The notes below the pieces were generated by a model, which worked only from the letters and a program-made list of their open reading frames with translations, did no database searches and was not told the DNA's origin. From Peptococcaceae bacterium BRH_c8a (GTDB taxonomy: Bacteria > Bacillota > Desulfotomaculia > Desulfotomaculales > Desulfallaceae), in NCBI GenBank assembly GCA_000961575.1, contig LADP01000021.1, positions 1 through 64,000 on the forward strand: DNA of 64,000 nucleotides, in the 5' to 3' direction. Both the position numbers and the translations under genes were made by a program. The first letter of the stretch is position 1; every line of letters begins with the position of its first letter. Below are positions 1 through 64,000 of this stretch, piece after piece.

Positions 1-498
1 TTTGTCCAGGAATAAACCTGCTGATAGGATACCTGAAATTTCTGGGCTGTTTCAGCATAATTGGATTGATGTTCAATGCAGTATTTAACGATTTCAACTC
101 GTTCATCGAAAGTTGTTGCTCGTCCTTTGGTCATGGCGGCTACTCCTCCTGTCCCTGAGCTTTTCAACGTCTCATGACCAGTATACTTCATCACCCAGTG
201 ACGTAGTTGACGAGTTGATTTAATCCCATAGCGCTTGCATATCTCCATGTAAGAGCCAGCGCCAACCAGATAATCTTTGACCGCTGCATCTTTTAATTCT
301 GCGGGATAGGCGCTATTCTTGGATGCACTAAGTAGTCCTTCTGGCCCTAATGATTGATAAGTCTGAAGCCATTGTTGGACAGATGAAATGTGAACATCAA
401 GTACGGTGGCTAAATGATTTAATGAATCTTCTCCACGGAGATATTTTTCAATCGTTGCAATCTTTTCTGATCCTGATATTTTGCCTTTGCGACCCATA
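1..498 (-). CDS. IS3-family (IS150-type) transposase OrfA, truncated by the window edge
   Basis: This ORF reads without a stop from an ATG at 498 to the window edge, giving 166 codons. It has two helix-turn-helix units. The first spans about residues 10-50 and contains a KYLRGEDSLNHLA segment. The second begins near residue 125 with TTFDERVEIVKYCIEH and runs to YQQVYSW. This double-HTH layout is typical of OrfA of IS150-like IS3 elements, which binds the transposon ends and is joined to the catalytic OrfB by programmed frameshifting. OrfB would lie beyond the left edge. A GGAGGAGC Shine-Dalgarno lies just upstream of the start. A strong hairpin precedes it. Base composition is lower in GC than in the neighbouring genes, as expected for an acquired element. 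Confidence 0.85.
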
Positions 499-514
499 AA
501 AAAAGCTCCTCCTC

Positions 515-551
515 GTGGTAGACAGTTTTTGTTTTTCAAACTGTCTACCAC
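515..551 (-). repeat. Hairpin at the 5' end of the IS element
   Basis: A perfect 14-bp inverted repeat (515-528 with 538-551) around a 9-nt loop lies 17 nt upstream of the transposase start. It is flanked by gctcctcc/gggggagc sequences that extend the symmetry. It probably lies at or near the element's terminal repeat. A hairpin here could also limit read-through expression of the transposase. The exact element end, somewhere near 560, cannot be fixed without a second copy. Confidence 0.6.
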
Positions 552-614
552 AGGGGGAGCATATCAGATTGCCCCCGGGGTTTGTTCTACCTAGGTGGGT
601 GCTTAACCGAGCAA

Positions 615-1232
615 TTAACCGTTGTTGTTGAGAGGCGGGCATTGGGGCGGGAACAGTACCGGCGGGCATACGAAGGGAGGCCCGGGGGCAACTTGTTCGC
701 ACACGACGGGCTGACAGAAACCGAAACTGGGTACCAGTAGTTTTACTAGTGCCAAGGACTGAATCACGATGCACAGGTCGAAGGTGCAGCATACTTCTTC
801 ACCCATGATTAGGCAGGGCCCACAGGAGGCATTTACAACTGCGCACACCGTCTGGGTGCCTTCGGGGGCGCACAGTACCACTGTCTTGGTGAAGCCGAAA
901 ATGCGTTTTTGGTTAAAAATTACGTTACCTTCTGGGTTTGTGATTGTTACCTTGGCCTTAATGGTTACTGAAAAAGTGACATTGGCCCGCCCTTGCTCAT
1001 TGGGTTCGCCACGCTCAATTTCTTCGCAGGTTGTATCCTTTATCCTGCAGGCGATTGTTGAACCGGGGGGGATAGTTAGGGTACCAAGCGGAAAACAGTT
1101 GTTCTCCCGCCGCTCGGACTGGAAGCAAAAATCGTAAACCTTAAATGTTTCGATGCAGACAACTTCCAATTGCCGGTTGTTGAAATTTAGCCCTTGAAGT
1201 TCCACAGAATCGAGGTCACTCTTGCCTACCAT
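615..1232 (-). CDS. Cysteine-rich protein, possible spore-surface protein
   Basis: This 205-residue protein has no signal peptide or membrane segment and about 17 cysteines, including CGPC and VCC motifs and a Cys/Pro-rich tail ending in NNNG. Near the N terminus it has the pattern C-x4-KVYDFCFQ (residues about 26-38), which resembles the CI..KVYD..Q signature I associate with spore-coat or exosporium proteins of Firmicutes. That assignment is inference. The centre reads as beta-strand-rich (VTFSVTIKAKVTITNP). A good Shine-Dalgarno (AGGAGGG) precedes the ATG. The gene is monocistronic, with the IS element downstream and a divergent gene upstream. Structural spore proteins cross-linked by disulfides (Ena, CsxA, CotY types) are the class to compare it with. 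Confidence 0.6.
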   Translation of the reverse strand: MVGKSDLDSVELQGLNFNNRQLEVVCIETFKVYDFCFQSERRENNCFPLGTLTIPPGSTIACRIKDTTCEEIERGEPNEQGRANVTFSVTIKAKVTITNPEGNVIFNQKRIFGFTKTVVLCAPEGTQTVCAVVNASCGPCLIMGEEVCCTFDLCIVIQSLALVKLLVPSFGFCQPVVCEQVAPGPPFVCPPVLFPPQCPPLNNNG

Positions 1233-1402
1233 TAAATAACCCTCCTGTTATTAAAGTGTTAATATGGTTTAATCTTCTTATAATGTATGTAGGTTTTACG
1301 AATGATGTGTCATTATTTCCCACATAAAATAAGAAAATTACGAACCATAATCGACCTGCGTTAGTATTATGGATTAAAGAATTTCAATATGGGGTGAATA
1401 TA

Positions 1403-2047
1403 ATGCCGTGGCTCTGGAGACCCCTGTGGGGAACTGTTTGGATCGATGGTGACCGGGCCGGTAAAGGAAATGATGGGGGCTCGGGAGGCGGAATAGAGGG
1501 GAAGGAAAATGCAGCCAGGGAAGGTGAACAACAGGTGAAGAATCGGGGAAGCATGCCTAAATGGGGCGTCTATGTAGGAAGAAGTGCTTTTTATAATCCC
1601 TACCAGACCAGTAAAAAGCCGCCGTCAAAAGAACAGGAGTCAGAATTTACCCGGTCTGATGATGCTGCTGATGAAGTCATAGAAGAAAAAGCTCAGTCGG
1701 TTGAAGAAGCTGTAGGTGAAGTCATAGAAGAAAAAGCTCAATCGGTTGAAGAAGCTATTGATGAAGTCACAGAAGAAAAAGAAATAGGGCAGCAGGTGCA
1801 AAAAACAGGGCATAGCAATCAAATCATCGAATCTATGTCCCGGCAGTTTGAAGAGGTCAGCCCAGGTGTGTTTCAGTTCAAAAGACCAACCGTTCCGACC
1901 AGGTGGAGAGCCCAGACGATTACCGGTACGCGGCAATCGATGCAGGCTGACGCAGCTTGGTACCGGTCGGCATTACCGACTGCTATTGCGGACTACCATC
2001 AGGTAGGCCAAACCCGGGACGGGTTGCCTATTTACTCTTTTAAATGA
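1403..2047 (+). CDS. Hypothetical protein with acidic tandem repeats
   Basis: I do not recognise this 214-residue protein. The ATG at 1403 is preferred over an upstream alternative because a GGGGTGA Shine-Dalgarno at 1391-1397 sits five bases before it. The N terminus contains a Gly-rich stretch. Residues about 90-130 hold nearly three copies of a 14-residue unit, IEEKAQSVEEAVGEV, encoded by 42-bp direct repeats, and predicted to be acidic and helical. The C-terminal third is basic and aromatic (FKRPTVPTRWRAQ) and ends in YSFK. There are no membrane segments. A strong terminator follows within 15 bases, so the gene is transcribed alone. Its neighbour encodes the possible spore-surface protein, but nothing in the sequence ties it to spores. 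Confidence 0.6.
   Translation: MPWLWRPLWGTVWIDGDRAGKGNDGGSGGGIEGKENAAREGEQQVKNRGSMPKWGVYVGRSAFYNPYQTSKKPPSKEQESEFTRSDDAADEVIEEKAQSVEEAVGEVIEEKAQSVEEAIDEVTEEKEIGQQVQKTGHSNQIIESMSRQFEEVSPGVFQFKRPTVPTRWRAQTITGTRQSMQADAAWYRSALPTAIADYHQVGQTRDGLPIYSFK
1674..1790 (+). repeat. 42-bp tandem repeat inside the hypothetical gene
   Basis: Almost three direct copies of a 42-bp unit (gaagtcatagaagaaaaagc and following) differ at only a few bases. They keep the reading frame and encode the acidic helical repeat. Such short, nearly identical units are prone to copy-number change by slippage. Confidence 0.8.
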
Positions 2048-2057
2048 GGGAAATAAC

Positions 2058-2082
2058 AAAAGCCGGCAGGTTGCCGGCTTTT
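2058..2082 (+). terminator. Rho-independent terminator after the repeat protein gene
   Basis: An 11-bp perfect stem (AAAAGCCGGCA with TGCCGGCTTTT) and a 3-nt loop run into T residues. The symmetrical A/T flanks mean it could also act in the opposite direction, for the minus-strand CAP gene. Confidence 0.85.
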
Positions 2083-2148
2083 ATCTTTAGGTGAGGCTTT
2101 ATGTCATTATGAACGACTGCGGTTTCAGATCATCTGCACGAAGTTTAA

Positions 2149-3075
2149 TTAATTACCTAAAAACAACTGGGTTACATATACTCCACCGGGAGTGCTAACA
2201 ATACCGATTCCGATGGTGTCGTGCCGTGAATCCAGAATATTGGCCCGGTGTCCCGCGCTGTTCATAAGCAGACCGTGGGCTCTGGTTACCGTAGCGGATT
2301 TGGCAATATTTTCGGCACCCATTACCCTGGCGCTGATGCCTGCTTTTTTCTCCATGTCATAAGCGGAACCGTACGTGGGAGAGGTATGGCTAAAATAATT
2401 GTTTTGGTACATATCCTGGCTTTTTTGACGGGCCAGGTTGACCAGACGAGAATCCACCTTAAAGGCGGGTAGCCCGGCTTTAATTCTTTCTTGGTTCACC
2501 AGATCAAGCATCTGCTTTTCGCCGGCCGCCATTGAACCCACGTCACCAGGGTTGCTGGCTGGTGGAGGAGTAGGTTCCGGTGTAGGTGTCGGTGCTGGTG
2601 CCGGTGTAGGTACAGGTTCCGGTACCGGTGCTGGTGTAGGTGTAGGTGCAGGTGTAGGTACAGTCCCAGTGCCGCCCGTGTTTCCGGGGTAAGTGTAAAA
2701 ATTGCCTCTGTTATTGTTAAAGCGAGAGTAATAATCCGTCCGGCTATTGTATGGGGCGGGTTGACTAATATTCGGTGTTGACGGCGTTGTTGGTTCTGTT
2801 GGTGCTGTTGGTGTTGACGGAGTCGCCGGCGTTGTTGGCTCTGTTGGCTCTGTTGGTTCTGTTGGTGCTGTCGGTGTAGACGGTGTCGCCGGAGTCGTCG
2901 GTGTAGTTGGCGTAGGGGCGGCGATAGCGGTACCCGTGCCAAGCCTGAACTGATCGCGAAGAGCGTTATACTGGGAAGCTGACAGTAAGGCGTCGGCAGT
3001 CCCCACATTAAGCGTTACACCAATAATTAATGCGAATGCCACCATGTAAATTCTCCTGCTGATTTTAGAAACCAT
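2149..3075 (-). CDS. Secreted CAP-domain (SCP/PR-1, YkwD-like) protein
   Basis: A 308-residue exported protein. Residues 1-30 form a signal peptide (MVSKISRR, hydrophobic core, cleavage near ADA). Residues about 55-175 are low-complexity linkers, first Thr/Pro/Glu repeats (TPTAPTEPTEP), then Pro/Thr/Ala/Val repeats, with a short Asn/Tyr-rich block (SRFNNNRGNFYTYP) between them. The C-terminal domain (about 180-308) is a CAP domain with the hallmarks LVNQERIKAGLPAF, the HT of FSHTSPTYG, GAENIA and HRANILDSRHDTIGIG. Relatives such as YkwD occur widely in spore formers, and some CAP proteins are spore-coat or wall associated. The molecular activity is unsettled. A perfect Shine-Dalgarno (GGAGGTTAGCAC) supports the ATG. 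The repeated linker codons are close to perfect repeats, so linker length may vary between strains. Confidence 0.85.
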   Translation of the reverse strand: MVSKISRRIYMVAFALIIGVTLNVGTADALLSASQYNALRDQFRLGTGTAIAAPTPTTPTTPATPSTPTAPTEPTEPTEPTTPATPSTPTAPTEPTTPSTPNISQPAPYNSRTDYYSRFNNNRGNFYTYPGNTGGTGTVPTPAPTPTPAPVPEPVPTPAPAPTPTPEPTPPPASNPGDVGSMAAGEKQMLDLVNQERIKAGLPAFKVDSRLVNLARQKSQDMYQNNYFSHTSPTYGSAYDMEKKAGISARVMGAENIAKSATVTRAHGLLMNSAGHRANILDSRHDTIGIGIVSTPGGVYVTQLFLGN

Positions 3076-3318
3076 GTGCTAACCTCCTTCTGGTTAATAA
3101 GTTGTTGGCGTTAGATTCCTTATTGTAATTTAATCTGTTAGTTTGATCAAAACTAGGATTTTTACAATATGGTTAATGAGGACAAGTTGTTGGTTGGAAC
3201 TAACGAAAGTACAGCCTTATTCTTAAAAGGAGGTCGCCATACCACATTATGCTAACCCGAAACCGGTCGTGAAAGCGAAAATGGGGACATAATTATACTA
3301 CTAAATTTTGACGCCTAA

Positions 3319-4410
3319 CTACTTGACGTCTTTTTTACCGGTTGTCCGGCCGGTGATTATTGCCGTGAGTAGCAAAAACGCGGGCAGCACAAGTGAAATA
3401 AAAAGGAGATAACCGGATATTTGCAGGCTTATGCTTTGATACTCCGCAACACTTTTAAGTATGATTAGCGATAGGCTCAAAATTATTACCGCTAACGGCA
3501 TGATGAGAAAATTGTGTTTAACCAACTTAAACCACTGGGCAGTGCCGTGGGCTAATATGTAAAGCAAGAAGGAAATCTTGATAAAGGATCCGATGATCCA
3601 GATGGTTGTTATCACCACGTCCAGTCGGAGCACCCTTGATATTTCGATCAATAAAACTGCGCTGTAAAAGGGAAAAAAAAGTGTGGGGCTGATATCGCCA
3701 AAGGTTGCCACCACCACAAGGGATACCAAGAGTAGTATTAAGCTTGATATCAGAACGCTCACCATCGCAACTGATCGGGAGTGTTTTTGAGGGTACAGGA
3801 AAGGGATTACCATGCTCAGCACAATTACTTCCCCCAGCCAGTCGGCCACTTTTGCCGTTCCTGCCAGTAGCGGTTTGGTGCCATTTTCCAGTACGGGCAA
3901 GATATGAGCCAAACTAGTTTTGGGCATGGTGAAAACAATTATTGAAGCTAAAAGCACCGAAATGATGATTAATGGCAGGAAAATTTGGTTTACCCGGGCG
4001 ATAACCTCCAGACCGTACCGGGCGGTATAGGTGGCTACCAGGATACCGATGATGTTTATAGCCATCATGGGGGTGCCGACTAAAAGGGAACTGGAAATAA
4101 AAACACCAAAGTCCCATAGTGTTAAGGCGGCCAGGTAACCGAAAAATGTTAAAAACAGCGCGGATACCGTTTTGCCAATATATTTGCCCAGCAAGATTTC
4201 GGTGTATTCGATGATCGTTTCCCCGGGGAACCTTTGCCCCAAAAAAGAAATGGTTACCGCCATCACCAGTCCCACGGCCAGCCCCCCCAGGGTAGCCAGC
4301 CAGGCGTCGCGCCCGGCTATGGCGCCGGGCAATAGAATAATGGCCGTCGAGGTGATAGTTGTTACCAGCAGCATGGCCCCCTGCAAAGGAGAAATTCTAA
4401 CTCGTTCCAT
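3319..4410 (-). CDS. Spore germination permease-like subunit (GerAB family), second copy of locus 1
   Basis: A 363-residue, ten-helix integral membrane protein of the GerAB/amino-acid permease superfamily. It has the typical start (residues about 4-35, with LLPGAIAGRDAW), the RFPGETIIEYTE loop, YGLEVIARVNQIFLP near 130-150, and ILPVLENGTKPLLAG. GerAB subunits sit in the spore inner membrane and in Bacillus contribute the germinant-binding part of the receptor. This is the last gene of a five-gene minus-strand operon and follows the small two-helix protein by 11 bases. It is more distant from the other AB of this operon than that AB is from the AB of locus 3, so this operon supplies two different B subunits. 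Nutrient specificity cannot be read from the sequence. Confidence 0.9.
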   Translation of the reverse strand: MERVRISPLQGAMLLVTTITSTAIILLPGAIAGRDAWLATLGGLAVGLVMAVTISFLGQRFPGETIIEYTEILLGKYIGKTVSALFLTFFGYLAALTLWDFGVFISSSLLVGTPMMAINIIGILVATYTARYGLEVIARVNQIFLPLIIISVLLASIIVFTMPKTSLAHILPVLENGTKPLLAGTAKVADWLGEVIVLSMVIPFLYPQKHSRSVAMVSVLISSLILLLVSLVVVATFGDISPTLFFPFYSAVLLIEISRVLRLDVVITTIWIIGSFIKISFLLYILAHGTAQWFKLVKHNFLIMPLAVIILSLSLIILKSVAEYQSISLQISGYLLFISLVLPAFLLLTAIITGRTTGKKDVK

Positions 4411-4421
4411 CTTTCACCCAC

Positions 4422-4643
4422 TCACTTTGGTGTTAACCATTCGGCAAATGGTTTGAAGATCATTTCTATAGGCTCGTTGGGGCTAGGCACCTGCAGGCCT
4501 AGTACCTGCGGTATGCTAAGAGCCATGCCGAAAAAGAGCAAAAACGCAAAAGCGGCAAGTTCCCGCCACATTTTTTCTTTGACCAGCCCGGGCACCTCAA
4601 GGGCTATGATAACCAGAAAAACCAACATCACTAAAATGATCAT
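4422..4643 (-). CDS. Small two-helix membrane protein of the germinant-receptor operon (possible D subunit)
   Basis: A 73-residue protein with two predicted membrane helices (residues about 2-18 and 28-45) joined by a short, charged loop, EVPGLVKEKMWRELAAF. The tail carries PSPNEPIEMIFKPFAEWL. The ATG at 4643 has a GAGGTG Shine-Dalgarno 6-7 bases upstream. It lies between gerAC and the second gerAB, 25 bases after the former. A clear homologue sits at the same place in locus 3 (24127-24354), with the matching core FEVPGLVRKKMWRELAAF. Small two-helix D subunits are known from some Bacillus receptor operons. Calling this one a D-like subunit is inference from size, topology and position. Confidence 0.75.
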   Translation of the reverse strand: MIILVMLVFLVIIALEVPGLVKEKMWRELAAFAFLLFFGMALSIPQVLGLQVPSPNEPIEMIFKPFAEWLTPK

Positions 4644-4668
4644 ATCTTGTGTACACCTCACGGCAGCA

Positions 4669-5898
4669 TTATTCTTCTTGGGAAACCCTGTTGGTGGTAA
4701 GGCCGGTGCGCCGTATGTGGGCCTCCACGGATATATGCACATCCGCAGCTGTAAATTCCTCATCCCAGCGGTCTTTTAAAGCCGGCCACTCATTGGGGTA
4801 TTTCCTATGCCAGGCATCGCCAAACCCGAATATATCAACCCCGTAAACCTGCCGGGCTTTTTCCAGGACGTCGCGGGATTTCTGTTCAATCCTGCGGGCC
4901 AGCGATTTTTCCAGGGCGGCAAAAATTTGCGGTTCGGTTATCTTTTCCATAGATTGCTGTTCCCATAGTTCCCCATCCATGCGCATTTTAACGTCAAACC
5001 AGATGTTTTGCCCGTCGTAATACGGTTCAACCTCGGTTGTGCCCCGGTCGATGCGGACAGAAAAATGTTTGCCCGGCTCGGTAGGGGAAGGAACGGTTAT
5101 TTCCCCTTCTTCCATCTCGTCCCTTAGCCAGAGCATACCCCTGGATTCCATCATATCCAGCCACCCCACCAACCGGTCGTCATTAAAGACTCCGGTGCCG
5201 GTGATGGTGATTTCGGCGTGCGTTTGGGTCCCGTGTGCCTGGTCGTGTTGGGCCCGGGGTATATTCTCTGCCATCCCCGGACCCTGAGGGCTTCCAGAGG
5301 TGGTAAGTTCAATGCGGGGCAGCACGGGGTTGGTGCCTTTGCTGGCCAGCATCATGCTTAAGTCCTTAAGCATGACCGGCACGCCCACCCCGGATCTGAC
5401 CATCGCCCCCACACCCTGGGCCGAAGTGGTTTCTAACTGGGAATGGCTGTTTAATACCTCTTTGGCTGCACCCCGGGACACCAAAACCCAAATTGTCTCT
5501 CGGGTGTCCGGTGAGCGGGAAAAAAAGTTAAGCACTTTGCGGATACCATCCCGGGCCATTTGTTCACCTAAAACCAGGATTACGGTATGTCCCCAGTATA
5601 ATTCCCGTGATACCTTGGCTTCCAGGTACCTCTGGGCATCATAAACTGTATCCCCGGTCTGGGAAATTACCCACACATTGTTTTGTTGCGCCCCGGTTGC
5701 CCGTTGCCCGGTGTCCCCGCCGCCAAAAGCGCTGGGCCTGGCTATCTGTACGGTCAGCAAAATTTGGCCGCCGGGCGCACTGTCAACGCCAGCTGCCAGC
5801 ACTATGGCCAGATCACCCAGCTCTTTGCGGCTCCAACAGCCGCCCAGCGAGGAAAGTAAGCCCAAAATTAACAGCAAACATAAGATTTTTTTAATCAT
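4669..5898 (-). CDS. Germinant receptor lipoprotein subunit (GerAC family)
   Basis: A 409-residue Ger(x)C protein. The N terminus is a lipoprotein signal with lipobox LGGC (Cys21), followed by WSRKELGDLAIVLAAGVD, the usual GerAC opening. Further family features are the Gly-rich FGGGDTGQ loop near residue 57, VLNFFSRSPDTRETIWVLVS, and the C-terminal VDIFGFGDAWHRKYPNEW followed by VEAHIRRTGLT. In Bacillus the C subunit is lipid-anchored on the outer face of the spore inner membrane and is needed for A and B function. Its start overlaps the upstream gerAB stop by four bases (ATGA), implying translational coupling. Confidence 0.92.
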   Translation of the reverse strand: MIKKILCLLLILGLLSSLGGCWSRKELGDLAIVLAAGVDSAPGGQILLTVQIARPSAFGGGDTGQRATGAQQNNVWVISQTGDTVYDAQRYLEAKVSRELYWGHTVILVLGEQMARDGIRKVLNFFSRSPDTRETIWVLVSRGAAKEVLNSHSQLETTSAQGVGAMVRSGVGVPVMLKDLSMMLASKGTNPVLPRIELTTSGSPQGPGMAENIPRAQHDQAHGTQTHAEITITGTGVFNDDRLVGWLDMMESRGMLWLRDEMEEGEITVPSPTEPGKHFSVRIDRGTTEVEPYYDGQNIWFDVKMRMDGELWEQQSMEKITEPQIFAALEKSLARRIEQKSRDVLEKARQVYGVDIFGFGDAWHRKYPNEWPALKDRWDEEFTAADVHISVEAHIRRTGLTTNRVSQEE

Positions 5899-6992
5899 TT
5901 GCCTTTAATTCCTCTGTTTTTTATTAATGCTATCCCCAGCAGCGCCGCCGGGAAACCGAATTCGAAGGTGGACAAGGCGTAAAAGGGCCAGTAGTGGGCG
6001 ATAAAACCAAACATTTCTAACGTGTTTCCGGCTATATTGATCGAAAGTGCCGTCAAAATGATCCCCACGGGCAGCACCAGCGGGCGGTAACTCTTAAGTT
6101 GCAGCAGTTGGGCGCTGCCCAGAACGATAATATAATAAAAAAAGGTTACCTTAAACAGGCCTCCCGCTACCCACACCGTCATGATTAACGGTTCCGGCCG
6201 CTCAATAACCCTGGCTAATGCAATTACCCGGGTCACGTTTAAGATGGGATAATTCATATTAGCCAAACCAGGCCCGAACACTGCCAGGCCCACGACCACC
6301 AGTAAAAAAAATATTAGCCCTAAAATAATGAATGTAAGGATTACAATTTTTCCGGCCTCCCCCGGTTTGGCCAGGAAGGGGATAACCATGGCAAAAGCAA
6401 TAATTTCACCATGCCAAGCCCAAGGAGCCAGCGAGCCCTTGAAAATTTCCAATCCGCCGGCCTCCAGCACGGGTTGAAACTTGGTCAGATCCATCTCGGG
6501 TATGACTAACAGAAACGTTAGCACCAGGGACACCATAATCCAGGGGAAAAAAATTTGGTTGGATCGGGCCAGCACCTCCAAGCCCAGTTTAATGATATAG
6601 GCGCTGATGGACAGGGCTATAGCGTTAACAGCAGTGATGGGAGTGCCGATTAAAAAAACGTCCACTAGAAAACCCCCGTACTCCCTGGTCATGATCGAAG
6701 TAATATGCGTAAAATATAGCAGGTACAAAAGCCCCAGGGCTTTACCGGGCCACCGGCCTATAATGTCCTCCAGGTATTGAATGAGTGTTTGGCCCGGATA
6801 CAGGGAGCTTAGCTTCACCGTAATCCAGGCTATGGGCAGCCCCAGCATGGTGGCCAGCAGTGCTGACAACCAACCGTCATGTCCGGCCTGGGCAGCCATG
6901 ATGGCCGGGGCGCTTAGTAAGGCCGTGGCGGCAACCATAATCACATTCAGGAATACGGCCTGCCAGGCGTCAATTTTGCCTCCTTCCAGCAT
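5895..6992 (-). CDS. Spore germination permease-like subunit (GerAB family), locus 1
   Basis: A ten-helix GerAB protein of 365 residues from the ATG at 6992 (MLEGGKID). That start lies eight bases after a GGGTGG Shine-Dalgarno and gives exactly the length of the locus 3 paralogue, which begins MLEQGKIS. A GTG at 7004 and an ATG at 6998 are in frame but poorly spaced. Shared features with the locus 3 AB include YPGQTLIQYLE, GLEVLARSNQ, and YRPLVLPVGIILTALSI near the C terminus. The gene overlaps the end of gerAA by 23 bases and the start of gerAC by four, so A, B and C are coupled. Confidence 0.92.
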   Translation of the reverse strand: MLEGGKIDAWQAVFLNVIMVAATALLSAPAIMAAQAGHDGWLSALLATMLGLPIAWITVKLSSLYPGQTLIQYLEDIIGRWPGKALGLLYLLYFTHITSIMTREYGGFLVDVFLIGTPITAVNAIALSISAYIIKLGLEVLARSNQIFFPWIMVSLVLTFLLVIPEMDLTKFQPVLEAGGLEIFKGSLAPWAWHGEIIAFAMVIPFLAKPGEAGKIVILTFIILGLIFFLLVVVGLAVFGPGLANMNYPILNVTRVIALARVIERPEPLIMTVWVAGGLFKVTFFYYIIVLGSAQLLQLKSYRPLVLPVGIILTALSINIAGNTLEMFGFIAHYWPFYALSTFEFGFPAALLGIALIKNRGIKGK

Positions 6993-8631
6993 CTGCATCA
7001 CCACCCTTTTGGGTGGTGCTTTGGGGAGGCTTGGGCCTCATCCCGGACACCTCTCGCACCGGGTTATTCTGCCCCACCAGGTGGGGGCGTTTTTTCATGG
7101 CCCACCAGGGTGCCCGTACGAACGAATCTTTTAGGTCCCCTGGAACCAGCGGGCCAATGGGGGCCAGGTAGGGCACGCCAAATGAGCGCAGGCTGGTCAT
7201 GTGTACCACGATAACGATTAGTCCCCCGATCAGCCCGAAGAGCCCGAACGAGGCGGCCAGGAACATTAGGGGAAACCGCAGCAGGCGAAAAGCGAGACTG
7301 CCGCTGTAATACACCACAAAGGAGGCCATGGCGGTAAGAGCCACCACAATGATCGTGGCACCTGCCACCAGCCCGGCCTGCACCGCAGCCTGGCCGACAA
7401 TCAACGCGGCCACAATGCTTATCGCCTGCCCCACTTGCCGGGGCAAACGGATGCCGGCCTCGCGGATGATTTCAAAAGCTATTTCCATCAGCAGGGCTTC
7501 GACAAAAACCGGGAAAGGTACGGCTTCCCGCTGGGCTGCTATGCTCAGCAACAGGGGCGTGGGCAGCATTTCCTGGTGAAAAGATATAATGGACACATAA
7601 AGTGAAGGCAGTGTCAGCGCGATAATCAAACTGCCGATGCGCAATAACCGCACAAAGGTAGTAAAAATGGACTGTTCGTAGTAATCCTCCGGCGTCTGGA
7701 TCGCTTCTACAAAAAAGTGAGGCACAGTTAACACCATGGGGGTGCCGTCCACGAAAATAGCCACCCGGCCCTCCAGCAAATTGGCGGCCACCCGGTCGGG
7801 CCGGTCGGTATAGCCTACGGTGGGAAACATGCTCATCGGGTTGTCCCGGATCAGTTCTTCAATGTAGCCCGACTCCAGGATGCCGTCAATTTTTATCCGG
7901 GCCAGCCTTTGTTTAACTTCTGTCACCAAGCCTTCGTTAACAATCCCCTTGAGATAAGCCACTGCGATATCGGTTCTGGTTACTTCTCCCAAGGTCAAGC
8001 TTTCAATTTTTAAATCTTTATTTTTGACTTTTCGTCGCAGAAGCGAGGTATTAGTGCGCAGCGTCTCCACGAAAGATTCCCGGGGCCCCCGAACCACGCC
8101 CTGAATTTGGGATTCCTCTATGGAACGGGCCTCCCAGCCCCGGCTGCCGTTAATTACGGCAGTAGCATGCCCGTCCACCAGCAGGATGGAATCACCCGAC
8201 AGGATTGCGTCCACCGCTTCTTGCAGCTTTTCAGTTTCTTTGACTTGGTGGACGCACAGACCCCTCATTTTCACATAATGCAGGGCGTTGGCCTTGGTAA
8301 TGGCGGTGTTGTCGGTAGCCGCGGGTACTTCCAGGGACAGGGCGCGCATAATCTGATCGCTTACCTGGGACTTATTGGTCAGCCCGTCGATATACACCAG
8401 GGCCAGCTTGATCTGCTCGCGTTGAGCAAAAAGAAATTCCCGGAAAACTACATCGCTGCAATCTGTAAAGATTTTTTTTAGATGACTTAAGTTTTCTTCT
8501 AAAGCAGGGCTCAAGAGCAAACTTTGGGTAGTTCGCTCTTTGTTGTCCCGGCTGCTTTCGCGGCTGTTCGGTCTCGCGTCTACCGAGCTGGTGCGTCCGG
8601 GCTTTTTGCGTCTTCGAGAGAAGAAAGCCAT
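6970..8631 (-). CDS. Germinant receptor subunit A (GerAA family), locus 1
   Basis: A 553-residue GerA-family protein. The basic N-terminal segment (MAFFSRRRKKPGR) leads to a soluble domain (about 40-300) with LVYIDGLTNKSQVS, VVRGPRESFVETLRTNTSLL and GRVAIFVDGTPMVL. The C-terminal half has membrane helices with the family signatures SFHQEMLPTPLLLSIAAQRE and FGVPYLAPIGPL. GerAA is the integral A subunit; in Bacillus it assembles into an oligomeric channel responding to germinant bound by GerAB. AAGGGGTAGATTT precedes the ATG. It is the first gene of the minus-strand AA-AB-AC-small-AB operon. A CATTATA box close to the start might be a sporulation -10, but the spacing is poor, so I do not call a promoter. 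Confidence 0.93.
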   Translation of the reverse strand: MAFFSRRRKKPGRTSSVDARPNSRESSRDNKERTTQSLLLSPALEENLSHLKKIFTDCSDVVFREFLFAQREQIKLALVYIDGLTNKSQVSDQIMRALSLEVPAATDNTAITKANALHYVKMRGLCVHQVKETEKLQEAVDAILSGDSILLVDGHATAVINGSRGWEARSIEESQIQGVVRGPRESFVETLRTNTSLLRRKVKNKDLKIESLTLGEVTRTDIAVAYLKGIVNEGLVTEVKQRLARIKIDGILESGYIEELIRDNPMSMFPTVGYTDRPDRVAANLLEGRVAIFVDGTPMVLTVPHFFVEAIQTPEDYYEQSIFTTFVRLLRIGSLIIALTLPSLYVSIISFHQEMLPTPLLLSIAAQREAVPFPVFVEALLMEIAFEIIREAGIRLPRQVGQAISIVAALIVGQAAVQAGLVAGATIIVVALTAMASFVVYYSGSLAFRLLRFPLMFLAASFGLFGLIGGLIVIVVHMTSLRSFGVPYLAPIGPLVPGDLKDSFVRAPWWAMKKRPHLVGQNNPVREVSGMRPKPPQSTTQKGGDADAGRRQN

Positions 8632-8787
8632 AAATCTACCCCTTATAATGACAGTCAGGTATTATTCTGCACAGTTTATGGTTATCTATGAATTTAATTC
8701 ACGTACTGTCAGAAACAGGCCTGACTCGACCGCTACTCGGTTGGCCAGTTAAGTATTACCCTTGTTTAAGACCAAAAAAAAGGCTGT

Positions 8788-8804
8788 AGACCTTGCTGAG
8801 GTCT
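8788..8804 (-). terminator. Terminator downstream of the small minus-strand gene
   Basis: Read on the minus strand, a short stem (AGACCT with AGGTCT around a five-base loop) is followed within about seven bases by a run of T (plus-strand A run at about 8774-8781). It separates the small gene upstream from the gerA operon. Confidence 0.6.
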
Positions 8805-8859
8805 GCAACCGGTTCGCGATTTTTTAAGAAGTGCATAATTCATATATTATGCACTATAA

Positions 8860-9036
8860 TTAAAGATTTATTGACACTGGTTTCCACAGCCCATTCACCA
8901 ACTGCTCCAGGTTAATCTTTTTACCCAGGTGCAGGTAGGTCTGCACGTATATTGCGGTTACGCGCCTGGATTGGAGGTGGTACTGGCGGGGCATATCGCC
9001 GCCGATGGTAATCCGGTAGGTTGTATTGGTTTGCAT
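8860..9036 (-). CDS. Small hypothetical protein (58 residues)
   Basis: This small soluble protein begins MQTNTTYRITIGGDMP and continues with QYHLQSRRVTAIYVQTYL and a tail containing LGKKINLEQLVNGLW. The ATG at 9036 is chosen because a perfect GGAGGTGG lies seven to eight bases upstream. An ATG at 9051 overlaps that Shine-Dalgarno and is less likely. I do not recognise a family. A TATA-rich region (tatattatgcatattatacat) lies upstream and a terminator follows, so it looks like a short monocistronic gene. Residue composition and the signals on both sides support it being real. Confidence 0.6.
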   Translation of the reverse strand: MQTNTTYRITIGGDMPRQYHLQSRRVTAIYVQTYLHLGKKINLEQLVNGLWKPVSINL

Positions 9037-9437
9037 TGCTGCCACCTCCATAATTTATATTATGCATATTATACATAGTAAGTGTTTAATCTGTCAATAT
9101 AAAATGGGCAGACTTTAACAAACTTAGATAAACATGCTATCCATAAAATATTCTAAAGTGTTAATCGTTTCTGGCGCTCCGGATATCACCGGATCGCCGC
9201 GAAGGCTGGTTTTTCATTTCCTGCTGGTGCCGCATCAGCGTATGACGGTCTACCCATCAAATATTTTTGAGCGTTATCTGTGGGATGACGTTTTTGTTTT
9301 AGGGCACCCCTTGCGGGGGTCCCCTACTTCGCATAGAAACCTTCTATGACTGCGCATTTTGAGGTACAATGTAAATAAATACCGGCAGAGCACAAGCCAT
9401 ATGTTATTTGGGTCTGTTTTTAGCGGGAGGCGTATAA
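9037..9437. other. Intergenic region without a supported gene
   Basis: About 400 bases between the small minus-strand gene and the response regulator. It holds the AT-rich promoter area of the minus gene and a GC-rich hairpin at about 9300-9325 (agggcacccc with cgggggtcccct), which on the minus strand is followed by a T-rich stretch. A 71-codon plus-strand ORF here has no Shine-Dalgarno and unconvincing composition. Confidence 0.5.
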
Positions 9438-10112
9438 ATGAAACAGATATTTGTGGTTGACGATGACGCTAATATAGCCGAGATAATTAAAAAATATTTG
9501 GAGCGGGAAGGCTACGGGGTTAGAGTATTCCACGACCCGCAAAACGTGCTGATGGTGATGGAATCCGAAGGTCCGCCGGACATGTTTATTTTGGACATTA
9601 TGATGCCGGGCATGGATGGGTTGGAATTATGCAGGGCAATCCGGCACCTGGGCAATGTGCCTATCATATTTGTTTCCGCCCGGAGTGGGGAAATGGACCG
9701 GGTGATTGGTTTGGAACTGGGCGGAGATGATTACCTGACCAAGCCTTTTAGCCCTCTGGAACTGGTAACCAGGGTGCGCACCGTGTTTCGCCGCACAGAT
9801 GCTTCGCCAGGCGAAGAAGAGCTGCGGGTGGGTGATCTGGTCGTTTACCCGGGCCGGCGGGAGGCTGTGGGCAATAATCAGACTCTGGAACTGACGGCAA
9901 AGGAATTTGAACTGCTGCATTTCTTAGCCGGGCACCCCGGTCAAGCCCTAAGTCGCGACCAAATCCTGAACCGGATCTGGGGTATGGATTACGTTGGTGA
10001 TACCAGAGCCGTGGATGATGTGGTGAAACGATTGCGGCGCAAAATGAAGGAGAAAGGGACCCGGATCAGGGTAAGCACTGTCTGGGGATACGGTTACAAA
10101 ATTAATGCTTAA
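9438..10112 (+). CDS. OmpR/PhoB-family response regulator
   Basis: A 224-residue two-component response regulator. The receiver domain (1-120) has acidic residues DDD at 8-10, the phosphoacceptor Asp53 in LDIMMPGMDG, and Lys102 in YLTKPFSPLE. The C-terminal winged-helix DNA-binding domain (about 125-223) ends with the usual ELTAKEFELLHFLAGHPG, LSRDQILNRIWG and VKRLRRKMKE ... VWGYGYKI motifs. It would bind direct-repeat sites as a dimer after phosphorylation by the adjacent kinase. GGGAGGCGTATAA precedes the ATG. Its last codons overlap the kinase gene by eight bases. The stimulus cannot be inferred. Confidence 0.93.
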   Translation: MKQIFVVDDDANIAEIIKKYLEREGYGVRVFHDPQNVLMVMESEGPPDMFILDIMMPGMDGLELCRAIRHLGNVPIIFVSARSGEMDRVIGLELGGDDYLTKPFSPLELVTRVRTVFRRTDASPGEEELRVGDLVVYPGRREAVGNNQTLELTAKEFELLHFLAGHPGQALSRDQILNRIWGMDYVGDTRAVDDVVKRLRRKMKEKGTRIRVSTVWGYGYKINA

Positions 10113-11490
10113 CCAAGGGAGTATTGCCAGGCGCATAGCGCTGAGCCACCTGGTGGTGATCCTACTAACCGGTTTATTGATGGGGGCCGCGTTTTGGATA
10201 CTGCTACACCGACACCTGGAACAGGCCGCCCGGGACAGCCTGCAGCAGGATGCCCTTAACGTGGCCGGGCTGGTCAGCGGGCTGTCCCCGGAAGTGGTTG
10301 GCCGCGGCGGGATGATGCGCGGCATGTTCACTTACCACATGCTTGGTCGAGTTATCCAGGGGGAATACCTGTTGGTAAACCGCCGGGGGGTGGTGTTGGA
10401 AAGCAGCATTGAGCAGATACCAACCGGTAGTGTTTTGGCTGCCGGAGTGGTGGATAAAATTGTTTCTCCGGGTATTTATGATGGACGGGTTACGCTAGGC
10501 AATGAACGTTACGTGGCCGCTGGTCGGCACCTTGATGAACAAGCTAATCGGGGGAGCACTGTTTTGCTTTTAACCAGGATGGCCGGGCTTGAAGAAATCC
10601 ACAACGAATTACTGATTCTTTTTTTAATCAGCCTGAGCCTGGCTCTGCTGGCCGCCCTTGGTATGACGGTGCTTTTGGCCCGTCATATTTCACGGCCGCT
10701 TAAACTTTTGCAAGAAAAAGCTCACCGGGTGGCCGAGCGCAATTTTGGCTGGCGGGTCGAGGTAAATTCCAGGGATGAACTGGGGGAACTGGGACAGGCG
10801 ATCAACGCCATGGATGAAAAACTGGCTGATTATGACCGGGCCCAAAAGCAGTTTTTCCAAAACGCATCCCACGAACTTAAAAGTCCGTTAATGTCCATCC
10901 TAGGTTATTCCGAAGGGGTACGGGACGGTGTTTTTAAGGGCGCAGAAGCCCGGCATGCCCTGGACGTGGTGGCGCGGGAAACTGGGCGGTTGAAAAACAT
11001 GGTGGATGAACTGGTGTTCCTGGGCAGAAAGGGCGGTCCGTCCCAAATGTACCATTTTGAGGAAACCGATTTGCAGGAAGTGTTGGAACAGGCTGTTGAT
11101 TCCCAGCAGGTGTTGGCTGCAGAAAGAAGTGTTGTTTTGAACCTGGATGCGCCGCCCGAGGTGATGCTGCGGGCCGACGGTGAAAAACTGGTTCGGGTAT
11201 TTATCAACCTGGTTGCCAACGCGGTACGCCATGCTGCAAAAGAGGTGCAGATCAAGGCCGGCATACACCCGGGGGCGGTGCACGTTACAGTCCAGGATGA
11301 CGGGATTGGTTTCACCAGTGAGGACTTGCAGCATCTGTGGGAGCGGTTCTACAAAGGTGCGCGGGGCGGCAGTGGACTAGGCCTGCCAATTGCCCGGGCC
11401 ATCGTGGAGGAACACGGCGGCACTATCCAGGCCGGCAATGTGCCCGGCGGCGGGGCCGCAATAGAGGTGGTACTGCCCGTTAAAAATTAG
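10105..11490 (+). CDS. Sensor histidine kinase
   Basis: A 461-residue membrane kinase, partner of the preceding regulator (8-bp overlap, coupled translation). An N-terminal helix (about 10-32) and a second helix (about 168-192) enclose an extracytoplasmic sensor region of about 135 residues. A HAMP linker follows (ARHISRPLKLLQEKA). The dimerisation domain has the H box ASHELKSPLMSILGYSEG, with His256 as the expected phosphorylation site. The catalytic domain has the N box NLVANAVRHA, the G1 box DDGIGF and the G2 box GGSGLGLPIARAIVEEHGG. It should autophosphorylate His256 and pass phosphate to Asp53 of the regulator. The sensor region has no motif I can tie to a ligand. Confidence 0.93.
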   Translation: MLNQGSIARRIALSHLVVILLTGLLMGAAFWILLHRHLEQAARDSLQQDALNVAGLVSGLSPEVVGRGGMMRGMFTYHMLGRVIQGEYLLVNRRGVVLESSIEQIPTGSVLAAGVVDKIVSPGIYDGRVTLGNERYVAAGRHLDEQANRGSTVLLLTRMAGLEEIHNELLILFLISLSLALLAALGMTVLLARHISRPLKLLQEKAHRVAERNFGWRVEVNSRDELGELGQAINAMDEKLADYDRAQKQFFQNASHELKSPLMSILGYSEGVRDGVFKGAEARHALDVVARETGRLKNMVDELVFLGRKGGPSQMYHFEETDLQEVLEQAVDSQQVLAAERSVVLNLDAPPEVMLRADGEKLVRVFINLVANAVRHAAKEVQIKAGIHPGAVHVTVQDDGIGFTSEDLQHLWERFYKGARGGSGLGLPIARAIVEEHGGTIQAGNVPGGGAAIEVVLPVKN

Positions 11491-11644
11491 GGTTAAATCC
11501 GACATTATCTTCCCTAGGCGGTTATTCAGGGTGCTTATACAGCCGTTCAACTATGTCTAATGTTCTTTTAACATAAAAATGTTTGAATTTTTAACAAATT
11601 AATTATATAATAAGAAGGAACGACTTTAGAAAGGAGGGATGATA

Positions 11645-11752
11645 ATGACTAAGGAGCTAATTGACCAAATTCTTAAAGACATTGGGCTGGAAAAGATTAT
11701 TTTCGAGTCGGATGGCGCCAGGCGAGAAAACTTAACCGAAAAAAAGGATTAA
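11645..11752 (+). CDS. Possible 35-residue peptide downstream of the two-component system
   Basis: A short ORF with an excellent Shine-Dalgarno (AAAGGAGGGATGATA) encodes MTKELIDQILKDIGLEKII followed by a charged tail. The first 20 residues would form an amphipathic helix. There is no signal peptide and no cysteine. The 3' end contains a tandem 13-bp duplication (TTAACCGAAAAAA), and the stop codon is created by its second copy. The ORF follows the kinase gene by about 150 bases and precedes a second Shine-Dalgarno and a terminator. Its function is unknown. It may be a regulatory or membrane-associated peptide, or a leader. Confidence 0.45.
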   Translation: MTKELIDQILKDIGLEKIIFESDGARRENLTEKKD

Positions 11753-11775
11753 CCGAAAAAAGTGTAAAGGAGGTA

Positions 11776-11802
11776 ATGGTGTTGAACAAGGATAATAAGT
11801 AA
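11776..11802 (+). CDS. Micro-ORF with a strong ribosome-binding site
   Basis: AAAGGAGG at 11767-11773 is followed by ATGGTGTTGAACAAG and a stop after eight codons (MVLNKDNK). Spacing favours the TTG at 11782 as start, giving MNKDNK. The stop codon abuts the terminator stem. Either this is the remnant start of a lost gene or a translated leader. Nothing more can be said from the sequence. Confidence 0.25.
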   Translation: MVLNKDNK

Positions 11803-11845
11803 CCGGGGGTCGGTTTTCTTAAAAACCTGCCCCCGGTTTCGTTTT
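11802..11845 (+). terminator. Rho-independent terminator
   Basis: The stem AACCGGGGG with CCCCCGGTT encloses a loop containing ttttcttaaaaa and is followed by TTCGTTTTG. It ends the unit that carries the two-component system and the micro-ORFs. Confidence 0.8.
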
Positions 11846-11936
11846 GTAAAGGCTCTGCAAAAGCCGTCTCATTTCCCCGGCATTGTTCTTTCCCTTTTTC
11901 CTCTGATTGGCATCCTATCCAACTAAAGTCCTTAGT

Positions 11937-13184
11937 TCAATCTTGTGCTGGTTCACCGTCGTTAATTCCTGAAAGTAGTGGCTCTTTCTTTATTTCGGCG
12001 GCAGTATCCCGCTGGTAAAGCACCCGCCGTGGGTAAGGGATTTCGATACCTGCCCGGTCCAGGGCATATTTGAAGCGGCGGCGTAGTTCCCGTTCCACTG
12101 CCCAGTGCTCACCGGCCTTGGTTGGAGCGATAGTGCGGATATTTACTGCTGAGTCAGCCAGTTCCACTATTCCCTGCACCTGTGGAGTGTCCAGGATGGT
12201 ATCGATTTCCTTAAAGGCTCTTTCGCTTTCCTGCCCTAAAACGTAAATTGCCTGGTCGATATCCTCCTCGTACGCGATACCAATCACCACCACCGCCATC
12301 ATTTCACCCCGGTTGTAATTGGTCACCCGGGTGATTTCCCCGTTGGGAATCACATGCAGTTCGCCGGTCCACTGGCGAATCTTGCAAGTGCGCAGTCCCA
12401 CTTCCTCAACAGTACCGACAACCCCGGCCGCTTCCACAAAATCTCCCACGCTGAACTGGTCTTCAAAAATAATAAAAAAGCCACTGATAACGTCTTTAAC
12501 CAGGTTTTGGGCACCAAAACCAACCGCCAAACCCAAGATACCGGCACTGGCCAGAATGGCGCTGGTGTTGACGCTAAATATCTGCAGTATGGTCAGGACC
12601 GCTAGGAAGAAAACCAAGTAGGTAAGCACGCTGCGTAGCAGTACTTTCAACGTTTCGGACCGGCGGGTTTCGATAATTTCCTCTTTAAACCCGTGTTTCT
12701 CAAAAATCTGCTTGATGGCCAGGTTGCCGAAGTTGATAAACAGCCTGGCTCCCACCAGAATGCCAATTACCTTAAGTACTGTAACACCCACAGTCTTAAG
12801 GTCTGCTGCTGATATCACTTTGACGTTGAATATTTCCAGGATCAGTATAGTGGCCACGAAATATCCGCCATAGAGGAGGAGAGTCCGTAGCAGCACCTGA
12901 ACCGAACGCACGAAACTGTCGGACAAAATACCTTTTCCGCCGGGTTCTTCTTGTTCGCCTGTAATGCTGGTATCCCTTACAAATCGATCCAGCAGTCGGG
13001 AGATGATTTTAATCAGTAGATAAGTGACCATTAGAACCAGTAACGAAAGAGCCAGCCTAATCACTAGTTTTTCAATGTTATCAGGTGAAAACCATTCTAA
13101 AACCCGGTATGTTAAAAACTTAAATTGTTGTCTAATTTCCGGAATTGCAAACACCCCGCAATACAAGTCGAAAGTTTGTTGCAT
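11937..13184 (-). CDS. Small-conductance mechanosensitive channel (MscS family)
   Basis: A 415-residue MscS-type channel. Helices are predicted at about 40-62, 105-125, 140-160 and 188-212. The pore-lining TM3 region contains ILASAGILGLAVGFGAQNLVKD (about 215-236), the most conserved part of the family. The beta domain follows (EDQFSVGDFVEAAGVVGTVEEVG, then RTCKIR and HVIPNGEI), and a C-terminal alpha/beta domain ends in GIEIPYPRRVLYQ. It would open under membrane tension to release solutes in hypo-osmotic shock. No Shine-Dalgarno precedes the ATG. A TATAAT lies seven bases upstream, so either the mRNA is leaderless or the real start is further in. Confidence 0.9.
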   Translation of the reverse strand: MQQTFDLYCGVFAIPEIRQQFKFLTYRVLEWFSPDNIEKLVIRLALSLLVLMVTYLLIKIISRLLDRFVRDTSITGEQEEPGGKGILSDSFVRSVQVLLRTLLLYGGYFVATILILEIFNVKVISAADLKTVGVTVLKVIGILVGARLFINFGNLAIKQIFEKHGFKEEIIETRRSETLKVLLRSVLTYLVFFLAVLTILQIFSVNTSAILASAGILGLAVGFGAQNLVKDVISGFFIIFEDQFSVGDFVEAAGVVGTVEEVGLRTCKIRQWTGELHVIPNGEITRVTNYNRGEMMAVVVIGIAYEEDIDQAIYVLGQESERAFKEIDTILDTPQVQGIVELADSAVNIRTIAPTKAGEHWAVERELRRRFKYALDRAGIEIPYPRRVLYQRDTAAEIKKEPLLSGINDGEPAQD

Positions 13185-13279
13185 TGCGGGTATTATAACA
13201 CATTATTTTCCGGTAACCCAAGGGGTTTAGCTTGATAACAGGTTTTAGGAAGTTGTTATCCTGACATAATACTACCCAT

Positions 13280-13999
13280 TTAACCGTCTTCGATGGTCTG
13301 CTTGTACTGTGGGGTGTCGCCTTTGAGGTCAATATAAAGAGTACCGTCGGTGTTTAGGGCGGCGTAAAAAACGTCTTCCACCCGGGAAACGTTATGTTTG
13401 GCCAGCTCGTTATAAAGCCACTTGAAATCCAGGTTGTTTTGTCCCAGGTTCTGTTCCAGCACGTCTCCATCCTTAATGATTTCTGTGGCCAGCCCCTTGT
13501 ACCCGGTTGGTTTGCCCAAGTCCTGCGGAGTTGCCGGCAGGTGCTGAGATTTTTTTAGCACACTAAGTTGGCCGTTTGATTCAACCAGGGCAAACTCCAC
13601 CTCGCTGAAATTAAAGATGTTTTTGGATCTCAGCTGCATTTCCAGGTCGTCCACGTTGTATCGGAGGCGCAGCATATTTTGTTTTAATATCTTGCCGTTT
13701 TGAATGATTAGAATTGGTTCGCCTTCAATGATTTTGCGGGCCGCTAAACTTTTCAGGTTCAGGTAGGCGGTCATAATGGCCGCAACTACCAGTATTACCG
13801 GGCTGAGCAGCACGTACAGGCCTTTTACTGTGGTTACCACAAAGGCGCCGGAGATGGTGCCCACGGTTACTGCCACCGTAAAGTCGGCAAAGGTCATTTG
13901 GGACAGCAGTTTGCGACCCAGGAGTCGGGACAGTCCAATCAACAAGGCAAAAACAACCAGTGATTTCCATAATACTTCCCATATATATTTAACTTCCAC
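13280..13999 (-). CDS. DUF421 (YetF-type) membrane protein
   Basis: A 239-residue protein. Three membrane helices in the first 95 residues contain the family motifs RLLGRKLLSQMTFADFTVAVTVG (about 25-47) and LEGEP-like IIEGEPILIIQNGKIL. The rest is a soluble domain with DLEMQLRSKNIFNFSEVEFALVE and PTGYKGLATEIIKDG. DUF421 proteins are common in spore formers; their biochemical role is not established. The GTG at 13999 is chosen for its spacing from AAAGGGTG. A GTG at 14008 directly abuts that motif. A palindromic repeat of the ggggaca type begins immediately upstream of the Shine-Dalgarno, so promoter and leader must lie within or beyond the repeat. Confidence 0.85.
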   Translation of the reverse strand: MEVKYIWEVLWKSLVVFALLIGLSRLLGRKLLSQMTFADFTVAVTVGTISGAFVVTTVKGLYVLLSPVILVVAAIMTAYLNLKSLAARKIIEGEPILIIQNGKILKQNMLRLRYNVDDLEMQLRSKNIFNFSEVEFALVESNGQLSVLKKSQHLPATPQDLGKPTGYKGLATEIIKDGDVLEQNLGQNNLDFKWLYNELAKHNVSRVEDVFYAALNTDGTLYIDLKGDTPQYKQTIEDG

Positions 14000-14015
14000 T
14001 TTTTTCACCCTTTAA

Positions 14016-14046
14016 TTGGGGACATGCCTCCGCATGAAGGTGTGTC
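14016..14046. repeat. Short GGGGACA...TGTCCC palindromic repeat
   Basis: ggggacatgcctcc ... aaggtgtgtccc is a copy of a dispersed family found at many places in the window. Left arms read GGGGACATxCCT and right arms AGGTGTGTCCCC. It lies between the DUF421 start and the gerAA of locus 2. Confidence 0.75.
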
Positions 14047-14197
14047 CCTGTCTTTGGTATGGAAATATAAATTCAGGATATCCTGTAACCACAAAAGCAT
14101 GCGGTGCAGGATTAGCCACATAAACCACATAATGCCAGGGTATATTAAACTGGTATATCCGAAGTGAAATTTATGTCCCTGCGGGGAGGTTGCATAT

Positions 14198-16189
14198 TTG
14201 TTTTCCTGGTTAAAGACACTGTCTAAATTCATCATGTATCAAAAGCCACAGCCCGCACCGTCTGTGTTTGAGTCCGGCATTGAAGACAGACCGCTGGAAG
14301 AGGGGGAAAAGGCCAAGGCCAAGGCCAAGGCTGGTGGTAACGGCGGTAGTGATACAGATAGCAACGATTCCGGCCAAGCTAACCAGGATCAACACCAGTT
14401 AAGAGATGGTGAGCAAAACAGCCGGAAAAACGGTAGCCGTAAACGGAACAGTCGGAGGGGAAAACAGCGCAACGCAGCGATACAGGAAAAATATTCAGAC
14501 AAGGTTGCAGAAAACCAGGATATAGACCAGATATTGAACCAAAAGGTTGAGCTTTCATACCGCCTGGAAGAGAACAAGCAGGTGCTGGAAAAGCTTTTTC
14601 GAGTGCCCGAAAACAAAGACGCGGTGTTCCGCAGTTTATCTATCGGTACCGAACCGCCCGCCCAGGCGATGCTGGTGTTTATCGACGGCATCACCAACGC
14701 CCAGGTGCAAAACCTGGCGGTGCTGCAGCCCCTGATGCTGCTTTCCGGCGCCCGGGATATTCGTCAAAATAGGAAAGGGGACACACCTGCTGAAGCTGGG
14801 GTATTCCTTCAGGGACAGGAATGTCCCCGATTAGGGGCCGACAGCGGGGGTGGCGAGCCAGTAAATAAGGAAACGTCCCCATTTTTAGATTTCTTTGACC
14901 GGGTGAAGCAGGCCGTATTGCCCAATAACCAGGTAGCCGAAGGGCGCACCTATGACCAGGTGGTGTATGACGTCTTAAACGGCAACAGTGCGCTGTTCAT
15001 TGAGGGGTATAACCAGGCGCTGCTGCTGGAAACCAAGGGCTGGCATTTCCGCAGCGTATCTCCTCCCCAGGTGGAAGCGGTGATCCGGGGGCCTCAGGAA
15101 GGCTTTACCGAGATGCTCCGGGTGAACACTACCCTGGTGCGCAAGATTATCCACCGTCCCTCGCTGGTGACCGAATTTGTAAAAGTCGGGGATGCTGCTC
15201 CCATGCAGTGTGCCGTGATGTATATGGCCGACATTGCCAACCCAGACCTGGTAAAGGAAGTCAAGCGGCGCCTGGAGTCTATCCGGGCCGATTATGCGCA
15301 TCAGGCCGGCCTGGTGGAACAGATGATCGAAGATAATCCATTGCACATGGTGCCTCAAGTTTTGACCACCGAGCGACCTGACCGGGTGGCCTCCAACGTG
15401 CTTGAAGGTAAGGTTGCAGTGCTGGTGGGTGGCAACCCCTTTGTCATGATTATGCCTTGCACCTTTTTTAATCTGATGCAGTCCCCGGAAGATGCCTACG
15501 TGCGCTGGCCCTTCGGAGCATTTATGAGGCTGATCAGGTACGCCGGCCTTTTCCTGGCCCTGCTGTTGCCGGCTCACTATGTGGCTATTGTAGCTTACCA
15601 CCAGGAATTTATCCCCACCGACCTGCTGATGGCTATCACCGGCGCCCGGGAAAAGGTTCCTTTCCCTTCCATCGTCGAGGTACTAATTATGGAGGCGGCT
15701 TTTGAGCTAATCCGAGAGGCCGGGGTCAGGATCCCAGGCACCATCGGAACCACCCTGGGTATTGTAGGGGCGCTGATCCTGGGCCAGGCCGCGGTAGCCG
15801 CCAACATCGTCAGCCCGATCTTGATTATCGTGGTGGCGGTGACTGCTCTGGGTTCCTTTGCCATACCCAATTACTCCTTTTCCCTATCCATCAGGTTGCT
15901 GCGCTTTGTTTATATTCTTCTTGCCTCGTTGTCCGGTCTGCTGGGTATTCTGGTGGGAGTTTTTATCCACGTGGGTGTAATGAGCACTGTGAAATCATTT
16001 GGGGTACCCTTTCTGGCCCCCGCTGCGCCGGTCACCAGAAAAGGACGCGATTATTTTCTGCGGGGCCCGGTGTGGCAGCAAGAAACCAGGCCAGATTACC
16101 TGGATCCGTTAAAAACAAAGCGCCAACCACAGATTAGCCGTGGTTGGCTTAACGGCGGCGACGGCAAGGGGGGTAAAGAGCGCTTATGA
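14198..16189 (+). CDS. Germinant receptor subunit A (GerAA family), locus 2, with an in-frame repeat insertion
   Basis: A 663-residue GerA protein, about 110 longer than its two paralogues here. The start is a TTG at 14198, eight bases after GGGGAGG. Two additions explain the length: a low-complexity Lys/Ala/Asn/Ser/Arg-rich segment (residues about 28-95, with KAKAKAGG and SRKRNSRRGKQRN), and an insert at about 193-228 (KGDTPAEAGVFLQ to VNKETSP) encoded by a copy of the dispersed GGGGACACACCT...AGGAATGTCCCC repeat. Otherwise the family features are intact: VIRGPQEGFTEMLRVNTTLV, LEGKVAVLVGGNPFV, AYHQEFIPTDLLMAITGARE and FGVPFLAPAAPV. The stop overlaps the next start by four bases. Whether the insert changes receptor behaviour is unknown; it lies between subdomains of the soluble N-terminal part. 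Confidence 0.92.
   Translation: MFSWLKTLSKFIMYQKPQPAPSVFESGIEDRPLEEGEKAKAKAKAGGNGGSDTDSNDSGQANQDQHQLRDGEQNSRKNGSRKRNSRRGKQRNAAIQEKYSDKVAENQDIDQILNQKVELSYRLEENKQVLEKLFRVPENKDAVFRSLSIGTEPPAQAMLVFIDGITNAQVQNLAVLQPLMLLSGARDIRQNRKGDTPAEAGVFLQGQECPRLGADSGGGEPVNKETSPFLDFFDRVKQAVLPNNQVAEGRTYDQVVYDVLNGNSALFIEGYNQALLLETKGWHFRSVSPPQVEAVIRGPQEGFTEMLRVNTTLVRKIIHRPSLVTEFVKVGDAAPMQCAVMYMADIANPDLVKEVKRRLESIRADYAHQAGLVEQMIEDNPLHMVPQVLTTERPDRVASNVLEGKVAVLVGGNPFVMIMPCTFFNLMQSPEDAYVRWPFGAFMRLIRYAGLFLALLLPAHYVAIVAYHQEFIPTDLLMAITGAREKVPFPSIVEVLIMEAAFELIREAGVRIPGTIGTTLGIVGALILGQAAVAANIVSPILIIVVAVTALGSFAIPNYSFSLSIRLLRFVYILLASLSGLLGILVGVFIHVGVMSTVKSFGVPFLAPAAPVTRKGRDYFLRGPVWQQETRPDYLDPLKTKRQPQISRGWLNGGDGKGGKERL
14777..14880 (+). 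repeat. Palindromic repeat copy inside the gerAA coding sequence
   Basis: GGGGACACACCTGCTGAAGC ... CAGGAATGTCCCC (14777-14828), followed by gattagggg and ending with acgtcccc at 14880. The same arrangement (acacctgctgaag, ggtatt, caggaatgtccc, actaatgggg) occurs in intergenic DNA at about 30820-30880. It is read through in frame without a stop. Confidence 0.8.
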
Positions 16190-17292
16190 GCCATCTTAAA
16201 CCCGTGGTGGGAGTTTCAGAAGGAATAACCCTACTGTTTATATTTATTTCTTCCAAGGTATTCCTGGCCCATGTCACTTTTATTCTGCACGACGGCATGA
16301 ACGCTTCCTGGGTGATCCCCATCATCAATACTCTCATCGGCCTGCTGGGGGTGCTGTTGCTGGTGGCGGTGTTGAACGGGCACCCGGGTAAGGATTTGGT
16401 GGAAATTGGGGAAGAGCTGGCCGGACCCTATATCAACACCCTATTCTCCCTGTTCTACCTGGCGGTATTCGTGATCGGTGCCGGGTTCACCCTGCGCTTT
16501 ATTAGCGAACGGGTGGTGGCGGGGTTCCTACCGGATACCCCCATCAGCATGGTGACCCTCTCTTTCCTGGTGGGTACCGTGACGGTGGCGTACTTGGGGC
16601 TGGAGGCGGTGGCCCGCACCGCCCGGTTCCTGGTGGTAGTTCTGGTGGTCAGCACCTTGGCGCTGGTGCTGTTGACCATACCCTTCTGGCAGGGGCATGT
16701 GTTTTATCCCCTGCTGGGCGGAGGGGTATGGGAAGTGCTGCGGGGGGCACTGACTACCACCGGGACTTACGTGCAGATATTGTTGCTGGGGATAATTTAT
16801 CCTTTTTTGCCCCAGGGAAAGGCCAGGCTGGTGGGGGTATGGGGAGTGCTCATTGCCGGGTTTTTCTTCACTATCATGGTGCTGGTGCCGATTTTGATCT
16901 TTTCTTTCCCCACGGTTACGGAGATGGCGCTCCCCACCTTTGAGATGGCCAGGATTATTAACATTGGGCGCTTCGGCCAGCGCATGGAAGTGGTTTTCCT
17001 GCCCATCTGGGTGTTTGCCAATATGATCTTTATGGCGGTTTCCCTGTATGCAGGCGCCGCGGTGCTGGCCCGCCTCTTTAAACTGGGCGACTACCGGCCC
17101 TTTGTACTGGCGGTGACTGTGTTCACTACGGTGACGGCGTTCATTCCCCTGAACTCAGCCCAGGCCTCTTACTGGAACCACGCTTACTTAAGCCGCTACA
17201 GCTTTTATGCCCTGGTTTTAATCATGCTGGCCCTGCTGCTGGCCGCCCGGTTAAGGGGTAAGGGAGGCGCCAAAAATGAAAAGGGTGTTTAG
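16186..17292 (+). CDS. Spore germination permease-like subunit (GerAB family), locus 2
   Basis: A 368-residue, ten-helix GerAB protein. Recognisable parts are MSHLKPVVGVSEGITLLFIF at the start, NGHPGKDLVEIGEEL in the first loop, LGLEAVARTARFLVVVL near 145, FYPLLGGGVWEVLRG, and a C-terminal YRPFVLAVTVFTT segment. Its start overlaps the end of gerAA (ATGA) and its end overlaps gerAC by 17 bases, so the three subunits are translated together. It differs more from the AB proteins of loci 1 and 3 than those do from each other, which suggests a different germinant. Confidence 0.9.
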   Translation: MSHLKPVVGVSEGITLLFIFISSKVFLAHVTFILHDGMNASWVIPIINTLIGLLGVLLLVAVLNGHPGKDLVEIGEELAGPYINTLFSLFYLAVFVIGAGFTLRFISERVVAGFLPDTPISMVTLSFLVGTVTVAYLGLEAVARTARFLVVVLVVSTLALVLLTIPFWQGHVFYPLLGGGVWEVLRGALTTTGTYVQILLLGIIYPFLPQGKARLVGVWGVLIAGFFFTIMVLVPILIFSFPTVTEMALPTFEMARIINIGRFGQRMEVVFLPIWVFANMIFMAVSLYAGAAVLARLFKLGDYRPFVLAVTVFTTVTAFIPLNSAQASYWNHAYLSRYSFYALVLIMLALLLAARLRGKGGAKNEKGV

Positions 17293-18520
17293 TGTTGTGC
17301 TGTTGCTCGTTACGGTTTTGATGCTGGGCGGCTGTTATGATTACTCCGAGCCCGATGAAAAGGCCTGGATCCTGGCCTTGGGTTTGGATAAGGGTAGACA
17401 GAACGTGTTAACCGTCACCGCTGTGATCGCCATACCTAAGGCTATAGCCGGGGGTGGCGGGGGTGAACCTGCCGCCGGTGGTGCGGGAGGCGGTACTTTT
17501 TTTACCGTGTCTATGGAAACGCCCACCCTACTGTCGTTTTTGGAATTGCTGGACGCCGTAGTGGATCGGCGGGCTGACATGAGCCAGACCAAGTGGTTGG
17601 TTTTTTCCCGGGAATTGGCTGAAGATATAGGCATAGGGAAGTATTTTGGCCCCATTACAAGGTTTCCCCAATTTAGGCGATCCGTCCACGTCATCATATG
17701 CGAGGGGCGGGCTGAGGATTTCCTTGAACAGGGTAAGCCGATACTGGAGGACAATGTGGGCAAATATTACGAACTGTTGATGAGGGGTTGGCGCTATACC
17801 GAGTTTATACCTTTTGACACTTTTCACTTTTTGCACCTAAAGTCAAATACTGTCGGAGTGGCGCCAGTTGCCCCCCTAGCCGCCCTGAACCGGAAAGAAC
17901 CTGTTTATGAGGACAACACCCCCAAGCCCAAGGGGGCATACCAGGCGGGCCGACTCCCCCGCAGGGGAGGTGGTGAGATTGAGCTTATGGGGGGAGCGGC
18001 GTTTAAGGAGGGCCGTATGGTGGGCACTCTGGACGGTGACCAAGTGGGGGTGCAGAAAATGTTTTTCGGTACCTTGAAACGCACTATATTGGATGTGCCC
18101 GACCCCGAACACCCAGGATTTTTTATCATTGTGGATGTCACACCCCGGTACAACCCCAGGGTGGACGTGCGGATAGGGGAAGATGGCCTGCCCGAAATAT
18201 CAGTGGAAGTTGGCCTTGAAGGTACCATTATGAGCATTCAGAGTGGCGAGGAGTACGAGACTCCGGATCGTCTGCCCGTACTTGAACAGGCGGTGGAAAG
18301 GGCTTACCTGGAGGATATAAACAGAACCGTGGCCAAAAGCCAGGAACTGGGGGCGGATTTTCTGGGTTTGGGCCTGCACGCCAAAAAACTTTTCCACACC
18401 TGGCCCCAGTGGGTGGCCTACGACTGGAACGCCAAATACCCCGACGCCACAATAACCGTGAGCGTAGATTACAGGGTACGCCGGGTGGGCTTGATCCACG
18501 AGACTGTGCCGCTGAAGTAG
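17276..18520 (+). CDS. Germinant receptor lipoprotein subunit (GerAC family), locus 2
   Basis: A 414-residue Ger(x)C lipoprotein with lipobox LGGC (Cys20) and the typical YDYSEPDEKAWILALGLDKG start. A Gly/Ala-rich loop (AGGGGGEPAAGGAGGGT, about 60-77) interrupts the first domain at the same position as in the other two GerAC proteins. The middle contains VVDRRADMSQTKWLVFSREL. The C terminus has DFLGLGLHAKKLFHTWPQW and VDYRVRRVGLIHE, the usual family ending. It should be anchored on the outside of the spore inner membrane. It is the third gene of the coupled AA-AB-AC set and is followed by a small two-helix protein gene. Confidence 0.92.
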   Translation: MKRVFSVVLLLVTVLMLGGCYDYSEPDEKAWILALGLDKGRQNVLTVTAVIAIPKAIAGGGGGEPAAGGAGGGTFFTVSMETPTLLSFLELLDAVVDRRADMSQTKWLVFSRELAEDIGIGKYFGPITRFPQFRRSVHVIICEGRAEDFLEQGKPILEDNVGKYYELLMRGWRYTEFIPFDTFHFLHLKSNTVGVAPVAPLAALNRKEPVYEDNTPKPKGAYQAGRLPRRGGGEIELMGGAAFKEGRMVGTLDGDQVGVQKMFFGTLKRTILDVPDPEHPGFFIIVDVTPRYNPRVDVRIGEDGLPEISVEVGLEGTIMSIQSGEEYETPDRLPVLEQAVERAYLEDINRTVAKSQELGADFLGLGLHAKKLFHTWPQWVAYDWNAKYPDATITVSVDYRVRRVGLIHETVPLK

Positions 18521-18573
18521 CATACACATAAGGATGAAAATTCCCATATTGCGGGAGACATTGAGGTGGGTTT

Positions 18574-18753
18574 GTGTTCACAGCGTTGATTGTGCTGGTG
18601 GTACTCTTGGTGGCGTTGCGCGTGGCCAGTTACGGTTTATATGCCTGGCGGGATGAGAACAACAAACGGGGAGCGGCGGGGGCGTTTGTCACCGCCGTGG
18701 TGACGTTGCTGGCCCCGATGCTGCTGATGTGGTATTACGCTTATTTCACCTAA
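18574..18753 (+). CDS. Small two-helix membrane protein of germinant-receptor locus 2
   Basis: A 59-residue ORF: one helix (FTALIVLVVLLVALRVASYG), a charged loop (YAWRDENNKRGAAG), and a second helix (FVTAVVTLLAPMLLMWYYAYF). The GTG at 18574 follows GAGGTG by five bases. It starts 53 bases after gerAC. It has no obvious sequence match to the small proteins of loci 1 and 3, yet it has the same size class, topology and position directly after gerAC. A D-like receptor subunit is a reasonable inference. The stop codon is followed at once by a dispersed repeat. Confidence 0.65.
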   Translation: MFTALIVLVVLLVALRVASYGLYAWRDENNKRGAAGAFVTAVVTLLAPMLLMWYYAYFT

Positions 18754-18754
18754 A

Positions 18755-18939
18755 GGGTCAGGCCCTGCAAACTTGCAAAAAAAAGCGAGTTTAATAAAAA
18801 AGTCTAGGTATCCGCTAATTTTAAATGATAAAACTAGGTAAACCAAAGGATCTCTAAAGTCCAAAATACTAAGATTCTTCGCTACGCTCGGAATGACAAT
18901 CCAATTTGCCATAATGCAAATTTACAAGGCCTGACCCCG
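18755..18939. repeat. Nested dispersed repeats: GGTCAGGCC palindrome containing a GAATCTT-type half repeat
   Basis: The left arm gggtcaggccctgcaaactt (from 18755) pairs with tttacaaggcctgacccc at the right end. This is the same arm sequence as the compact palindrome at 34693-34750. Between them lies agattcttcgctacgctc ggaatgac (18872-18897), half of another family. The arrangement suggests one repeat inserted into, or recombined with, the other. Confidence 0.7.
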
Positions 18940-19428
18940 TTAGCTAAAGCGGCCGAAATACCGGCAGCCCCAGCGGTAAAAGGCGATAAAGACCCGGGAT
19001 GCCAAGAATGTGACGGCAAGGCTTAATAAAGTGTCATACCAGTGCCAGTTGGTATACACAATTAAATCGGTGTATAACTCCAGGGGGTATTCCACTGCCG
19101 TTATGCCGGCGCTAAACAGGACGGCATAATAAAATATGGGCCACAGGCCTCGTTTTCTGGTGACCTGGTTGTACAGGATACACAAAACGGGAAAAACCCA
19201 GAACTCAAATAACAGGCTGGTGTCAAATATCGCCCCGGCAATACGATCGGGGTAACTAATCAAGCCCTTTTTCACAACAATGGAACCTGCTATCAGGTCT
19301 AAATTAGATTTAAAAAGAAACACCACCACCCAGTCCCGAAAGTACTGCCAGTCCACGGCGAAAAACAACAGTAACAGAGTTATTACCGCCGCTGCGATCG
19401 TAATAATTAGCTCAGCGCTTGGCTGCAT
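18940..19428 (-). CDS. CBO0543-type integral membrane protein
   Basis: A 162-residue protein with about five membrane helices. It contains KSNLDLIAGSIVVKKGLISYP, an FEFWVFPVLCILYNQVTRK segment and YPLELYTDLIVYTNWHWYD. These match my recollection of the CBO0543 family, found mainly in endospore formers and of unknown function. The ATG at 19428 has GGAGG eight bases upstream; a GTG at 19431 is an alternative. The stop lies at the edge of the repeat region. The gene stands between receptor loci 2 and 3 on the opposite strand, so a role in spores is possible but not shown. Confidence 0.7.
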   Translation of the reverse strand: MQPSAELIITIAAAVITLLLLFFAVDWQYFRDWVVVFLFKSNLDLIAGSIVVKKGLISYPDRIAGAIFDTSLLFEFWVFPVLCILYNQVTRKRGLWPIFYYAVLFSAGITAVEYPLELYTDLIVYTNWHWYDTLLSLAVTFLASRVFIAFYRWGCRYFGRFS

Positions 19429-19653
19429 CACCTAATCCTCCTTCAGTCCCGGCAGGGCGGCGGACCACCACATGGGAAACCAGGGGCTTTTGGTATGTAA
19501 TATGGATATGTCTATACCGGACAGGGCCATGCCAGGGATCCTGATCGCGTTGCGCTGCTTCAAGTTAACAACCCCTAATAATAACTGGCATAAATTAGAA
19601 TAACCAGGGCTGTTTCAGTTTATCCTAAATTTACTTAACTAACGGGAGGCAAC

Positions 19654-19787
19654 ATGATACACGTGTATGGCCTTTTTAAACCACGCTGGCACTTGAATTG
19701 GGGATTAACGCCCTGGAAAAGGAAGGGTTTGGCCGAGGGGAACTGGTGGTGCGCGAGTACGGATCTATCGCGCTGGGTCGGGCATAA
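19654..19787 (+). pseudogene. Frameshifted remnant of a small gene
   Basis: GGGAGGCAAC precedes an ATG that opens MIHVYGLFKPRW. The frame then breaks, and ALELGINALEKEGFGRGELV continues in another frame up to a TAA at 19785. Joined, the two parts read like the start of a small protein with a ferredoxin-like beta-alpha fold (a VYGLF strand, then an ALxxLEKEGF helix, as in stress-protein domains such as 17M). A large palindrome begins four bases after the stop. The most likely reading is a gene truncated by the repeat and disabled by a frameshift. Confidence 0.5.
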
Positions 19788-19790
19788 ACA

Positions 19791-19866
19791 CTGGTTCAGG
19801 CTCTTAACTTATTGACTTATTGGGTAAATACAGCCAATAAGTCAATAAGTTAAGAGCCTGAACCAG
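19791..19866. repeat. Perfect 33-bp palindrome overlapping the 3' end of gerAB
   Basis: Arms at 19791-19823 and 19834-19866 are perfect reverse complements around a 10-nt loop (gtaaatacag). The right arm encodes the last residues (TGSGS) and stop codon of the gerAB at 19850-20947. Such a stem would terminate transcription or protect the 3' end. Its perfection suggests recent insertion or gene conversion. Confidence 0.85.
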
Positions 19867-20947
19867 TATATCGACCTTTTAAAACAGTTAAAACCAGGAG
19901 CATGGTGGGGGCGATGTATTCAAAAACATAGGCAAACAACGGCCAGATTTGGGCTATGTGTTCCACCAGTTCCTTTGAGTTTCCCGCCACGTATATGGAC
20001 AAGGCAGCTAAAAGCACACCCACGGGAAGCACCAGCGGACGGTAATCTTTTACATTGGCCAGTTGGGCGGCCCCAAGAACGGTGGCGTAGTAAAACAGGG
20101 CGATCTTACCAAACATGCCGATAACCCAGATAGCCACTAGCACCGCATCAATGCGCTCAATAAAGTTAGCCACGCTGACCATTCTAACCAGGGAAAAGGT
20201 GGGGAAGGTCATCCTTGCCACTACCGGGCCGAAAACTGCGGTATTAATCAAGGCGTCAGCGGTAAGGATGACCCCGATGGCCACCACGGCCATAATCGCG
20301 CAGCGCCCCCCTTCCCGGGGCCGGGCCATGAATGGCAAAAACATGGCCAGCAGGATTATTTCTCCCCGCCAGCCAGTGGGGGCCAGGGACGCGCTAATTA
20401 TAGGCATTATGCCGTTTTCCAGCACCGGGAAAAGCCTTTGTGGTTCAATTTCGTTAGCGGTCAATAAAATGGCGGTCATAAAAAGAATTATAATCAACGG
20501 CCAGGTGAACTCCATGACCCTGGCCAGTACCTCCAGCCCGCCCCGGATGGCCCAGGCACAGAGTAGAAGTATTAGCACATGGAAAACCACCAGGGGTGTT
20601 TCGGGCATGATGATGGTTATCATTAACTCACCAAATTCCCTAATGATAAAAGCATTAGTATGTACAAAATAAAAAAGATAAAATAATCCGGCAGCTTTTC
20701 CCGGCCATGTCCCCAGGGCGGTCTGCAGGTACTGGATCAGGGTTTGACCGGGATACCTTTTGCCTAAAGTGGCAATTACCAGGGCCAAGTAGATGGCCGG
20801 CAGCGTGGTTAGCAATGGAACCATCCAGGCGTCCCGCCCGGCGTCCTGGGCGGTAATAGCCGGCAAGAATACCACTGCGGTGGCGCCCACCAGGTTGATT
20901 AGCAGATAGACCGTTTGGGTACACGATATTTTTCCCTGTTCCAGCAT
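19850..20947 (-). CDS. Spore germination permease-like subunit (GerAB family), locus 3
   Basis: A 365-residue ten-helix protein, close to the first AB of locus 1. Both share MLExGKI, RYPGQTLIQYLQ, GGLEVLARVMEF, FPVLENGIMP, and YRPLVLPVGVLLAALSIYVAGN. The gene points away from gerAA/gerAC of locus 3, with about 240 bases between the starts, which is unusual because A, B and C are normally cotranscribed in that order. Its last codons lie inside a perfect palindrome, so the original C terminus may have been replaced. It probably supplies the B subunit of the locus 3 receptor from a divergent promoter. Confidence 0.9.
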   Translation of the reverse strand: MLEQGKISCTQTVYLLINLVGATAVVFLPAITAQDAGRDAWMVPLLTTLPAIYLALVIATLGKRYPGQTLIQYLQTALGTWPGKAAGLFYLFYFVHTNAFIIREFGELMITIIMPETPLVVFHVLILLLCAWAIRGGLEVLARVMEFTWPLIIILFMTAILLTANEIEPQRLFPVLENGIMPIISASLAPTGWRGEIILLAMFLPFMARPREGGRCAIMAVVAIGVILTADALINTAVFGPVVARMTFPTFSLVRMVSVANFIERIDAVLVAIWVIGMFGKIALFYYATVLGAAQLANVKDYRPLVLPVGVLLAALSIYVAGNSKELVEHIAQIWPLFAYVFEYIAPTMLLVLTVLKGRYTGSGS

Positions 20948-21191
20948 GGTTGCGAATTTCCCCTTCTGCTTTGTGCACCCTCAGGTAACGGTGCCTGTGT
21001 TGGGCTAGCAATGTAATGGTTATAATGCCCGGTGATAACTTTAATATGCCGGGTTGGATTGATGATCCAAGTAACTTAGTTTTATGGTAATGCAGAATAT
21101 AAATGACAATTTTGAAGGATATTATAAGGAATATTAATCAAGAAAACCAATGAATGTGCATTTATACTTGGGCTGTGTGGGGAGGATTTTT

Positions 21192-22844
21192 GTGGCATCC
21201 CGGCTGATCAAAAAAATATTTGGCAAGGCCCCGCAAAAAAAACCAGCCGGGCCTAAAAAAAACACTGCACAACAACCCGAGCCGGATCGGCGGATATACC
21301 GCTCCGAGGAATTAAAGCAGATGGCATTGTACCCCGGTTTGCAAGACAACCTGGAACTGTTTAAGAGCGTTTTAGGTTTAAACAATGATGTAATTTTTCG
21401 GAAGTTCCGATTGGGCGTGGCCGAACGAGTCGAGGCCGTTGTGGTTTATGTGGAAGGAATGGTAGATAAGAATCTGCTTAACAATGGCATCACCAGGCCG
21501 CTGATGCTTGAGTCCCGCCGGGAAGGATTTCATGGTGCCGGGCAGAACCTACTGGAGTTGGTTAAGGATTTTGCTGTTACCGTGGCCGACATTCACGATG
21601 TCGTCACCATGGAAGACCTGGTAAATGGCGTTCTATACGGTGATGTGGCGCTGCTCATTGATGGTCACGACACTGCCCTGCTCATTGGTGTCAGGGGTTG
21701 GGAGGCCCGCCAGATTTCCGAGCCGTCGTCCGAGGTGGTGGTGCGGGGTCCCCGGGAGGGTTTTACCGAGACCCTGCGCACCAACACTACCCTAATCCGC
21801 CGGCGCCTAAGAAGTCCCAATCTAATATTTGAAGATTATAATATCGGCCGGGTTACTAATACTGGGGTCACCGTTGCCTACATCAGGGGTATTGTTTCCC
21901 CCGACATGGTGGCTGAAGTGAAGCGGCGCTTGAAACGAATCAAAATCGACGGTATTCTGGAAAGTGGCTACCTGGAGGAATTTATTGAAGATCAAACATA
22001 CTCCCCATTTCCCCAGGTGATGCGCACCGAAAGGCCGGACCGGGTGGTCGCGGCACTGCTGGAGGGGCGAGTAGCCATACTCACCGACGGCACCCCTTTT
22101 GTTCTGATCGTTCCGGCGGAATTTGTTTCTTTAATGCAGTCCCCCGAGGATTATTACGAACGGTATGTACTGGGTACTGCGATCCGTTGGCTTAGGTACA
22201 GCGCTTTATTCATGTCGCTGCTGCTGCCGGCTCTTTATATTGCGATAACTACTTACCACCAGGAGATGATTCCCACCCGGCTTCTAATTAGCATAGCCGC
22301 CGCCCGGGAGGGGGTGCCTTTCCCGGCCTTGGTAGAGGCAGTTGTAATGGTGTTCACCTTTGAAGCACTTCGTGAGGCCGGTGTACGTCTGCCCCGGGCG
22401 GTGGGTCAGGCCGTTAGTATTGTGGGCGCCCTGGTTATCGGTCAGGCCGCCGTGCAGGCGGGCATGGTATCACCGCTGATGGTGATCGTGGTGGCCGTTA
22501 CCGGCATCGCCTCCTTTGTGAACCCGGCTTTTAACGTTGGTATCTCCATGCGTTTGCTGAGCTTCCCTTTAATGATGCTGGCCGGCGTCCTTGGATTGTT
22601 CGGGGTGATGGTGGGTGTACTGGCCATTCTCATCCACCTGGCGGGGCTGCGTTCCTTCGGGGTGCCCTACCTGGCAACACTGGCACCCCTGCACACCGGA
22701 GACCTCAAAGATGTGTTGGTGCGCGCTCCATGGTGGGCTATGGCTCGTCGTCCCGACGAGACTGCCAAGTTGAACCGCCGCCGCCAGGCCCGGGGGCTAA
22801 AACCATCCACATCAAAACCGGGTGGGCGCCAGGGGGGGGAGTGA
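21192..22844 (+). CDS. Germinant receptor subunit A (GerAA family), locus 3
   Basis: A 550-residue GerA protein. The GTG at 21192 is preferred because GGGGAGG lies seven to eight bases upstream and it gives MASRLIKKIFG, like its paralogue. An ATG at 21150 is in frame but lacks a site. Key features: VVYVEGMVDKNLLNNGI, VVRGPREGFTETLRTNTTLI, LEGRVAILTDGTPFVLIVP, TYHQEMIPTRLLISIAAARE and FGVPYLATLAPL. It is most similar to the A subunit of locus 1 (GDLKD, VRAPWWAMxRRP near the C terminus in both). Two bases separate it from gerAC, so the pair is coupled, with no gerAB between them. Confidence 0.92.
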   Translation: MASRLIKKIFGKAPQKKPAGPKKNTAQQPEPDRRIYRSEELKQMALYPGLQDNLELFKSVLGLNNDVIFRKFRLGVAERVEAVVVYVEGMVDKNLLNNGITRPLMLESRREGFHGAGQNLLELVKDFAVTVADIHDVVTMEDLVNGVLYGDVALLIDGHDTALLIGVRGWEARQISEPSSEVVVRGPREGFTETLRTNTTLIRRRLRSPNLIFEDYNIGRVTNTGVTVAYIRGIVSPDMVAEVKRRLKRIKIDGILESGYLEEFIEDQTYSPFPQVMRTERPDRVVAALLEGRVAILTDGTPFVLIVPAEFVSLMQSPEDYYERYVLGTAIRWLRYSALFMSLLLPALYIAITTYHQEMIPTRLLISIAAAREGVPFPALVEAVVMVFTFEALREAGVRLPRAVGQAVSIVGALVIGQAAVQAGMVSPLMVIVVAVTGIASFVNPAFNVGISMRLLSFPLMMLAGVLGLFGVMVGVLAILIHLAGLRSFGVPYLATLAPLHTGDLKDVLVRAPWWAMARRPDETAKLNRRRQARGLKPSTSKPGGRQGGE

Positions 22845-22846
22845 AG

Positions 22847-24082
22847 ATGAACCGCCTTATTATACCGGTGCTGCTGCTGGTGCTTATCTTTACCCCGGCC
22901 TGCTGGGACCTGCGGGAAGTGGAGCGGTTGGGTATAATTATGGCCATTGGTCTGGAGCCTGCACCCCAAAATAAAATCCGGGTAACTTTACAGAATGTGA
23001 TACCTTCTGCTATGACAGGCGGTGGAAGCGGTGGTGGGGGTGGAGGTGGAGGCGGTGGCACAGCAGGGATTGCCGCCAAGCCATACCGCAACCTTAGTGC
23101 TGAGGGTGATACCGTTTTTGAAGCACTAAGGAAACTATCCCGGGAATCGCCGCGCCAGCTTTTCTTCGCCCATAACCAGGTAATTATTCTCTCGGAGGAA
23201 CTGGCCCGGGAGGGGTTGGAGGAAATAATAGATATTTTTGAGCGCAACCCCCAGATCCGGCGCACCACCTGGATGCTGGTGGGCAGAGGAGAAATGGCTC
23301 ACCTGCTGGACGTGCCCGGACGGATCGAGAGTTCGCCATCCCAGCGGATTTTTGGTATCATCAACGAACGGGATCTTACCTCCCAGTACGCGGTTCAAAG
23401 TCTGGGAGATTTCATTGAACAGATGGAAATTGAAGGCACCCAACCATATACAGCGGTGGTTGAAGCCGTGCCCAACCAGGCTGTACCCACGGAAACTCAG
23501 CATAGCACGGCTGAAGGACAGGCCATGGAGCCGCGCCACAATCTTGAGCTTAACGGTACGGCGGTTTTCCGGTTGGACAAACTAGCCGGCTTCTTAAATC
23601 TGAAGGAAAGCCGGGGTCTGCTGTGGGTGAGGGGCAAGGTGAACGGCGGAGTTATAGAAGTGCCTACGCCGGATGAAAGCGGGAAGCTGGTATCACTAGA
23701 AATACTGCGCTCAAAAACAAAACTGCAGCCTGAGATCAGGGACGGGCGTATTCTTATGACGGTTGATGTCGAGGTGGAAAGCAACCTGGGCGAAACTACG
23801 GGACCGGTTGATTTAACCAAGCCGGAAGTAATCAATAAATTGGAAGCACTACAAGCAGACGCTGTTAGAGACGAAATTGAATCCGCCCTGGCCAAAGCAC
23901 AGCAGGAATACGGGGTGGATGTTTTTGGCTTCGGTGAAACAGTGCACCGCAAATATCCTCGGGAATGGAAGGAAATGAAAAAAAAGTGGCCCGAGCTGTT
24001 TTCCGGTGTGCAGGTGGAAATGATGGTGGATACCAAAATCCGCCGCACCGGACTGGTTTCCAACCCGGTAGAGTCAAAATAG
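22847..24082 (+). CDS. Germinant receptor lipoprotein subunit (GerAC family), locus 3
   Basis: A 411-residue Ger(x)C lipoprotein from the ATG at 22847 (Shine-Dalgarno GGGGGGGAG). Lipobox TPAC gives Cys19, followed by WDLREVERLGIIMAIGLE. A striking loop of three Gly, Ser and ten Gly lies at about residues 58-72. Family features follow: IDIFERNPQIRRTTWMLVGRG, LKESRGLLWVRGKV, and the ending DVFGFGETVHRKYPREW with MVDTKIRRTGLVSNP. It resembles the locus 1 GerAC more than that of locus 2. The downstream small-protein gene begins 44 bases after its stop. Confidence 0.92.
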   Translation: MNRLIIPVLLLVLIFTPACWDLREVERLGIIMAIGLEPAPQNKIRVTLQNVIPSAMTGGGSGGGGGGGGGGTAGIAAKPYRNLSAEGDTVFEALRKLSRESPRQLFFAHNQVIILSEELAREGLEEIIDIFERNPQIRRTTWMLVGRGEMAHLLDVPGRIESSPSQRIFGIINERDLTSQYAVQSLGDFIEQMEIEGTQPYTAVVEAVPNQAVPTETQHSTAEGQAMEPRHNLELNGTAVFRLDKLAGFLNLKESRGLLWVRGKVNGGVIEVPTPDESGKLVSLEILRSKTKLQPEIRDGRILMTVDVEVESNLGETTGPVDLTKPEVINKLEALQADAVRDEIESALAKAQQEYGVDVFGFGETVHRKYPREWKEMKKKWPELFSGVQVEMMVDTKIRRTGLVSNPVESK

Positions 24083-24126
24083 CACCAGTTTGGGCACCAA
24101 AAAAATTGCTCACAGGGAGGCCGCAA

Positions 24127-24354
24127 ATGGTTTATCTGCTCACCTTAATTTTTTTGGGGATTATTGCCTTTGAAGTGCCCGGTTTGGTCAGGAAAAAGAT
24201 GTGGCGTGAGCTGGCAGCGTTTAGTGTACTGCTGGTCATCGGCATGATTTATAGTTACGGGCAAGTGCTAGATATTCCACTGCCCAATCCCACCAAGGGA
24301 ATCGAAGCAGTCTTTAAACCGGTCAGTCAATATTTAGATCAAGTTCTATCCTAA
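24127..24354 (+). CDS. Small two-helix membrane protein of germinant-receptor locus 3 (possible D subunit)
   Basis: A 75-residue homologue of the locus 1 small protein: helix one (VYLLTLIFLGIIAF), the conserved loop EVPGLVRKKMWRELAAF, helix two (SVLLVIGMIYSYG), and the tail LPNPTKGIEAVFKPVSQYL. ACAGGGAGGCCGCAA precedes the ATG. Gene order AC-small-AB is the same as in locus 1. Conservation of the loop and tail in two paralogous loci argues for a real, selected function as a receptor accessory subunit. Confidence 0.78.
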   Translation: MVYLLTLIFLGIIAFEVPGLVRKKMWRELAAFSVLLVIGMIYSYGQVLDIPLPNPTKGIEAVFKPVSQYLDQVLS

Positions 24355-24368
24355 AGTCAGTCATTATT

Positions 24369-24421
24369 GTAGGGGCAGGCCCCCGTGCCTGCCCGGGCAA
24401 CCACAAGGGGCTGCCCCTAAA
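24369..24421. repeat. GC-rich dispersed repeat (GTAGGGGCAGGCC type)
   Basis: gtaggggcaggcccccgtgc ... ggggctgcccct is an imperfect palindrome between the small gene and the degraded gerAB. I recall this type from many Firmicute genomes. Only one copy is present in this window. Confidence 0.55.
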
Positions 24422-24463
24422 AAATTATACCAAAAGTTGCCGCTATGTAGGAAAGGCGCAAAT

Positions 24464-25534
24464 ATGAACCCAAACGTTAAGTTAAGCAATTTTCAACTCT
24501 GTGTGCTTGTTTATTTCATACTACTGCTTCCCGTTATATGAAGCTTTCCCCTGGTCACTGTAAGTGGCCGAGATGCCTGGGCGGCCGGGTCCTTAGCCAT
24601 GCCATGGGCTTTAGGCTACACCTGGTTAATTCTAAAAATATCGCATCAAGCCCCAAACCTGACTATTATTGAGCAAGCTAAAGCGTATGCACCGGTTTTG
24701 GGAATCATTCTAGGACTTATATTAGTAATATTCTTTATCCTGGTGGCTGCTTATTATTTGTATGACCTGGCAGATTTTTTACAAACCCTGTTACCCAAAA
24801 CACCAACCATTGTTTTTAGCCTAGTGGTGATTGCCCTGGGGGCGTTTGCAATCAAGTTGGGCTTGGAAACCTTGGCCAGGCTGGCGGTAATACTAATTAT
24901 TCCGGTGTTCATATTGATTGCAGTGGGGATTGTCCCCAATTTATTTACCCTTGACTTCCCTACAATTCTAATGCCCCTGGACAACTGGAAACACACCGTG
25001 AAAGGGGCGATATTTCAATCTGCAGTCTTTGGCGAACTACTTGTTTTAACAATGCTGCTTCCAGCGGTGAACAAACCAGGAAGTATCGGCAAATCTATAT
25101 TTATAACGATTTTTTTCGGTTGGTTTTTGATTGTGACACTGGTTTTTACATTGTATGGCAACTTCAGTATCTATACCACTCAAATAATATACAAGCTGTT
25201 TGAACTTTATAGGGAAGTCGGCCGAATTGAATCCCTGTTTATAATCCTATGGGTTTCTACTTTTTTAATCAAAGTGTCTATCTTTTTATATGCAGCGGTT
25301 AAAGGGTTGAGTGATGTCTTTGGCTTAAAAAGCCATGGGCCGTTGGTATGGCCCATGACTGTGTTTATCGCCTTTCTTTCCCTGGTGTCATTTCGTAATT
25401 ATATTGATTATTTTCGATTTTTTATTGATTTTTACCCGTTGGTGTCATTATCCGTGGAACTGGTGATACCGTTACTCTTTGGGGCCGCTTTATTGCTGGG
25501 AACCGGTTTAAAAGGTACCCTACCCAAGGCCTAA
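24464..25534 (+). pseudogene. Second GerAB-family gene of locus 3, interrupted by an in-frame TGA
   Basis: From an ATG at 24464 the frame reads MNPNVKLSNFQLCVLVYFIL LLPVI, then TGA at 24539, then continues in the same frame SFPLVTVSGRDAWAAGSLAM and a full GerAB body to 25534. The GRDAW motif just after the stop is the usual GerAB landmark, so the segment before the TGA is the true N terminus. The rest keeps LGLETLARLAV, an IxxWVSTFLIKVSIFLYA segment and the C-terminal helices without frameshift. One base change (TGG to TGA) would explain it. Translation could restart at the ATG at 24599, but that removes the first helix. It is a recent pseudogene or a locus surviving by read-through. It matches the second AB of locus 1 by position. 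Confidence 0.75.
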
Positions 25535-25548
25535 AGAATATTCTGTCA

Positions 25549-25616
25549 TTCAAGTTGGGGACGGTTTTTGACTTGAACTGAACTACGTTCAAGTCAAAAA
25601 CCGTCCCCAACTTGAA
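25549..25616. repeat. Perfect 30-bp palindrome between gerAB and the acyl-CoA dehydrogenase gene
   Basis: Arms 25549-25578 and 25587-25616 are perfect reverse complements around tgaactac. The arms contain ttggggacggtttttgac. It sits between two converging genes, 15 bases after one stop and 6 bases from the other, where it can serve as a two-way terminator. Confidence 0.85.
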
Positions 25617-25621
25617 TTATT

Positions 25622-26764
25622 TTAATCTCTTAGCAGGTGTTTAGCGATTACAATGCGCTGGATCTGGTTGGTGCCTTCGTAAATCTGGGTAATCTTGGCG
25701 TCGCGCATGTAGCGTTCCACCGGGTACTCTTTGCAGTAGCCGTACCCACCCAGTATTTGGACGGCGTTGGTGGTTACTTCCATGGCAGTATCGGTGGCGT
25801 ACATTTTGGCCATGGAAGCTTCCTTGGCGTAGGGCAGGCCCATGTCGCGCATGCGGGCGGCCCGATAGACCAGCAGGCGGGAGCAGTCGATACGGGTGGC
25901 CATTTCTGCCAGCATAAACTGAATGGCCTGTAAGTCGGCAATAGGCTTGCCGAACTGGATCCGCTCTTTGGCGTAGTCTCTGGCCACGTCGAAGGCAGCC
26001 TGAGCGATGCCCAGTCCCTGGGCGGCGATGCCGATGCGCCCGCCGTCTAAAAGGGCCATGGCCACTTTAAATCCTTCGCCTTCTTTGCCCAGCAGATTTT
26101 CCTTGGGCACTTTGGCATTGTCAAAAACCAACTCGGCGGTAATATCGCCGTGCAAGCCCATTTTTTCTTCGATTTTACCGATTGAAAATCCGGGTGTGTT
26201 TTTATCCACCAGCAGGCAAGTGATGCCCTTGTATCCTTTTTCATTGCCGGTGCGGACGAAGGTTACGCAGACTTCGGCTTCACCACCGCTGGAAATAAAT
26301 ATCTTACTCCCGTTGACAATGTAGTGGTCACCTTCCAATTTAGCAGTGGTTCCTAAGTTGGCCGGGTCGGATCCGGCGTTGGGCTCAGTGAGGGCGAAGG
26401 CGCCGATGTACTCACCAGAAGCCAGCTTGGGCACGTATTTTTGTTTTTGCTCCTCGGTGCCGAAATAGACGATAGGGAAAGTGCCCACCGAGGTGTGTAC
26501 CGCCAGAATAACCCCGGTTGAGGCACAAGCCCGGGATATTTCCTCAATGGTGATGATATAGGACAGGTAATCGCATCCGGCGCCGCCGTATTCCTCGGGG
26601 ATGGGCACGCCCATCAGGCCCAATTCGCCCATTTTCTTGATGTTTTCCCAGGGGAAACGTTGTTCGCGGTCGATTTCAGCCGCCCGGGGAGCAATCTCGT
26701 TCTGGGCCAGCTTGCGTACCATATCGCGCATCATCTGTTGTTCTTCATTAAGCATAAAAGGCAT
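25622..26764 (-). CDS. Short-chain acyl-CoA dehydrogenase (butyryl-CoA dehydrogenase type)
   Basis: A 380-residue flavoprotein of normal family length. Motifs are AFALTEPNAGSDPANLGTTA (about 121-140), ISSGGEAEVCVTFVRTG, YAKERIQFGKPIADLQAIQ, LGGYGYCKEYPVERYMRDAK, and IYEGTNQIQRIVIAKHLLRD at the end, with Glu363 as the catalytic base. It catalyses alpha,beta-oxidation of short acyl-CoA using FAD, or reduction of crotonyl-CoA in the reverse direction. An AAGGAGTG site precedes the ATG. The thiolase gene lies upstream on the same strand, separated by 230 bases with two palindromic repeats. The two enzymes fit a butyrate or fatty-acid pathway. No electron-transfer flavoprotein genes are nearby. 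Confidence 0.93.
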   Translation of the reverse strand: MPFMLNEEQQMMRDMVRKLAQNEIAPRAAEIDREQRFPWENIKKMGELGLMGVPIPEEYGGAGCDYLSYIITIEEISRACASTGVILAVHTSVGTFPIVYFGTEEQKQKYVPKLASGEYIGAFALTEPNAGSDPANLGTTAKLEGDHYIVNGSKIFISSGGEAEVCVTFVRTGNEKGYKGITCLLVDKNTPGFSIGKIEEKMGLHGDITAELVFDNAKVPKENLLGKEGEGFKVAMALLDGGRIGIAAQGLGIAQAAFDVARDYAKERIQFGKPIADLQAIQFMLAEMATRIDCSRLLVYRAARMRDMGLPYAKEASMAKMYATDTAMEVTTNAVQILGGYGYCKEYPVERYMRDAKITQIYEGTNQIQRIVIAKHLLRD

Positions 26765-26804
26765 CCTTATAACACTCCTTAACCTTCAAATTAAACAAAA
26801 CCCA

Positions 26805-26932
26805 GGGGACATTCCTCGACCGCAAAGCTTCGACCCTAAAACTGAGGTGTGTCCCCGTTCATTAAACTAACACACTAAACGCAGGGGACATTCCTCAACC
26901 GCAAAGCTGCGACCCTAAACCAGAGGTGTACC
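26805..26932. repeat. Two tandem GGGGACATTCCT...AGGTGTGTCCCC repeats
   Basis: Copy one is 26805-26856 and copy two 26884-26932. Both contain ccgcaaagct[t/g]cgaccctaaa between the arms. The second copy lacks the final gtcccc. They fill the gap between the thiolase and acyl-CoA dehydrogenase genes. Confidence 0.8.
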
Positions 26933-26997
26933 TTAACTATGACATTTTTCCAACCTGAATGCTGACATAATTGAGTTCCTTAAAAAAGGTGCTTCCG

Positions 26998-28179
26998 TTA
27001 CTCTACTTTAATCATTACAGCATCACCCTGGGCAGCGCCGCTGCAGATAGCAGCAAGACCAATGCCGCCGCCCCGCCGGCGTAGTTCGTAAATCAGGGTC
27101 ATCAGGATGCGCGCGCCGCTTGCGCCTATGGGGTGACCAAAGGCGATGGCACCACCGTTGACATTGACCAGTTCGGGGTTCCAGCCTGCAATTTTGCCGC
27201 TCACCAGCGCCACTGCAGCGAAAGCTTCGTTAACTTCCAGCAGATCCACTTTATCGATGGTCATACCCTTCTGGTGCAGCAACTTGTTAATGGACAGGCC
27301 GGGCACGGTGGCAATATATTTGGCTTCCTGCGAAACCGAGGCGTGCCCTAAAATGGTAGCCATTGGTTTTAAGCCCATTTCCCGTGCCTTTTCGTCCGAC
27401 ATCAGCACCATCGCGCCGGCGCCGTCGTTTACGCCTGGGGCGTTGCCGGCGGTGACTGTATTATTGGGGTCGAAAACCGGCGCCAATTTGCGCAGGGCTT
27501 CGATACTGGTGTCACGCCGAGGGCCTTCATCGGTATCGACAATAACCGGGTTACCTCTTTTTTGTGGTATGGTAACCGGTACAATTTCCTCTTTCAGTCT
27601 GCCTGCATCCATGGCATCCACGGCTAGCTGTTGGCTGCGCAGAGCCCACTGATCCTGCGCCTCCCGACTGATGTCGTATTCATTGGCCACCTCACCGCCG
27701 TGAATGGCCATGTGGCGGTCGTAGAAGGAACACCACAGCCCGTCGTTTACCATTAAGTCTGTAAACTTGGTGTCAAACATGCGCAAGCCCCAACGGGCAC
27801 CTGGTACGAAGTAGGGGGCATTACTCATGCTTTCCATGCCGCCGGCAATCATAATGTCTGCATCACCGGCCCGGATTGCCTGGTCTGCCATGGTGGCGGC
27901 CCGCAGGCCCGAGGCGCATACCTTGTTGATGGTTTCCGAAGGTACTTCCCAGGGCAGGCCGGCCTCTCGGGTAGCCTGGCGGGATGGGATCTGTCCGCAG
28001 CCGCCTTGGAGCACCTGGCCGAAAATCACGTTTTCCACTATGGCGCCGTCGATCCCGGCGCGTTTAACTGCTTCAGCGATGACGATGCCGCCCAGCTTTA
28101 CAGCCGGGAGGGATTTAAGCGCGCCGCCCAACCTGCCGAAGGGAGTTCTGGCCGCGCTGACAATAACTGTTTGACGCAT
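26998..28179 (-). CDS. Acetyl-CoA acetyltransferase (thiolase)
   Basis: A 393-residue thiolase of standard length. The acyl-accepting nucleophile is Cys88 in [10 protein letters not shown]. The second catalytic pair is His349 in [10 protein letters not shown] and Cys379 in [11 protein letters not shown]. Further motifs are [12 protein letters not shown] and [11 protein letters not shown]. It condenses two acetyl-CoA to acetoacetyl-CoA or runs in the degradative direction. AGAGGAGTAGAAATA precedes the ATG. Together with the downstream acyl-CoA dehydrogenase it suggests a C4 or fatty-acid pathway; hydroxyacyl-CoA dehydrogenase and crotonase are not in the window. Confidence 0.95.
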
Positions 28180-28413
28180 TATTTCTACTCCTCTCGTTTA
28201 ATTTGTTTAAAATTTACAATGAATTCAGTTTTTTTGCTTAATTATAAATATCACTTGCAAAGTTAATGCCAGGTTGGCGTAAGCACCGCCTAGCAGTACA
28301 CACAGGATTTATAGACGTGTTAGACGGCTTAAAATAACCGACACTGTATTCATTGTAGACACTTGTAGTCAGGCATGTAAAAAGTAATGCTGCTGCCCGG
28401 CTTGATTCTGGGC

Positions 28414-28445
28414 AAAAAAATCTATCGGGCTTAATAACCCGATAG
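28414..28445 (-). terminator. Terminator after the biotin carrier gene
   Basis: On the minus strand CTATCGGG pairs with CCCGATAG around an 8-nt loop, followed by ATTTTTTT. It ends the small biotin-protein transcript about 50 bases after its stop. Confidence 0.85.
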
Positions 28446-28495
28446 AAGGAAAATGCATCATAAAGTTCCACTAGCAGATAAGTTCCCTAGGTTGG

Positions 28496-28708
28496 CTATT
28501 CCAGAGTCATAATTACTGTGTCGTTATTAACCACATCGCCGGGATTAACTTTGATTTCCTGAACGGTGCCGTCAGAAGGGGCGTAGATTTTAACCATCAT
28601 TTTCATTGCTTCAATAGTTGCCACTGGATCGTTTGCTTTTACCTGGTCGCCTGCTTTAACATCAATTGATACAAGTTTACCTACCATGGGTGATAATACG
28701 TTAGCCAT
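28496..28708 (-). CDS. Biotin (lipoyl-like) carrier protein
   Basis: A free-standing 70-residue biotinyl domain. The EAMKM motif places the biotinylated lysine at residue 36. PMVGKLVSIDVKAGDQVK forms the preceding strands and SDGTVQEIKVNPGDVV the symmetrical second half. Such small carriers serve decarboxylases or carboxylases such as methylmalonyl-CoA decarboxylase or acetyl-CoA carboxylase, but no carboxylase subunit is encoded beside it. GAGGAGGAACAAAA precedes the ATG and a terminator follows, so it is monocistronic. Partner enzyme unknown. Confidence 0.88.
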   Translation of the reverse strand: MANVLSPMVGKLVSIDVKAGDQVKANDPVATIEAMKMMVKIYAPSDGTVQEIKVNPGDVVNNDTVIMTLE

Positions 28709-29425
28709 TTTTTGTTCCTCCTCAAGTTCTTTTTTTATTTGCGTCCAAAATTAAATTTTACTTTAAATTAATTCTAAAATTCTAGGACAGTCAGCCTGTG
28801 CTTTTTATGCGTTACAGTAACCGTCAGGGTTAGTATGCCTAAAACTAAAAAAACGGATATAATACCTGTAAAGGCAACTACACTGGCTTGTCCAATCTAC
28901 CAATCGTCCACCCCCTAAAAAGGGTTACTATTTGGCGCGCGGTCCGGTGGTCGAATAAATTGCCCTCCCTTCAAGCCTCCTGTATTCAGTCTGCCCGGAC
29001 CTTAATCTATGTATGGTTAATTGAAATTATTACATAATTTAAAATTAACGTCAATTGTCAAATCTGAGATTATGTTTATTGTATACAAAAATTATGCTTG
29101 GTCACCGGGTTAAAAGCCCTTTCTGGTTGCGATTGCGGATAAATTGTGCTAAAATTAAACGTCAATTACACCTGTTAAGAAGGAATAGGGACACCCTTGC
29201 AAATGTCTTAACGTGCGAATGTCCCTAAAAAATGGCTATTACCGGGATTACCGGTTAAAATGAAAAACGGAATTCTATTATTTAGGCAGGAAACATTTGC
29301 ATGATTACAGAATAACACTGGTAGTATTGTGTTAAAATATTTTTTTAGTGGTTGTAGTAAGGATTAGAATGATTTAAGAGTATCCTTATTAAAAACATTA
29401 CATATGATTACTCACAAGGGGGAGC
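28709..29425. other. 717-bp intergenic region with possible RNA structure and a palindromic repeat
   Basis: No credible ORF. A TATAAT lies in ggatataatacc near 28860 on the plus strand. GGTCCGG (28941-28947) can pair with CCGGACC (28995-29001) around a 47-nt loop. A GGGACACCC...GAATGTCCC copy of the dispersed family is at 29187-29226. The last 100 bases are AT-rich and contain the likely promoter of the trigger factor gene (GTTAAAATAT near 29330). Confidence 0.4.
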
Positions 29426-30760
29426 ATGATGAAGGCTACCGCGGAAAAACTGGAAAACAATGAAGTACTACTTGATGTAGAGGTTGATGCCAGCCAATTG
29501 GATCAGGCGATGGAGCAGGCTTACCGCAAATTGGTTAAGACTGTGAACGTACCGGGATTCCGCAAGGGTAAAGTCCCGCGGATGGTATTTGAAAATTTCG
29601 TGGGTAAAGCGGCCCTGTATAACGAAGCTGTAGAGATTGTTGTTCCGGAAGCATACATGCAGGCCGTTCAGGAAACCAAAGTGGAACCGGTGGCCCAGCC
29701 TAAAGTTGAACTGGTGCAGGTGGAGGAAGGTAAACCGGTAAAGTTTAAGGCTACCATTAAGGTCAAGCCAGAAGTAACTCTGGGGCAGTATGCAGGGTTA
29801 CAGGTAAGCAAGCCGGTTCTGGAAGTAGCCGACCAGGATGTAGAAAATGAATTGAAAAAGCTGCAGGATAGACATGCTCAGTTGGTGAACCTGGAAGAAG
29901 GCTCAGTGGAGCAGGGCGACATTGCCATTATAGATTTCGTCGGTCGTAAAGACGATGTGGAATTTGAGGGCGGCAAAGGGGACGATTACTCCCTGGAAAT
30001 TGGCTCCGGTACCTTCGTGCCCGGTTTTGAAGACCAGTTGGTGGGGGCGAAAATAGGCGGGAGCACCGAGATAACCGTTACCTTTCCCGAAGAATACCCC
30101 AATGAAGATCTTAAGGGCCAGGAAGTAGTATTTTCCGTAACCGTAAAAAGCGTCAAGCGCAAGGAGATTTCCGCTCTGGATGACGAGTTTGCTAAAGACG
30201 TCAGCGAGTTTGATACAATCGAAGAGCTAAAGGCCGATATCCTAAACAAGCTAAAGGAAGAAGCTGAGCAGAAGGCCAAACACCAGGTCAATAACGAAGC
30301 GGTTAAAAAGGCAGTAGAAAACGCCGAGGTAGATATCCCCGAGGAGATGGTCGACCTGCGGCTGTTGGAAATGATGGACAACATGGAAAATAGGCTGCAG
30401 GCCCAAGGACTGGACATGGAAAAATACCTTAAGTACACCAACTCGACTGTGGATGACCTTAAAAACAGCCTGCGGGATGACGCGGCCAGGGGGGTCAAGA
30501 CCACTCTGGTGCTGGAAACTATCGCTAAAGATGAAGACATTGTCGTTGGTGACGAGGACCTGGATCAGGAAATTGCCAGGATGGCCGGACATTACCAGCA
30601 GGAACCCGAGGTTTTGCGTAAAATACTAGAAGGACAGAACCAACTCGATTTTATTCGGGAAAGCCTGATGCAGCAAAAAACCATTGAGTTTATTGCTGAG
30701 AAGGCTGAATTGGTGGAAGGCACTAATCAAGAAGACACGAAACAAGCGGACGGGGAATAA
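29426..30760 (+). CDS. tig: Trigger factor, ribosome-associated chaperone and prolyl isomerase
   Basis: A 444-residue protein with the three trigger-factor domains. The N-terminal ribosome-binding domain carries the signature GFRKGKVPR (about 42-50). The FKBP-type isomerase domain (about 160-245) contains GDIAIIDFVGRKDDVEFEGG and GTFVPGFEDQLVGAKIG. The long helical C-terminal chaperone domain follows. It shields nascent chains at the ribosome exit. GGGGGAGC precedes tandem ATGs at 29426 and 29429. clpP and clpX follow on the same strand, the common tig-clpP-clpX order in Firmicutes, here separated from clpP by a terminator and a repeat. Confidence 0.96.
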   Translation: MMKATAEKLENNEVLLDVEVDASQLDQAMEQAYRKLVKTVNVPGFRKGKVPRMVFENFVGKAALYNEAVEIVVPEAYMQAVQETKVEPVAQPKVELVQVEEGKPVKFKATIKVKPEVTLGQYAGLQVSKPVLEVADQDVENELKKLQDRHAQLVNLEEGSVEQGDIAIIDFVGRKDDVEFEGGKGDDYSLEIGSGTFVPGFEDQLVGAKIGGSTEITVTFPEEYPNEDLKGQEVVFSVTVKSVKRKEISALDDEFAKDVSEFDTIEELKADILNKLKEEAEQKAKHQVNNEAVKKAVENAEVDIPEEMVDLRLLEMMDNMENRLQAQGLDMEKYLKYTNSTVDDLKNSLRDDAARGVKTTLVLETIAKDEDIVVGDEDLDQEIARMAGHYQQEPEVLRKILEGQNQLDFIRESLMQQKTIEFIAEKAELVEGTNQEDTKQADGE

Positions 30761-30819
30761 TTTGTTTGGATGGGGTTATCTTCGCACAGCCTGTAAGACC
30801 CCGCCCTCAAAGTAAAGGA

Positions 30820-30885
30820 TACACCTGCTGAAGTTTCGGTATTTCTCTGGGGCCAGGAATGTCCCAACTAATGGGGATTAACAGG
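30820..30885. repeat. Dispersed repeat, same subfamily as the copy inside gerAA
   Basis: gatacacctgctgaagtttc ... ccaggaatgtcccaactaat gggg matches the 14777-14835 copy in order and sequence, including the ctgctgaag and ggtatt segments. It lies between tig and its terminator. Confidence 0.75.
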
Positions 30886-30914
30886 CTGTAAGCTCGAAAT
30901 AAGTGCGACTAAGG

Positions 30915-30963
30915 TTCAGGTGGGGATAAACACCCACCTGAATCAGTCTTCTTTATTTTTGCC
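30915..30963 (+). terminator. Terminator between tig and clpP
   Basis: Stem TTCAGGTGGG with CCCACCTGAA around gataaaca, then tcagtcttctttattttt. A TATAAT at 30995-31000 downstream suggests that clpP has its own promoter. Confidence 0.8.
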
Positions 30964-31022
30964 CCTGATAGTGGTATAGTTGTATTAGATGAAGTATAAT
31001 CTTTTTTAAGGAGGGGATAACC

Positions 31023-31616
31023 ATGTCCTACCTTGTTCCTATAGTGGTTGAGCAGACTAGTCGGGGTGAAAGGTCTTACGATATTTATTCTCGGCTTCTA
31101 AAAGACCGGATTATTTTTATCGGCGGCCAGGTTGAAGATCACATGGCCAACCTGGTTATTGCCCAATTATTGTTCCTAGAGGCAGATGACCCGGAAAAAG
31201 ACATCAATATTTATATTAATTCGCCCGGCGGAGTGATTACAGCCGGGATGGCCATATACGACACCATGCAATATGTCAGGGCCGACGTTTCCACCATCTG
31301 CTTGGGGCAGGCGGCCAGTATGGGCGCTTTTCTTCTGGCGGCGGGCACTCCCGGCAAACGTTACGCCCTTCCGTACGCCCGGATAATGGTACACCAACCG
31401 GCCGGCGGTTTTCAGGGCCAGGCCACTGACATAGACATCCAGGCCAGGGAAATACTGCGGATGCGGGAAACTATGAACACGTTAATGGCCAAACACACGG
31501 GGCAACCCGTGGATAAAATTGCCCGGGATACAGAACGCGACTTCTTTATGTCGGCCAATGAGGCCAAGGAGTACGGGCTTATTGACAAGGTATTTGTGAG
31601 GTCCCAGCCAAGCTAA
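31023..31616 (+). CDS. clpP: ATP-dependent Clp protease proteolytic subunit
   Basis: A 197-residue serine peptidase of standard length. The catalytic triad is Ser99 (GQAASMG), His124 (MVHQPAGG) and Asp173 (DTERDFF), each shifted by two from the B. subtilis positions. [17 protein letters not shown] forms the oxyanion region. Two heptameric rings make the degradation chamber fed by ClpX or other Clp ATPases. AAGGAGGGGATAACC precedes the ATG. clpX starts 41 bases after the stop. Confidence 0.97.
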
Positions 31617-31657
31617 GAGGTCCCTAATGAAAATGTCCCCAACTGATGAGGTGAATT

Positions 31658-32908
31658 ATGTTTAATGAAAAGGGTCAACTGAAATGCTCCTTCTGTGGCA
31701 AGCTGCAGGATCAGGTAAAAAAACTTGTGGCCGGACCGGGCGTATATATCTGCGACGAATGTATCGAACTATGCAATGAAATTATTGAAGAAGAACTGAA
31801 CGAAGACATCGGCCTTGATCTGGGAGATGTTCCCAAGCCCAAGGAAATCAAGGACATTCTGGATCAGTACGTGATCGGGCAGGAAAACGCCAAAAAAGCC
31901 CTGGCGGTAGCTGTATACAACCACTATAAGCGCATTAACCTGGGCGGTAAGATTGACGATGTAGAATTGCAAAAAAGCAATATCGTTATGCTTGGGCCCA
32001 CCGGCAGCGGTAAAACACTGTTGGCCCAGACACTGGCCAGACTGCTTAATGTGCCATTTGCCATTGCCGACGCAACTTCTCTAACCGAGGCCGGTTACGT
32101 TGGCGAAGATGTGGAAAACATATTACTGAAGCTAATCCAGGCTGCCGATTACGACGTTGAAAAGGCTGAAAAAGGCATCATTTACATTGACGAAATTGAC
32201 AAGATTGCCCGCAAGTCGGAAAATCCGTCCATAACTCGCGATGTTTCCGGCGAGGGTGTTCAACAAGCTCTATTAAAAATTCTAGAAGGTACCGTAGCCA
32301 GCGTGCCGCCTCAGGGGGGCCGTAAACACCCGCACCAGGAATTTATCCAGCTGGATACCACCAACATCCTATTCATCTGCGGTGGTGCTTTTGATGGCAT
32401 TGATAAAATCATCCAAAACCGCATTGGTCAAAAAGTTATGGGATTTGGCGCCGATATAAAACCCAAACAAGAGCAGAAAATTGGTGAAATTCTAATCCAA
32501 ATACTGCCGGAAGACCTGCTGAGATACGGGTTAATTCCCGAGTTCGTAGGCCGTCTGCCCATTATTGTTACTCTAGAGGCTTTAAATGAGGACGCCTTGG
32601 TGCGCATCCTTACCGAGCCGCGTAATGCTCTGGTCAAACAATACGAGAAACTGTTCGACCTGGACGGTGTAAACCTGGAATTCCAGGCCGACGGCTTAAA
32701 GACCATTGCTCAGGAAGCACTGCGCCGTAAAACCGGTGCCCGGGGTCTGCGTTCCATTCTGGAGGATATTATGCTGGAGATTATGTACGACATTCCCTCC
32801 CGGGATGACATCTCCAAGTGTGTAATCACCAGGGACACTATCTTGAAGAAAGAAAAGCCAATGCTGGTGTCCATAGAGCGGAAGAAGAAAAAAGAGGAAT
32901 CAGCTTAA
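31658..32908 (+). CDS. clpX: ATP-dependent Clp protease ATPase subunit
   Basis: A 416-residue AAA+ unfoldase. The N-terminal zinc-binding domain has Cys pairs in CSFCGK and ICDECIELC. Walker A is GPTGSGKT (about 111-118) and Walker [11 protein letters not shown]. The pore region and sensor regions are typical ([27 protein letters not shown]). It delivers substrates to ClpP. GAGGTGAATT precedes the ATG. Just upstream, aatgtccccaactgatgagg is a fragment of the dispersed repeat family that runs into the Shine-Dalgarno. Confidence 0.97.
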
Positions 32909-32933
32909 AGCTCAAAAGCAAAAAGTAAAAAAT

Positions 32934-32963
32934 AAAAGCCATACCTTAGCGGGTGTGGCTTTT
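32934..32963. terminator. Bidirectional terminator between clpX and the GGDEF gene
   Basis: AAAAGCCATACC pairs with GGGTGTGGCTTTT around ttagc. A and T runs on both sides suit both converging genes. Confidence 0.85.
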
Positions 32964-32976
32964 CCACGTGCAATTT

Positions 32977-34626
32977 TTATCGGCAACTGCTTTTGTGCAA
33001 TTTCTGCCGGTACATGTTGTCGTCCGCCCTTTTAAACAGATCTTCCATTTCAATGGCAGACTTTGCTGTGGCCCAGCCAAGGGATATACTGAGGGGAAGT
33101 GCGGGGAATGCGCGGCTGTATTCTTCTAAATTGTTGCGGATGCGCCCGGCCACTTTTTCAGCTGTGGTGGTGTCTGTACCCGGTAAAATGACCACGAATT
33201 CGTCGCCGCCCATCCGAGCCGCCACATCCTCGGCACGAATAGAGTTATTGATGGTTGAAGCAGCTGTAATTAGCAGTTCGTCGCCTTGTTTGTGGCCCAT
33301 GGTGTCGTTAACCTTTTTTAGACCGTCTACATCCCCGCAGATAATGGATACCGGGTAGTGACGTCCTTTACCCAGACGATGCATTTCTTCCTCGAAATAG
33401 GCCCGGTTGTATAGGCCGGTCAGGGCGTCGTGCATGCTCAGATAACGCAGGCGATCCTCGGTGCGGATACGCTCAGTGATGTCCCTGGCAGTGCCCCGAA
33501 AACCGGTGATGTTGCCGTTAGTATCCCGGATAGGGGAGGCCGATACCTCCAACACCCTCTTTTCACCGTCAGGCCTAATGATAGCCCATGAAAAGCCCCG
33601 TTCCGGCACATTTGAGGTGACCACCTTGTTATAGGCTTCATATATTTTGCCGGCATTTTCCTTATCAGTCATGTAACGATAGTTCCTACCGATTAATTCA
33701 TCACGGGTGAATCCAAATACCCGGGATACGGAATCGTTGACAAAAGTGAAATTGCCGTGCAGGTCTACCTCGTAAAAGACGTCTTCAATGTCTTCCAGAA
33801 GTTGCCGGTACTTTTCTTGTGACTCTCGCAGGGCGCGTTCCACCGACTTGCGTTCGGTGATATCGATCATGGAACCAACACTTTGGCCGGTACCTGGGAG
33901 CATACCAATAGTGTAAAAAATATCCTTAGTGTTGCCACTGGCGTCAATAAGCCTAAAGTCATAGTGGTTTGGCGCCTGGCCACGTTTTGTTCTTCTTTGT
34001 TTGTGGTAGCGGCTCATCAACTCCAGGTCTGCGGGGTGTACAAATTCGGTCCATTTACGTTTACCCAAGATGTCTTCACGGCGGTAACCGGTCATGTTTT
34101 CCAGTTCGCGGTTAGCCATGGTGATGGTCTTATCCTCGTCCACAACCAGCATGGCGGTGCCGGTGTGTTCAAAGGTGGCCCGGTACATGGCCTCAATTTT
34201 TTTTCGCAGGGCCAGTTCCCGTTCCAGCTGCCTACTGGTGTTGATATTAAGCGACTCAAACTCTCGCAGTTTGGTGACGTCCTGCATTATAACGATACTG
34301 CCGATGACTTTGCCCCGGTCTTGGAAGGGTGACGCAGAAACCTGCATATGACGTGTTTGACCGTTGCTGTTCAGGATGGTTCTTTCAAACTTGCTTGAAT
34401 GATTATCTATCGCACTTGAATCCTTTAAGGGGCACTGGGCAAGACAATTCCCGTCAGGATCACTAAACACCTCATAACATTTTTTACCCAGCGCTTGACG
34501 GGCGCCTAAACCGTAATATTGTTTGATGGCCTTATTTACATATAAAAGGTTTTTTTCACGATCGCTGACGTAAATTATTTCATTTAGGCAGTCTAGGATA
34601 GTGCCGGCCAATTCCAATTGGTACAT
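32977..34626 (-). CDS. PAS-domain diguanylate cyclase
   Basis: A 549-residue cytoplasmic signalling protein with three PAS domains (about 5-120, 145-255 and 260-380) and a C-terminal GGDEF domain. The first PAS contains a Cys cluster (KKCYEVF ... NCLAQCPL). The cyclase signature MGGDEF is at 472-477. The inhibitory I-site RAED precedes it by the usual five residues, so product feedback by c-di-GMP is expected. HDALTGLYNRAYFEEE marks the start of the cyclase. No membrane segment is present. It should make c-di-GMP in response to ligands of the PAS domains, perhaps redox. The start overlaps no strong Shine-Dalgarno, so the exact N terminus is less certain. Confidence 0.92.
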   Translation of the reverse strand: MYQLELAGTILDCLNEIIYVSDREKNLLYVNKAIKQYYGLGARQALGKKCYEVFSDPDGNCLAQCPLKDSSAIDNHSSKFERTILNSNGQTRHMQVSASPFQDRGKVIGSIVIMQDVTKLREFESLNINTSRQLERELALRKKIEAMYRATFEHTGTAMLVVDEDKTITMANRELENMTGYRREDILGKRKWTEFVHPADLELMSRYHKQRRTKRGQAPNHYDFRLIDASGNTKDIFYTIGMLPGTGQSVGSMIDITERKSVERALRESQEKYRQLLEDIEDVFYEVDLHGNFTFVNDSVSRVFGFTRDELIGRNYRYMTDKENAGKIYEAYNKVVTSNVPERGFSWAIIRPDGEKRVLEVSASPIRDTNGNITGFRGTARDITERIRTEDRLRYLSMHDALTGLYNRAYFEEEMHRLGKGRHYPVSIICGDVDGLKKVNDTMGHKQGDELLITAASTINNSIRAEDVAARMGGDEFVVILPGTDTTTAEKVAGRIRNNLEEYSRAFPALPLSISLGWATAKSAIEMEDLFKRADDNMYRQKLHKSSCR

Positions 34627-34692
34627 AACGAAAGCCCCCAGCTAAGAGATATTAAAGAATTGGCCAGCAAGGAAGGTTTTTCCTGCTTTTTA

Positions 34693-34750
34693 GGGGTCAG
34701 GCCTTGCAAATTTGCAAAAATAATTTTGCAAATTTGCAAGGCCTGACCCC
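34693..34750. repeat. Perfect 27-bp palindrome (GGGGTCAGGCCTTGC type)
   Basis: Arms 34693-34719 and 34724-34750 are perfect reverse complements around ataa. The same arm sequence appears, spread apart, at 18755 and 18939. It lies five bases after the engB stop and can terminate the lon-engB transcript. Confidence 0.85.
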
Positions 34751-34755
34751 CCGTT

Positions 34756-35346
34756 TTATTCTGTGGTGACCCATTTTGCTATGATGGCCCAGACATCGTC
34801 TTTGCCCTGACCGGTGGTGGATGAAAACAACACCGGCGGTTCATCTTGGGACATTTCCAGTTCGGTTTTAATTACTTTAAGGTTTTGCATGGCCCGGCTG
34901 CGGCTTAGCTTATCGGCCTTGGTGGCCACCACAGCCGCAGGGACACCGTAATGCCTCAGCCAACCCAGCATTTGTTTATCGTCGGCGGTGGGCTTGTGCC
35001 GGATATCCACCAGCATTATTAACCCGCGCAGTTGGCTGCGCCCGGTTAAATATTTTTCGACCATTTGGCCCCATTGTTCCCGCACCTGCAGCGGTACCTT
35101 GGCAAACCCATAGCCGGGCAGATCCACCAGATGAAAAAAATCGTTCACCTGAAAATAGTTAATAAGTCGAGTGCGTCCGGGGGTATTGCTGGTGCGAGCC
35201 AGTTTTCTGCGGCCCACCAGAGCGTTAAACAGGCTGGACTTACCCACATTAGAACGACCGGCCAGGGCCACCTCTGGGTGGTCCCCGGCCGGGCAGTTAT
35301 GCAATCCGGTAGCACTGGTGACAAACTCAACTGTAGTTATTTTCAT
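34756..35346 (-). CDS. engB: Ribosome-biogenesis GTPase (EngB/YsxC/YihA)
   Basis: A 196-residue GTPase of normal length with G1 GRSNVGKS (about 32-39), the switch region [12 protein letters not shown]3 DLPGYG, and G4 ATKADK. In B. subtilis YsxC is essential for assembly of the large ribosomal subunit. Its start lies inside the end of lon (20-base overlap), so translation is coupled. The order lon-engB is conserved in Firmicutes. Confidence 0.95.
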
Positions 35347-37765
35347 TGGGCAGTTCAGCGCCTCCCTCGGTTTCTACGACGGGTCCGTAGGTCACCTCGG
35401 GTGAAACCTCCGGCGGCGGTTCTATTTCCGCTTTCCGGGGCGCCATTTTGGTTTCCCGCAGGGCGACATTGAGCACTTCGTCCATATGGTCAACCAACAC
35501 TAGCTCCAGCTGTTTTTTCACATTGGTCGGTATTTCTTCGGTGTCCTTGCGGTTATCCATGGGCAGAATAATAGTCTTGATGCCGGCCCGGTGTGCCGCC
35601 AACACTTTTTCTTTTAAACCGCCGATGGGTAGTACCCGGCCCCGGAGGGTGATTTCACCGGTCATGGCCACATCGTGACGAACCTTACGGTTGGTCAGGG
35701 CTGACGCCAGGGCTGTTGCCATGGTGATGCCTGCCGACGGGCCGTCCTTGGGTATGGCACCTTCCGGCACATGAATGTGCAGGTCGTATTTTTCAAATAC
35801 ACTTTCATTGATGCCCAGTTCAGCGGCGCGACTGCGCACGTAACTGTAACTGGCCTGGGCGGATTCCTTCATTACGTCGCCCAGCTTGCCGGTCAGGGTA
35901 AGTTTACCCTTCCCTTTGTAAATGGTAACTTCCACCTGCAGCGTATCTCCGCCTACCTCGGTCCAGGCCAGTCCGGTGGTAATACCGATTTGGTCTTCCT
36001 GCTCGGCGGTGCCGTAACGGAACCTGGGTTTACCTAAGAACTGTTCTAGTTTTTGTACGTTAACCCGCACCCGCTTGGTCTTGCCGGCCACTATTTGTTT
36101 GGCTGCTTTGCGGCATAGCGAGGCGATGTTGCGCTCCAGGTTACGCACGCCGCTTTCCCGGGTGTATTCCCGAACCACTCGCCGCACGGCTTTTTCGGAA
36201 ATCTGAATCATCTTGTCATCCATGCCGTGTTCTTTAATTTGTTTGGGTACTAAGTGGCGCATGGCGATTTGTAATTTTTCTTCTTCGGTATAGCCCGGGA
36301 TATAAATGATCTCCATGCGATCTTGCAGCGGCCTGGGGATATTGTGCTGCACATTGGCTGTGGTAATAAACATAACGTTGCTCAGGTCGTAAGGTGTTTC
36401 AATGTAGTGATCGCTAAAGGTGCTGTTTTGCTCGGGGTCCAAAACTTCCAGCAGTGCAGAAGAAGGGTCGCCCCGAAAGTCCATGCTCATTTTATCCACT
36501 TCATCCAGCAGGAAAACCGGGTTTTTGGAACCGGCAGTTTTCATGCCCTGCACAATCCGACCGGGCATTGCGCCCACGTAGGTACGCCGGTGACCGCGGA
36601 TTTCAGCCTCATCCCGCACGCCGCCCAAGGATAGACGAACGAATTTGCGTTCCAGCGCCCGGGCGATGGAACGGCCCAGCGATGTTTTACCCACGCCGGG
36701 TGGTCCCACGAAGCAGATGATGGGACCTTTCATTTTTTTAGCCAGCTTGCGGATGGCCAAATACTCAAGGATGCGCTCCTTGACAATGTCCAGGCCATAA
36801 TGATCTTCGTCCAGGACAATTTGGGCTTTATTAATATCCAACCGGTCGCGGGTGCCCTTGGTCCAGGGCAGTGCCAGCAGCCAGTCCAAGTAGTTGCGTA
36901 CCACTGTGGCCTCGGCGGCCATAGGGGGCATTTTCTCCAAACGATCTAATTCTTTAAAAGCTTTTTCCTCTACCTCTTTGGGCAATTTGGCCTTCTCTAT
37001 TTTATCCCTGAGTTCTTCGCCCTCGGCCATACGGTCGTCTTTGTCGCCCAGTTCACGCTGAATGGCTTTGATTTGCTCCCGCAGGTAGTATTCTTTTTGT
37101 GTCTTCTCCATCTGTTTGCGAACCCGGACATTAATCTTGCGTTCCAGTTCTACAATTTCCAGCTCCCTGGCCATGATGGAGCAGAGTTTTTCCAGGCGGG
37201 GCACGGTATCCACCGCCTCCAGGATAGCCTGCTTATCTTCAATGCGCAGGGTAAGATGGGAGGCCACGATATCGGCCAGCCGGCCCGGTTCCTCAATGTT
37301 TACCACTGCCACCACAGTTTCCGGCGGGATTTTTTTGCTAAGTTTAACGTATTGCTCGAACTGGGTGACCAGGTTGCGCATCAGCGCTTCTACCTGGGCA
37401 TTTTTCCCCTCTATTTCGTCATATTGCTCTATGTTAACGGTAAAATAGGGGTCCTTGCTGGCGTAATCTTTAATCCTGGCCCTGGCTATACCTTCTACCA
37501 GCACCCGAATGGTGCCGCCAGGCAGTTTTAAAAGTTGCTTGACTTCAGCCACGGTGCCAACAGTGTATATGTCTTCTTCACCGGGGTCATCGGTTTGGGC
37601 ATCTTTTTGGGTGGCCAGAAAAATAGCCCTTTCTTTAAGCATGGCTTCTTCGATGGCCTGCACTGATTTTTCTCTGCCTACGTCCAGGTGGATGACCATG
37701 TATGGAAAAACCAGTATCCCTCTTAAAGGTAAGAGGGGTAAAACCCGTTCATGTGTCGGAATCAA
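35327..37765 (-). CDS. lon: ATP-dependent protease La (Lon/LonA)
   Basis: An 812-residue Lon protease. The TTG at 37765 is chosen because AGGGAGGTG lies five bases upstream. With it the catalytic dyad falls at Ser677 (DGPSAG) and Lys720 (LKEKV), identical to B. subtilis LonA numbering. The N-terminal domain begins [20 protein letters not shown]. Walker A is GPPGVGKT (about 350-357). Family length is normal. It degrades misfolded and regulatory proteins in the cytoplasm. The C terminus has an acidic/Pro tail ([13 protein letters not shown]). Upstream by about 200 bases lies lonB, downstream engB. Confidence 0.97.
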
Positions 37766-37972
37766 AGGGGCACCTCCCTTGGTGATTTTTGAGTGATATT
37801 TTTTATGTGCATGGACGGTTTCATTGTAACACACCTGCTAGGGCACTGCTATAGAAATAAGTGGCATGAGGGCGTGAAACCCGGCCTGAGCCGGGTTTGG
37901 GCAGGGATAATGGTGTATTGCTCCCATTTTCGACCTTGGTTAATAATCCATTACCTGGTGTTAGGCGTTGAA

Positions 37973-39688
37973 CTAAAGGTCGCCTGGAACCGGTGCTCCC
38001 GCAGCGGGAAGAAAGTTTCCGGCAGTTGGTTCCCGCCGGCCGGCCAGAGCCAGTTTCTTCTCCTGGCCGGGTAGCAGTGAGCCCTTAATTACTTCTTCCA
38101 GGGTTTCTGTGGGCACTACTTCGATTGTCTTTAAATTACGGAATCGTTCCTGATAATTATCAGCGGGGATAAACACTTTGGTGGCCCCGGCATGAGCCGC
38201 TGCCTCCACTTTGGCCACTACGCCGCCGACGGGCATCACCAGTCCCCGGATGGACACCTCGCCGGTCATGGCCACGGTATTATCCACCAAGGCGCCTGAG
38301 ACTGCCGAATAAACTGCGGTGGCTATGCCCACACCGGCGGAGGGACCGTCAACCGGTGCGCCACCGGGAAAGTTGATGTGCAGGTCGTAATCCCGATAAT
38401 CCACGCCCATGGTGTATCGCAGCACGGTGAGTACGTTTTCCACTGAACCTCGGGCCATGCTCTTACGCCTGATGGTTCGGCCCCGGTTGCCCAGTTCCTC
38501 TTCGTCAACCACCCCGGTAATCACCAGCCGGCCCTGGCCCCGCGGGGCGGGAATGGCGCCAACTTCAATCTCTAGCAGTGCGCCGGTGTTGGGTCCGTAT
38601 ACCGCCAGCCCGTTGACCAGCCCCACCTGCGGTCGGGTCGGGATCCTTTTCTCGGGCCGGGGGACGTACTGGCCGCTGTTGACCACCCACTCCACGTCTG
38701 ATTTCTTAATTTCCGTGCCTTCCTCGGTAATGACAATACCCGCCGCCAGTTGGATGATGTTTACTGCTTCCCGGCCGTTACGGGCATATTTTTGTACAGT
38801 TTCCAACGCATCGGATTCCAGGGGGAACTCAATTTTATTGGCTGCCTTGGCGGCGATGACGCCGATTTCATTTGGGTTAATTTGTCGAAAATAAATCTCC
38901 ATGCAGCGGGATCGAATTGCCGGGGGGATTTCCTCCGGGGTTCGGGTGGTGGCACCCACCATGCGAAAGTCGGCGGGCAGGCCGTTTTGGAATATATCGT
39001 GGATGTGACCGGGGATGCTGGTATCTTCAGAACTGTAATAAGCGCTTTCCAGCAGCACCTTGCGGTCTTCCATTACCTTTAATAGTTTATTCATCTGGAT
39101 GGGGTGCAGTTCGCCAATTTCATCAATAAACAGCATGCCGCCGTGCGCCTTGGTTACCGCCCCGGATTTGGGCTGTGGGATACCCGCCATACCCATGGGT
39201 CCCGCGCCCTGGTAGATGGGGTCGTGTACCGAACCAATCAGGGGATCGGCAATACCTCGTTCGTCAAAACGGGCGGTGGTAGCATCTACTTCAATGAATT
39301 TGGCATCTTCTTTAAATGGAGAAGCGGGGTTTTTTCTGGCTTCTTCCAGAATGAGCCTGGCTGCAGCCGTTTTACCCACCCCCGGAGGGCCGTAGATGAT
39401 TACATGCTGCGGGTTGGGGCCGCACAGGGCAGCTCGCAGTGATTTTAACCCCTCAAACTGGCCGACGATGTCATCAAATGTTAAGGGCCTGGTTTTTTCC
39501 GCCAGCGGTTCGGTCAGGGAGATCTGCCGCAGGCGGCGCAGCTTTTCCAACTCCTTGTGAGATTCCCTTTCCACCGCTGTTTTGTTGCCCTGTTGAGCCT
39601 TCAACAAGTTCCAGAAGTACATGCCGATAATGACGGCAAAAAACACCTGGATAAAAGTAATGAAACTGCCCACACCGGAAAACTCCAC
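37973..39688 (-). CDS. lonB: Lon-like ATP-dependent protease LonB
   Basis: A 571-residue LonB. An N-terminal membrane helix (about 7-28, FITFIQVFFAVIIGMYFW) anchors it. Walker A is YGPPGVGKT and Walker B LFIDEIGEL. The protease domain has the Ser in DGPSAGVGIATA and the Lys in GVVAKVEAA. It lacks the large N-terminal domain of LonA, as usual for LonB. In B. subtilis lonB is expressed in the forespore under sigma F; that control is not visible here. The lonB-lon order is typical. Two tandem palindromic repeats lie upstream of the start. Confidence 0.95.
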   Translation of the reverse strand: MEFSGVGSFITFIQVFFAVIIGMYFWNLLKAQQGNKTAVERESHKELEKLRRLRQISLTEPLAEKTRPLTFDDIVGQFEGLKSLRAALCGPNPQHVIIYGPPGVGKTAAARLILEEARKNPASPFKEDAKFIEVDATTARFDERGIADPLIGSVHDPIYQGAGPMGMAGIPQPKSGAVTKAHGGMLFIDEIGELHPIQMNKLLKVMEDRKVLLESAYYSSEDTSIPGHIHDIFQNGLPADFRMVGATTRTPEEIPPAIRSRCMEIYFRQINPNEIGVIAAKAANKIEFPLESDALETVQKYARNGREAVNIIQLAAGIVITEEGTEIKKSDVEWVVNSGQYVPRPEKRIPTRPQVGLVNGLAVYGPNTGALLEIEVGAIPAPRGQGRLVITGVVDEEELGNRGRTIRRKSMARGSVENVLTVLRYTMGVDYRDYDLHINFPGGAPVDGPSAGVGIATAVYSAVSGALVDNTVAMTGEVSIRGLVMPVGGVVAKVEAAAHAGATKVFIPADNYQERFRNLKTIEVVPTETLEEVIKGSLLPGQEKKLALAGRREPTAGNFLPAAGAPVPGDL

Positions 39689-39711
39689 GCATATGCCTCC
39701 TTATATACATT

Positions 39712-39822
39712 GGGGACATTCCGCAACCCCAAAGTTCTAACCTCAAATTTGAGGTGTGTCCCCTTACTATAATGACATTCCTCGGCCCCAAAGTTCTGAC
39801 CCGAAATTTGAGGTGTGTCCCC
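39712..39822. repeat. Two tandem GGGGACATTCC...AGGTGTGTCCCC repeats
   Basis: Copies at 39712-39763 and 39772-39822 share ccccaaagttctxacc and aaatttgaggtgtgtcccc. They are closely related to the pair at 26805-26932 and lie upstream of lonB. Confidence 0.8.
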
Positions 39823-40052
39823 ATTCTGCATATTCAGCCTCAGTATTTGCAAAACAAGTTATATTTAGCAGTAGCTATATTCAGTATTATTATTGCTAAC
39901 TTTTGCATAATTTATCCCGTTTTCGGAAATAAAAAACCGCCTTCAGATAGGGTTCCATACGGGTTTGGCATTACCACTTGTTGGTATATAATGTGGTAAG
40001 ATACCATTTACATGGTAGTGTTCCAAATGAATTATAAAATTTTTTTGATGTT

Positions 40053-40081
40053 TGAAAGAAAAACTATGCCGGCGTCGTCTA
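40053..40081 (+). promoter_or_regulatory. ECF-sigma-type promoter, probably autoregulatory
   Basis: TGAAAG (40053-40058), a 17-base spacer and CGTCTA (40076-40081) match the ECF group consensus (TGAAAC, 16-17 bases, CGTC). It lies 34 bases before the sigma-factor start codon. ECF sigma factors of this kind usually transcribe their own operon. A second candidate, TATAAT within gtatataatgtgg near 39987, may be a housekeeping promoter. Confidence 0.7.
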
Positions 40082-40114
40082 AAGGGATAGAGGCGGCGAA
40101 AAGAGGTTATTTAA

Positions 40115-40738
40115 TTGGTTGCGGACGAAATCCTGCTGAAAAGAGCACAGGACGGGGACAAGGCGGCCTACGGGGAACTAGTGCGTAGATACCAGGATAA
40201 AGTATATGGCCTGGCGGTGCGCATGCTGGACACCCCCGAGGATGCCCGGGATGCCGGCCAGGAAGCGTTTGTCAAGGCCTACCGGGCTTTGCCCGATTTT
40301 GATTTCCGCTCGGGGTTTGCCACTTGGCTGTATCGGATCGCTACCAATACCTGCCTGGACTTGTTGCGCAGGCGCAACCGGGAGCGCTGCCGCAGTGTCC
40401 CCATTGAAGCCGGGGCAAACGGGGCAGATAACCTGCGGGACAGCAGCCCCGGACCCGAGGAAACCTGGCTGGAACAGGAAAAAGTAAGGAGTTTGCGCCG
40501 GGCGGTGCGGGAACTGCCCGAAAATTACCGGTTGGTGTTGGTACTGCACCACTACCAGGGTTTGGGTTACAGACAGGTGGCGGAAGTCACCGGACTGTCG
40601 GAAAAAACCGTGGGTACCCGAATACACCGGGCCAAGAAAATGTTAAAGGAAAGACTTTTGGGAGGTGCAGGCGATGCGCTGTCGGACGGCAAGAAGAATG
40701 TTAGCCGCATATCAGAACGGCGAATGCCGGTCATCTGA
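40115..40738 (+). CDS. ECF RNA polymerase sigma factor (SigW-like)
   Basis: A 207-residue sigma factor. Region 2 covers about 8-90 (YGELVRRYQDKVYGLAVRML, DAGQEAFVKAYRALPDF, FATWLYRIATNTCLDLLRRR). Region 4 covers about 130-185 (LRRAVRELPENYRLVLVLHH, YRQVAEVTGLSEKTVGTRIHRAKKML). There is no region 1 or 3. The TTG start at 40115 follows AAGAGG. About 20 C-terminal residues are encoded in DNA that overlaps the anti-sigma gene by 65 bases. The operon content (anti-sigma, membrane proteins) points to envelope stress. Confidence 0.92.
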   Translation: MVADEILLKRAQDGDKAAYGELVRRYQDKVYGLAVRMLDTPEDARDAGQEAFVKAYRALPDFDFRSGFATWLYRIATNTCLDLLRRRNRERCRSVPIEAGANGADNLRDSSPGPEETWLEQEKVRSLRRAVRELPENYRLVLVLHHYQGLGYRQVAEVTGLSEKTVGTRIHRAKKMLKERLLGGAGDALSDGKKNVSRISERRMPVI

Positions 40739-41195
40739 AGCTGCGGCCCTGGAGAAACACTTGGCTGCCTGCTCCGGCTGTGCCGCTGAACTGGAAGAGT
40801 TGCGCGGCCTGGATCGCGTTTTGGATCTCTGGCAGGATGAGCCGGTACCTGTCGGGCTGTGGGAAGCTGTGATGAGCGAAGTGGATGGCATCTCCCATGC
40901 AAAAACACCACCCAAACACGCGGGTCGGGTGATGACCATTAAACCGGCCCTGCTCTTACGGGATTTGGCAGTGGCTGCCGCAGTATCCATGATTATATTC
41001 TGGGGCAGCGGCGCCTGGTTGGCCGGTGAACGTATGCTGGCCGCAGGTGAGAGTATTAACGGGGCGGTAGCGGTCTATACCAGGGTTACCGGTGCGGCGA
41101 TGGCACGGGCCACCGGTACGGCCGGGGAATATACGCGCAAGATTTTATTAGAGGAGTGGGAACAAGATGAAATGTACAAATCACCAGGAAGTTGA
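40674..41195 (+). CDS. Zinc-finger anti-sigma factor (ZAS/RsiW type)
   Basis: A 173-residue, single-helix membrane protein. The N-terminal anti-sigma domain has the zinc-binding HxxxCxxC (His29, Cys33, Cys36, in KHLAACSGC) with a preceding Cys. A membrane helix follows (about 95-117, DLAVAAAVSMIIFWGSGAWL), then an extracytoplasmic part of about 50 residues. It should hold the sigma factor at the membrane until released by stress, perhaps by regulated proteolysis as for RsiW. The ATG at 40674 has GGAGG eight bases upstream. It overlaps the sigma gene by 65 bases and the next gene by 29. Confidence 0.88.
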   Translation: MRCRTARRMLAAYQNGECRSSEAAALEKHLAACSGCAAELEELRGLDRVLDLWQDEPVPVGLWEAVMSEVDGISHAKTPPKHAGRVMTIKPALLLRDLAVAAAVSMIIFWGSGAWLAGERMLAAGESINGAVAVYTRVTGAAMARATGTAGEYTRKILLEEWEQDEMYKSPGS

Positions 41196-41784
41196 AGCCC
41201 AGGCCCTGTGCGGTATCTGTAATGCGCCGGTCTGCGATGAATGCCTGGTGCGACTACGGGACAAAGAATATTGCCTATCCTGCCTGGAGACCCGGGTGGA
41301 TACGCTGGATGGCGTGGTAAGCAGTGACAAGAGTACCATGCTGGCCTTCTTGTTTTCCCTGGTACCGGGTGCGGGGTACATGTATCTGGGGCTCATGAAC
41401 CGGGGCTTGCAGGTGATGATTCTCTTTTTCGGCACTATTTTTGTGGCCGGGATGGCCCACCTGGATCCCATTTTAGCTTTGGTGCTGCCGGTTGTTTTTT
41501 TCTATAATGTTTTTGACACCCTGCAGTTGGTGGGGCGTATGCGTGAAGGCGTGCCGGTGGAAGATAAGCCCTTCATTGATTCGCTGGGGGATAACAACTG
41601 GACCAATCTGCTGGGTTACGTGCTGGTGGGCCTGGGTATCCTGGCGCTACTTAATAATTTCCTGCCTTATTACACATTTATGAGCCAGATATTCACACCA
41701 CTGATGATTATCGCTCTGGGCGTGTTCATTTTGTATCGAAACCTGAAGAGGGGGAACGACGATGGCAGTAAAGGGAATCAATAA
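41167..41784 (+). CDS. B-box zinc-finger membrane protein
   Basis: A 205-residue protein. Residues 1-42 form a B-box-like zinc finger (CTNHQEVEAQALCGICNAPV and CDECLVRLRDKEYCLSC; ligands Cys3, His6, Cys15, Cys18, Cys23, Cys26, Cys37 and Cys40). Four membrane segments follow, the first (SLVPGAGYMYLGLMNRGLQV) of the TM2 type. This combination recurs in Firmicute envelope-stress operons, but its molecular role is not known to me. It overlaps the anti-sigma gene by 29 bases and the toastrack gene by 23. A role in the same membrane stress response is inferred from this coupling. Confidence 0.82.
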   Translation: MKCTNHQEVEAQALCGICNAPVCDECLVRLRDKEYCLSCLETRVDTLDGVVSSDKSTMLAFLFSLVPGAGYMYLGLMNRGLQVMILFFGTIFVAGMAHLDPILALVLPVVFFYNVFDTLQLVGRMREGVPVEDKPFIDSLGDNNWTNLLGYVLVGLGILALLNNFLPYYTFMSQIFTPLMIIALGVFILYRNLKRGNDDGSKGNQ

Positions 41785-42847
41785 AGCAGGCCCGGTAACG
41801 TTTGCAGTCGGCCTAATCGGCGCCGGTCTGACGCTGCTGTTGTATAACCTGGGGGCGGTAACTACCCTGGGGTGGATGTGGAAACTGTGGCCGCTGCTAT
41901 TAATCGGCATCGGGGTGGAATACTTTATCAAAAAAGCACTGCATAGGGAAGATGAAGTGCACTTTCATGTGCCCAGCATCATTTTGATTTTAATATTAAT
42001 TTTAGTTGGTGGAACGGCGTACGCCACTACCAATGTAGGTCCCAATTTGGACAGGATTCTCGACGGGATGCCTTGGTATAATGAAGACAGAATGACATAT
42101 GCGCGTAGCTGGGAATCAGAGGCCGTGCCGGTAAATGCAGGGGACCGTTTGATGGTGGAAAACAACCTGGGTCTAATCGAATTTTTGCCTGCTGAGGGCG
42201 GGGAACTGAGTGTGCGAGCAGTAATCCGGGCGCCGGAATCAGGCCCGGTCAGGAACCAGGCTGAGCAGGTGGAACCCGAAATTATACAGGAGGGCGGCCT
42301 GATTACCGTAAAGGTGCCGGACACCAGAAGCGGAGACGGGCCTTTTAACCGTGTGGTCACCGACTTATCGGTCTATGTGCCCACAGAATTGGCCATAGAA
42401 GTACTAAGCGGTACTGGCCGGGTGGTTGCCGGTGGTCTGGATAACGATTTGAAGCTGGATGGAAATACGGGAAGTGTTGAATTTAAAAATATGTCCGGCC
42501 GGGTTGAGGTGCGGAACAACACTGGCCGGATTGAGATTAAAAATCCCGGTGGCGACGTAAAAGCCCAGACCAATACCGGTAGCATTGAAATGACTTCAGA
42601 CCGGGCCCTGGGTGCCAATTACGAGTTGACTAGTAACACTGGCCGGGTATATCTACAAATGCCCGGCGATTCTAACCTGAAGATTAATGCGGTTTCCCGC
42701 ACCGGCAATGTCTCGGTAACCGGTCTGCCTCAGGCGGAGATGCGCCGGGACGGAGCCAGGGCGGAATACAACCACACCATGGGTGAAGGTAAGGGGGTAG
42801 CTGATCTTGAGGTAGGTACCGGCTCGGTACAGATAATTGTGCAGTAA
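41762..42847 (+). CDS. LiaF/toastrack (DUF4097) membrane protein
   Basis: A 361-residue protein. Residues 10-85 hold three membrane helices of the LiaI-LiaF type (VTFAVGLIGAGLTLLLYNLG, WKLWPLLLIGIGVEYFI, and a third helix near 75). The rest is a repetitive beta-solenoid (toastrack) of the DUF4097 type with units such as LKLDGNTGSVEFKNMSGRVE and VRNNTGRIEIKNPGGDV, each with the NTG turn. Toastrack proteins scaffold membrane-stress responses (Lia, PspC types). It closes the sigma operon and is followed by a terminator. Confidence 0.85.
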   Translation: MAVKGINKAGPVTFAVGLIGAGLTLLLYNLGAVTTLGWMWKLWPLLLIGIGVEYFIKKALHREDEVHFHVPSIILILILILVGGTAYATTNVGPNLDRILDGMPWYNEDRMTYARSWESEAVPVNAGDRLMVENNLGLIEFLPAEGGELSVRAVIRAPESGPVRNQAEQVEPEIIQEGGLITVKVPDTRSGDGPFNRVVTDLSVYVPTELAIEVLSGTGRVVAGGLDNDLKLDGNTGSVEFKNMSGRVEVRNNTGRIEIKNPGGDVKAQTNTGSIEMTSDRALGANYELTSNTGRVYLQMPGDSNLKINAVSRTGNVSVTGLPQAEMRRDGARAEYNHTMGEGKGVADLEVGTGSVQIIVQ

Positions 42848-42892
42848 ATATAAAAAAGAGCCCGCAACCTTTTATCTTTAAAGTAACAGCGC

Positions 42893-42929
42893 AAGAGCAA
42901 GCTTTAAAAAAGCTTGCTCTTCGCTTTTT
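42893..42929 (+). terminator. Terminator of the ECF sigma operon
   Basis: AAGAGCAAGCTT pairs perfectly with AAGCTTGCTCTT around taaaa, followed by cgcttttt. Confidence 0.9.
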
Positions 42930-42965
42930 ATGAAGTGGCGCATTTTGGTTTTTTTAACACGAGCA

Positions 42966-44033
42966 CTAACTAAACAGCTTCTGCAGCCAGTTTTTATCCC
43001 GTTCCTCCGGGGGAATGTACTGCACGGTTTCCGCCGCCTGGCGGGCGTAATCATTGTTTACGGTGCTGCTAAATTTCACCGGTGCGGGAAGTTGACCGGA
43101 TACCTCCATGGCCTGCACGAGGGCGCCGAATGTTTTTTCGTCCAATCCTGGAAGGGGTTGCCACATGCCCATGGCTACGTACTGCTCAAGCAATGAATCA
43201 GTTTGTTGGCGTTCATTTTTGCTTAAAAATTTATGGGCTGCCTTAAGGCCCAATTCGGGTTCTCTAGCCATGTATAATTGCGCTTTATACAGACCGTTTA
43301 CAAAGATTTGCACCGCCTGCGGTTGTTTGTTTATTGTTTCCCGGGATACGGCACATAGCACGGCAGGGAACGCATCCTCCCTGTCGCCCACGGGAGTCGC
43401 AATGAATCCTGTACCGTCTTGCTCGGCGGTCAAGGCCTGGATGCCAGCCAGTTGAATATAATCAGCAGTGCCAGACTTAAATGCTCCCAGTCGCAGATCC
43501 TGGGGAATGCGGTGATAGATCCCGGTATCACGGAAAGGGGTTAGCCCATTGTCCCGTAGTTTTTTATCCAGGGCCAAACCTGGCCCGGTTTCCGGTGGGA
43601 AACTGATAACTCTCTTTTCTTTTAGGTTGTTCCAGGAGAAATCCTCTTTTTCCTTAGCTAAAAGAAAAGTTCCGTCGTGACCGGCCACTGTGGTTACAAT
43701 AACCGGTGCCGCAGGCCGGACGGCTTTGTGGAACAGGAACGCTACGGGGTCGGTAAAAACCACGTCGGCATTGGGAATACCTTCGTCATTGCTGCCGGCG
43801 CGGGTTCCTTGGGCCAGCCGCACCCGGATACCCTGGCCCTCGAAATAACCTTGCTGTAGTGCCACGTATAGTGGCAGGTGCAGAAGGGACGGCTCATCTT
43901 CTACGACGGTAAGAGTGATGATTGGTTCTTTTTCTTTCAACAATACCTTACTTACCAATAGTGATATGCCCAGAAGAAAACCTATAACAATAACCAGCGT
44001 TAAAATAAGCGTGCGTTTACGCACCACAGTCAC
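42966..44033 (-). CDS. ABC-type substrate-binding protein (SsuA/NMT1-THI5-like), orphan
   Basis: A 355-residue protein with one N-terminal membrane helix (about 9-31, LILTLVIVIGFLLGISLLV) and no lipobox cysteine, so it is probably anchored by that helix. The binding domain begins LTVVEDEPSLLHLPLYVALQ QGYFEGQGI and contains NADVVFTDPVAFLFHKA. The C terminus is rich in charged residues. This fold delivers sulfonates, nitrate, pyrimidine precursors or related small molecules to ABC importers. No permease or ATPase gene lies beside it, so it may share a distant transporter or act as a sensor. It is monocistronic. Confidence 0.82.
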   Translation of the reverse strand: MTVVRKRTLILTLVIVIGFLLGISLLVSKVLLKEKEPIITLTVVEDEPSLLHLPLYVALQQGYFEGQGIRVRLAQGTRAGSNDEGIPNADVVFTDPVAFLFHKAVRPAAPVIVTTVAGHDGTFLLAKEKEDFSWNNLKEKRVISFPPETGPGLALDKKLRDNGLTPFRDTGIYHRIPQDLRLGAFKSGTADYIQLAGIQALTAEQDGTGFIATPVGDREDAFPAVLCAVSRETINKQPQAVQIFVNGLYKAQLYMAREPELGLKAAHKFLSKNERQQTDSLLEQYVAMGMWQPLPGLDEKTFGALVQAMEVSGQLPAPVKFSSTVNNDYARQAAETVQYIPPEERDKNWLQKLFS

Positions 44034-44161
44034 CTCCGGCGGGGTTAATATCTATTTAAAAATATGGCCATTCAGTATTTTTAATGCCTAAAAAAACCAA
44101 AAGTACATAAATTTAAATATTTAGCATATAATTAGTAAAATGATTTCTCGGAGGTGGACCA

Positions 44162-44620
44162 ATGTTCAGGAGGATAACCTTGGTGAGCTGGTCCCGGCGG
44201 GGTGGACAGGCAAACCTATTGAAGCCGGGTGCGATAATTGGGGGTCTACTCTGGGCGCTTACCAGTACGGTGTTTATTTGCTCCGCCTTGGTGTTGTGGG
44301 CAATTATGACTGCGGGACAGGTTTACCATTTTGGTGCCTTGTTGACTGCAGGTACTATGCTGGGTGCTTTGCTGGGGGGCGTGGTGAGCGGACGAACGGC
44401 CGGTAATATGGGTTGGTTGCACGGTGTGGTAGTGGGCCTTTTGTACGGGCTGGTAATGCTTTCTTTTTTGGCCGCCTGGAACGGTACTTTTGCCGCTCTG
44501 CCTGGATTGGCCGGTCGCGGACTGGCGCTGGTAGTCATGGGGGTACTGGGTGGCGTGGCCGGTGTGAACATGTCTGCTTATGGCCGGCGCAGGGACAACT
44601 TCAGGCCCGGCCTGCGTTGA
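44162..44620 (+). CDS. TIGR04086-type membrane protein
   Basis: A 152-residue protein with four membrane helices (about 22-45, 57-77, 84-103, 110-135), Gly/Ala-rich helix packing (GAIIGGLLWALTSTVF, TMLGALLGGVVSGRTAG) and a basic C terminus. It fits my recollection of the TIGR04086 family of small membrane proteins in Gram-positive spore formers; function not established. CTCGGAGGTGGACC precedes the ATG. A perfect GC palindrome terminator follows. Confidence 0.75.
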   Translation: MFRRITLVSWSRRGGQANLLKPGAIIGGLLWALTSTVFICSALVLWAIMTAGQVYHFGALLTAGTMLGALLGGVVSGRTAGNMGWLHGVVVGLLYGLVMLSFLAAWNGTFAALPGLAGRGLALVVMGVLGGVAGVNMSAYGRRRDNFRPGLR

Positions 44621-44668
44621 AACTGAGCTGTGGAATAAAAGATTTAAACAATAACAAGCAATAAATTT

Positions 44669-44688
44669 GCCGCCCCGGGGCGGCTTTT
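44669..44688 (+). terminator. Terminator after the TIGR04086 gene
   Basis: GCCGCCCCGGGGCGGC followed by TTTT; a compact GC-rich stem of six base pairs with a ccgg loop. Confidence 0.8.
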
Positions 44689-44723
44689 CAATACGGTATT
44701 ATGTCATTATTATGCCATTATTA

Positions 44724-44780
44724 TGTCATTCTGAACGAAGTGAAGAATCTTAAGATCCTTCGCTAGTGCTCAGGATGACA
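44724..44780. repeat. TGTCATTCTGAACG...GAATCTT palindromic repeat
   Basis: tgtcattctgaacgaagtga agaatct and agatccttcgctagtgctca ggatgaca form an imperfect palindrome. Three short tgccatta/tgtcatta units precede it. The same family is at 18872, 48455 and 57062. Confidence 0.8.
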
Positions 44781-44803
44781 GACCCCAAAGTCTATTTTCT
44801 ATA

Positions 44804-44986
44804 CTATCTATGGTCTTTTTTTTCCGGCACACTGAAAAATTCTTTTTTTTCGGAATCCCGCACATCTTCAAGGCTTGGTAGCGGCAAATTTTCTTCCGTG
44901 CTGGGGCGGGGAAAGTTAAACCGCTCCAACGGGGGATTATATTTTTGTTGATTTAAGTCTTTATCACCGGTCAAAGCTGAATTCAT
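44804..44986 (-). CDS. Possible small hypothetical protein (60 residues)
   Basis: A short, highly charged ORF: MNSALTGDKDLNQQKYNPPL, then RFNFPRPSTEENLPLPSL, and ending KKDHR. It has no membrane segment or cysteine. AAGGAG directly abuts the ATG, which is too close, whereas the TTG four codons in is about 11 bases away. The amino-acid composition looks plausible for a protein and it lies between a repeat and the valS leader, but I recognise no family. Confidence 0.35.
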   Translation of the reverse strand: MNSALTGDKDLNQQKYNPPLERFNFPRPSTEENLPLPSLEDVRDSEKKEFFSVPEKKDHR

Positions 44987-45100
44987 CTCCTTATTTGAAT
45001 TTAGTTTTTAAATACAGCTGGCCTAATCTTAATACTGTCCCGTAAAAGGGTAAAAAAAACTTGTTACCATTCAGGTATTTAAAATTAGTTTTGCGCTTTT

Positions 45101-45140
45101 TTCATTCCGACTCCTGAATTCTGGCGCCTGACTCCTTTAG
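45101..45140. repeat. GAATTCTGACTCCTGAATTCTG-type direct repeat element
   Basis: ttcattccgactcctgaatt ctggcgcctgactcc. Related stretches are at 54770-54810 and 58283-58320. Each holds iterated ctgactactg/ctgactcctg units just upstream of a gene or leader. Confidence 0.55.
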
Positions 45141-45211
45141 TTATTACAAAAACTTAATTAGTTGACAGTACACGCAAAAAAAATTAAAATTATTGGTAAT
45201 CAAAAATCTGA

Positions 45212-45493
45212 CTGTGATGGGGAGTACGTCCGTTCCAGGCAAACCAAGAGAGGGAAAACCCGCAGGCTGCAAGGTTTCCCGTTTGCTTCGGCCGTTGTCA
45301 CCCCGGAGTCGCCGGCCTGAAGGGTTAATGCCTGTTAGGGCCTGCCGGGATCAGCCCGTTACAGCTGCAAGAGTGCCGGAGTGTGTTGTGAGGACATAAA
45401 CCTGGTTAGTGTAGTTTGTTTTTGTCCTGCCCCCGGAATTAAGGTGGTACCGCGAAAAAACCCTTTTCGTCCTTTTAGTGCGAAAGGGGTTTA
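45212..45493 (+). promoter_or_regulatory. T-box leader of valS with terminator/antiterminator
   Basis: The conserved T-box AAGGTGGTACCGCG is at 45441-45454, followed by the terminator stem AAACCCTTTTCG (45458-45469) with CGAAAGGGGTTT (45481-45492) and T residues. Stem I features are visible upstream: the ggagtacg motif, AGAGAGGGAAAA and GGCTGCAAGG of the apical loops, and a candidate specifier GTC (Val) followed by A in gttgtcacc near 45297. Uncharged tRNA-Val should pair with the specifier and the T-box and prevent termination, raising valyl-tRNA synthetase expression on valine starvation. Confidence 0.9.
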
Positions 45494-45543
45494 TTATTTT
45501 ACCTATGGACTTGGATAGCGTAAACAATATGGAGGGGATGAAG

Positions 45544-48201
45544 ATGACCGAAAAGTTTGATATGCCGACAACCTACGACCCTCAAACTGTGGAGGATCGC
45601 TGGTATAAACACTGGGAAGAAAACAAATTTTTTCGCTCCGTGGTGGACCCGGAAAAAGAGCCTTTCACCATCGTGATGCCGCCGCCCAATGTAACCGGGC
45701 AGCTGCATATGGGCCACGCTTTGGATAATACCCTGCAGGACATCCTGACCCGCTGGAGGCGGATGCAGGGTTACAACGCCCTGTGGCTGCCCGGCACCGA
45801 TCATGCCGGTATCGCCACTCAGGCCAAGGTGGAAGAACAACTGCGTAAGGATGGTACCAATAAACATGACCTGGGCCGGGAAAAGTTTCTGGAGCGGGTT
45901 TGGGAATGGAAGGAACAGTTCGGTGGGCGGATTACCCACCAATTGCGGCGGATAGGCGCATCCTGCGACTGGGATCGGGAGCGGTTCACCATGGACGAGG
46001 GCTGCTCGGAAGCCGTGCTGGAAGTATTCATCCGCTTGTATGAGCAGGGCCTGATCTATCGTGATTATTACATCACCAACTGGTGTCCCCACTGCCAGAC
46101 CACTATTAGTGACATTGAAGTGGAGCACCAGGAAAAACCGGGCCAGTTATACTACATCAAGTACCCGGTCAAAGGATCCGAAGGGGAATTTATCCCCGTG
46201 GCCACCACCAGGCCCGAAACCATGCTGGGGGACATTGCCGTCGCGGTGCATCCTGAGGATGACCGGTATCGGCACCTGGTGGGTAAGATGGTAGTTCTGC
46301 CTTTGGTGGAGCGGGAAATCCCTGTCATTGCCGACGAGTACGTCGATCCGGCATATGGAACCGGGGCGGTAAAAATTACCCCGGCCCACGACCCCAACGA
46401 TTTCGAGGTGGGGCGGCGCCACAAATTGCCATCGGTACAAGTTATCGACCGGGAAGCTAAAATGACTGCCGAGGCCGGGGCCAAGTACAAGGGCCTGGAT
46501 CGCTGGGATTGTCGTAAGCGGGTAGTCAAAGAACTGCAATCACGCGGGCTGTTGTACCAAATTGACGACCTTTCACATGCTGTGGGGCACTGTTACCGCT
46601 GCACCTCGGTGATTGAGCCCATGCTTTCCAAGCAGTGGTTTGTGCGCATGAAACCCCTGGCCGAACCCGCCATCGCTGCTGCTAAAGAAGGCCGGGTGCA
46701 GTTTGTGCCCGAGCGGTTCACCAAGGTTTATTTGAACTGGATGGAGAACATCCGCGACTGGTGCATCAGCCGCCAGTTATGGTGGGGGCATCGGATACCG
46801 GTTTATTACTGCCAGGATTGCGATGAAATTATGGCCAGCAAAACCCGGCCTGCCAAGTGCAAGTGCGGGTCAACCAAACTGGATCAAGATCCTGATGTGC
46901 TGGACACCTGGTTCAGCTCCGGGCTGTGGCCCTTTTCTACCCTGGGCTGGCCAGAAAAAACCGTCGACCTGGCTTATTATTACCCCACTTCGGTGCTGGT
47001 GACTGGACGGGACATCATCTTCTTCTGGGTGGCCCGGATGATCTTCAGCGGTATTGCCTTTATGGATCAGGCACCTTTCCGACAGGTGTTCATCCATGGG
47101 CTGGTGATGGATGCTCTGGGGCGCAAGATGAGTAAGTCTTTGGGTAACGGAGTGGATCCCATTGACGTAATCGAAAGCCACGGGGCAGACAGCCTACGGT
47201 TCATGCTGGTGACGGGCAACACCCCGGGCAATGATCTGCGGTTCCACTTCGAGCGGCTGGACGGGGCACGCAATTTCGCTAATAAAATCTGGAATGCCTC
47301 TCGTTTCGCCCTGATGAATTTGCAGGACTATGAACCCGAGGAAAATCCAAGCCGGGAGCAGTTTACTCTGGCCGACCGCTGGATTTTGAATAGGTTGGAG
47401 CGGGCTTCCCGCCAGTGTACCGAACTGCTGGAGCATTACGAACTGGGTGAGGCCGCCCGGGTGCTTTATGAGTTCACCTGGGATGAATTGTGCGACTGGT
47501 ATATCGAACTGGTTAAACCGCGGTTGTATGGGAAAACAGACCCGGCCGACCGGGAGACCGCCCAGTATGTGCTGACCACGGTACTGCGGGGCGCGCTGGA
47601 ACTGTTGCATCCGATTATGCCCTTTATCACCGAGGAAATCTGGCAGCGCCTGCCGCACCGCGGGCGTACTATCATGCAGGCGCGGTGGCCCAGACCGCGG
47701 GATGAAAACATGGATCCGCAGGCTGAAGAGCAGATGGAACTGCTGATGGGAGTCATTCGGGGTATTAGGCAAATCCGCAGCGAAATGAATGTCCCACCGG
47801 GTAAAAAGGCCGAGGCCATTATTGTTGCCGCGGTGCCGCAAGTTTTGGAGACGTTGAATGCCAATATTGCTTATATTGAAAGCTTGGCCAACTGCCGGGC
47901 CGAGGTAACGGCCGAGTTGGCCGAAGAGCCCGAGCAGGCGGCTACAGCCGTAACCAGGGATGTCCAAATATTTGTGCCCCTACGGGGATTGATTGACGTA
48001 GACAAGGAACTGGCCAGGCTGAATAAGGAATTGAAAAACCTGGCCAAGGATCTGGAACGGGTTCGGGGCAAACTAAATAACAAAGGTTTCATGGATAAAG
48101 CACCTGCCGAGGTAATTGAAAAAGAGCGTGGCAAAGAGGCTGAAATGGCATCCAAAACGGACGCCATAAAAGAGCGGCTTACAGTGCTGCAGGGTAGCTA
48201 A
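45544..48201 (+). CDS. valS: Valyl-tRNA synthetase
   Basis: An 885-residue class I synthetase. HIGH is HMGH (55-58) in PPPNVTGQLHMGHAL. The KMSKS motif is at 528-532 (GRKMSKSLGNGVDP). The editing domain contains TTRPETMLGD and DPNDFEVG. The C terminus is the Val-specific coiled-coil arm (KELARLNKELKNLAKDLERV). It charges tRNA-Val with valine and edits Thr. Start at 45544, six bases after GGAGGGG; an ATG at 45538 overlaps that site. Expression is controlled by the T-box. folC, usually its neighbour, lies 5 kb downstream, separated by a chemoreceptor-like gene and the feo operon. Confidence 0.97.
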   Translation: MTEKFDMPTTYDPQTVEDRWYKHWEENKFFRSVVDPEKEPFTIVMPPPNVTGQLHMGHALDNTLQDILTRWRRMQGYNALWLPGTDHAGIATQAKVEEQLRKDGTNKHDLGREKFLERVWEWKEQFGGRITHQLRRIGASCDWDRERFTMDEGCSEAVLEVFIRLYEQGLIYRDYYITNWCPHCQTTISDIEVEHQEKPGQLYYIKYPVKGSEGEFIPVATTRPETMLGDIAVAVHPEDDRYRHLVGKMVVLPLVEREIPVIADEYVDPAYGTGAVKITPAHDPNDFEVGRRHKLPSVQVIDREAKMTAEAGAKYKGLDRWDCRKRVVKELQSRGLLYQIDDLSHAVGHCYRCTSVIEPMLSKQWFVRMKPLAEPAIAAAKEGRVQFVPERFTKVYLNWMENIRDWCISRQLWWGHRIPVYYCQDCDEIMASKTRPAKCKCGSTKLDQDPDVLDTWFSSGLWPFSTLGWPEKTVDLAYYYPTSVLVTGRDIIFFWVARMIFSGIAFMDQAPFRQVFIHGLVMDALGRKMSKSLGNGVDPIDVIESHGADSLRFMLVTGNTPGNDLRFHFERLDGARNFANKIWNASRFALMNLQDYEPEENPSREQFTLADRWILNRLERASRQCTELLEHYELGEAARVLYEFTWDELCDWYIELVKPRLYGKTDPADRETAQYVLTTVLRGALELLHPIMPFITEEIWQRLPHRGRTIMQARWPRPRDENMDPQAEEQMELLMGVIRGIRQIRSEMNVPPGKKAEAIIVAAVPQVLETLNANIAYIESLANCRAEVTAELAEEPEQAATAVTRDVQIFVPLRGLIDVDKELARLNKELKNLAKDLERVRGKLNNKGFMDKAPAEVIEKERGKEAEMASKTDAIKERLTVLQGS

Positions 48202-48228
48202 GGTCTAGTTTAGTCCTTTCAGAAGTTG

Positions 48229-48272
48229 GGGACATTCAATTGGGGACATTCCTCCACGGAGGTGTGTCCCCT
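48229..48272. repeat. GGGGACATT repeat after valS
   Basis: ggggacattcaatt followed by ggggacattcctccacggag gtgtgtcccc: a doubled left arm and one right arm of the common family. Confidence 0.75.
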
Positions 48273-48454
48273 TTCCTCTACCCTCAACATACACCCAGAA
48301 AATACTTTTTTAATGTTGGTTTTAGATGTAAAAAAGCTTAACTTAACTAAGAAACTGGTCGATATAAAAAATATATGCCTTTTTTGCCGGTGAACGCAAA
48401 AACGAACATAGCAAGGAGAGTACCCCAAAAGTCAATATGGCAAACAGCCGGGAA

Positions 48455-48537
48455 TGTCATACTGAGCGTAGCGAAGAATCTAATTATTTAAGTGGCTTAT
48501 GAGATTCTTCATTGTACTACGTTTTGTTAAGAATGAC
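48455..48537. repeat. TGTCATACTGAGCG...GAATCT palindromic repeat
   Basis: tgtcatactgagcgtagcga agaatct and gagattcttcattgtactac ... gaatgac; another copy of the 44724/57062 family. With the repeat at 48229 it accounts for most of the 383-base gap before the chemoreceptor-like gene. Confidence 0.75.
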
Positions 48538-48584
48538 GCGTACCCAGACTTTTTCGTGCTCTTTTAAAAACGGGGGGATGTTTT

Positions 48585-50312
48585 GTGGCCAGAAACTGCT
48601 GGGATTACATGGATTGTCCTGAGGAATCGAGAGAACTTTGTCCCGCTTTCATAGAACAGAAAGGTACCGAGTGCTGGTTGATCGAGGGAACCCGCTGCCG
48701 GGGAGAGGTACAGGGGTCTGTGGTGGCTAAACTGGAACACTGTCGGGAATGTCAGGTTTACGGTTATTTTAACCGGGCCAAGTTTGGTTTGCAGAAAAAA
48801 TTACTGATTGCGCTATTATTAATTACCCTTATACCCATGGCCGCCCTTAGTGGCTTCGCGGTATTACAATTCCGCAGCGCTGCCCTGGTACAGGCCGAGG
48901 AAAACATGACTTTTATATCCCAGCAGTTGGCCCGTGAATTAAATCGTACCCTGACCGAAAATGCATATATGGGCGAGAAGGTTCAGCTGGTAAGTGCCAA
49001 AGGTTTGGTCAAAGAGATTAACGAAAAATATTTCCTGGATAATGGAATGGATGGTTATGCATTCATCATTGACGGTAAAGGCAAGGCACTGGTTCATCCC
49101 ACCGAGGATGGCAAGGACTTAAGTAATCTAGAATTTATTCAGGAGATGCTGGCCAACAAAAAAGGAACGCTGGATTACCAGTGGGAAGGCCGTCAAATGT
49201 TCTTGAATTACCAGACCATGCAAAATGGCTGGATACTGGCCATGGGCAGTTATTATTCCGATTTTCTCAAGCCGGTCAGCGCCGTGCAAAACGGCTCCCT
49301 GGTGCTGGGGCTTGTCTTTATTGGTCTGGTGATTGTGGTGTCCGTAATAATGACCCGTAAAATTGCCGGGCCTCTAAAGCGCCTGGCCGGGGATGCCTCC
49401 CGGATTTCGGCCGGTGACCTTACCGGAGAGATTGCCCGGATAAAAAGTAGCGATGAAGTGGGGCTTTTAGCCAACGCTTTTAATGAAATGGCTGCCAGTC
49501 TCAGTGATTTGGTGATGCATCTGGTGAAGAAAGCAGAGCAGATTGCGGATTATTCCGGCCGTTTGAACGCCGGTGCCCAGCAGTGTGCCGCCGACGCCAG
49601 TGAAACTTCAGGTACTATTGGCGAAATAAGCTCTGCGGTTACCGATATCAATGAAAATACCCGGGCCGTCACCAAAATGGCCGAAACAACCACTGCTAAA
49701 GCGCGGGAAGGGCGGCAGGGATTAAAACAAATTGGCTTGCAGATGCAAAATATCACTGGCGCCACAGGTAAAGTAAACCAGGCAATTACCAACCTGAACA
49801 ATAAGTCAACTGAAATTGCCCGTACCGTGGGGATTATCACGGGTATAGCCGAACAGACTAATTTATTGGCGTTAAATGCTGCCATTGAAGCAGCCCGGGC
49901 CGGGGAGCAGGGCCGGGGATTTGCGGTGGTGGCTGATGAGGTGCGCCAACTGGCCGAGCAGTCGGCCCGCGCCGCCAAGGAGATCGAACAGTTAATCCAG
50001 GCTAACCGCGAAGAAACGCAACAGGCGGTCGCCAGCATGGAGCAAAGCGCCAGGGAAGTGGAAACGGGAACAGAAACCATCCGGGTTATCAGCGCTTCCA
50101 TGCAGGAAATTATCGACGGCGTGCAAGGTTTAAGCGAAAGGCTTGGCCAGGTGGCCGTTACCATCGAGCAAGTCGGCACTGGAGTGCGGAACATGGCTTC
50201 CCGGGCAGAGGAACAAACCGCCATTATGGAAGAAGTATCTTCCTCGGTAGAGGTGCTTAATAACATGTCCGACGAACTAACTAAGCTATCCCATCGATTT
50301 AAAGTTAAATAA
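48585..50312 (+). CDS. Methyl-accepting chemotaxis-type protein with N-terminal two-CW domain
   Basis: A 575-residue transducer. Residues 1-56 form a cysteine-rich cytoplasmic two-CW domain (CW at 5-6 and 30-31, further Cys at 11, 19, 38, 53 and 56) that may bind a metal or sense redox. A helix at 71-94, an extracytoplasmic Cache-like domain (about 95-230, [20 protein letters not shown]), and a second helix (about 236-258) follow. Then come HAMP ([15 protein letters not shown]) and a signalling domain with the tip [20 protein letters not shown]-like [20 protein letters not shown] and [16 protein letters not shown]. The GTG start follows GGGGGG. It should control CheA or a related kinase. No che genes are near. 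Confidence 0.92.
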
Positions 50313-50359
50313 AGTTAAAAAGGCCGGCTGTTCAAGTTTGGGACGTTGTTTGGACAAAA

Positions 50360-50400
50360 AAAATCTACGCCCTGCAAAGTGTATTATGGGGTAGATTTTC
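50360..50400. terminator. Terminator between the MCP-like gene and the feo operon
   Basis: AAAATCTACGCCC and GGGGTAGATTTT enclose a loop of about 15 bases. A and T runs on the outer flanks would let it serve both converging units. Confidence 0.75.
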
Positions 50401-50486
50401 TTGTTTCAACATAGACAACCTTTATGTGGCTATATACAGTTTTTATCACGATGCCCGCACCTGTTAATTTATTTTCTCAGGCAGGG

Positions 50487-50699
50487 TTATTTTATATTGT
50501 TCTTTTTACTAAATTTCTTTTCATTGGCTGGCAGGCTTGGTTCTGTAGATTCTTGACGGGCAGCGCAACTACCGCACGAACCCGAGCACCCGCCGCTTTT
50601 TAACAAAGGAGTGAAGCAACGCGGGCAGCGCAGGTCGTTTTGCGGTTCAAAACTGTAGCCGCATTGGCAGCATTTAAAAAGAGTTGTGTGGTTTGCCAT
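50487..50699 (-). CDS. Small zinc-ribbon protein of the feo operon
   Basis: A 70-residue protein from the ATG at 50699 (AAGGAAGGTG site). An FmdB-like ribbon (FKCCQCGYSFEPQNDLRCPRCFTPLL) is followed by a second Cys group, GGCSGSCGSCAA, and a basic tail (KKFSKKNNIK). It starts 28 bases after feoB and ends the operon. Small Cys-rich proteins often accompany FeoB. Here the ribbon suggests zinc or iron binding; the exact role is unknown. Confidence 0.75.
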   Translation of the reverse strand: MANHTTLFKCCQCGYSFEPQNDLRCPRCFTPLLKSGGCSGSCGSCAARQESTEPSLPANEKKFSKKNNIK

Positions 50700-50727
50700 G
50701 AACGGCACCTTCCTTTATGGAACTTTT

Positions 50728-52680
50728 TCATCCGGCCCGGGCCACGCGGCGGGTAAATACGGTGGCTATTAAAACTGCCACTAGGCTTGCGACAGCTAGG
50801 GAAACCGCTGCTATATCACCGCGCTGGGCGGTTAGGTCCAGCAGTCGGGCCAATAGCCCGCCTACCGTAAAAGCGATCACCCAGGTGGCACCCCACATAA
50901 TGGTAGCTTCACGACGCCCGCGTTCTTTGAATATAACTAAAATGGAGGCGATGCAGGGCACAAACAAAGTTATGGTCACCAGCGCCACCAACGTGGCGGC
51001 CGGTGTCAAATCCATACTATATAGCCCGGCGGCGCCGAAATCGCGGCGTACAATGCCCATGATAAAGGCAGTGGCTGTTTCTGACGGCAGACCCAGCCAG
51101 CCCACGGTCAGCGGTGACATGGCCCGCTGTAGAAACGGCAAAGTGCCGGTAACCTGTAGGGTGCTGATAATTAATGCCCCCAGGGCGAAGAGCGGTGTCG
51201 CTTCCTTGATAAACATCCAAGTTCTGGTGAATGTCTTTTTCACCACGTTTTCGGCCCGGGGCAGACGCAGGGGAGGCAGGTCAATGAGCAATTGGGCCGA
51301 ATGGCCTGGTAAAAGTCTATTCAGCACCGTGCCAACTATAACCAGTACGGTTAAGATTACCAGAGCATAAAGTAGTACGAACGGTAGCCCAATCCCGGCC
51401 AGCAGGCCGGCAATTACACCCAACTGGGCTGAACAGGGGATGGCCAATCCCAATAGGAAAATGGCAATGCGCCTTTCCCGTTCCGAGCTTAACAAACGCG
51501 TGGTGATGCTGGCCATGGTAACGCAGCCGAAGCCAAGGATTAGGGGTATGATAGCCCGGCCGTTCAGTCCCAGGTTGGTAAGTGCCCTATCTGTCAGGGT
51601 GGCAATGCGGGGTAAGTAACCAGAATCCTCAAACAGAGAAAGGAAGAAGTAAAAACCTGCCACCAGAGGCATTAGAAGCCCTAACACGTAGGTCACGGTC
51701 ATGGTTAAAACCCCGAATTCGCCAATTAAAATAGTCCCCGGAATACCGGTCTCCGGAGCAGCCCGCCCCACCAAGCCCCGCACAAAGGGTTCGTATTGGC
51801 CCAGCATTACGGTCTCTTCGGTGAAGCCCACTACTGTCCCGGCTACAAATACACCTACCGTTTGATACATTAACCACAGGGCACCGAGCAAGATGGGTAT
51901 CCCGGTCAGGGGCATAATCATCCACCGCCCCAACTTAGCGCCCCAACCGGTACTGCCGCTGGTTGTCCTGGTCACCCGTTCAACAATATTATTGACTTGC
52001 TCCCGGCGCGCCAGGTAAATAACCTCCCGTTCTGCGCCAGGTTCAATACCGTGCCGCTTAGAAACCGCGGGATCCCCCTCTAGCACCAGCAGTGCCTCGG
52101 CCTGACTGCCCACCCGGTTAAACATCCAGTTCAGTTTTTGCTGTAGTTCCGGGTCGATATGGCCCTGTTTGGCTTTGCCCAGTGACAACGCCAGCATGTC
52201 CAGCCCTTCTTTGCGTACTGCCACCGTTGGTATTACCGGCACACCAAGCATTTCGCCCAGCAGTTCATGGTTTATGTCGATACCCTGTCTGCGGGCTTCG
52301 TCCATCATGTTCAGGGCTACGATTACCGGCACCCCGGTGTCGATAATCTGCCGGGTCAGAAATAGATCTCTTTCCAGGTGCAAGGCGTTGACCACATTGA
52401 TCACCAGGTCGGCGGAAAGGATGATGTCCCGGGCCACACGCTCTTCGTCGTTAAATGAAGATATGCCATACACCCCGGGGGTGTCGATAAGCACATCATT
52501 GCCCAGTTTGGCGTGGGCTATTTCCAGGGTTGTCCCCGGGTAATTCGATACATCAACGTATAGTCCGGTAAAGTGATTAAAGAAAACTGATTTACCGGCG
52601 TTTGGGTTGCCGGCCAAGACGATTTTGCGTGCCCCGGCCGGAATATCCATTTTTAGAGTCATACCATGGCAATGAGCCAT
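50728..52680 (-). CDS. feoB: Ferrous iron transport protein B
   Basis: A 650-residue FeoB. The N-terminal G domain has G1 GNPNAGKS (24-31), G3 DTPG and G4 NMMD. The membrane part has the two Gate motifs, GFGCVTMASITTRLL and the later FVPCIASILVIFKERG, each with the conserved Cys, and about ten helices. It imports Fe(II) driven or gated by GTP hydrolysis. It follows feoA by 45 bases and is controlled by the Fur boxes upstream of feoA. The start is preceded by AAAAAGGTGG. Confidence 0.96.
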   Translation of the reverse strand: MAHCHGMTLKMDIPAGARKIVLAGNPNAGKSVFFNHFTGLYVDVSNYPGTTLEIAHAKLGNDVLIDTPGVYGISSFNDEERVARDIILSADLVINVVNALHLERDLFLTRQIIDTGVPVIVALNMMDEARRQGIDINHELLGEMLGVPVIPTVAVRKEGLDMLALSLGKAKQGHIDPELQQKLNWMFNRVGSQAEALLVLEGDPAVSKRHGIEPGAEREVIYLARREQVNNIVERVTRTTSGSTGWGAKLGRWMIMPLTGIPILLGALWLMYQTVGVFVAGTVVGFTEETVMLGQYEPFVRGLVGRAAPETGIPGTILIGEFGVLTMTVTYVLGLLMPLVAGFYFFLSLFEDSGYLPRIATLTDRALTNLGLNGRAIIPLILGFGCVTMASITTRLLSSERERRIAIFLLGLAIPCSAQLGVIAGLLAGIGLPFVLLYALVILTVLVIVGTVLNRLLPGHSAQLLIDLPPLRLPRAENVVKKTFTRTWMFIKEATPLFALGALIISTLQVTGTLPFLQRAMSPLTVGWLGLPSETATAFIMGIVRRDFGAAGLYSMDLTPAATLVALVTITLFVPCIASILVIFKERGRREATIMWGATWVIAFTVGGLLARLLDLTAQRGDIAAVSLAVASLVAVLIATVFTRRVARAG

Positions 52681-52725
52681 GATTTCACCACCTTTTTTTG
52701 TTAGACCTTGGTGCCAGAGTTGTTG

Positions 52726-52944
52726 TTACTGTAAAGCCACTGTTATTTTACCGGCCAAACCGCGGCCGATGGCGATCTCCTGCCTGTCCTTGCGCAATAC
52801 CACGGGACCCGCCGGCACTGTTTCCGCGCAGGTGGCGGTAGAACCTTCGGTAAACCCGAACCTGATGGCTTGCACCCGGGTAAGTTCGTCGGAAATAGAT
52901 ATAATCTTGAATACCTGACCTCTTTTAATCCGGTCCAATGTCAT
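52726..52944 (-). CDS. feoA: Ferrous iron transport protein A
   Basis: A 72-residue SH3-like protein. The ATG at 52944 follows GGAGGTG by six bases; a longer reading frame to 53004 would run through a Fur box and is rejected. It contains MTLDRIKRGQVFKIISISDE, VQAIRFGFTEGSTATCAETV and KITVAL. FeoA regulates or assists FeoB at the membrane. First gene of feoA-feoB-zinc ribbon. Confidence 0.92.
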   Translation of the reverse strand: MTLDRIKRGQVFKIISISDELTRVQAIRFGFTEGSTATCAETVPAGPVVLRKDRQEIAIGRGLAGKITVALQ

Positions 52945-52983
52945 ATTGAGCACCTCCATTAATAGTGGAACATCTGGAAAACT

Positions 52984-53002
52984 GATAATGAAAATCTTTA
53001 TC
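52984..53002 (-). promoter_or_regulatory. Fur box near the feoA start
   Basis: GATAATGAAAATCTTTATC matches the 19-bp Fur consensus at 17 positions. It lies 40 bases upstream of the feoA ATG, where bound repressor would block initiation. Confidence 0.8.
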
Positions 53003-53057
53003 ATTAATTAGTTAAAATAAATACCGGTTCCCCCGGTTATGACCCTATGTAATTAAA

Positions 53058-53072
53058 TGATAATGATTATCA
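53058..53072 (-). promoter_or_regulatory. Perfect 7-1-7 Fur box upstream of feoA
   Basis: TGATAATGATTATCA is a perfect 7-1-7 inverted repeat, the minimal Fur site. Two sites about 55 bases apart indicate iron-dependent repression of the feo operon. Confidence 0.88.
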
Positions 53073-53273
53073 TTAACATTATATTGCCGAGTATTTATTT
53101 AGTCAACCATTTATTTGTGATAGGAAAAAGGATTTAACTGTCGAATTAAAGTGCAGCGAACAAAAGTCCTTACAAAACCGATCGTCATAGCATTTAGGGG
53201 TTTAGGGTTTAAACCTCCGAGTTGGGTTTTGCAGTGGGCATAGGATAACTTTGTTTTTATCATAACCAAGGGG

Positions 53274-54590
53274 ATGAGACAATTGCAGTACCAGGAAGCC
53301 ATGGAATACTTGCAGAACTTGACTAAGTTCGGGATGAATTTCGGTCTGGGACGAGAAACCGAACTGTTGCGCAGGCTTGAAGACCCACACAGAAGAATCC
53401 GGGTAATCCACGTTGGCGGTACCAACGGCAAGGGCTCAACCTTGGCTATGCTGGCAGCGGTGCTGCAAAATGCCGGGTACCGGGTAGGGACATTTACGTC
53501 GCCGCACCTGCATTCCTACACTGAACGTTACCGCATTAACGGCAGCCAAATTGAACCCGAACAGGTGGCCCGGTTAATCACAATTCTACGTCCGCACCTG
53601 GAAGACATGGTGCGGGATGGTTTTGAACACCCCACTGAATTTGAAGTTAGCACCGCCATGGCTTTTTTGTATTTTTGGGAACAGGATGTGGATTTTTTGG
53701 TGCTGGAAGTTGGTCTGGGCGGCGCTATTGATTCCACTAATGTTGTCACGCCGTTATTATCGATCATTACCAACGTGGCCATGGATCATATGGATTACCT
53801 GGGCCATACCCTGGTGGAGATTGCCCGGGTCAAGGCTGGGATTATTAAGCCGGGGGTGCCGGTGGTTACTGCTGCCGCAAACCCTGAAGTGCTAGAGGTG
53901 ATTGAATCGGCGTGCCAGGAAAAAGGGTGCCCGCTGGTTAGGGTGGGCACCGGGGTGTCCTGGCAACCCAGTGATCATTCGCTGCGGGGCCAATCATTCG
54001 ATTATAGCGGAATTAACCGACAACTGCACAATTTGTGGCTTCCGTTAATGGGTGGGCACCAGCTAATAAATGCCGCCACTGCGCTGGTGGCGTTGGAAAT
54101 GCTGGAAAAGCACAGGCATGTCGTGCTAAACGAGCAAACTTTACGGGATGGCCTGGCTGCCGTGGTCTGGCCGGCGCGGTTGGAACTGATTGGGGAAAAT
54201 CCACCGGTACTAATTGATGGCGCTCATAATTATGACGGTGCCTGCAGTTTGCGCCGGGCGCTTGATGAATATTTTGCCGACAGCAGTGTGATTATGGTAA
54301 TGGGGATGCTTGGAGACAAAGAGAGGGCCAAGGTAGTTGCGGAACTGGCACCCCGAGCCCGGCACGTAATAATCACCAGGCCCAACAGCCCCCGGGCGGG
54401 TAACTGGGAGCAGATGGCCGATGAGGCGCGCCGCTACGTCACACACGTGGAAACTGTAGAAGACATTAGTATAGCGGTAAAGGCAGGCCTGGCAGTGGCC
54501 CGAAAAGGCGACCTGGTTTGTATTACCGGTTCATTGTACATGGTGGCCGATGCCCGGGAAACGGTGCTCCGGTTAAACAACCACCAGTAA
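53274..54590 (+). CDS. folC: Folylpolyglutamate synthase / dihydrofolate synthase
   Basis: A 438-residue Mur-ligase family enzyme. P-loop HVGGTNGKGST (46-56), then FTSPHLHSYTERYRING, VEVGLGGxxDSTN-like VLEVGLGGAIDSTNVV, and the NVAMDHMDYLG and IDGAHNYDG motifs. It adds glutamate to folates. AAGGGGATGAG provides the ribosome site. A short hairpin (acccgttgacgggt) lies about 50 bases after the stop. Confidence 0.95.
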   Translation: MRQLQYQEAMEYLQNLTKFGMNFGLGRETELLRRLEDPHRRIRVIHVGGTNGKGSTLAMLAAVLQNAGYRVGTFTSPHLHSYTERYRINGSQIEPEQVARLITILRPHLEDMVRDGFEHPTEFEVSTAMAFLYFWEQDVDFLVLEVGLGGAIDSTNVVTPLLSIITNVAMDHMDYLGHTLVEIARVKAGIIKPGVPVVTAAANPEVLEVIESACQEKGCPLVRVGTGVSWQPSDHSLRGQSFDYSGINRQLHNLWLPLMGGHQLINAATALVALEMLEKHRHVVLNEQTLRDGLAAVVWPARLELIGENPPVLIDGAHNYDGACSLRRALDEYFADSSVIMVMGMLGDKERAKVVAELAPRARHVIITRPNSPRAGNWEQMADEARRYVTHVETVEDISIAVKAGLAVARKGDLVCITGSLYMVADARETVLRLNNHQ

Positions 54591-54769
54591 GGGGACTATA
54601 CCCCATGGACACTAAACTTAGCTCTAATGGCAAGCTGTAAACCCGTTGACGGGTCATTTTATTTACGGTAGACTTTAACGAGTAATTGCTAAAAAAGTCT
54701 CTAAAGGGATATTCAAAAAGCCCAAGCAAGATTTACGTCGAATCATAAGTGGAACGGTTTATAGTCTCT

Positions 54770-54810
54770 AATTATTCTGAATTCTGACTCCTGAATTCTG
54801 AATACTGACA
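54770..54810. repeat. GAATTCTGACTCCTGAATTCTG repeat before the RidA-family gene
   Basis: attattctgaattctgactc ctgaattctgaatactgac ends three bases before the Shine-Dalgarno of the next gene. Same family as 45101 and 58283. Confidence 0.6.
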
Positions 54811-54821
54811 ATCGGAGGTGT

Positions 54822-55283
54822 ATGTTTTTGAAACCCAGCGAAAAAATGGCTGACCTGGGGTTGACCCTTCCTCCGGCGCCGCGCCCGGTGGCGGCATACG
54901 TGCCCGGAGTGCTGGTGGACGGCTGGGCTTATATATCCGGCCAACTGCCCTTTGTGGCCGGCGAATTAAAGTATACTGGTCGGGTTGGTGCTGACCGTAC
55001 CGAAAAAGAAGGTTATGATGCCGCGCGTATCTGTGCTCTTAACTGCCTGGCGGTAGCCGCGGAACTGGCCGGCGGTATTGACCGGATCCAGCGAGTGGTT
55101 AAGGTGACCGGCTTTGTAAACAGCGCGCCTGGATTTACCGGTCAACCCGGGGTGATTAATGGTGCCTCCGAATTGTTGGGCAAAATTTTCGGTGACGCAG
55201 GCAGGCATGCCCGGGCCGCCGTTGGAGTTAATGAACTGCCATTAGGCGCCGCTGTGGAAGTGGAAATGATCGTTAAAATATAA
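54822..55283 (+). CDS. RidA/YjgF-family protein
   Basis: A 153-residue protein of the longer RidA subgroup: [20 protein letters not shown] at the start, [33 protein letters not shown], and [20 protein letters not shown] with the conserved Arg. RidA proteins hydrolyse reactive enamine/imine intermediates; the activity of this subgroup is less certain. GGAGG lies 3 bases before the ATG at 54822 and 9 before a TTG at 54828; the latter spacing is more usual, so the protein may be two residues shorter. Confidence 0.88.
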
Positions 55284-55390
55284 TTTGTCCCAAAGCCTAA
55301 ACAGGTCGGTAATTATGGTAAAATGTATTGGTAGGGATTTTACAATTAGAGCGAAAAAAGTAAAATGCCGCACCGAAAGGGGTGGTAATC

Positions 55391-55648
55391 TTGAACAAAG
55401 GGTATCGGGGTTCCAAGAGCCCCTGGATTCTGTTTTTGTTGCTATTGGCCGGAGGTTTGGCTGGCAGCGCCCTTACCGGCACTTTGGCCCAAACCTTGCC
55501 TGTGTTGGCTACCACCGGTAATATAGGTATGCAACCGGCTACACTGGATTTGCAATTCATGCAATTGACCTTTGGTTTTACTATGAACCTGGGCCCGCTT
55601 ACCGTACTGGGTATAATATTGGGTTATTTGGTCTACCGCAGGGTATAA
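55391..55648 (+). CDS. DUF4321 membrane protein
   Basis: An 85-residue protein with two helices (about 9-33, WILFLLLLAGGLAGSALTGT, and 60-80, LGPLTVLGIILGYLVYRRV). The family occurs upstream of maf and radC in Peptococcaceae. Start TTG at 55391 after GGGGTGG; a GTG at 55382 is in frame but overlaps that site. No known function. Confidence 0.75.
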   Translation: MNKGYRGSKSPWILFLLLLAGGLAGSALTGTLAQTLPVLATTGNIGMQPATLDLQFMQLTFGFTMNLGPLTVLGIILGYLVYRRV

Positions 55649-55729
55649 GCCCGGGGCGGATTTGGACTATCTGTGGCGACACTGGTTATGGCAAAAAATA
55701 CAGCTCGATAATGGAGGGTATGTAAGACA

Positions 55730-56317
55730 TTGCCTCACATCTACCTGGCTTCGTCATCACCCCGCAGGCGCGAAATATTGGAATTAATTAAGCTACCGCA
55801 TACTGTACTGGCGATTGACGTGGATGAGACCCTGCCTCCGGGCATGACTGCGCCTGAACAGGTGGAATCACTGTCCCGGCGCAAAGCGGATTATGCGGCC
55901 CGGCAGTTGCCCGGTGGGGTGGTCATTGCTGCCGACACCGTGGTAGTGCTGGACGGCGAGGTGCTGGGCAAACCGGAAGATGAGACCATGGCCATGGATA
56001 TGTTGGAGCGGCTGCAGGGGCACACTCATGAGGTTTTTACCGGGGCCACGGTGTGGGACATCTCAGGCGGGCGATTCGTCACCGGGCACGACCATACTTT
56101 TGTGGATATGCGGCCTGTGGGACGGGACGAATTGTTGAGGTATATTGCGACCGGCGAACCGATGGATAAAGCCGGTGCCTATGGGATTCAAGGACTGGGT
56201 TCCGTATTTATTACCGGGATTCGGGGTTGCTATTTCAACGTGATGGGACTGCCAGTTTACAAGCTGACCCGGATGCTCAAGGAGTTGGATATTGATGTCA
56301 GTGAGCACTGGGGATAA
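55730..56317 (+). CDS. maf: Maf-type nucleoside triphosphate pyrophosphatase
   Basis: A 195-residue Maf protein with the signature SSSPRRREIL (8-17), GGVVIAADTVVVLDGEVLGK, and PMDKAGAYGIQGLG. It hydrolyses dTTP/UTP or modified nucleotides and acts as a house-cleaning enzyme; in B. subtilis it is linked to septum formation. TTG start after AATGGAGGG. The stop overlaps the start of radC by 23 bases. Confidence 0.94.
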   Translation: MPHIYLASSSPRRREILELIKLPHTVLAIDVDETLPPGMTAPEQVESLSRRKADYAARQLPGGVVIAADTVVVLDGEVLGKPEDETMAMDMLERLQGHTHEVFTGATVWDISGGRFVTGHDHTFVDMRPVGRDELLRYIATGEPMDKAGAYGIQGLGSVFITGIRGCYFNVMGLPVYKLTRMLKELDIDVSEHWG

Positions 56318-57020
56318 TCTTAGGCAGGGGCGGGAGCAATACCGGGTAGCCATCAAGGATATGCCCGTAGGACTGCGACCCAGGGAAAGGCTTTTAAACG
56401 AAGGGCCGCAGTTTTTATCGGATATTGAGCTTTTAGCCATCATGCTGCGCACCGGCAGTGCCGATGCCAGCGCCATGGATTTGGCCACAGGTTTGTTGGG
56501 ACATTTTGGCGGGCTCAGGCAGTTATTGGACGCATCTACCGAGGAACTAAGCGCGTTTAAAGGTGTCGGGCCAGCCAAAGTAGCTCAGATTAAAGCCGCG
56601 CTTGAACTAGGCCGGCGGGTTGCCATAACCACAGCCTGGGACAGGCCTTCCATTAAGTCACCGGAAAATGCCGCTGCCTTGGTGATGGAAGAAATGCGCC
56701 ATCTGGATCGTGAGCATTTCTGGGCCCTGCTGCTTAACGCCAAAAATCAGGTGCTGGCCCGGGAAGTGATTTCCATTGGGACGCTGAACTTTTCAGCCAT
56801 TCATCCCAGGGAATTGTTCAAGGCAGCTATCAAGCGCAGTGCCGCCGGGGTTATCCTGGTACATAACCACCCCAGCGGAGATCCCACTCCCAGCCGGCAG
56901 GATATTGAGGCCACCACAAGACTGGTGGAAGCCGGAAATATTATCGGGATTGATGTCTTAGATCACCTGGTTGTGGGAGATAATAAGTTCACGAGTTTCA
57001 AGGCCCAAGGGCTGTTATAA
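56295..57020 (+). CDS. radC: RadC family (MPN/JAMM-domain) protein
   Basis: A 241-residue protein with an N-terminal helix-hairpin-helix (STEELSAFKGVGPAKVAQIK) and a C-terminal MPN domain with the JAMM-type motif HNHPSGDPTPSRQD. The historical role in repair is doubtful; a metal-dependent peptidase or nuclease activity has been suggested. ATG at 56295 with GGAG upstream, within the end of maf. The order maf-radC-mreB is conserved in Firmicutes. Confidence 0.94.
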   Translation: MSVSTGDNLRQGREQYRVAIKDMPVGLRPRERLLNEGPQFLSDIELLAIMLRTGSADASAMDLATGLLGHFGGLRQLLDASTEELSAFKGVGPAKVAQIKAALELGRRVAITTAWDRPSIKSPENAAALVMEEMRHLDREHFWALLLNAKNQVLAREVISIGTLNFSAIHPRELFKAAIKRSAAGVILVHNHPSGDPTPSRQDIEATTRLVEAGNIIGIDVLDHLVVGDNKFTSFKAQGLL

Positions 57021-57061
57021 ACAGTGTAAATATCGAGGCCAAAAAAAAAGTCTTAATTCTA

Positions 57062-57137
57062 GTCATTCTGAATGAAACGAAGTGAAATAAAGAATCTTGG
57101 CTTAAAACTCAGATTCTTCGCTACGCTCAGAAATGAC
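57062..57137. repeat. GTCATTCTGAATG...AGATTCTTCGCTACG palindromic repeat
   Basis: gtcattctgaatgaaacgaa ... agaatct and agattcttcgctacgctcag aaatgac form a palindrome filling most of the radC-mreB gap. Same family as 18872, 44724 and 48455. Confidence 0.8.
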
Positions 57138-57209
57138 AATCGCCTTTAATTGACTTTTTCAGCGTCCTCTAGATATCCTCATTTATATTTAGAAAGAGGT
57201 GCCGGATAG

Positions 57210-58241
57210 ATGCGGTTTGGAATTTTCTCCAAAGATATGGGTATTGACCTGGGAACGGCAAATTCTCTGGTTTATGTAAAAGGTAAGGGCATAGTGCTCC
57301 GGGAACCTTCGGTGGTGGCTATCCAACGGGACAACGGCCAAGTGTTGGCGGTGGGTGAGGAAGCCAAGCAGATGATTGGCCGCACCCCGGGCAATATCGT
57401 GGCTATACGTCCCATGAAAGACGGCGTGATTGCCGATTTTGACGTCACCCAGAGCATGATTAGATATTTTATCAACAAGGCGTTGCGCAAGGGCTCATTC
57501 CTGATTAGGCCCCGGGTGGTAGTTTCGGTGCCTTCAGGGGTCACTGCGGTAGAAGAACGGGCGGTGCGCGAAGCAGCCCTGCAGGCAGGCGCCCGTGAAG
57601 CTTATCTAATAGAGGAGCCTATGGCGGCTTCCATTGGGGCCGGGTTGCCGGTACATGAACCCACAGGCAACATGATTGTGGATATCGGGGGCGGCACTAC
57701 CGAAGTGGCCGTTATTTCGCTGGGCGGCATCGTAACCAGCCGATCCATCCGTATTGCCGGCGATGAGATGGACGATGCCATTATCCAGCACGTCAAAAAG
57801 GCTTACAACCTAATGATCGGTGAACGTACCTCCGAGGAAATTAAAATTGAACTCGGCACCGCCTACCCGTTTAAAACAATTGAGACCTATGAAATCAGGG
57901 GACGGGACTTGGTCAGCGGGCTGCCCAAAACCATTGAGATTACGTCGGAAGAAATACACAAGGCGCTTTCCGAGCCCGTGTCCAGCATCCTGGACGCCAT
58001 TAAAAACACCCTGGAACTTACCCCGCCGGAATTGGCCGCGGATATTATGGATCGGGGCATTGTGATGGCCGGCGGTGGTTCGTTGCTGCGCGGTTTGGAT
58101 CGGTTGGTGAGCGAGCAGACCGGAATGCCGGTGCATATGGCCGACGACCCGCTGTTGGCAGTGGCTTACGGAACCGGTCGAGTATTGGAGAATATCGACA
58201 TCTTGCGTAAAGTATTAATCCACCCCAAAAAACTAGCCTAA
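57210..58241 (+). CDS. mreB: Rod-shape-determining protein MreB
   Basis: A 343-residue bacterial actin. Phosphate-1 motif [19 protein letters not shown] (10-28), phosphate-2 [17 protein letters not shown], adenosine motif [12 protein letters not shown]. It forms membrane-associated filaments that organise wall synthesis. AGAAAGAGGTGCCGG precedes the ATG. First gene of mreBCD-PBP2-minCD. Confidence 0.97.
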
Positions 58242-58282
58242 TACGGGGGTTATGAGTCAGAAGGAAGTTGATATATCGCCTC

Positions 58283-58320
58283 GAATTATTCTGACTACTG
58301 ACTACTGACTACTGAATTCT
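58283..58320. repeat. CTGACTACTG tandem repeats between mreB and mreC
   Basis: ctgactactgactactgact actgaattct: short tandem units related to the elements at 45101 and 54770. Confidence 0.6.
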
Positions 58321-58357
58321 AATTATACGCCCGGCACCGGAGGAAGGTGGGTGTTGC

Positions 58358-59197
58358 GTGTCCGGCCTATCCCTGGGAAAAAAAATCGTATTATTTGGCC
58401 TATTGGTCATCGTGATGATGACTGGCCTGCATTATTCCGCGGGCGGCATTGAAAAATTTACTCCTTTGACATCCTCTGTCCGGGATCTTCTGTCTCCGGT
58501 ACAGAGGGTAATCATGATTGTCGGACGGGAAGTTAGTGATTTCGTTTCCACACCGGCCAGATTGATTGGGCTGTCTCAAGATTTCAGGCAGCTGGAGAAG
58601 AAGAATAGCGAGCTGGAGAGCCAGTTACTGCAATTTAAAGAAATAAGCGAGGAAAACATTAGACTTAAAAAAATGCTTGATTTCAACACAGGTCTGGCGC
58701 CCCAAATGGCCACCGAGGCCGCTGCGGTAACCGGACGAGATCATGGCAACTGGTTTGGTAGTATAACAATTAATAAAGGTGAAAATCAGGACATCAAGAG
58801 TGATATGACTGTTATCACACCTGCCGGGCTGGTGGGCAGGGTGATCCGGGTGTCTGATAATACCGCCGAAGTGCTTCTGATTACCGACCCCCGAAGCGGG
58901 GTTGGCAGTATGGTACAGGAAACCCGTTCACCGGGTATTGTGGAAGGAGTCACCGGGGGACAAGGAAGTTTAATCATGGTGCATATCCCAACGGATTTGA
59001 CCCCGGACAAGGGCAACCGAGTCATCACCGCGGGGCTGGGCAGTGTCTTTCCCAAGGGTATTCCGATTGGTACCGTGCGTGAAGTGCGCAAGGAAGAGGC
59101 GGGATTATTTAAGATGGCCGAAGTCGAGCCCTATGTTGATTTTAACCGGCTGGAGGAAGTCCTAGTGGTTACCTCTTTTAAGCTGGAAACGCCCTAA
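58358..59197 (+). CDS. mreC: Rod-shape-determining protein MreC
   Basis: A 279-residue bitopic protein: helix at about 9-27, a coiled coil (about 65-105, QLEKKNSELESQLLQFKEIS), and the C-terminal beta domain (VTGRDHGNWFGSITINKGEN, GLVGRVIRVSDNTAEVLLI, FPKGIPIGTV). It links MreB, MreD and PBP2 outside the membrane. GTG start with AGGAAGGTGGG upstream. Confidence 0.96.
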   Translation: MSGLSLGKKIVLFGLLVIVMMTGLHYSAGGIEKFTPLTSSVRDLLSPVQRVIMIVGREVSDFVSTPARLIGLSQDFRQLEKKNSELESQLLQFKEISEENIRLKKMLDFNTGLAPQMATEAAAVTGRDHGNWFGSITINKGENQDIKSDMTVITPAGLVGRVIRVSDNTAEVLLITDPRSGVGSMVQETRSPGIVEGVTGGQGSLIMVHIPTDLTPDKGNRVITAGLGSVFPKGIPIGTVREVRKEEAGLFKMAEVEPYVDFNRLEEVLVVTSFKLETP

Positions 59198-59212
59198 TGC
59201 CGGGAGGTGTTC

Positions 59213-59716
59213 ATGTTGCGCACGCTTTATTTCCTGGCTTTGGTGCTGGGGTTCATATTACTTCAATCTACGGCCTTGAATTTTATTGCCATTAACGGTA
59301 TCAAGCCTGATTTGGTGCTGGTGGTGGTGATACTTAACGGCTTCCTCCGGGGTACCCGGGAGGGGGCTTTTTTGGGTTTTGTAGGCGGGGTAATGCAGGA
59401 CTTGGTAAGCGGGGGTTATTTCGGATTGTATGCCCTTACCAACATGGCAGCGGGTTATCTGGGCGGTCTGGGTGAGGGCCGGTTATACCGTGATAGCCGT
59501 GTTATAGCTGCCGGTCTGGCCTTGTTTTGTACCTTTGGAGCCCAGATGGTGTTCTACCTGCTGCTGGTTCTGGTGGGTGTGCGGGTCTTTGTGCTCACCG
59601 CACTAACCGGTATCATTATCCCCGCATCTTTTTACAATGCGTTGGTGGTGCTTTTGTTTTACGGCCTATATTACCGTTCGCACCGTGAAGGTTTGCTTAG
59701 CGACGGACAGTATTAG
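59213..59716 (+). CDS. mreD: Rod-shape-determining protein MreD
   Basis: A 167-residue protein with five to six helices and the family pattern FILLQSTALNFIAINGIKPD LVLVVV near the start, then GGVMQDLVSGGYFGLYAL. It is a membrane partner of MreC. The ATG at 59213 is six bases after GGGAGG and 15 bases after mreC; a GTG at 59207 abuts the site. Confidence 0.94.
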   Translation: MLRTLYFLALVLGFILLQSTALNFIAINGIKPDLVLVVVILNGFLRGTREGAFLGFVGGVMQDLVSGGYFGLYALTNMAAGYLGGLGEGRLYRDSRVIAAGLALFCTFGAQMVFYLLLVLVGVRVFVLTALTGIIIPASFYNALVVLLFYGLYYRSHREGLLSDGQY

Positions 59717-59785
59717 TTTCACATTATTTGCGGCTCATAATCATATCAAACATATCAACCGCCGGACATGAAAGGGCTGTAGCCT

Positions 59786-62548
59786 ATGAAACGCAAACAG
59801 GTGGAAAGAAAAATCAAATATATGCTGGCCGGTGTAGCGCTGGTTTTCCTTGTTTTATTGGTTAAAATAAGCTTTCTTCAACTGATCCAGACAGAAGAGT
59901 ATCGCACCTTAGCCCGCAATAATTATATCCGCATCGTGCCGGTTTTTGCGCCCAGGGGTGAAGTTTTTGACCGCAGCGGTGAAAAAATAGTCACTAACCG
60001 GCCTATCTACACCGTTTCAATAAACGATATCAATATCAAGGGCACCACCTACAGTGTTGTGCTGGAGCGGGTCGGGGCCGACACCGTGCAAATGGCCGAA
60101 CAAATGGCCCGGGTACTGATTACGGATCCTGAGTATCTTCGTCAGGCCGGCGATAAGGTTAAGGTGGATGGTGACCCCGCTGAGAACACGCGCCTGATTG
60201 CAGAAAAAATTAAGGAAGATGTGGGCAAGAAAAAGACCGAGCTGGAAAATGGTCAGCCACTGGAACTGGCTGTAATATATGACCCGGCCGCTGTTGCCGG
60301 GCTGTCCGGTCAGCAGTGGAATGCCTACGGTATCCGGGTGGATAAGAAGACCGATATGTTAAGCCAACTGGTTGCTTTACTGTTTCCCAAAGGGGTATTT
60401 GGAGAAGAGAACGCCTATACTGTGGAACGCCGGATACGAGATGAAATTCGGGGTAAAAAAGCATATGAATCGGTGCTTGTGGCTGAAGATATTCCAATGG
60501 AAACGGTTGTGGAACTGCGGGAAAAACAGTTGGAACTGCCCGGAGTGGTGGTGGACATCCAACCAACCCGTGATTACCCCTATGACCAGCTAATGAGCCA
60601 CGCCCTGGGTTATGTGCAGAATATTAAATCGGAACAGTACGAACAACACAAAGATGAAGGTTATCTAATGAACGACCTGTACGGGCAGAACGGGCTGGAA
60701 CTGATTTTTGAGAGTTACCTGAGGGGAGAGCACGGGGCCAGACAGGTAGAGGTGGACACCTACAACCGCCCGGTGCGGGATTTAGGCCTAAAGCCGCCTG
60801 TCCCCGGCAACGACCTGGTGCTGACTGTGGACCTGGAAGTGCAGAAGGCTGCAGAAAAAGCGCTGGCCGAAGGAGCCCAACGGGCGCGGAACGCGGGCCA
60901 CGTGAATGCCAATGCCGCCGCTGCGGTAGTGATGGACGTTAATACCGGGGCTGTGCTGGCCATGGCCAGTTACCCGTCTTATAACCCCGGGGTATTTGCT
61001 AACTTGACCACCGCCAAGTGGCAGGAACTGCAGGAGAGTGGTGCACTACTAAATAGGGCCATGTCACTATACCCGCCGGGTTCAACTTTTAAGATGGTTA
61101 CTGCCGCCGCCATCCTGGAAAACAATGTTGTGGATCCCTCGTACAGGATGCCCGACCCGGGCTATTTCATGCTCGGCAGACGTTACAATGACTGGAAACC
61201 GGGCGGGCATGGCAACGTTGATATGCTAGCGGCGCTCCAATATTCTTGCGACACCTATTTCTGGCAGTACGGGCGCCTGGCCGGGGTGGAAGCCATAGCT
61301 CATTACGCCCGGGAATTCGGGCTGGGGCAACTTACCGGTATCGGTCTACCCGGCGAAATGGCCGGTGCTGTACCCGACCCGGAGCACAAGTATGAATTGG
61401 TTAAAAGCATGTTGATTAACTATAATGCCGATTTTGCCGGGGTGCGTGAGTTAAACCGTCAAATAAAGCAGCTTGAATTAGAGCTGGAAGAAACTGATGA
61501 TAGCGCCGAAAAGCGCCGCCGGCTGGCACAGCAAAAAAAAGAACTGGAAAGCGAGCGGGATCAAGAACTTGCCGAGCAGTTAAAAAAACATGACTGGGAT
61601 TTAAAGTGGCAGGCTTTTGATACCTTAAATATGGCCATCGGTCAGGGGGATAACTGGTATACCCCGTTGCAGCTGGCGTCTTATGTGGCCGCCATCGCCA
61701 ACGGAGGCACCCTCTACAAACCTTACCTGGTGGATAAAGTTATTGCACCCGACGGGCAGCAAATTGAGGAATTTGATAAACAGGCTCGCCACAAAGTAGA
61801 TATTAAACCCGAAAACCTGAGAATTATTCAGGAAGGGATGCATTTGGTAACGGTACCGCCAAGCGGTACGGCTGCAGGCGTTTTTTCCGGATTTAAGCAA
61901 ACAGCGGCGGCTAAAACAGGTACTGCCGAAGTATTTGACGCTAACGGCAATAAGAAAAGCAACCACGCGCTGTTTGTGGCCTATGCGCCTTATGAGAAAC
62001 CCGAAATTGCAGTAGCTATAATTCTTGAGAGCGGGCATGCCGGCTCCGGTTTTGCCGGCCCCATCGCCCGTAACATCATGGACGCCTATTTTGGTGAGGA
62101 ACCTAAAAGTCTGTTGCCGCCCGGGGAAGCAGAACAACTTGAAAACAGTGAACAAGATCAAGAGCCGGATTTCAATAACTGGATCAGCCATTGGCAGCAA
62201 ATGCCTGATGATATCCCCACTTTGGCCTGGCCGGCCTGGAATAAACAGCCTATCGATTTACAAGGTGAAGATGAGCGTTACCGGTATTATAATGACCGGC
62301 TGGAACGCCAGAAAGCCGCGGAGCAGGCTGCTTCCAACCAGCGTACCGTAGTGGTCCAGCATGTGGCACTGCCGCCTGACGAAACGCAGCAACAGACGGA
62401 ATCGCAACCAGAGGATGAAACGCCGCCGCCATCGAACGACACGACACCGGATGAAGCCGAGCCGGGTGGCCAGCAGTCAGTGCTGCAACCGGGTAACCAG
62501 CCGGACCTGGTGCCGGGGGAATCTAATGATAACGTTGCTACAGATTGA
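59786..62548 (+). CDS. mrdA: PBP2-type penicillin-binding protein (elongation transpeptidase) with a coiled-coil insertion
   Basis: A 920-residue class B transpeptidase, longer than usual (about 600-750). One N-terminal helix (about 12-32). The pedestal domain (about 50-330) contains RGEVFDRSGEKIVTNRP. The transpeptidase domain has the active-site Ser433 in STFK (433-436), the SCD triad motif of YSCDTYFW, and KTG at 710-712. Between the second and third motifs lies a highly charged insertion of about 60 residues (about 554-612; RQIKQLELELEETDD, RRRLAQQKKELESERD) predicted as a coiled coil. The C terminus is a disordered Gln/Pro/Asp/Glu tail of about 100 residues. It cross-links side-wall peptidoglycan with MreBCD. 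Confidence 0.94.
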   Translation: MKRKQVERKIKYMLAGVALVFLVLLVKISFLQLIQTEEYRTLARNNYIRIVPVFAPRGEVFDRSGEKIVTNRPIYTVSINDINIKGTTYSVVLERVGADTVQMAEQMARVLITDPEYLRQAGDKVKVDGDPAENTRLIAEKIKEDVGKKKTELENGQPLELAVIYDPAAVAGLSGQQWNAYGIRVDKKTDMLSQLVALLFPKGVFGEENAYTVERRIRDEIRGKKAYESVLVAEDIPMETVVELREKQLELPGVVVDIQPTRDYPYDQLMSHALGYVQNIKSEQYEQHKDEGYLMNDLYGQNGLELIFESYLRGEHGARQVEVDTYNRPVRDLGLKPPVPGNDLVLTVDLEVQKAAEKALAEGAQRARNAGHVNANAAAAVVMDVNTGAVLAMASYPSYNPGVFANLTTAKWQELQESGALLNRAMSLYPPGSTFKMVTAAAILENNVVDPSYRMPDPGYFMLGRRYNDWKPGGHGNVDMLAALQYSCDTYFWQYGRLAGVEAIAHYAREFGLGQLTGIGLPGEMAGAVPDPEHKYELVKSMLINYNADFAGVRELNRQIKQLELELEETDDSAEKRRRLAQQKKELESERDQELAEQLKKHDWDLKWQAFDTLNMAIGQGDNWYTPLQLASYVAAIANGGTLYKPYLVDKVIAPDGQQIEEFDKQARHKVDIKPENLRIIQEGMHLVTVPPSGTAAGVFSGFKQTAAAKTGTAEVFDANGNKKSNHALFVAYAPYEKPEIAVAIILESGHAGSGFAGPIARNIMDAYFGEEPKSLLPPGEAEQLENSEQDQEPDFNNWISHWQQMPDDIPTLAWPAWNKQPIDLQGEDERYRYYNDRLERQKAAEQAASNQRTVVVQHVALPPDETQQQTESQPEDETPPPSNDTTPDEAEPGGQQSVLQPGNQPDLVPGESNDNVATD

Positions 62549-62730
62549 AAAATGACAAGAACCAAGGCTTGAAACCGCCCCCCTAAAGAACTGATCAGTA
62601 TGCTTTTTTTATCCGTCCTAGCAGGATTTGGTTATAGTCTGTAGAATTATTTAACTTTAAATGCAAGAAGCGGTGAATTAAAGGTTAGGAACCTAAGTTT
62701 TGCGTATGTTTGGAGCGGAGGGGAATACAT

Positions 62731-63156
62731 TTGGCTACTGATTGGGCTGGTGACAATCTGGTACGTTTCCCCGGCGGGGGAGGAGGGGAACCGGAAGACA
62801 TGGCAGATGATAATACAATTATGGTTCAGCGCACCCTGCGTTCCGGGCAGTCGCTACAATTTGAAGGTAACGTGGTTATCCTGGGTGACGTTAACCCGGG
62901 CGCGGAAGTGGTCGCTACCGGTAATGTGGTGGTGATGGGCTCCTTGCGCGGCGTGGTGCACGCGGGGGCCGAAGGCGACAGCAACGCCGCGGTTTATGCC
63001 TTTCGCCTGCAGCCAACCCAACTGCGTATTGCCAACCGAATTACCCGCGCTCCGGACGGGGAGCAGTCTTTTTCCACCACCCCCGAGGTGGCCAGGATTA
63101 GAGACGGTATGGTTGTCATCGAGTCTTTCCAGACCGGCCCGGATCGCCAGGGATAA
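62731..63156 (+). CDS. minC: Septum-site-determining protein MinC, C-terminal domain only
   Basis: A 141-residue protein from the TTG at 62731, six to seven bases after GGAGGGGA. Only the MinC C-terminal beta-helix is present: TLRSGQSLQFEGNVVILGDV, NPGAEVVATGNVVVMGSLRG, VHAGAEGD and FRLQPTQLRIANRITR. The N-terminal FtsZ-inhibiting domain of about 100 residues is absent; instead there is a 25-residue Gly-rich segment. The intergenic DNA upstream shows no remnant of it. It precedes minD by 48 bases. The C domain binds MinD and the FtsZ tail, so it may still work in division-site selection. Confidence 0.9.
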   Translation: MATDWAGDNLVRFPGGGGGEPEDMADDNTIMVQRTLRSGQSLQFEGNVVILGDVNPGAEVVATGNVVVMGSLRGVVHAGAEGDSNAAVYAFRLQPTQLRIANRITRAPDGEQSFSTTPEVARIRDGMVVIESFQTGPDRQG

Positions 63157-63204
63157 ATGCGATATGCTCACATGTAATAGCGCAAAAGGGAGGAAAATTA
63201 ACAA

Positions 63205-63996
63205 ATGGGAGAAGTAATCGTCATTACTTCGGGCAAGGGTGGTGTGGGTAAAACCACAACCTCTGCCAACCTGGGAGCCGGCCTGGCCTCAGCTGGTAGC
63301 CGGGTATGCCTGATTGACGCGGATATTGGACTGCGTAACCTGGATGTAGTTATGGGCCTGGAAAACCGGATTGTTTATGATCTGGTTGATGTAACCAGCG
63401 GTAACTGCTCATTCAGAAAGGCGTTAATCAAGGACAAGCGCTTTGATAAGCTGTTTTTGATGCCTGCCGCCCAGACCAAGGACAAAACCGCAGTAAACCC
63501 GGCTCAAATGGAAGTTCTCTGTAATGAAATTAAAGATGATTTTGATTATGTGCTGATTGATTGCCCCGCAGGTATTGAACAGGGGTTTCGCAACGCCATT
63601 GCCGGTGCCGACCAGGCGATAGTAGTAACCACTCCCGAAGTATCAGCGGTGCGTGACGCCGACCGGATTATTGGCCTTTTGGAAAAAGAAGACCTGCGTG
63701 AGCCCAAGTTAATTGTAAACCGCATGCGGCACCAGATGGTCAAACACGGTGACATGATGAGTATTGATGATATTATTGAGATCCTGGCGATAGACCTTTT
63801 GGGTGTTGTTCCCGAAGATGAGTTAGTAGTGGTAAGCACTAACCGCGGTGAGATGGTAGTGCTTAATAATAATTCCAAATCCGGCCAGGCTTACCGTAAC
63901 ATAGTACGCCGGATTAGGGGCGAAGACGTGCCCATGATGAGCCTGGAAGACAGCGGGCTGTTTGGCAAATTACGCCGTATTATCGGACTGAAGTGA
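63205..63996 (+). CDS. minD: Septum-site-determining protein MinD
   Basis: A 263-residue ParA/MinD ATPase. Deviant Walker A GKGGVGKTT (about 10-18), DADIGLRNLDVVMGLENR, switch region LIDCPAGIEQGF. The C terminus LFGKLRRIIGLK is the amphipathic membrane-targeting helix. It recruits MinC to the membrane. AAGGGAGGAAAATTAAC precedes the ATG. Complete within the window. Confidence 0.97.
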   Translation: MGEVIVITSGKGGVGKTTTSANLGAGLASAGSRVCLIDADIGLRNLDVVMGLENRIVYDLVDVTSGNCSFRKALIKDKRFDKLFLMPAAQTKDKTAVNPAQMEVLCNEIKDDFDYVLIDCPAGIEQGFRNAIAGADQAIVVTTPEVSAVRDADRIIGLLEKEDLREPKLIVNRMRHQMVKHGDMMSIDDIIEILAIDLLGVVPEDELVVVSTNRGEMVVLNNNSKSGQAYRNIVRRIRGEDVPMMSLEDSGLFGKLRRIIGLK

Positions 63997-64000
63997 AACC

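Follow-up and report, generated by a model that had tools for sequence, protein, structure and literature searches.

Whether a dispersed palindromic repeat can settle inside a gene and be read as protein is the question raised by a gerAA-like gene in the 64,000-nucleotide stretch of DNA analyzed here (G000:C48:1-64000, hereafter the window), which belongs to the genome of a spore-forming, Desulfotomaculum-like bacterium, of 4.17 Mb in 48 contigs (G000). A sequence-only reading of the window had proposed that a mobile palindrome, also present as an intergenic copy in the same window, was inserted in frame in the coding sequence of this gene and had turned into part of the soluble domain of a receptor.

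The gerAA gene and its insert

The gene corresponds to an ORF of 663 residues that stays open across the insert, the TTG at its 5' end being simply the first start codon that it offers. The features of the locus are the following:

14198..16189, forward strand: gerAA-like gene (GerA family spore germination receptor subunit), matching Pfam PF03323 GerA (E 2e-170) and PDB 6o59 and 9prb
14762..14839, forward strand: full repeat copy in gerAA, recognized by the covariance model R1 (82.4 bits, E 2e-23)
14777..14828, forward strand: hairpin core GGGGACACACCT...AGGAATGTCCCC in gerAA, a 52-nt imperfect palindrome
14837..14890, forward strand: gerAA loop segment 3' of the repeat, single-copy and strongly diverged from the sister species
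14007..14063, reverse strand: short, weak repeat copy upstream of gerAA (R1, E 3e-5), with a counterpart that likewise precedes gerAA in the sister species

The R1 model was built from 26 copies, the gerAA copy itself among them. The arms of the core lie at 14777-14788 (GGGGACACACCT) and 14817-14828 (AGGAATGTCCCC), and its 17 whole codons correspond to the peptide GDTPAEAGVFLQGQECP; one example of a tryptic peptide expected from the translated insert is GHTSCGGMSPTYER. The presence of a dispersed palindromic repeat in frame within gerAA was thus confirmed by blastn, by R1 and by the open ORF, and its absence from the two gerAA paralogues was also borne out, as the GerA-like ORFs at 6970-8631 and 21150-22844 have no R1 match at E<=0.01. 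The extent given by the sequence-only reading (14777-14880) has to be amended: the repeat spans about 14764-14836, and 14837-14880 does not hold a second copy, a search with 14824-14900 having returned only short matches of 14-24 bases (E 0.04 or worse). Likewise, the claim that the arms are the same as in the intergenic copy stands in part, since 49 nt from 14779 match 30817-30865 at 82%, but the intergenic arms are degenerate (GGATACACCT, AGGAATGTCCCA).

Among 20 aligned GerA homologues, the repeat peptide RKGDTPAEAGVFLQGQECPRLG is present only in G001, the closest sister species and the nearest relative among the genomes compared. The segment is therefore not a conserved protein sequence of the orthologues in this alignment, and the idea that a mobile repeat has become part of a protein finds support, its mobility being suggested by the dispersal of the family and by the filled and empty sites described below. 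The other aligned homologues have unrelated loops, from a few to more than 30 residues long, between LQPLMLLSG and DFFDRVK; in PDB 6o59 this interval corresponds to residues 75-86. Clean insertion edges are not demonstrable in nucleotides, because the homologues without the insert are too diverged (at most about 69% protein identity) and the loop is variable anyway. Most simply, the insert would have entered the gene after the split from G002 and before that of G000 and G001, a scenario read from the sequence comparison. Between the two latter genomes, 355/364 nucleotides are identical upstream of the repeat, 71/73 in the repeat itself (one codon difference, which is synonymous) and 1190/1293 downstream, as opposed to just 28/42 plus 12 gap columns in the loop that adjoins the repeat. 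It is hardly conceivable that the segment is an ordinary, fast-evolving GerAA linker resembling the repeat by chance or composition: the loop does vary in length throughout the aligned GerA proteins, yet the segment is 88-91% identical to dispersed copies over 58-72 nt (E down to 2e-20), it is far better preserved in G001 than the adjoining loop, other genes host the same repeat family, and the blastn matches and 104 R1 copies rule out a chance similarity. The AF2 model of GerAA has low confidence over residues 183-230, which gives weak support to a loop because the whole model is poor (mean pLDDT 42.5).

Two more differences from G001 were observed in this gene. The loop at 14837-14890, far more diverged than its surroundings (AAGGAAACGTCCCCATTTTT here, AAGGAAACGGCAGTATATAAA in G001), looks like half a palindrome. 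The KAKAKA linker of GerAA (window about 14310-14335) is short here and is a long KSKAKSK run in G001 (L034).

Sequence, fold and distribution of the repeat family

A blastn search with the gerAA segment returned 67 matches in its own genome at E<=10, itself included, the best of the others being 88% identical over query positions 2-73 (E 2e-20). The R1 search recovered at least 104 copies at E<=0.01, a lower bound because just 150 of 1396 candidates were scored. The consensus of the 26 aligned copies is ATAAGGAAAGGGGACACACCTGCTGAAGnTTGGGTATTnCTTTGGGGACAGGAATGTCCCCAACTTATG, with two inner variants. Seven outer pairs of the stem form in 24-26 of the 26 copies, so that terminal inverted repeats, a trait of MITEs, are present; this outer stem is conserved in sequence and shows almost no covariation, as 1 of the 13 predicted pairs changed on both sides. 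When folded as single-stranded DNA, the gerAA copy is more stable than 200/200 shuffled sequences on either strand (z -3.4 on the forward and -4.2 on the reverse strand), and two other copies fold less strikingly (z -2.1, with 4/200 shuffles as good, and z -0.9, with 40/200).

The family is widespread among relatives. Matches to R1 were found in 15 of the 16 genomes of the taxonomic family, own genome included (G001 124, G007 112 and G010 96, with none in G005), and the exact pattern GGGGACACACCTN{4,34}GGAATGTCCCC in 44 of the 113 genomes of the order, most often in G034 (121 cores), G001 (80), G019 (72) and G044 (70); the reversed control pattern matched 0/113. The window holds these copies outside the gerAA locus:

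30802..30876, forward strand: intergenic copy to which the sequence-only reading compared gerAA, with degenerate arms (R1, E 3e-16)
26794..26871, reverse strand: family copy (R1), next to a further, incomplete one at about 26874-26929
39701..39837, reverse strand: two tandem family copies (R1)
48231..48286, reverse strand: short family copy (R1, arm pattern)

Some intergenic copies are enclosed in a composite structure with an outer inverted repeat CACAGCCTGTAAGACCCC ... GGGATTAACAGGCTGTAAG (window 30760-30900; L136, L137). A second hairpin is often found about 110 bp from intergenic copies, likewise in G001, G007 and G010.

Search for a mobilizing enzyme

No mobilizer or transposase could be tied to the repeat family. 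Y1 tyrosine transposase genes are present in 15 of the 16 family genomes (87 matches in total, two of them in G000), and 30 of these loci were examined for the arm sequences GGGGACACACC and GGGGACATTCC and for R1 matches at E<=0.01. None (0/30) had any of these, the weak R1 matches at L239 (E 0.12) and L255 (E 0.18) lying above the threshold, and no link between this family and a Y1 transposase emerged at the 30 loci. The Y1 genes in L032, L236, L240, L250 and L251 are bounded by GGGGTCAG inverted repeats instead, and several long Y1 genes by GGGGTCAGGC. Copies flanking a Y1 gene, the hallmark of RAYT/REPtron systems, are consequently absent from the 30 loci examined of the 87, and the consensus ATAAGGAAAGGGGACAC...GTCCCCAACTTATG of the 26 copies lacks the GTAG/CGTC tetranucleotide at the foot of the stem. 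By eye, no target-site duplication was noticed at the filled and empty sites, where the empty-site orthologues are too diverged.

Other genes hosting the repeat

Stop-free frames were sought on both strands across the places of all 104 copies, which yielded 66 ORFs of at least 90 codons at 46 places, and Pfam was run on 20 of these 66 plus gerAA. In G000, 10 Pfam-supported genes host 12 of the 104 copies in frame, distributed over 11 sites: AddA (three copies at two sites), PurL, SpoIIE, RACo, GerAA, an Orn/Lys/Arg decarboxylase, RsmB, StiP, TlyA and a NuoE-like protein. Further in-frame copies, which the sequence-only reading had suggested seeking, are therefore found in nine more Pfam-supported genes of the same genome and in three more of G001, namely those of Mfd, TreY and a bPH_2 protein. 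NCBIfam models, applied to all these proteins except StiP, the NuoE-like protein and bPH_2, were matched above their curated cut-offs by AddA, RsmB, TlyA and the TreY of G001, and below them by PurL, SpoIIE, RACo, Mfd and GerAA, of which the stretch analyzed truncates the first two and Mfd; the decarboxylase matches are weak. The SpoIIE insert would be an N-terminal extension and is less certain, because the copy precedes the NCBIfam model; the sites in SpoIIE, the NuoE-like protein and TlyA are near the gene ends.

Among the relatives, at least 35 of the 80 exact cores of G001 were located and 34 re-fetched, and the stretches taken from G001, G007 and G008 contain 83 cores (38, 27 and 18, respectively), nested ones being counted separately. 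In G001, cores lie well inside the Pfam-supported genes of Mfd, TreY, bPH_2, the NuoE-like protein and the decarboxylase. No exact core lies well inside any Pfam-supported gene in the stretches of G007 (27 cores) and G008 (18), the closest case being a core of G008 (L336) that overlaps residues 492-509 of a nitrogenase-like ORF of 520 residues, beyond its domain. Since such well-inside cases are missing from these two sets of stretches, the invasion of genes may be special to one lineage.

A number of candidates were discarded. The copy is probably ahead of the true start in a nitrogenase-like gene (L152), a Clp/SppA-like gene (L150, two copies), a carboxyl transferase (L170, two copies), MinC (L184), a sigma-70-like gene (L136, antisense), an AA_kinase/PUA gene of G001 (L293) and the radical-SAM (L336) and response regulator (L334) genes of G008. 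It is confined to the last residues of an ABC transporter (L167) and of the nitrogenase-like ORF of L336. Other candidates were Pfam-negative: L169 (antisense), L007, L177, L187, L141, an antisense ORF in L293, L273, L279, L134, L260 and a 180-residue ORF in L322, where the copy follows an MFS gene.

Filled and empty sites

Empty sites were demonstrated for GerAA, AddA, RsmB, the decarboxylase, RACo and TreY. The repeat peptide is present in both G000 and G001 in AddA, RsmB and the decarboxylase, and in none of the other aligned orthologues at those sites (0/6, 0/7 and 0/5, respectively). RACo is filled in G000 and in none of 6 homologues that were aligned from 5 genomes, and a RACo match at E<=1e-60 is missing from G001. 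Residues 14-385 and 424-1305 of AddA align to 10-380 and 380-1227 of B. subtilis AddA, which means that 38 residues were added at one point; the insert region has 33 residues versus 4 in the decarboxylase and 37 versus 12 in RsmB, and spans 168-234 versus 151-192 in RACo. The TreY of G001 (malto-oligosyltrehalose synthase; L296, G001:C43:13100-16600) has about 60 added residues, which hold a nested array of the family, at a place where PDB 6lcu is contiguous. In the Mfd of G001, the insert lies in a stretch of weak conservation, over which the M. smegmatis protein is shorter by several residues. The PDB alignments of PurL and TlyA stop short of the insert, StiP is without a PDB match and the NuoE-like protein was compared between G000 and G001 alone, both filled. 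Wherever insertion points were compared, they correspond to loops of varying length.

The sister species differ in the content of these sites. The six that were compared between G000 and G001 (gerAA, AddA twice, RsmB, the decarboxylase and the NuoE-like protein) are occupied in both genomes, and at five of them, all except gerAA, the length or the sequence pattern of the array differs. From stop to stop, AddA has 1444 residues in G001, 1310 in G000 and 1257 in G002; total length proves nothing by itself, because AddA reaches 1318-1404 residues in G007, G008, G009, G010 and G013, all without the repeat at these sites.

Frame, orientation and growth of the inserts

When at least 70 codons are open on each side of a copy, both sides share the same frame in 11 of 14 cases in G000 (2 of the 11, C28:93622 and C19:26351, being Pfam-negative) and, by the same criterion, in 7 of 11 cases in the stretches of G001, G007 and G008. 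All 14 counted sites (11 in G000 plus Mfd, TreY and bPH_2 in G001) have the repeat in sense orientation, a count that leaves aside the dropped antisense candidates L136 and L169 and a 102-residue antisense ORF in L338; if L136 or L169 were real in-gene copies, they would count against the bias. Stop codons do not explain this bias, because over the 104 copies the antisense frames (39, 33 and 53 open) are open at least as often as the sense ones (38, 28 and 40). The sense peptides are more hydrophilic, with mean Kyte-Doolittle values of -0.82, -0.51 and -0.75, versus 0.11, -0.25 and 0.04 for the antisense ones. All three sense frames are used (ERGHTS..GGMSPTYE, KGDTP..EECPQ and GKGTHL..RRNVPN). 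The arrays are often nested, with several left arms, a centre and several right arms (L-L-C-R-R), both in genes (AddA, RACo, SpoIIE) and between them; in the AddA of G001 the successive left arms are in different reading frames and the whole array is still open.

It is likely that the repeat is a non-autonomous, selfish, hairpin-forming element of the REP/TIR type that is found in frame in genes, is translated as an extra loop and is tolerated in variable loops. The element would insert in frame into protein-coding genes, as indicated by its dispersal, the empty sites, the retention of frame, the sense bias, the location in variable loops and the turnover of the arrays. The open frames suggest that the inserts are translated as a hydrophilic and probably unstructured extra loop. 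Movement may take place in the form of single-stranded hairpins, an HUH/Y1 tyrosine transposase supplied in trans being a possible agent, and a nested array could form by the insertion of a unit into the middle of a hairpin already present, or by its duplication around that middle. Selection would purge the copies that break the frame, hit a folded part or are read in antisense, and the surviving ones would be near-neutral passengers.

Growth of the arrays could also be due mainly to replication slippage and gene conversion between hairpins rather than to transposition. This is a serious possibility, if the less likely one, since nested L-L-C-R-R arms and tandem units are found in and between genes and no cognate transposase was found at the 30 Y1 loci. 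Nevertheless, slippage cannot seed new sites, and the more than 100 dispersed copies and the empty orthologous sites need a dispersal step.

A co-option of the inserts, in which the repeat peptide would be a selected module such as a binding, localization or mRNA-structure element, appears improbable. The exclusive sense orientation, the joint occupation of the six sites seen in both sister genomes and the single, synonymous codon difference in the gerAA copy are what speaks for it. Yet, the array content differs between the sisters at both AddA sites, RsmB, the decarboxylase and the NuoE-like protein, the peptides read from the three sense frames are unrelated to each other, the host proteins are without an obvious common function, and one substitution in one sister pair cannot demonstrate selection.

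Finally, the inserts might not be translated at all, the ribosome bypassing the hairpins or the insert being removed from RNA or protein. Mitochondrial byps are hairpins that the ribosome bypasses, and the inserts described here are also hairpins within conserved genes, some of them nested and long. This explanation is nevertheless very improbable: the counted inserts are in frame and free of stops, neither of which is required by bypassing, even if this is partly so by construction, as the search was for spanning ORFs without stops; the sites that were compared correspond to variable loops; and Rfam had no match (0) in the 64-kb window. Bypassing was discarded on the grounds that the copies with open frames on both sides did not reveal any split gene. 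None of the seven out-of-frame cases of G000 and of the G001, G007 and G008 stretches consists of two halves of one gene: the three of G000 and L299 are Pfam-negative on the sides tested, L324 lies between P-II and nitrogenase-like genes, L336 between nitrogenase-like and radical-SAM genes, and in L334 the copy is just 5' of a response-regulator domain.

Relation to known elements

The selfish, translated hairpin element favored here follows a principle that is already known and is not categorically new, because in-frame genic palindromes have been described in Rickettsia and, as intragenic REPs, in several species. In the parts of PMC10969869 and PMC3767692 that describe them, Rickettsia palindromic elements are dispersed palindromes that keep the frame of the unrelated genes in which they lie and are translated as an extra, solvent-exposed peptide. 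The repeat studied here resembles RPE-1 and the other RPEs in being a dispersed palindrome in frame in several unrelated genes. By their description, RPEs (100-150 bp) are set apart from it by its core unit of about 28-57 bp and by the phylum of the host; its use of all three sense frames, its nested arrays and the differences in array content between sister species also distinguish it from them.

Intragenic GTAG/CGTC REPs, as presented in sections of PMC3733652, are short palindromes that in some cases lie wholly within ORFs, with clusters encoding 43-82 residues, and their insertions are reported there in many DNA-repair genes (recBCD, recB, uvrA, UvrD/REP helicase). The repeat likewise hits repair genes, namely AddA at two sites and Mfd in the sister species; unlike these REPs, its consensus is without a GTAG or CGTC foot. 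One may speculate that hairpin elements of unrelated bacteria repeatedly settle in the repair enzymes that handle hairpins or broken forks and weaken or retune them, so that long palindromes survive and nested arrays grow in other genes of that lineage, but this is a long shot. According to the same sections of PMC3733652, the TIRs of TIRYT tyrosine transposases have a GGGGWSAS motif. The left arm GGGGACAC of the repeat fits this motif and the Y1 genes with GGGGTCAG repeats in the same bacterial family resemble the TIRYT class; unlike TIRYT TIRs, the right arm, read inwards as GGGGACAT, differs at the last base, and these arms are at 0/30 of the Y1 loci examined. The coding palindromes of Nematomorpha mitochondria, in the portion of PMC6649704 that deals with them, are inverted repeats inside protein-coding genes of which both arms encode conserved protein; the similarity lies in the inverted repeats in genes, and the difference in that the palindrome is here an added insert.

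The host group, the short units usable in three frames, the nesting within genes, the sense-only use and the turnover at sites shared by a sister pair appear new. No description for Desulfotomaculum-type hosts was found among the leading literature results and open-licence PMC papers, and the main text of PMC3733652 has no mention of Desulfo, Firmicutes, Pelotomaculum or Clostridi. This would add one more bacterial lineage, unrelated to those already known, where selfish palindromic DNA has entered the sequence of conserved proteins. As two sister species are caught at different stages at identical sites, the way is open to studying the entry, growth and tolerance of inserts and to finding out which loops of a protein can take up tens of extra residues. 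There is also a hazard for annotation, in that ERGHTSxGGMSPTYE, KGDTPxxEECPQ and GKGTHLxRRNVPN are peptides of the repeat and not a domain.

Other repeats in the window

Palindromes of the type GGGGTCAGGCCT are located at 34693-34750 and 18915-18938; elsewhere in the genome such palindromes bound a Y1 transposase gene (L032), and they are probably a second dispersed family with its own transposase. A third dispersed repeat, around GATTCTTCGCTACGCTC, has copies that are 87-90% identical at 18864-18902, 48451-48489 and 57104-57132. Perfect inverted repeats of 31 and 34 nt with short loops are present at 25548-25617, which contains GGGGACGG, and at 19790-19867.
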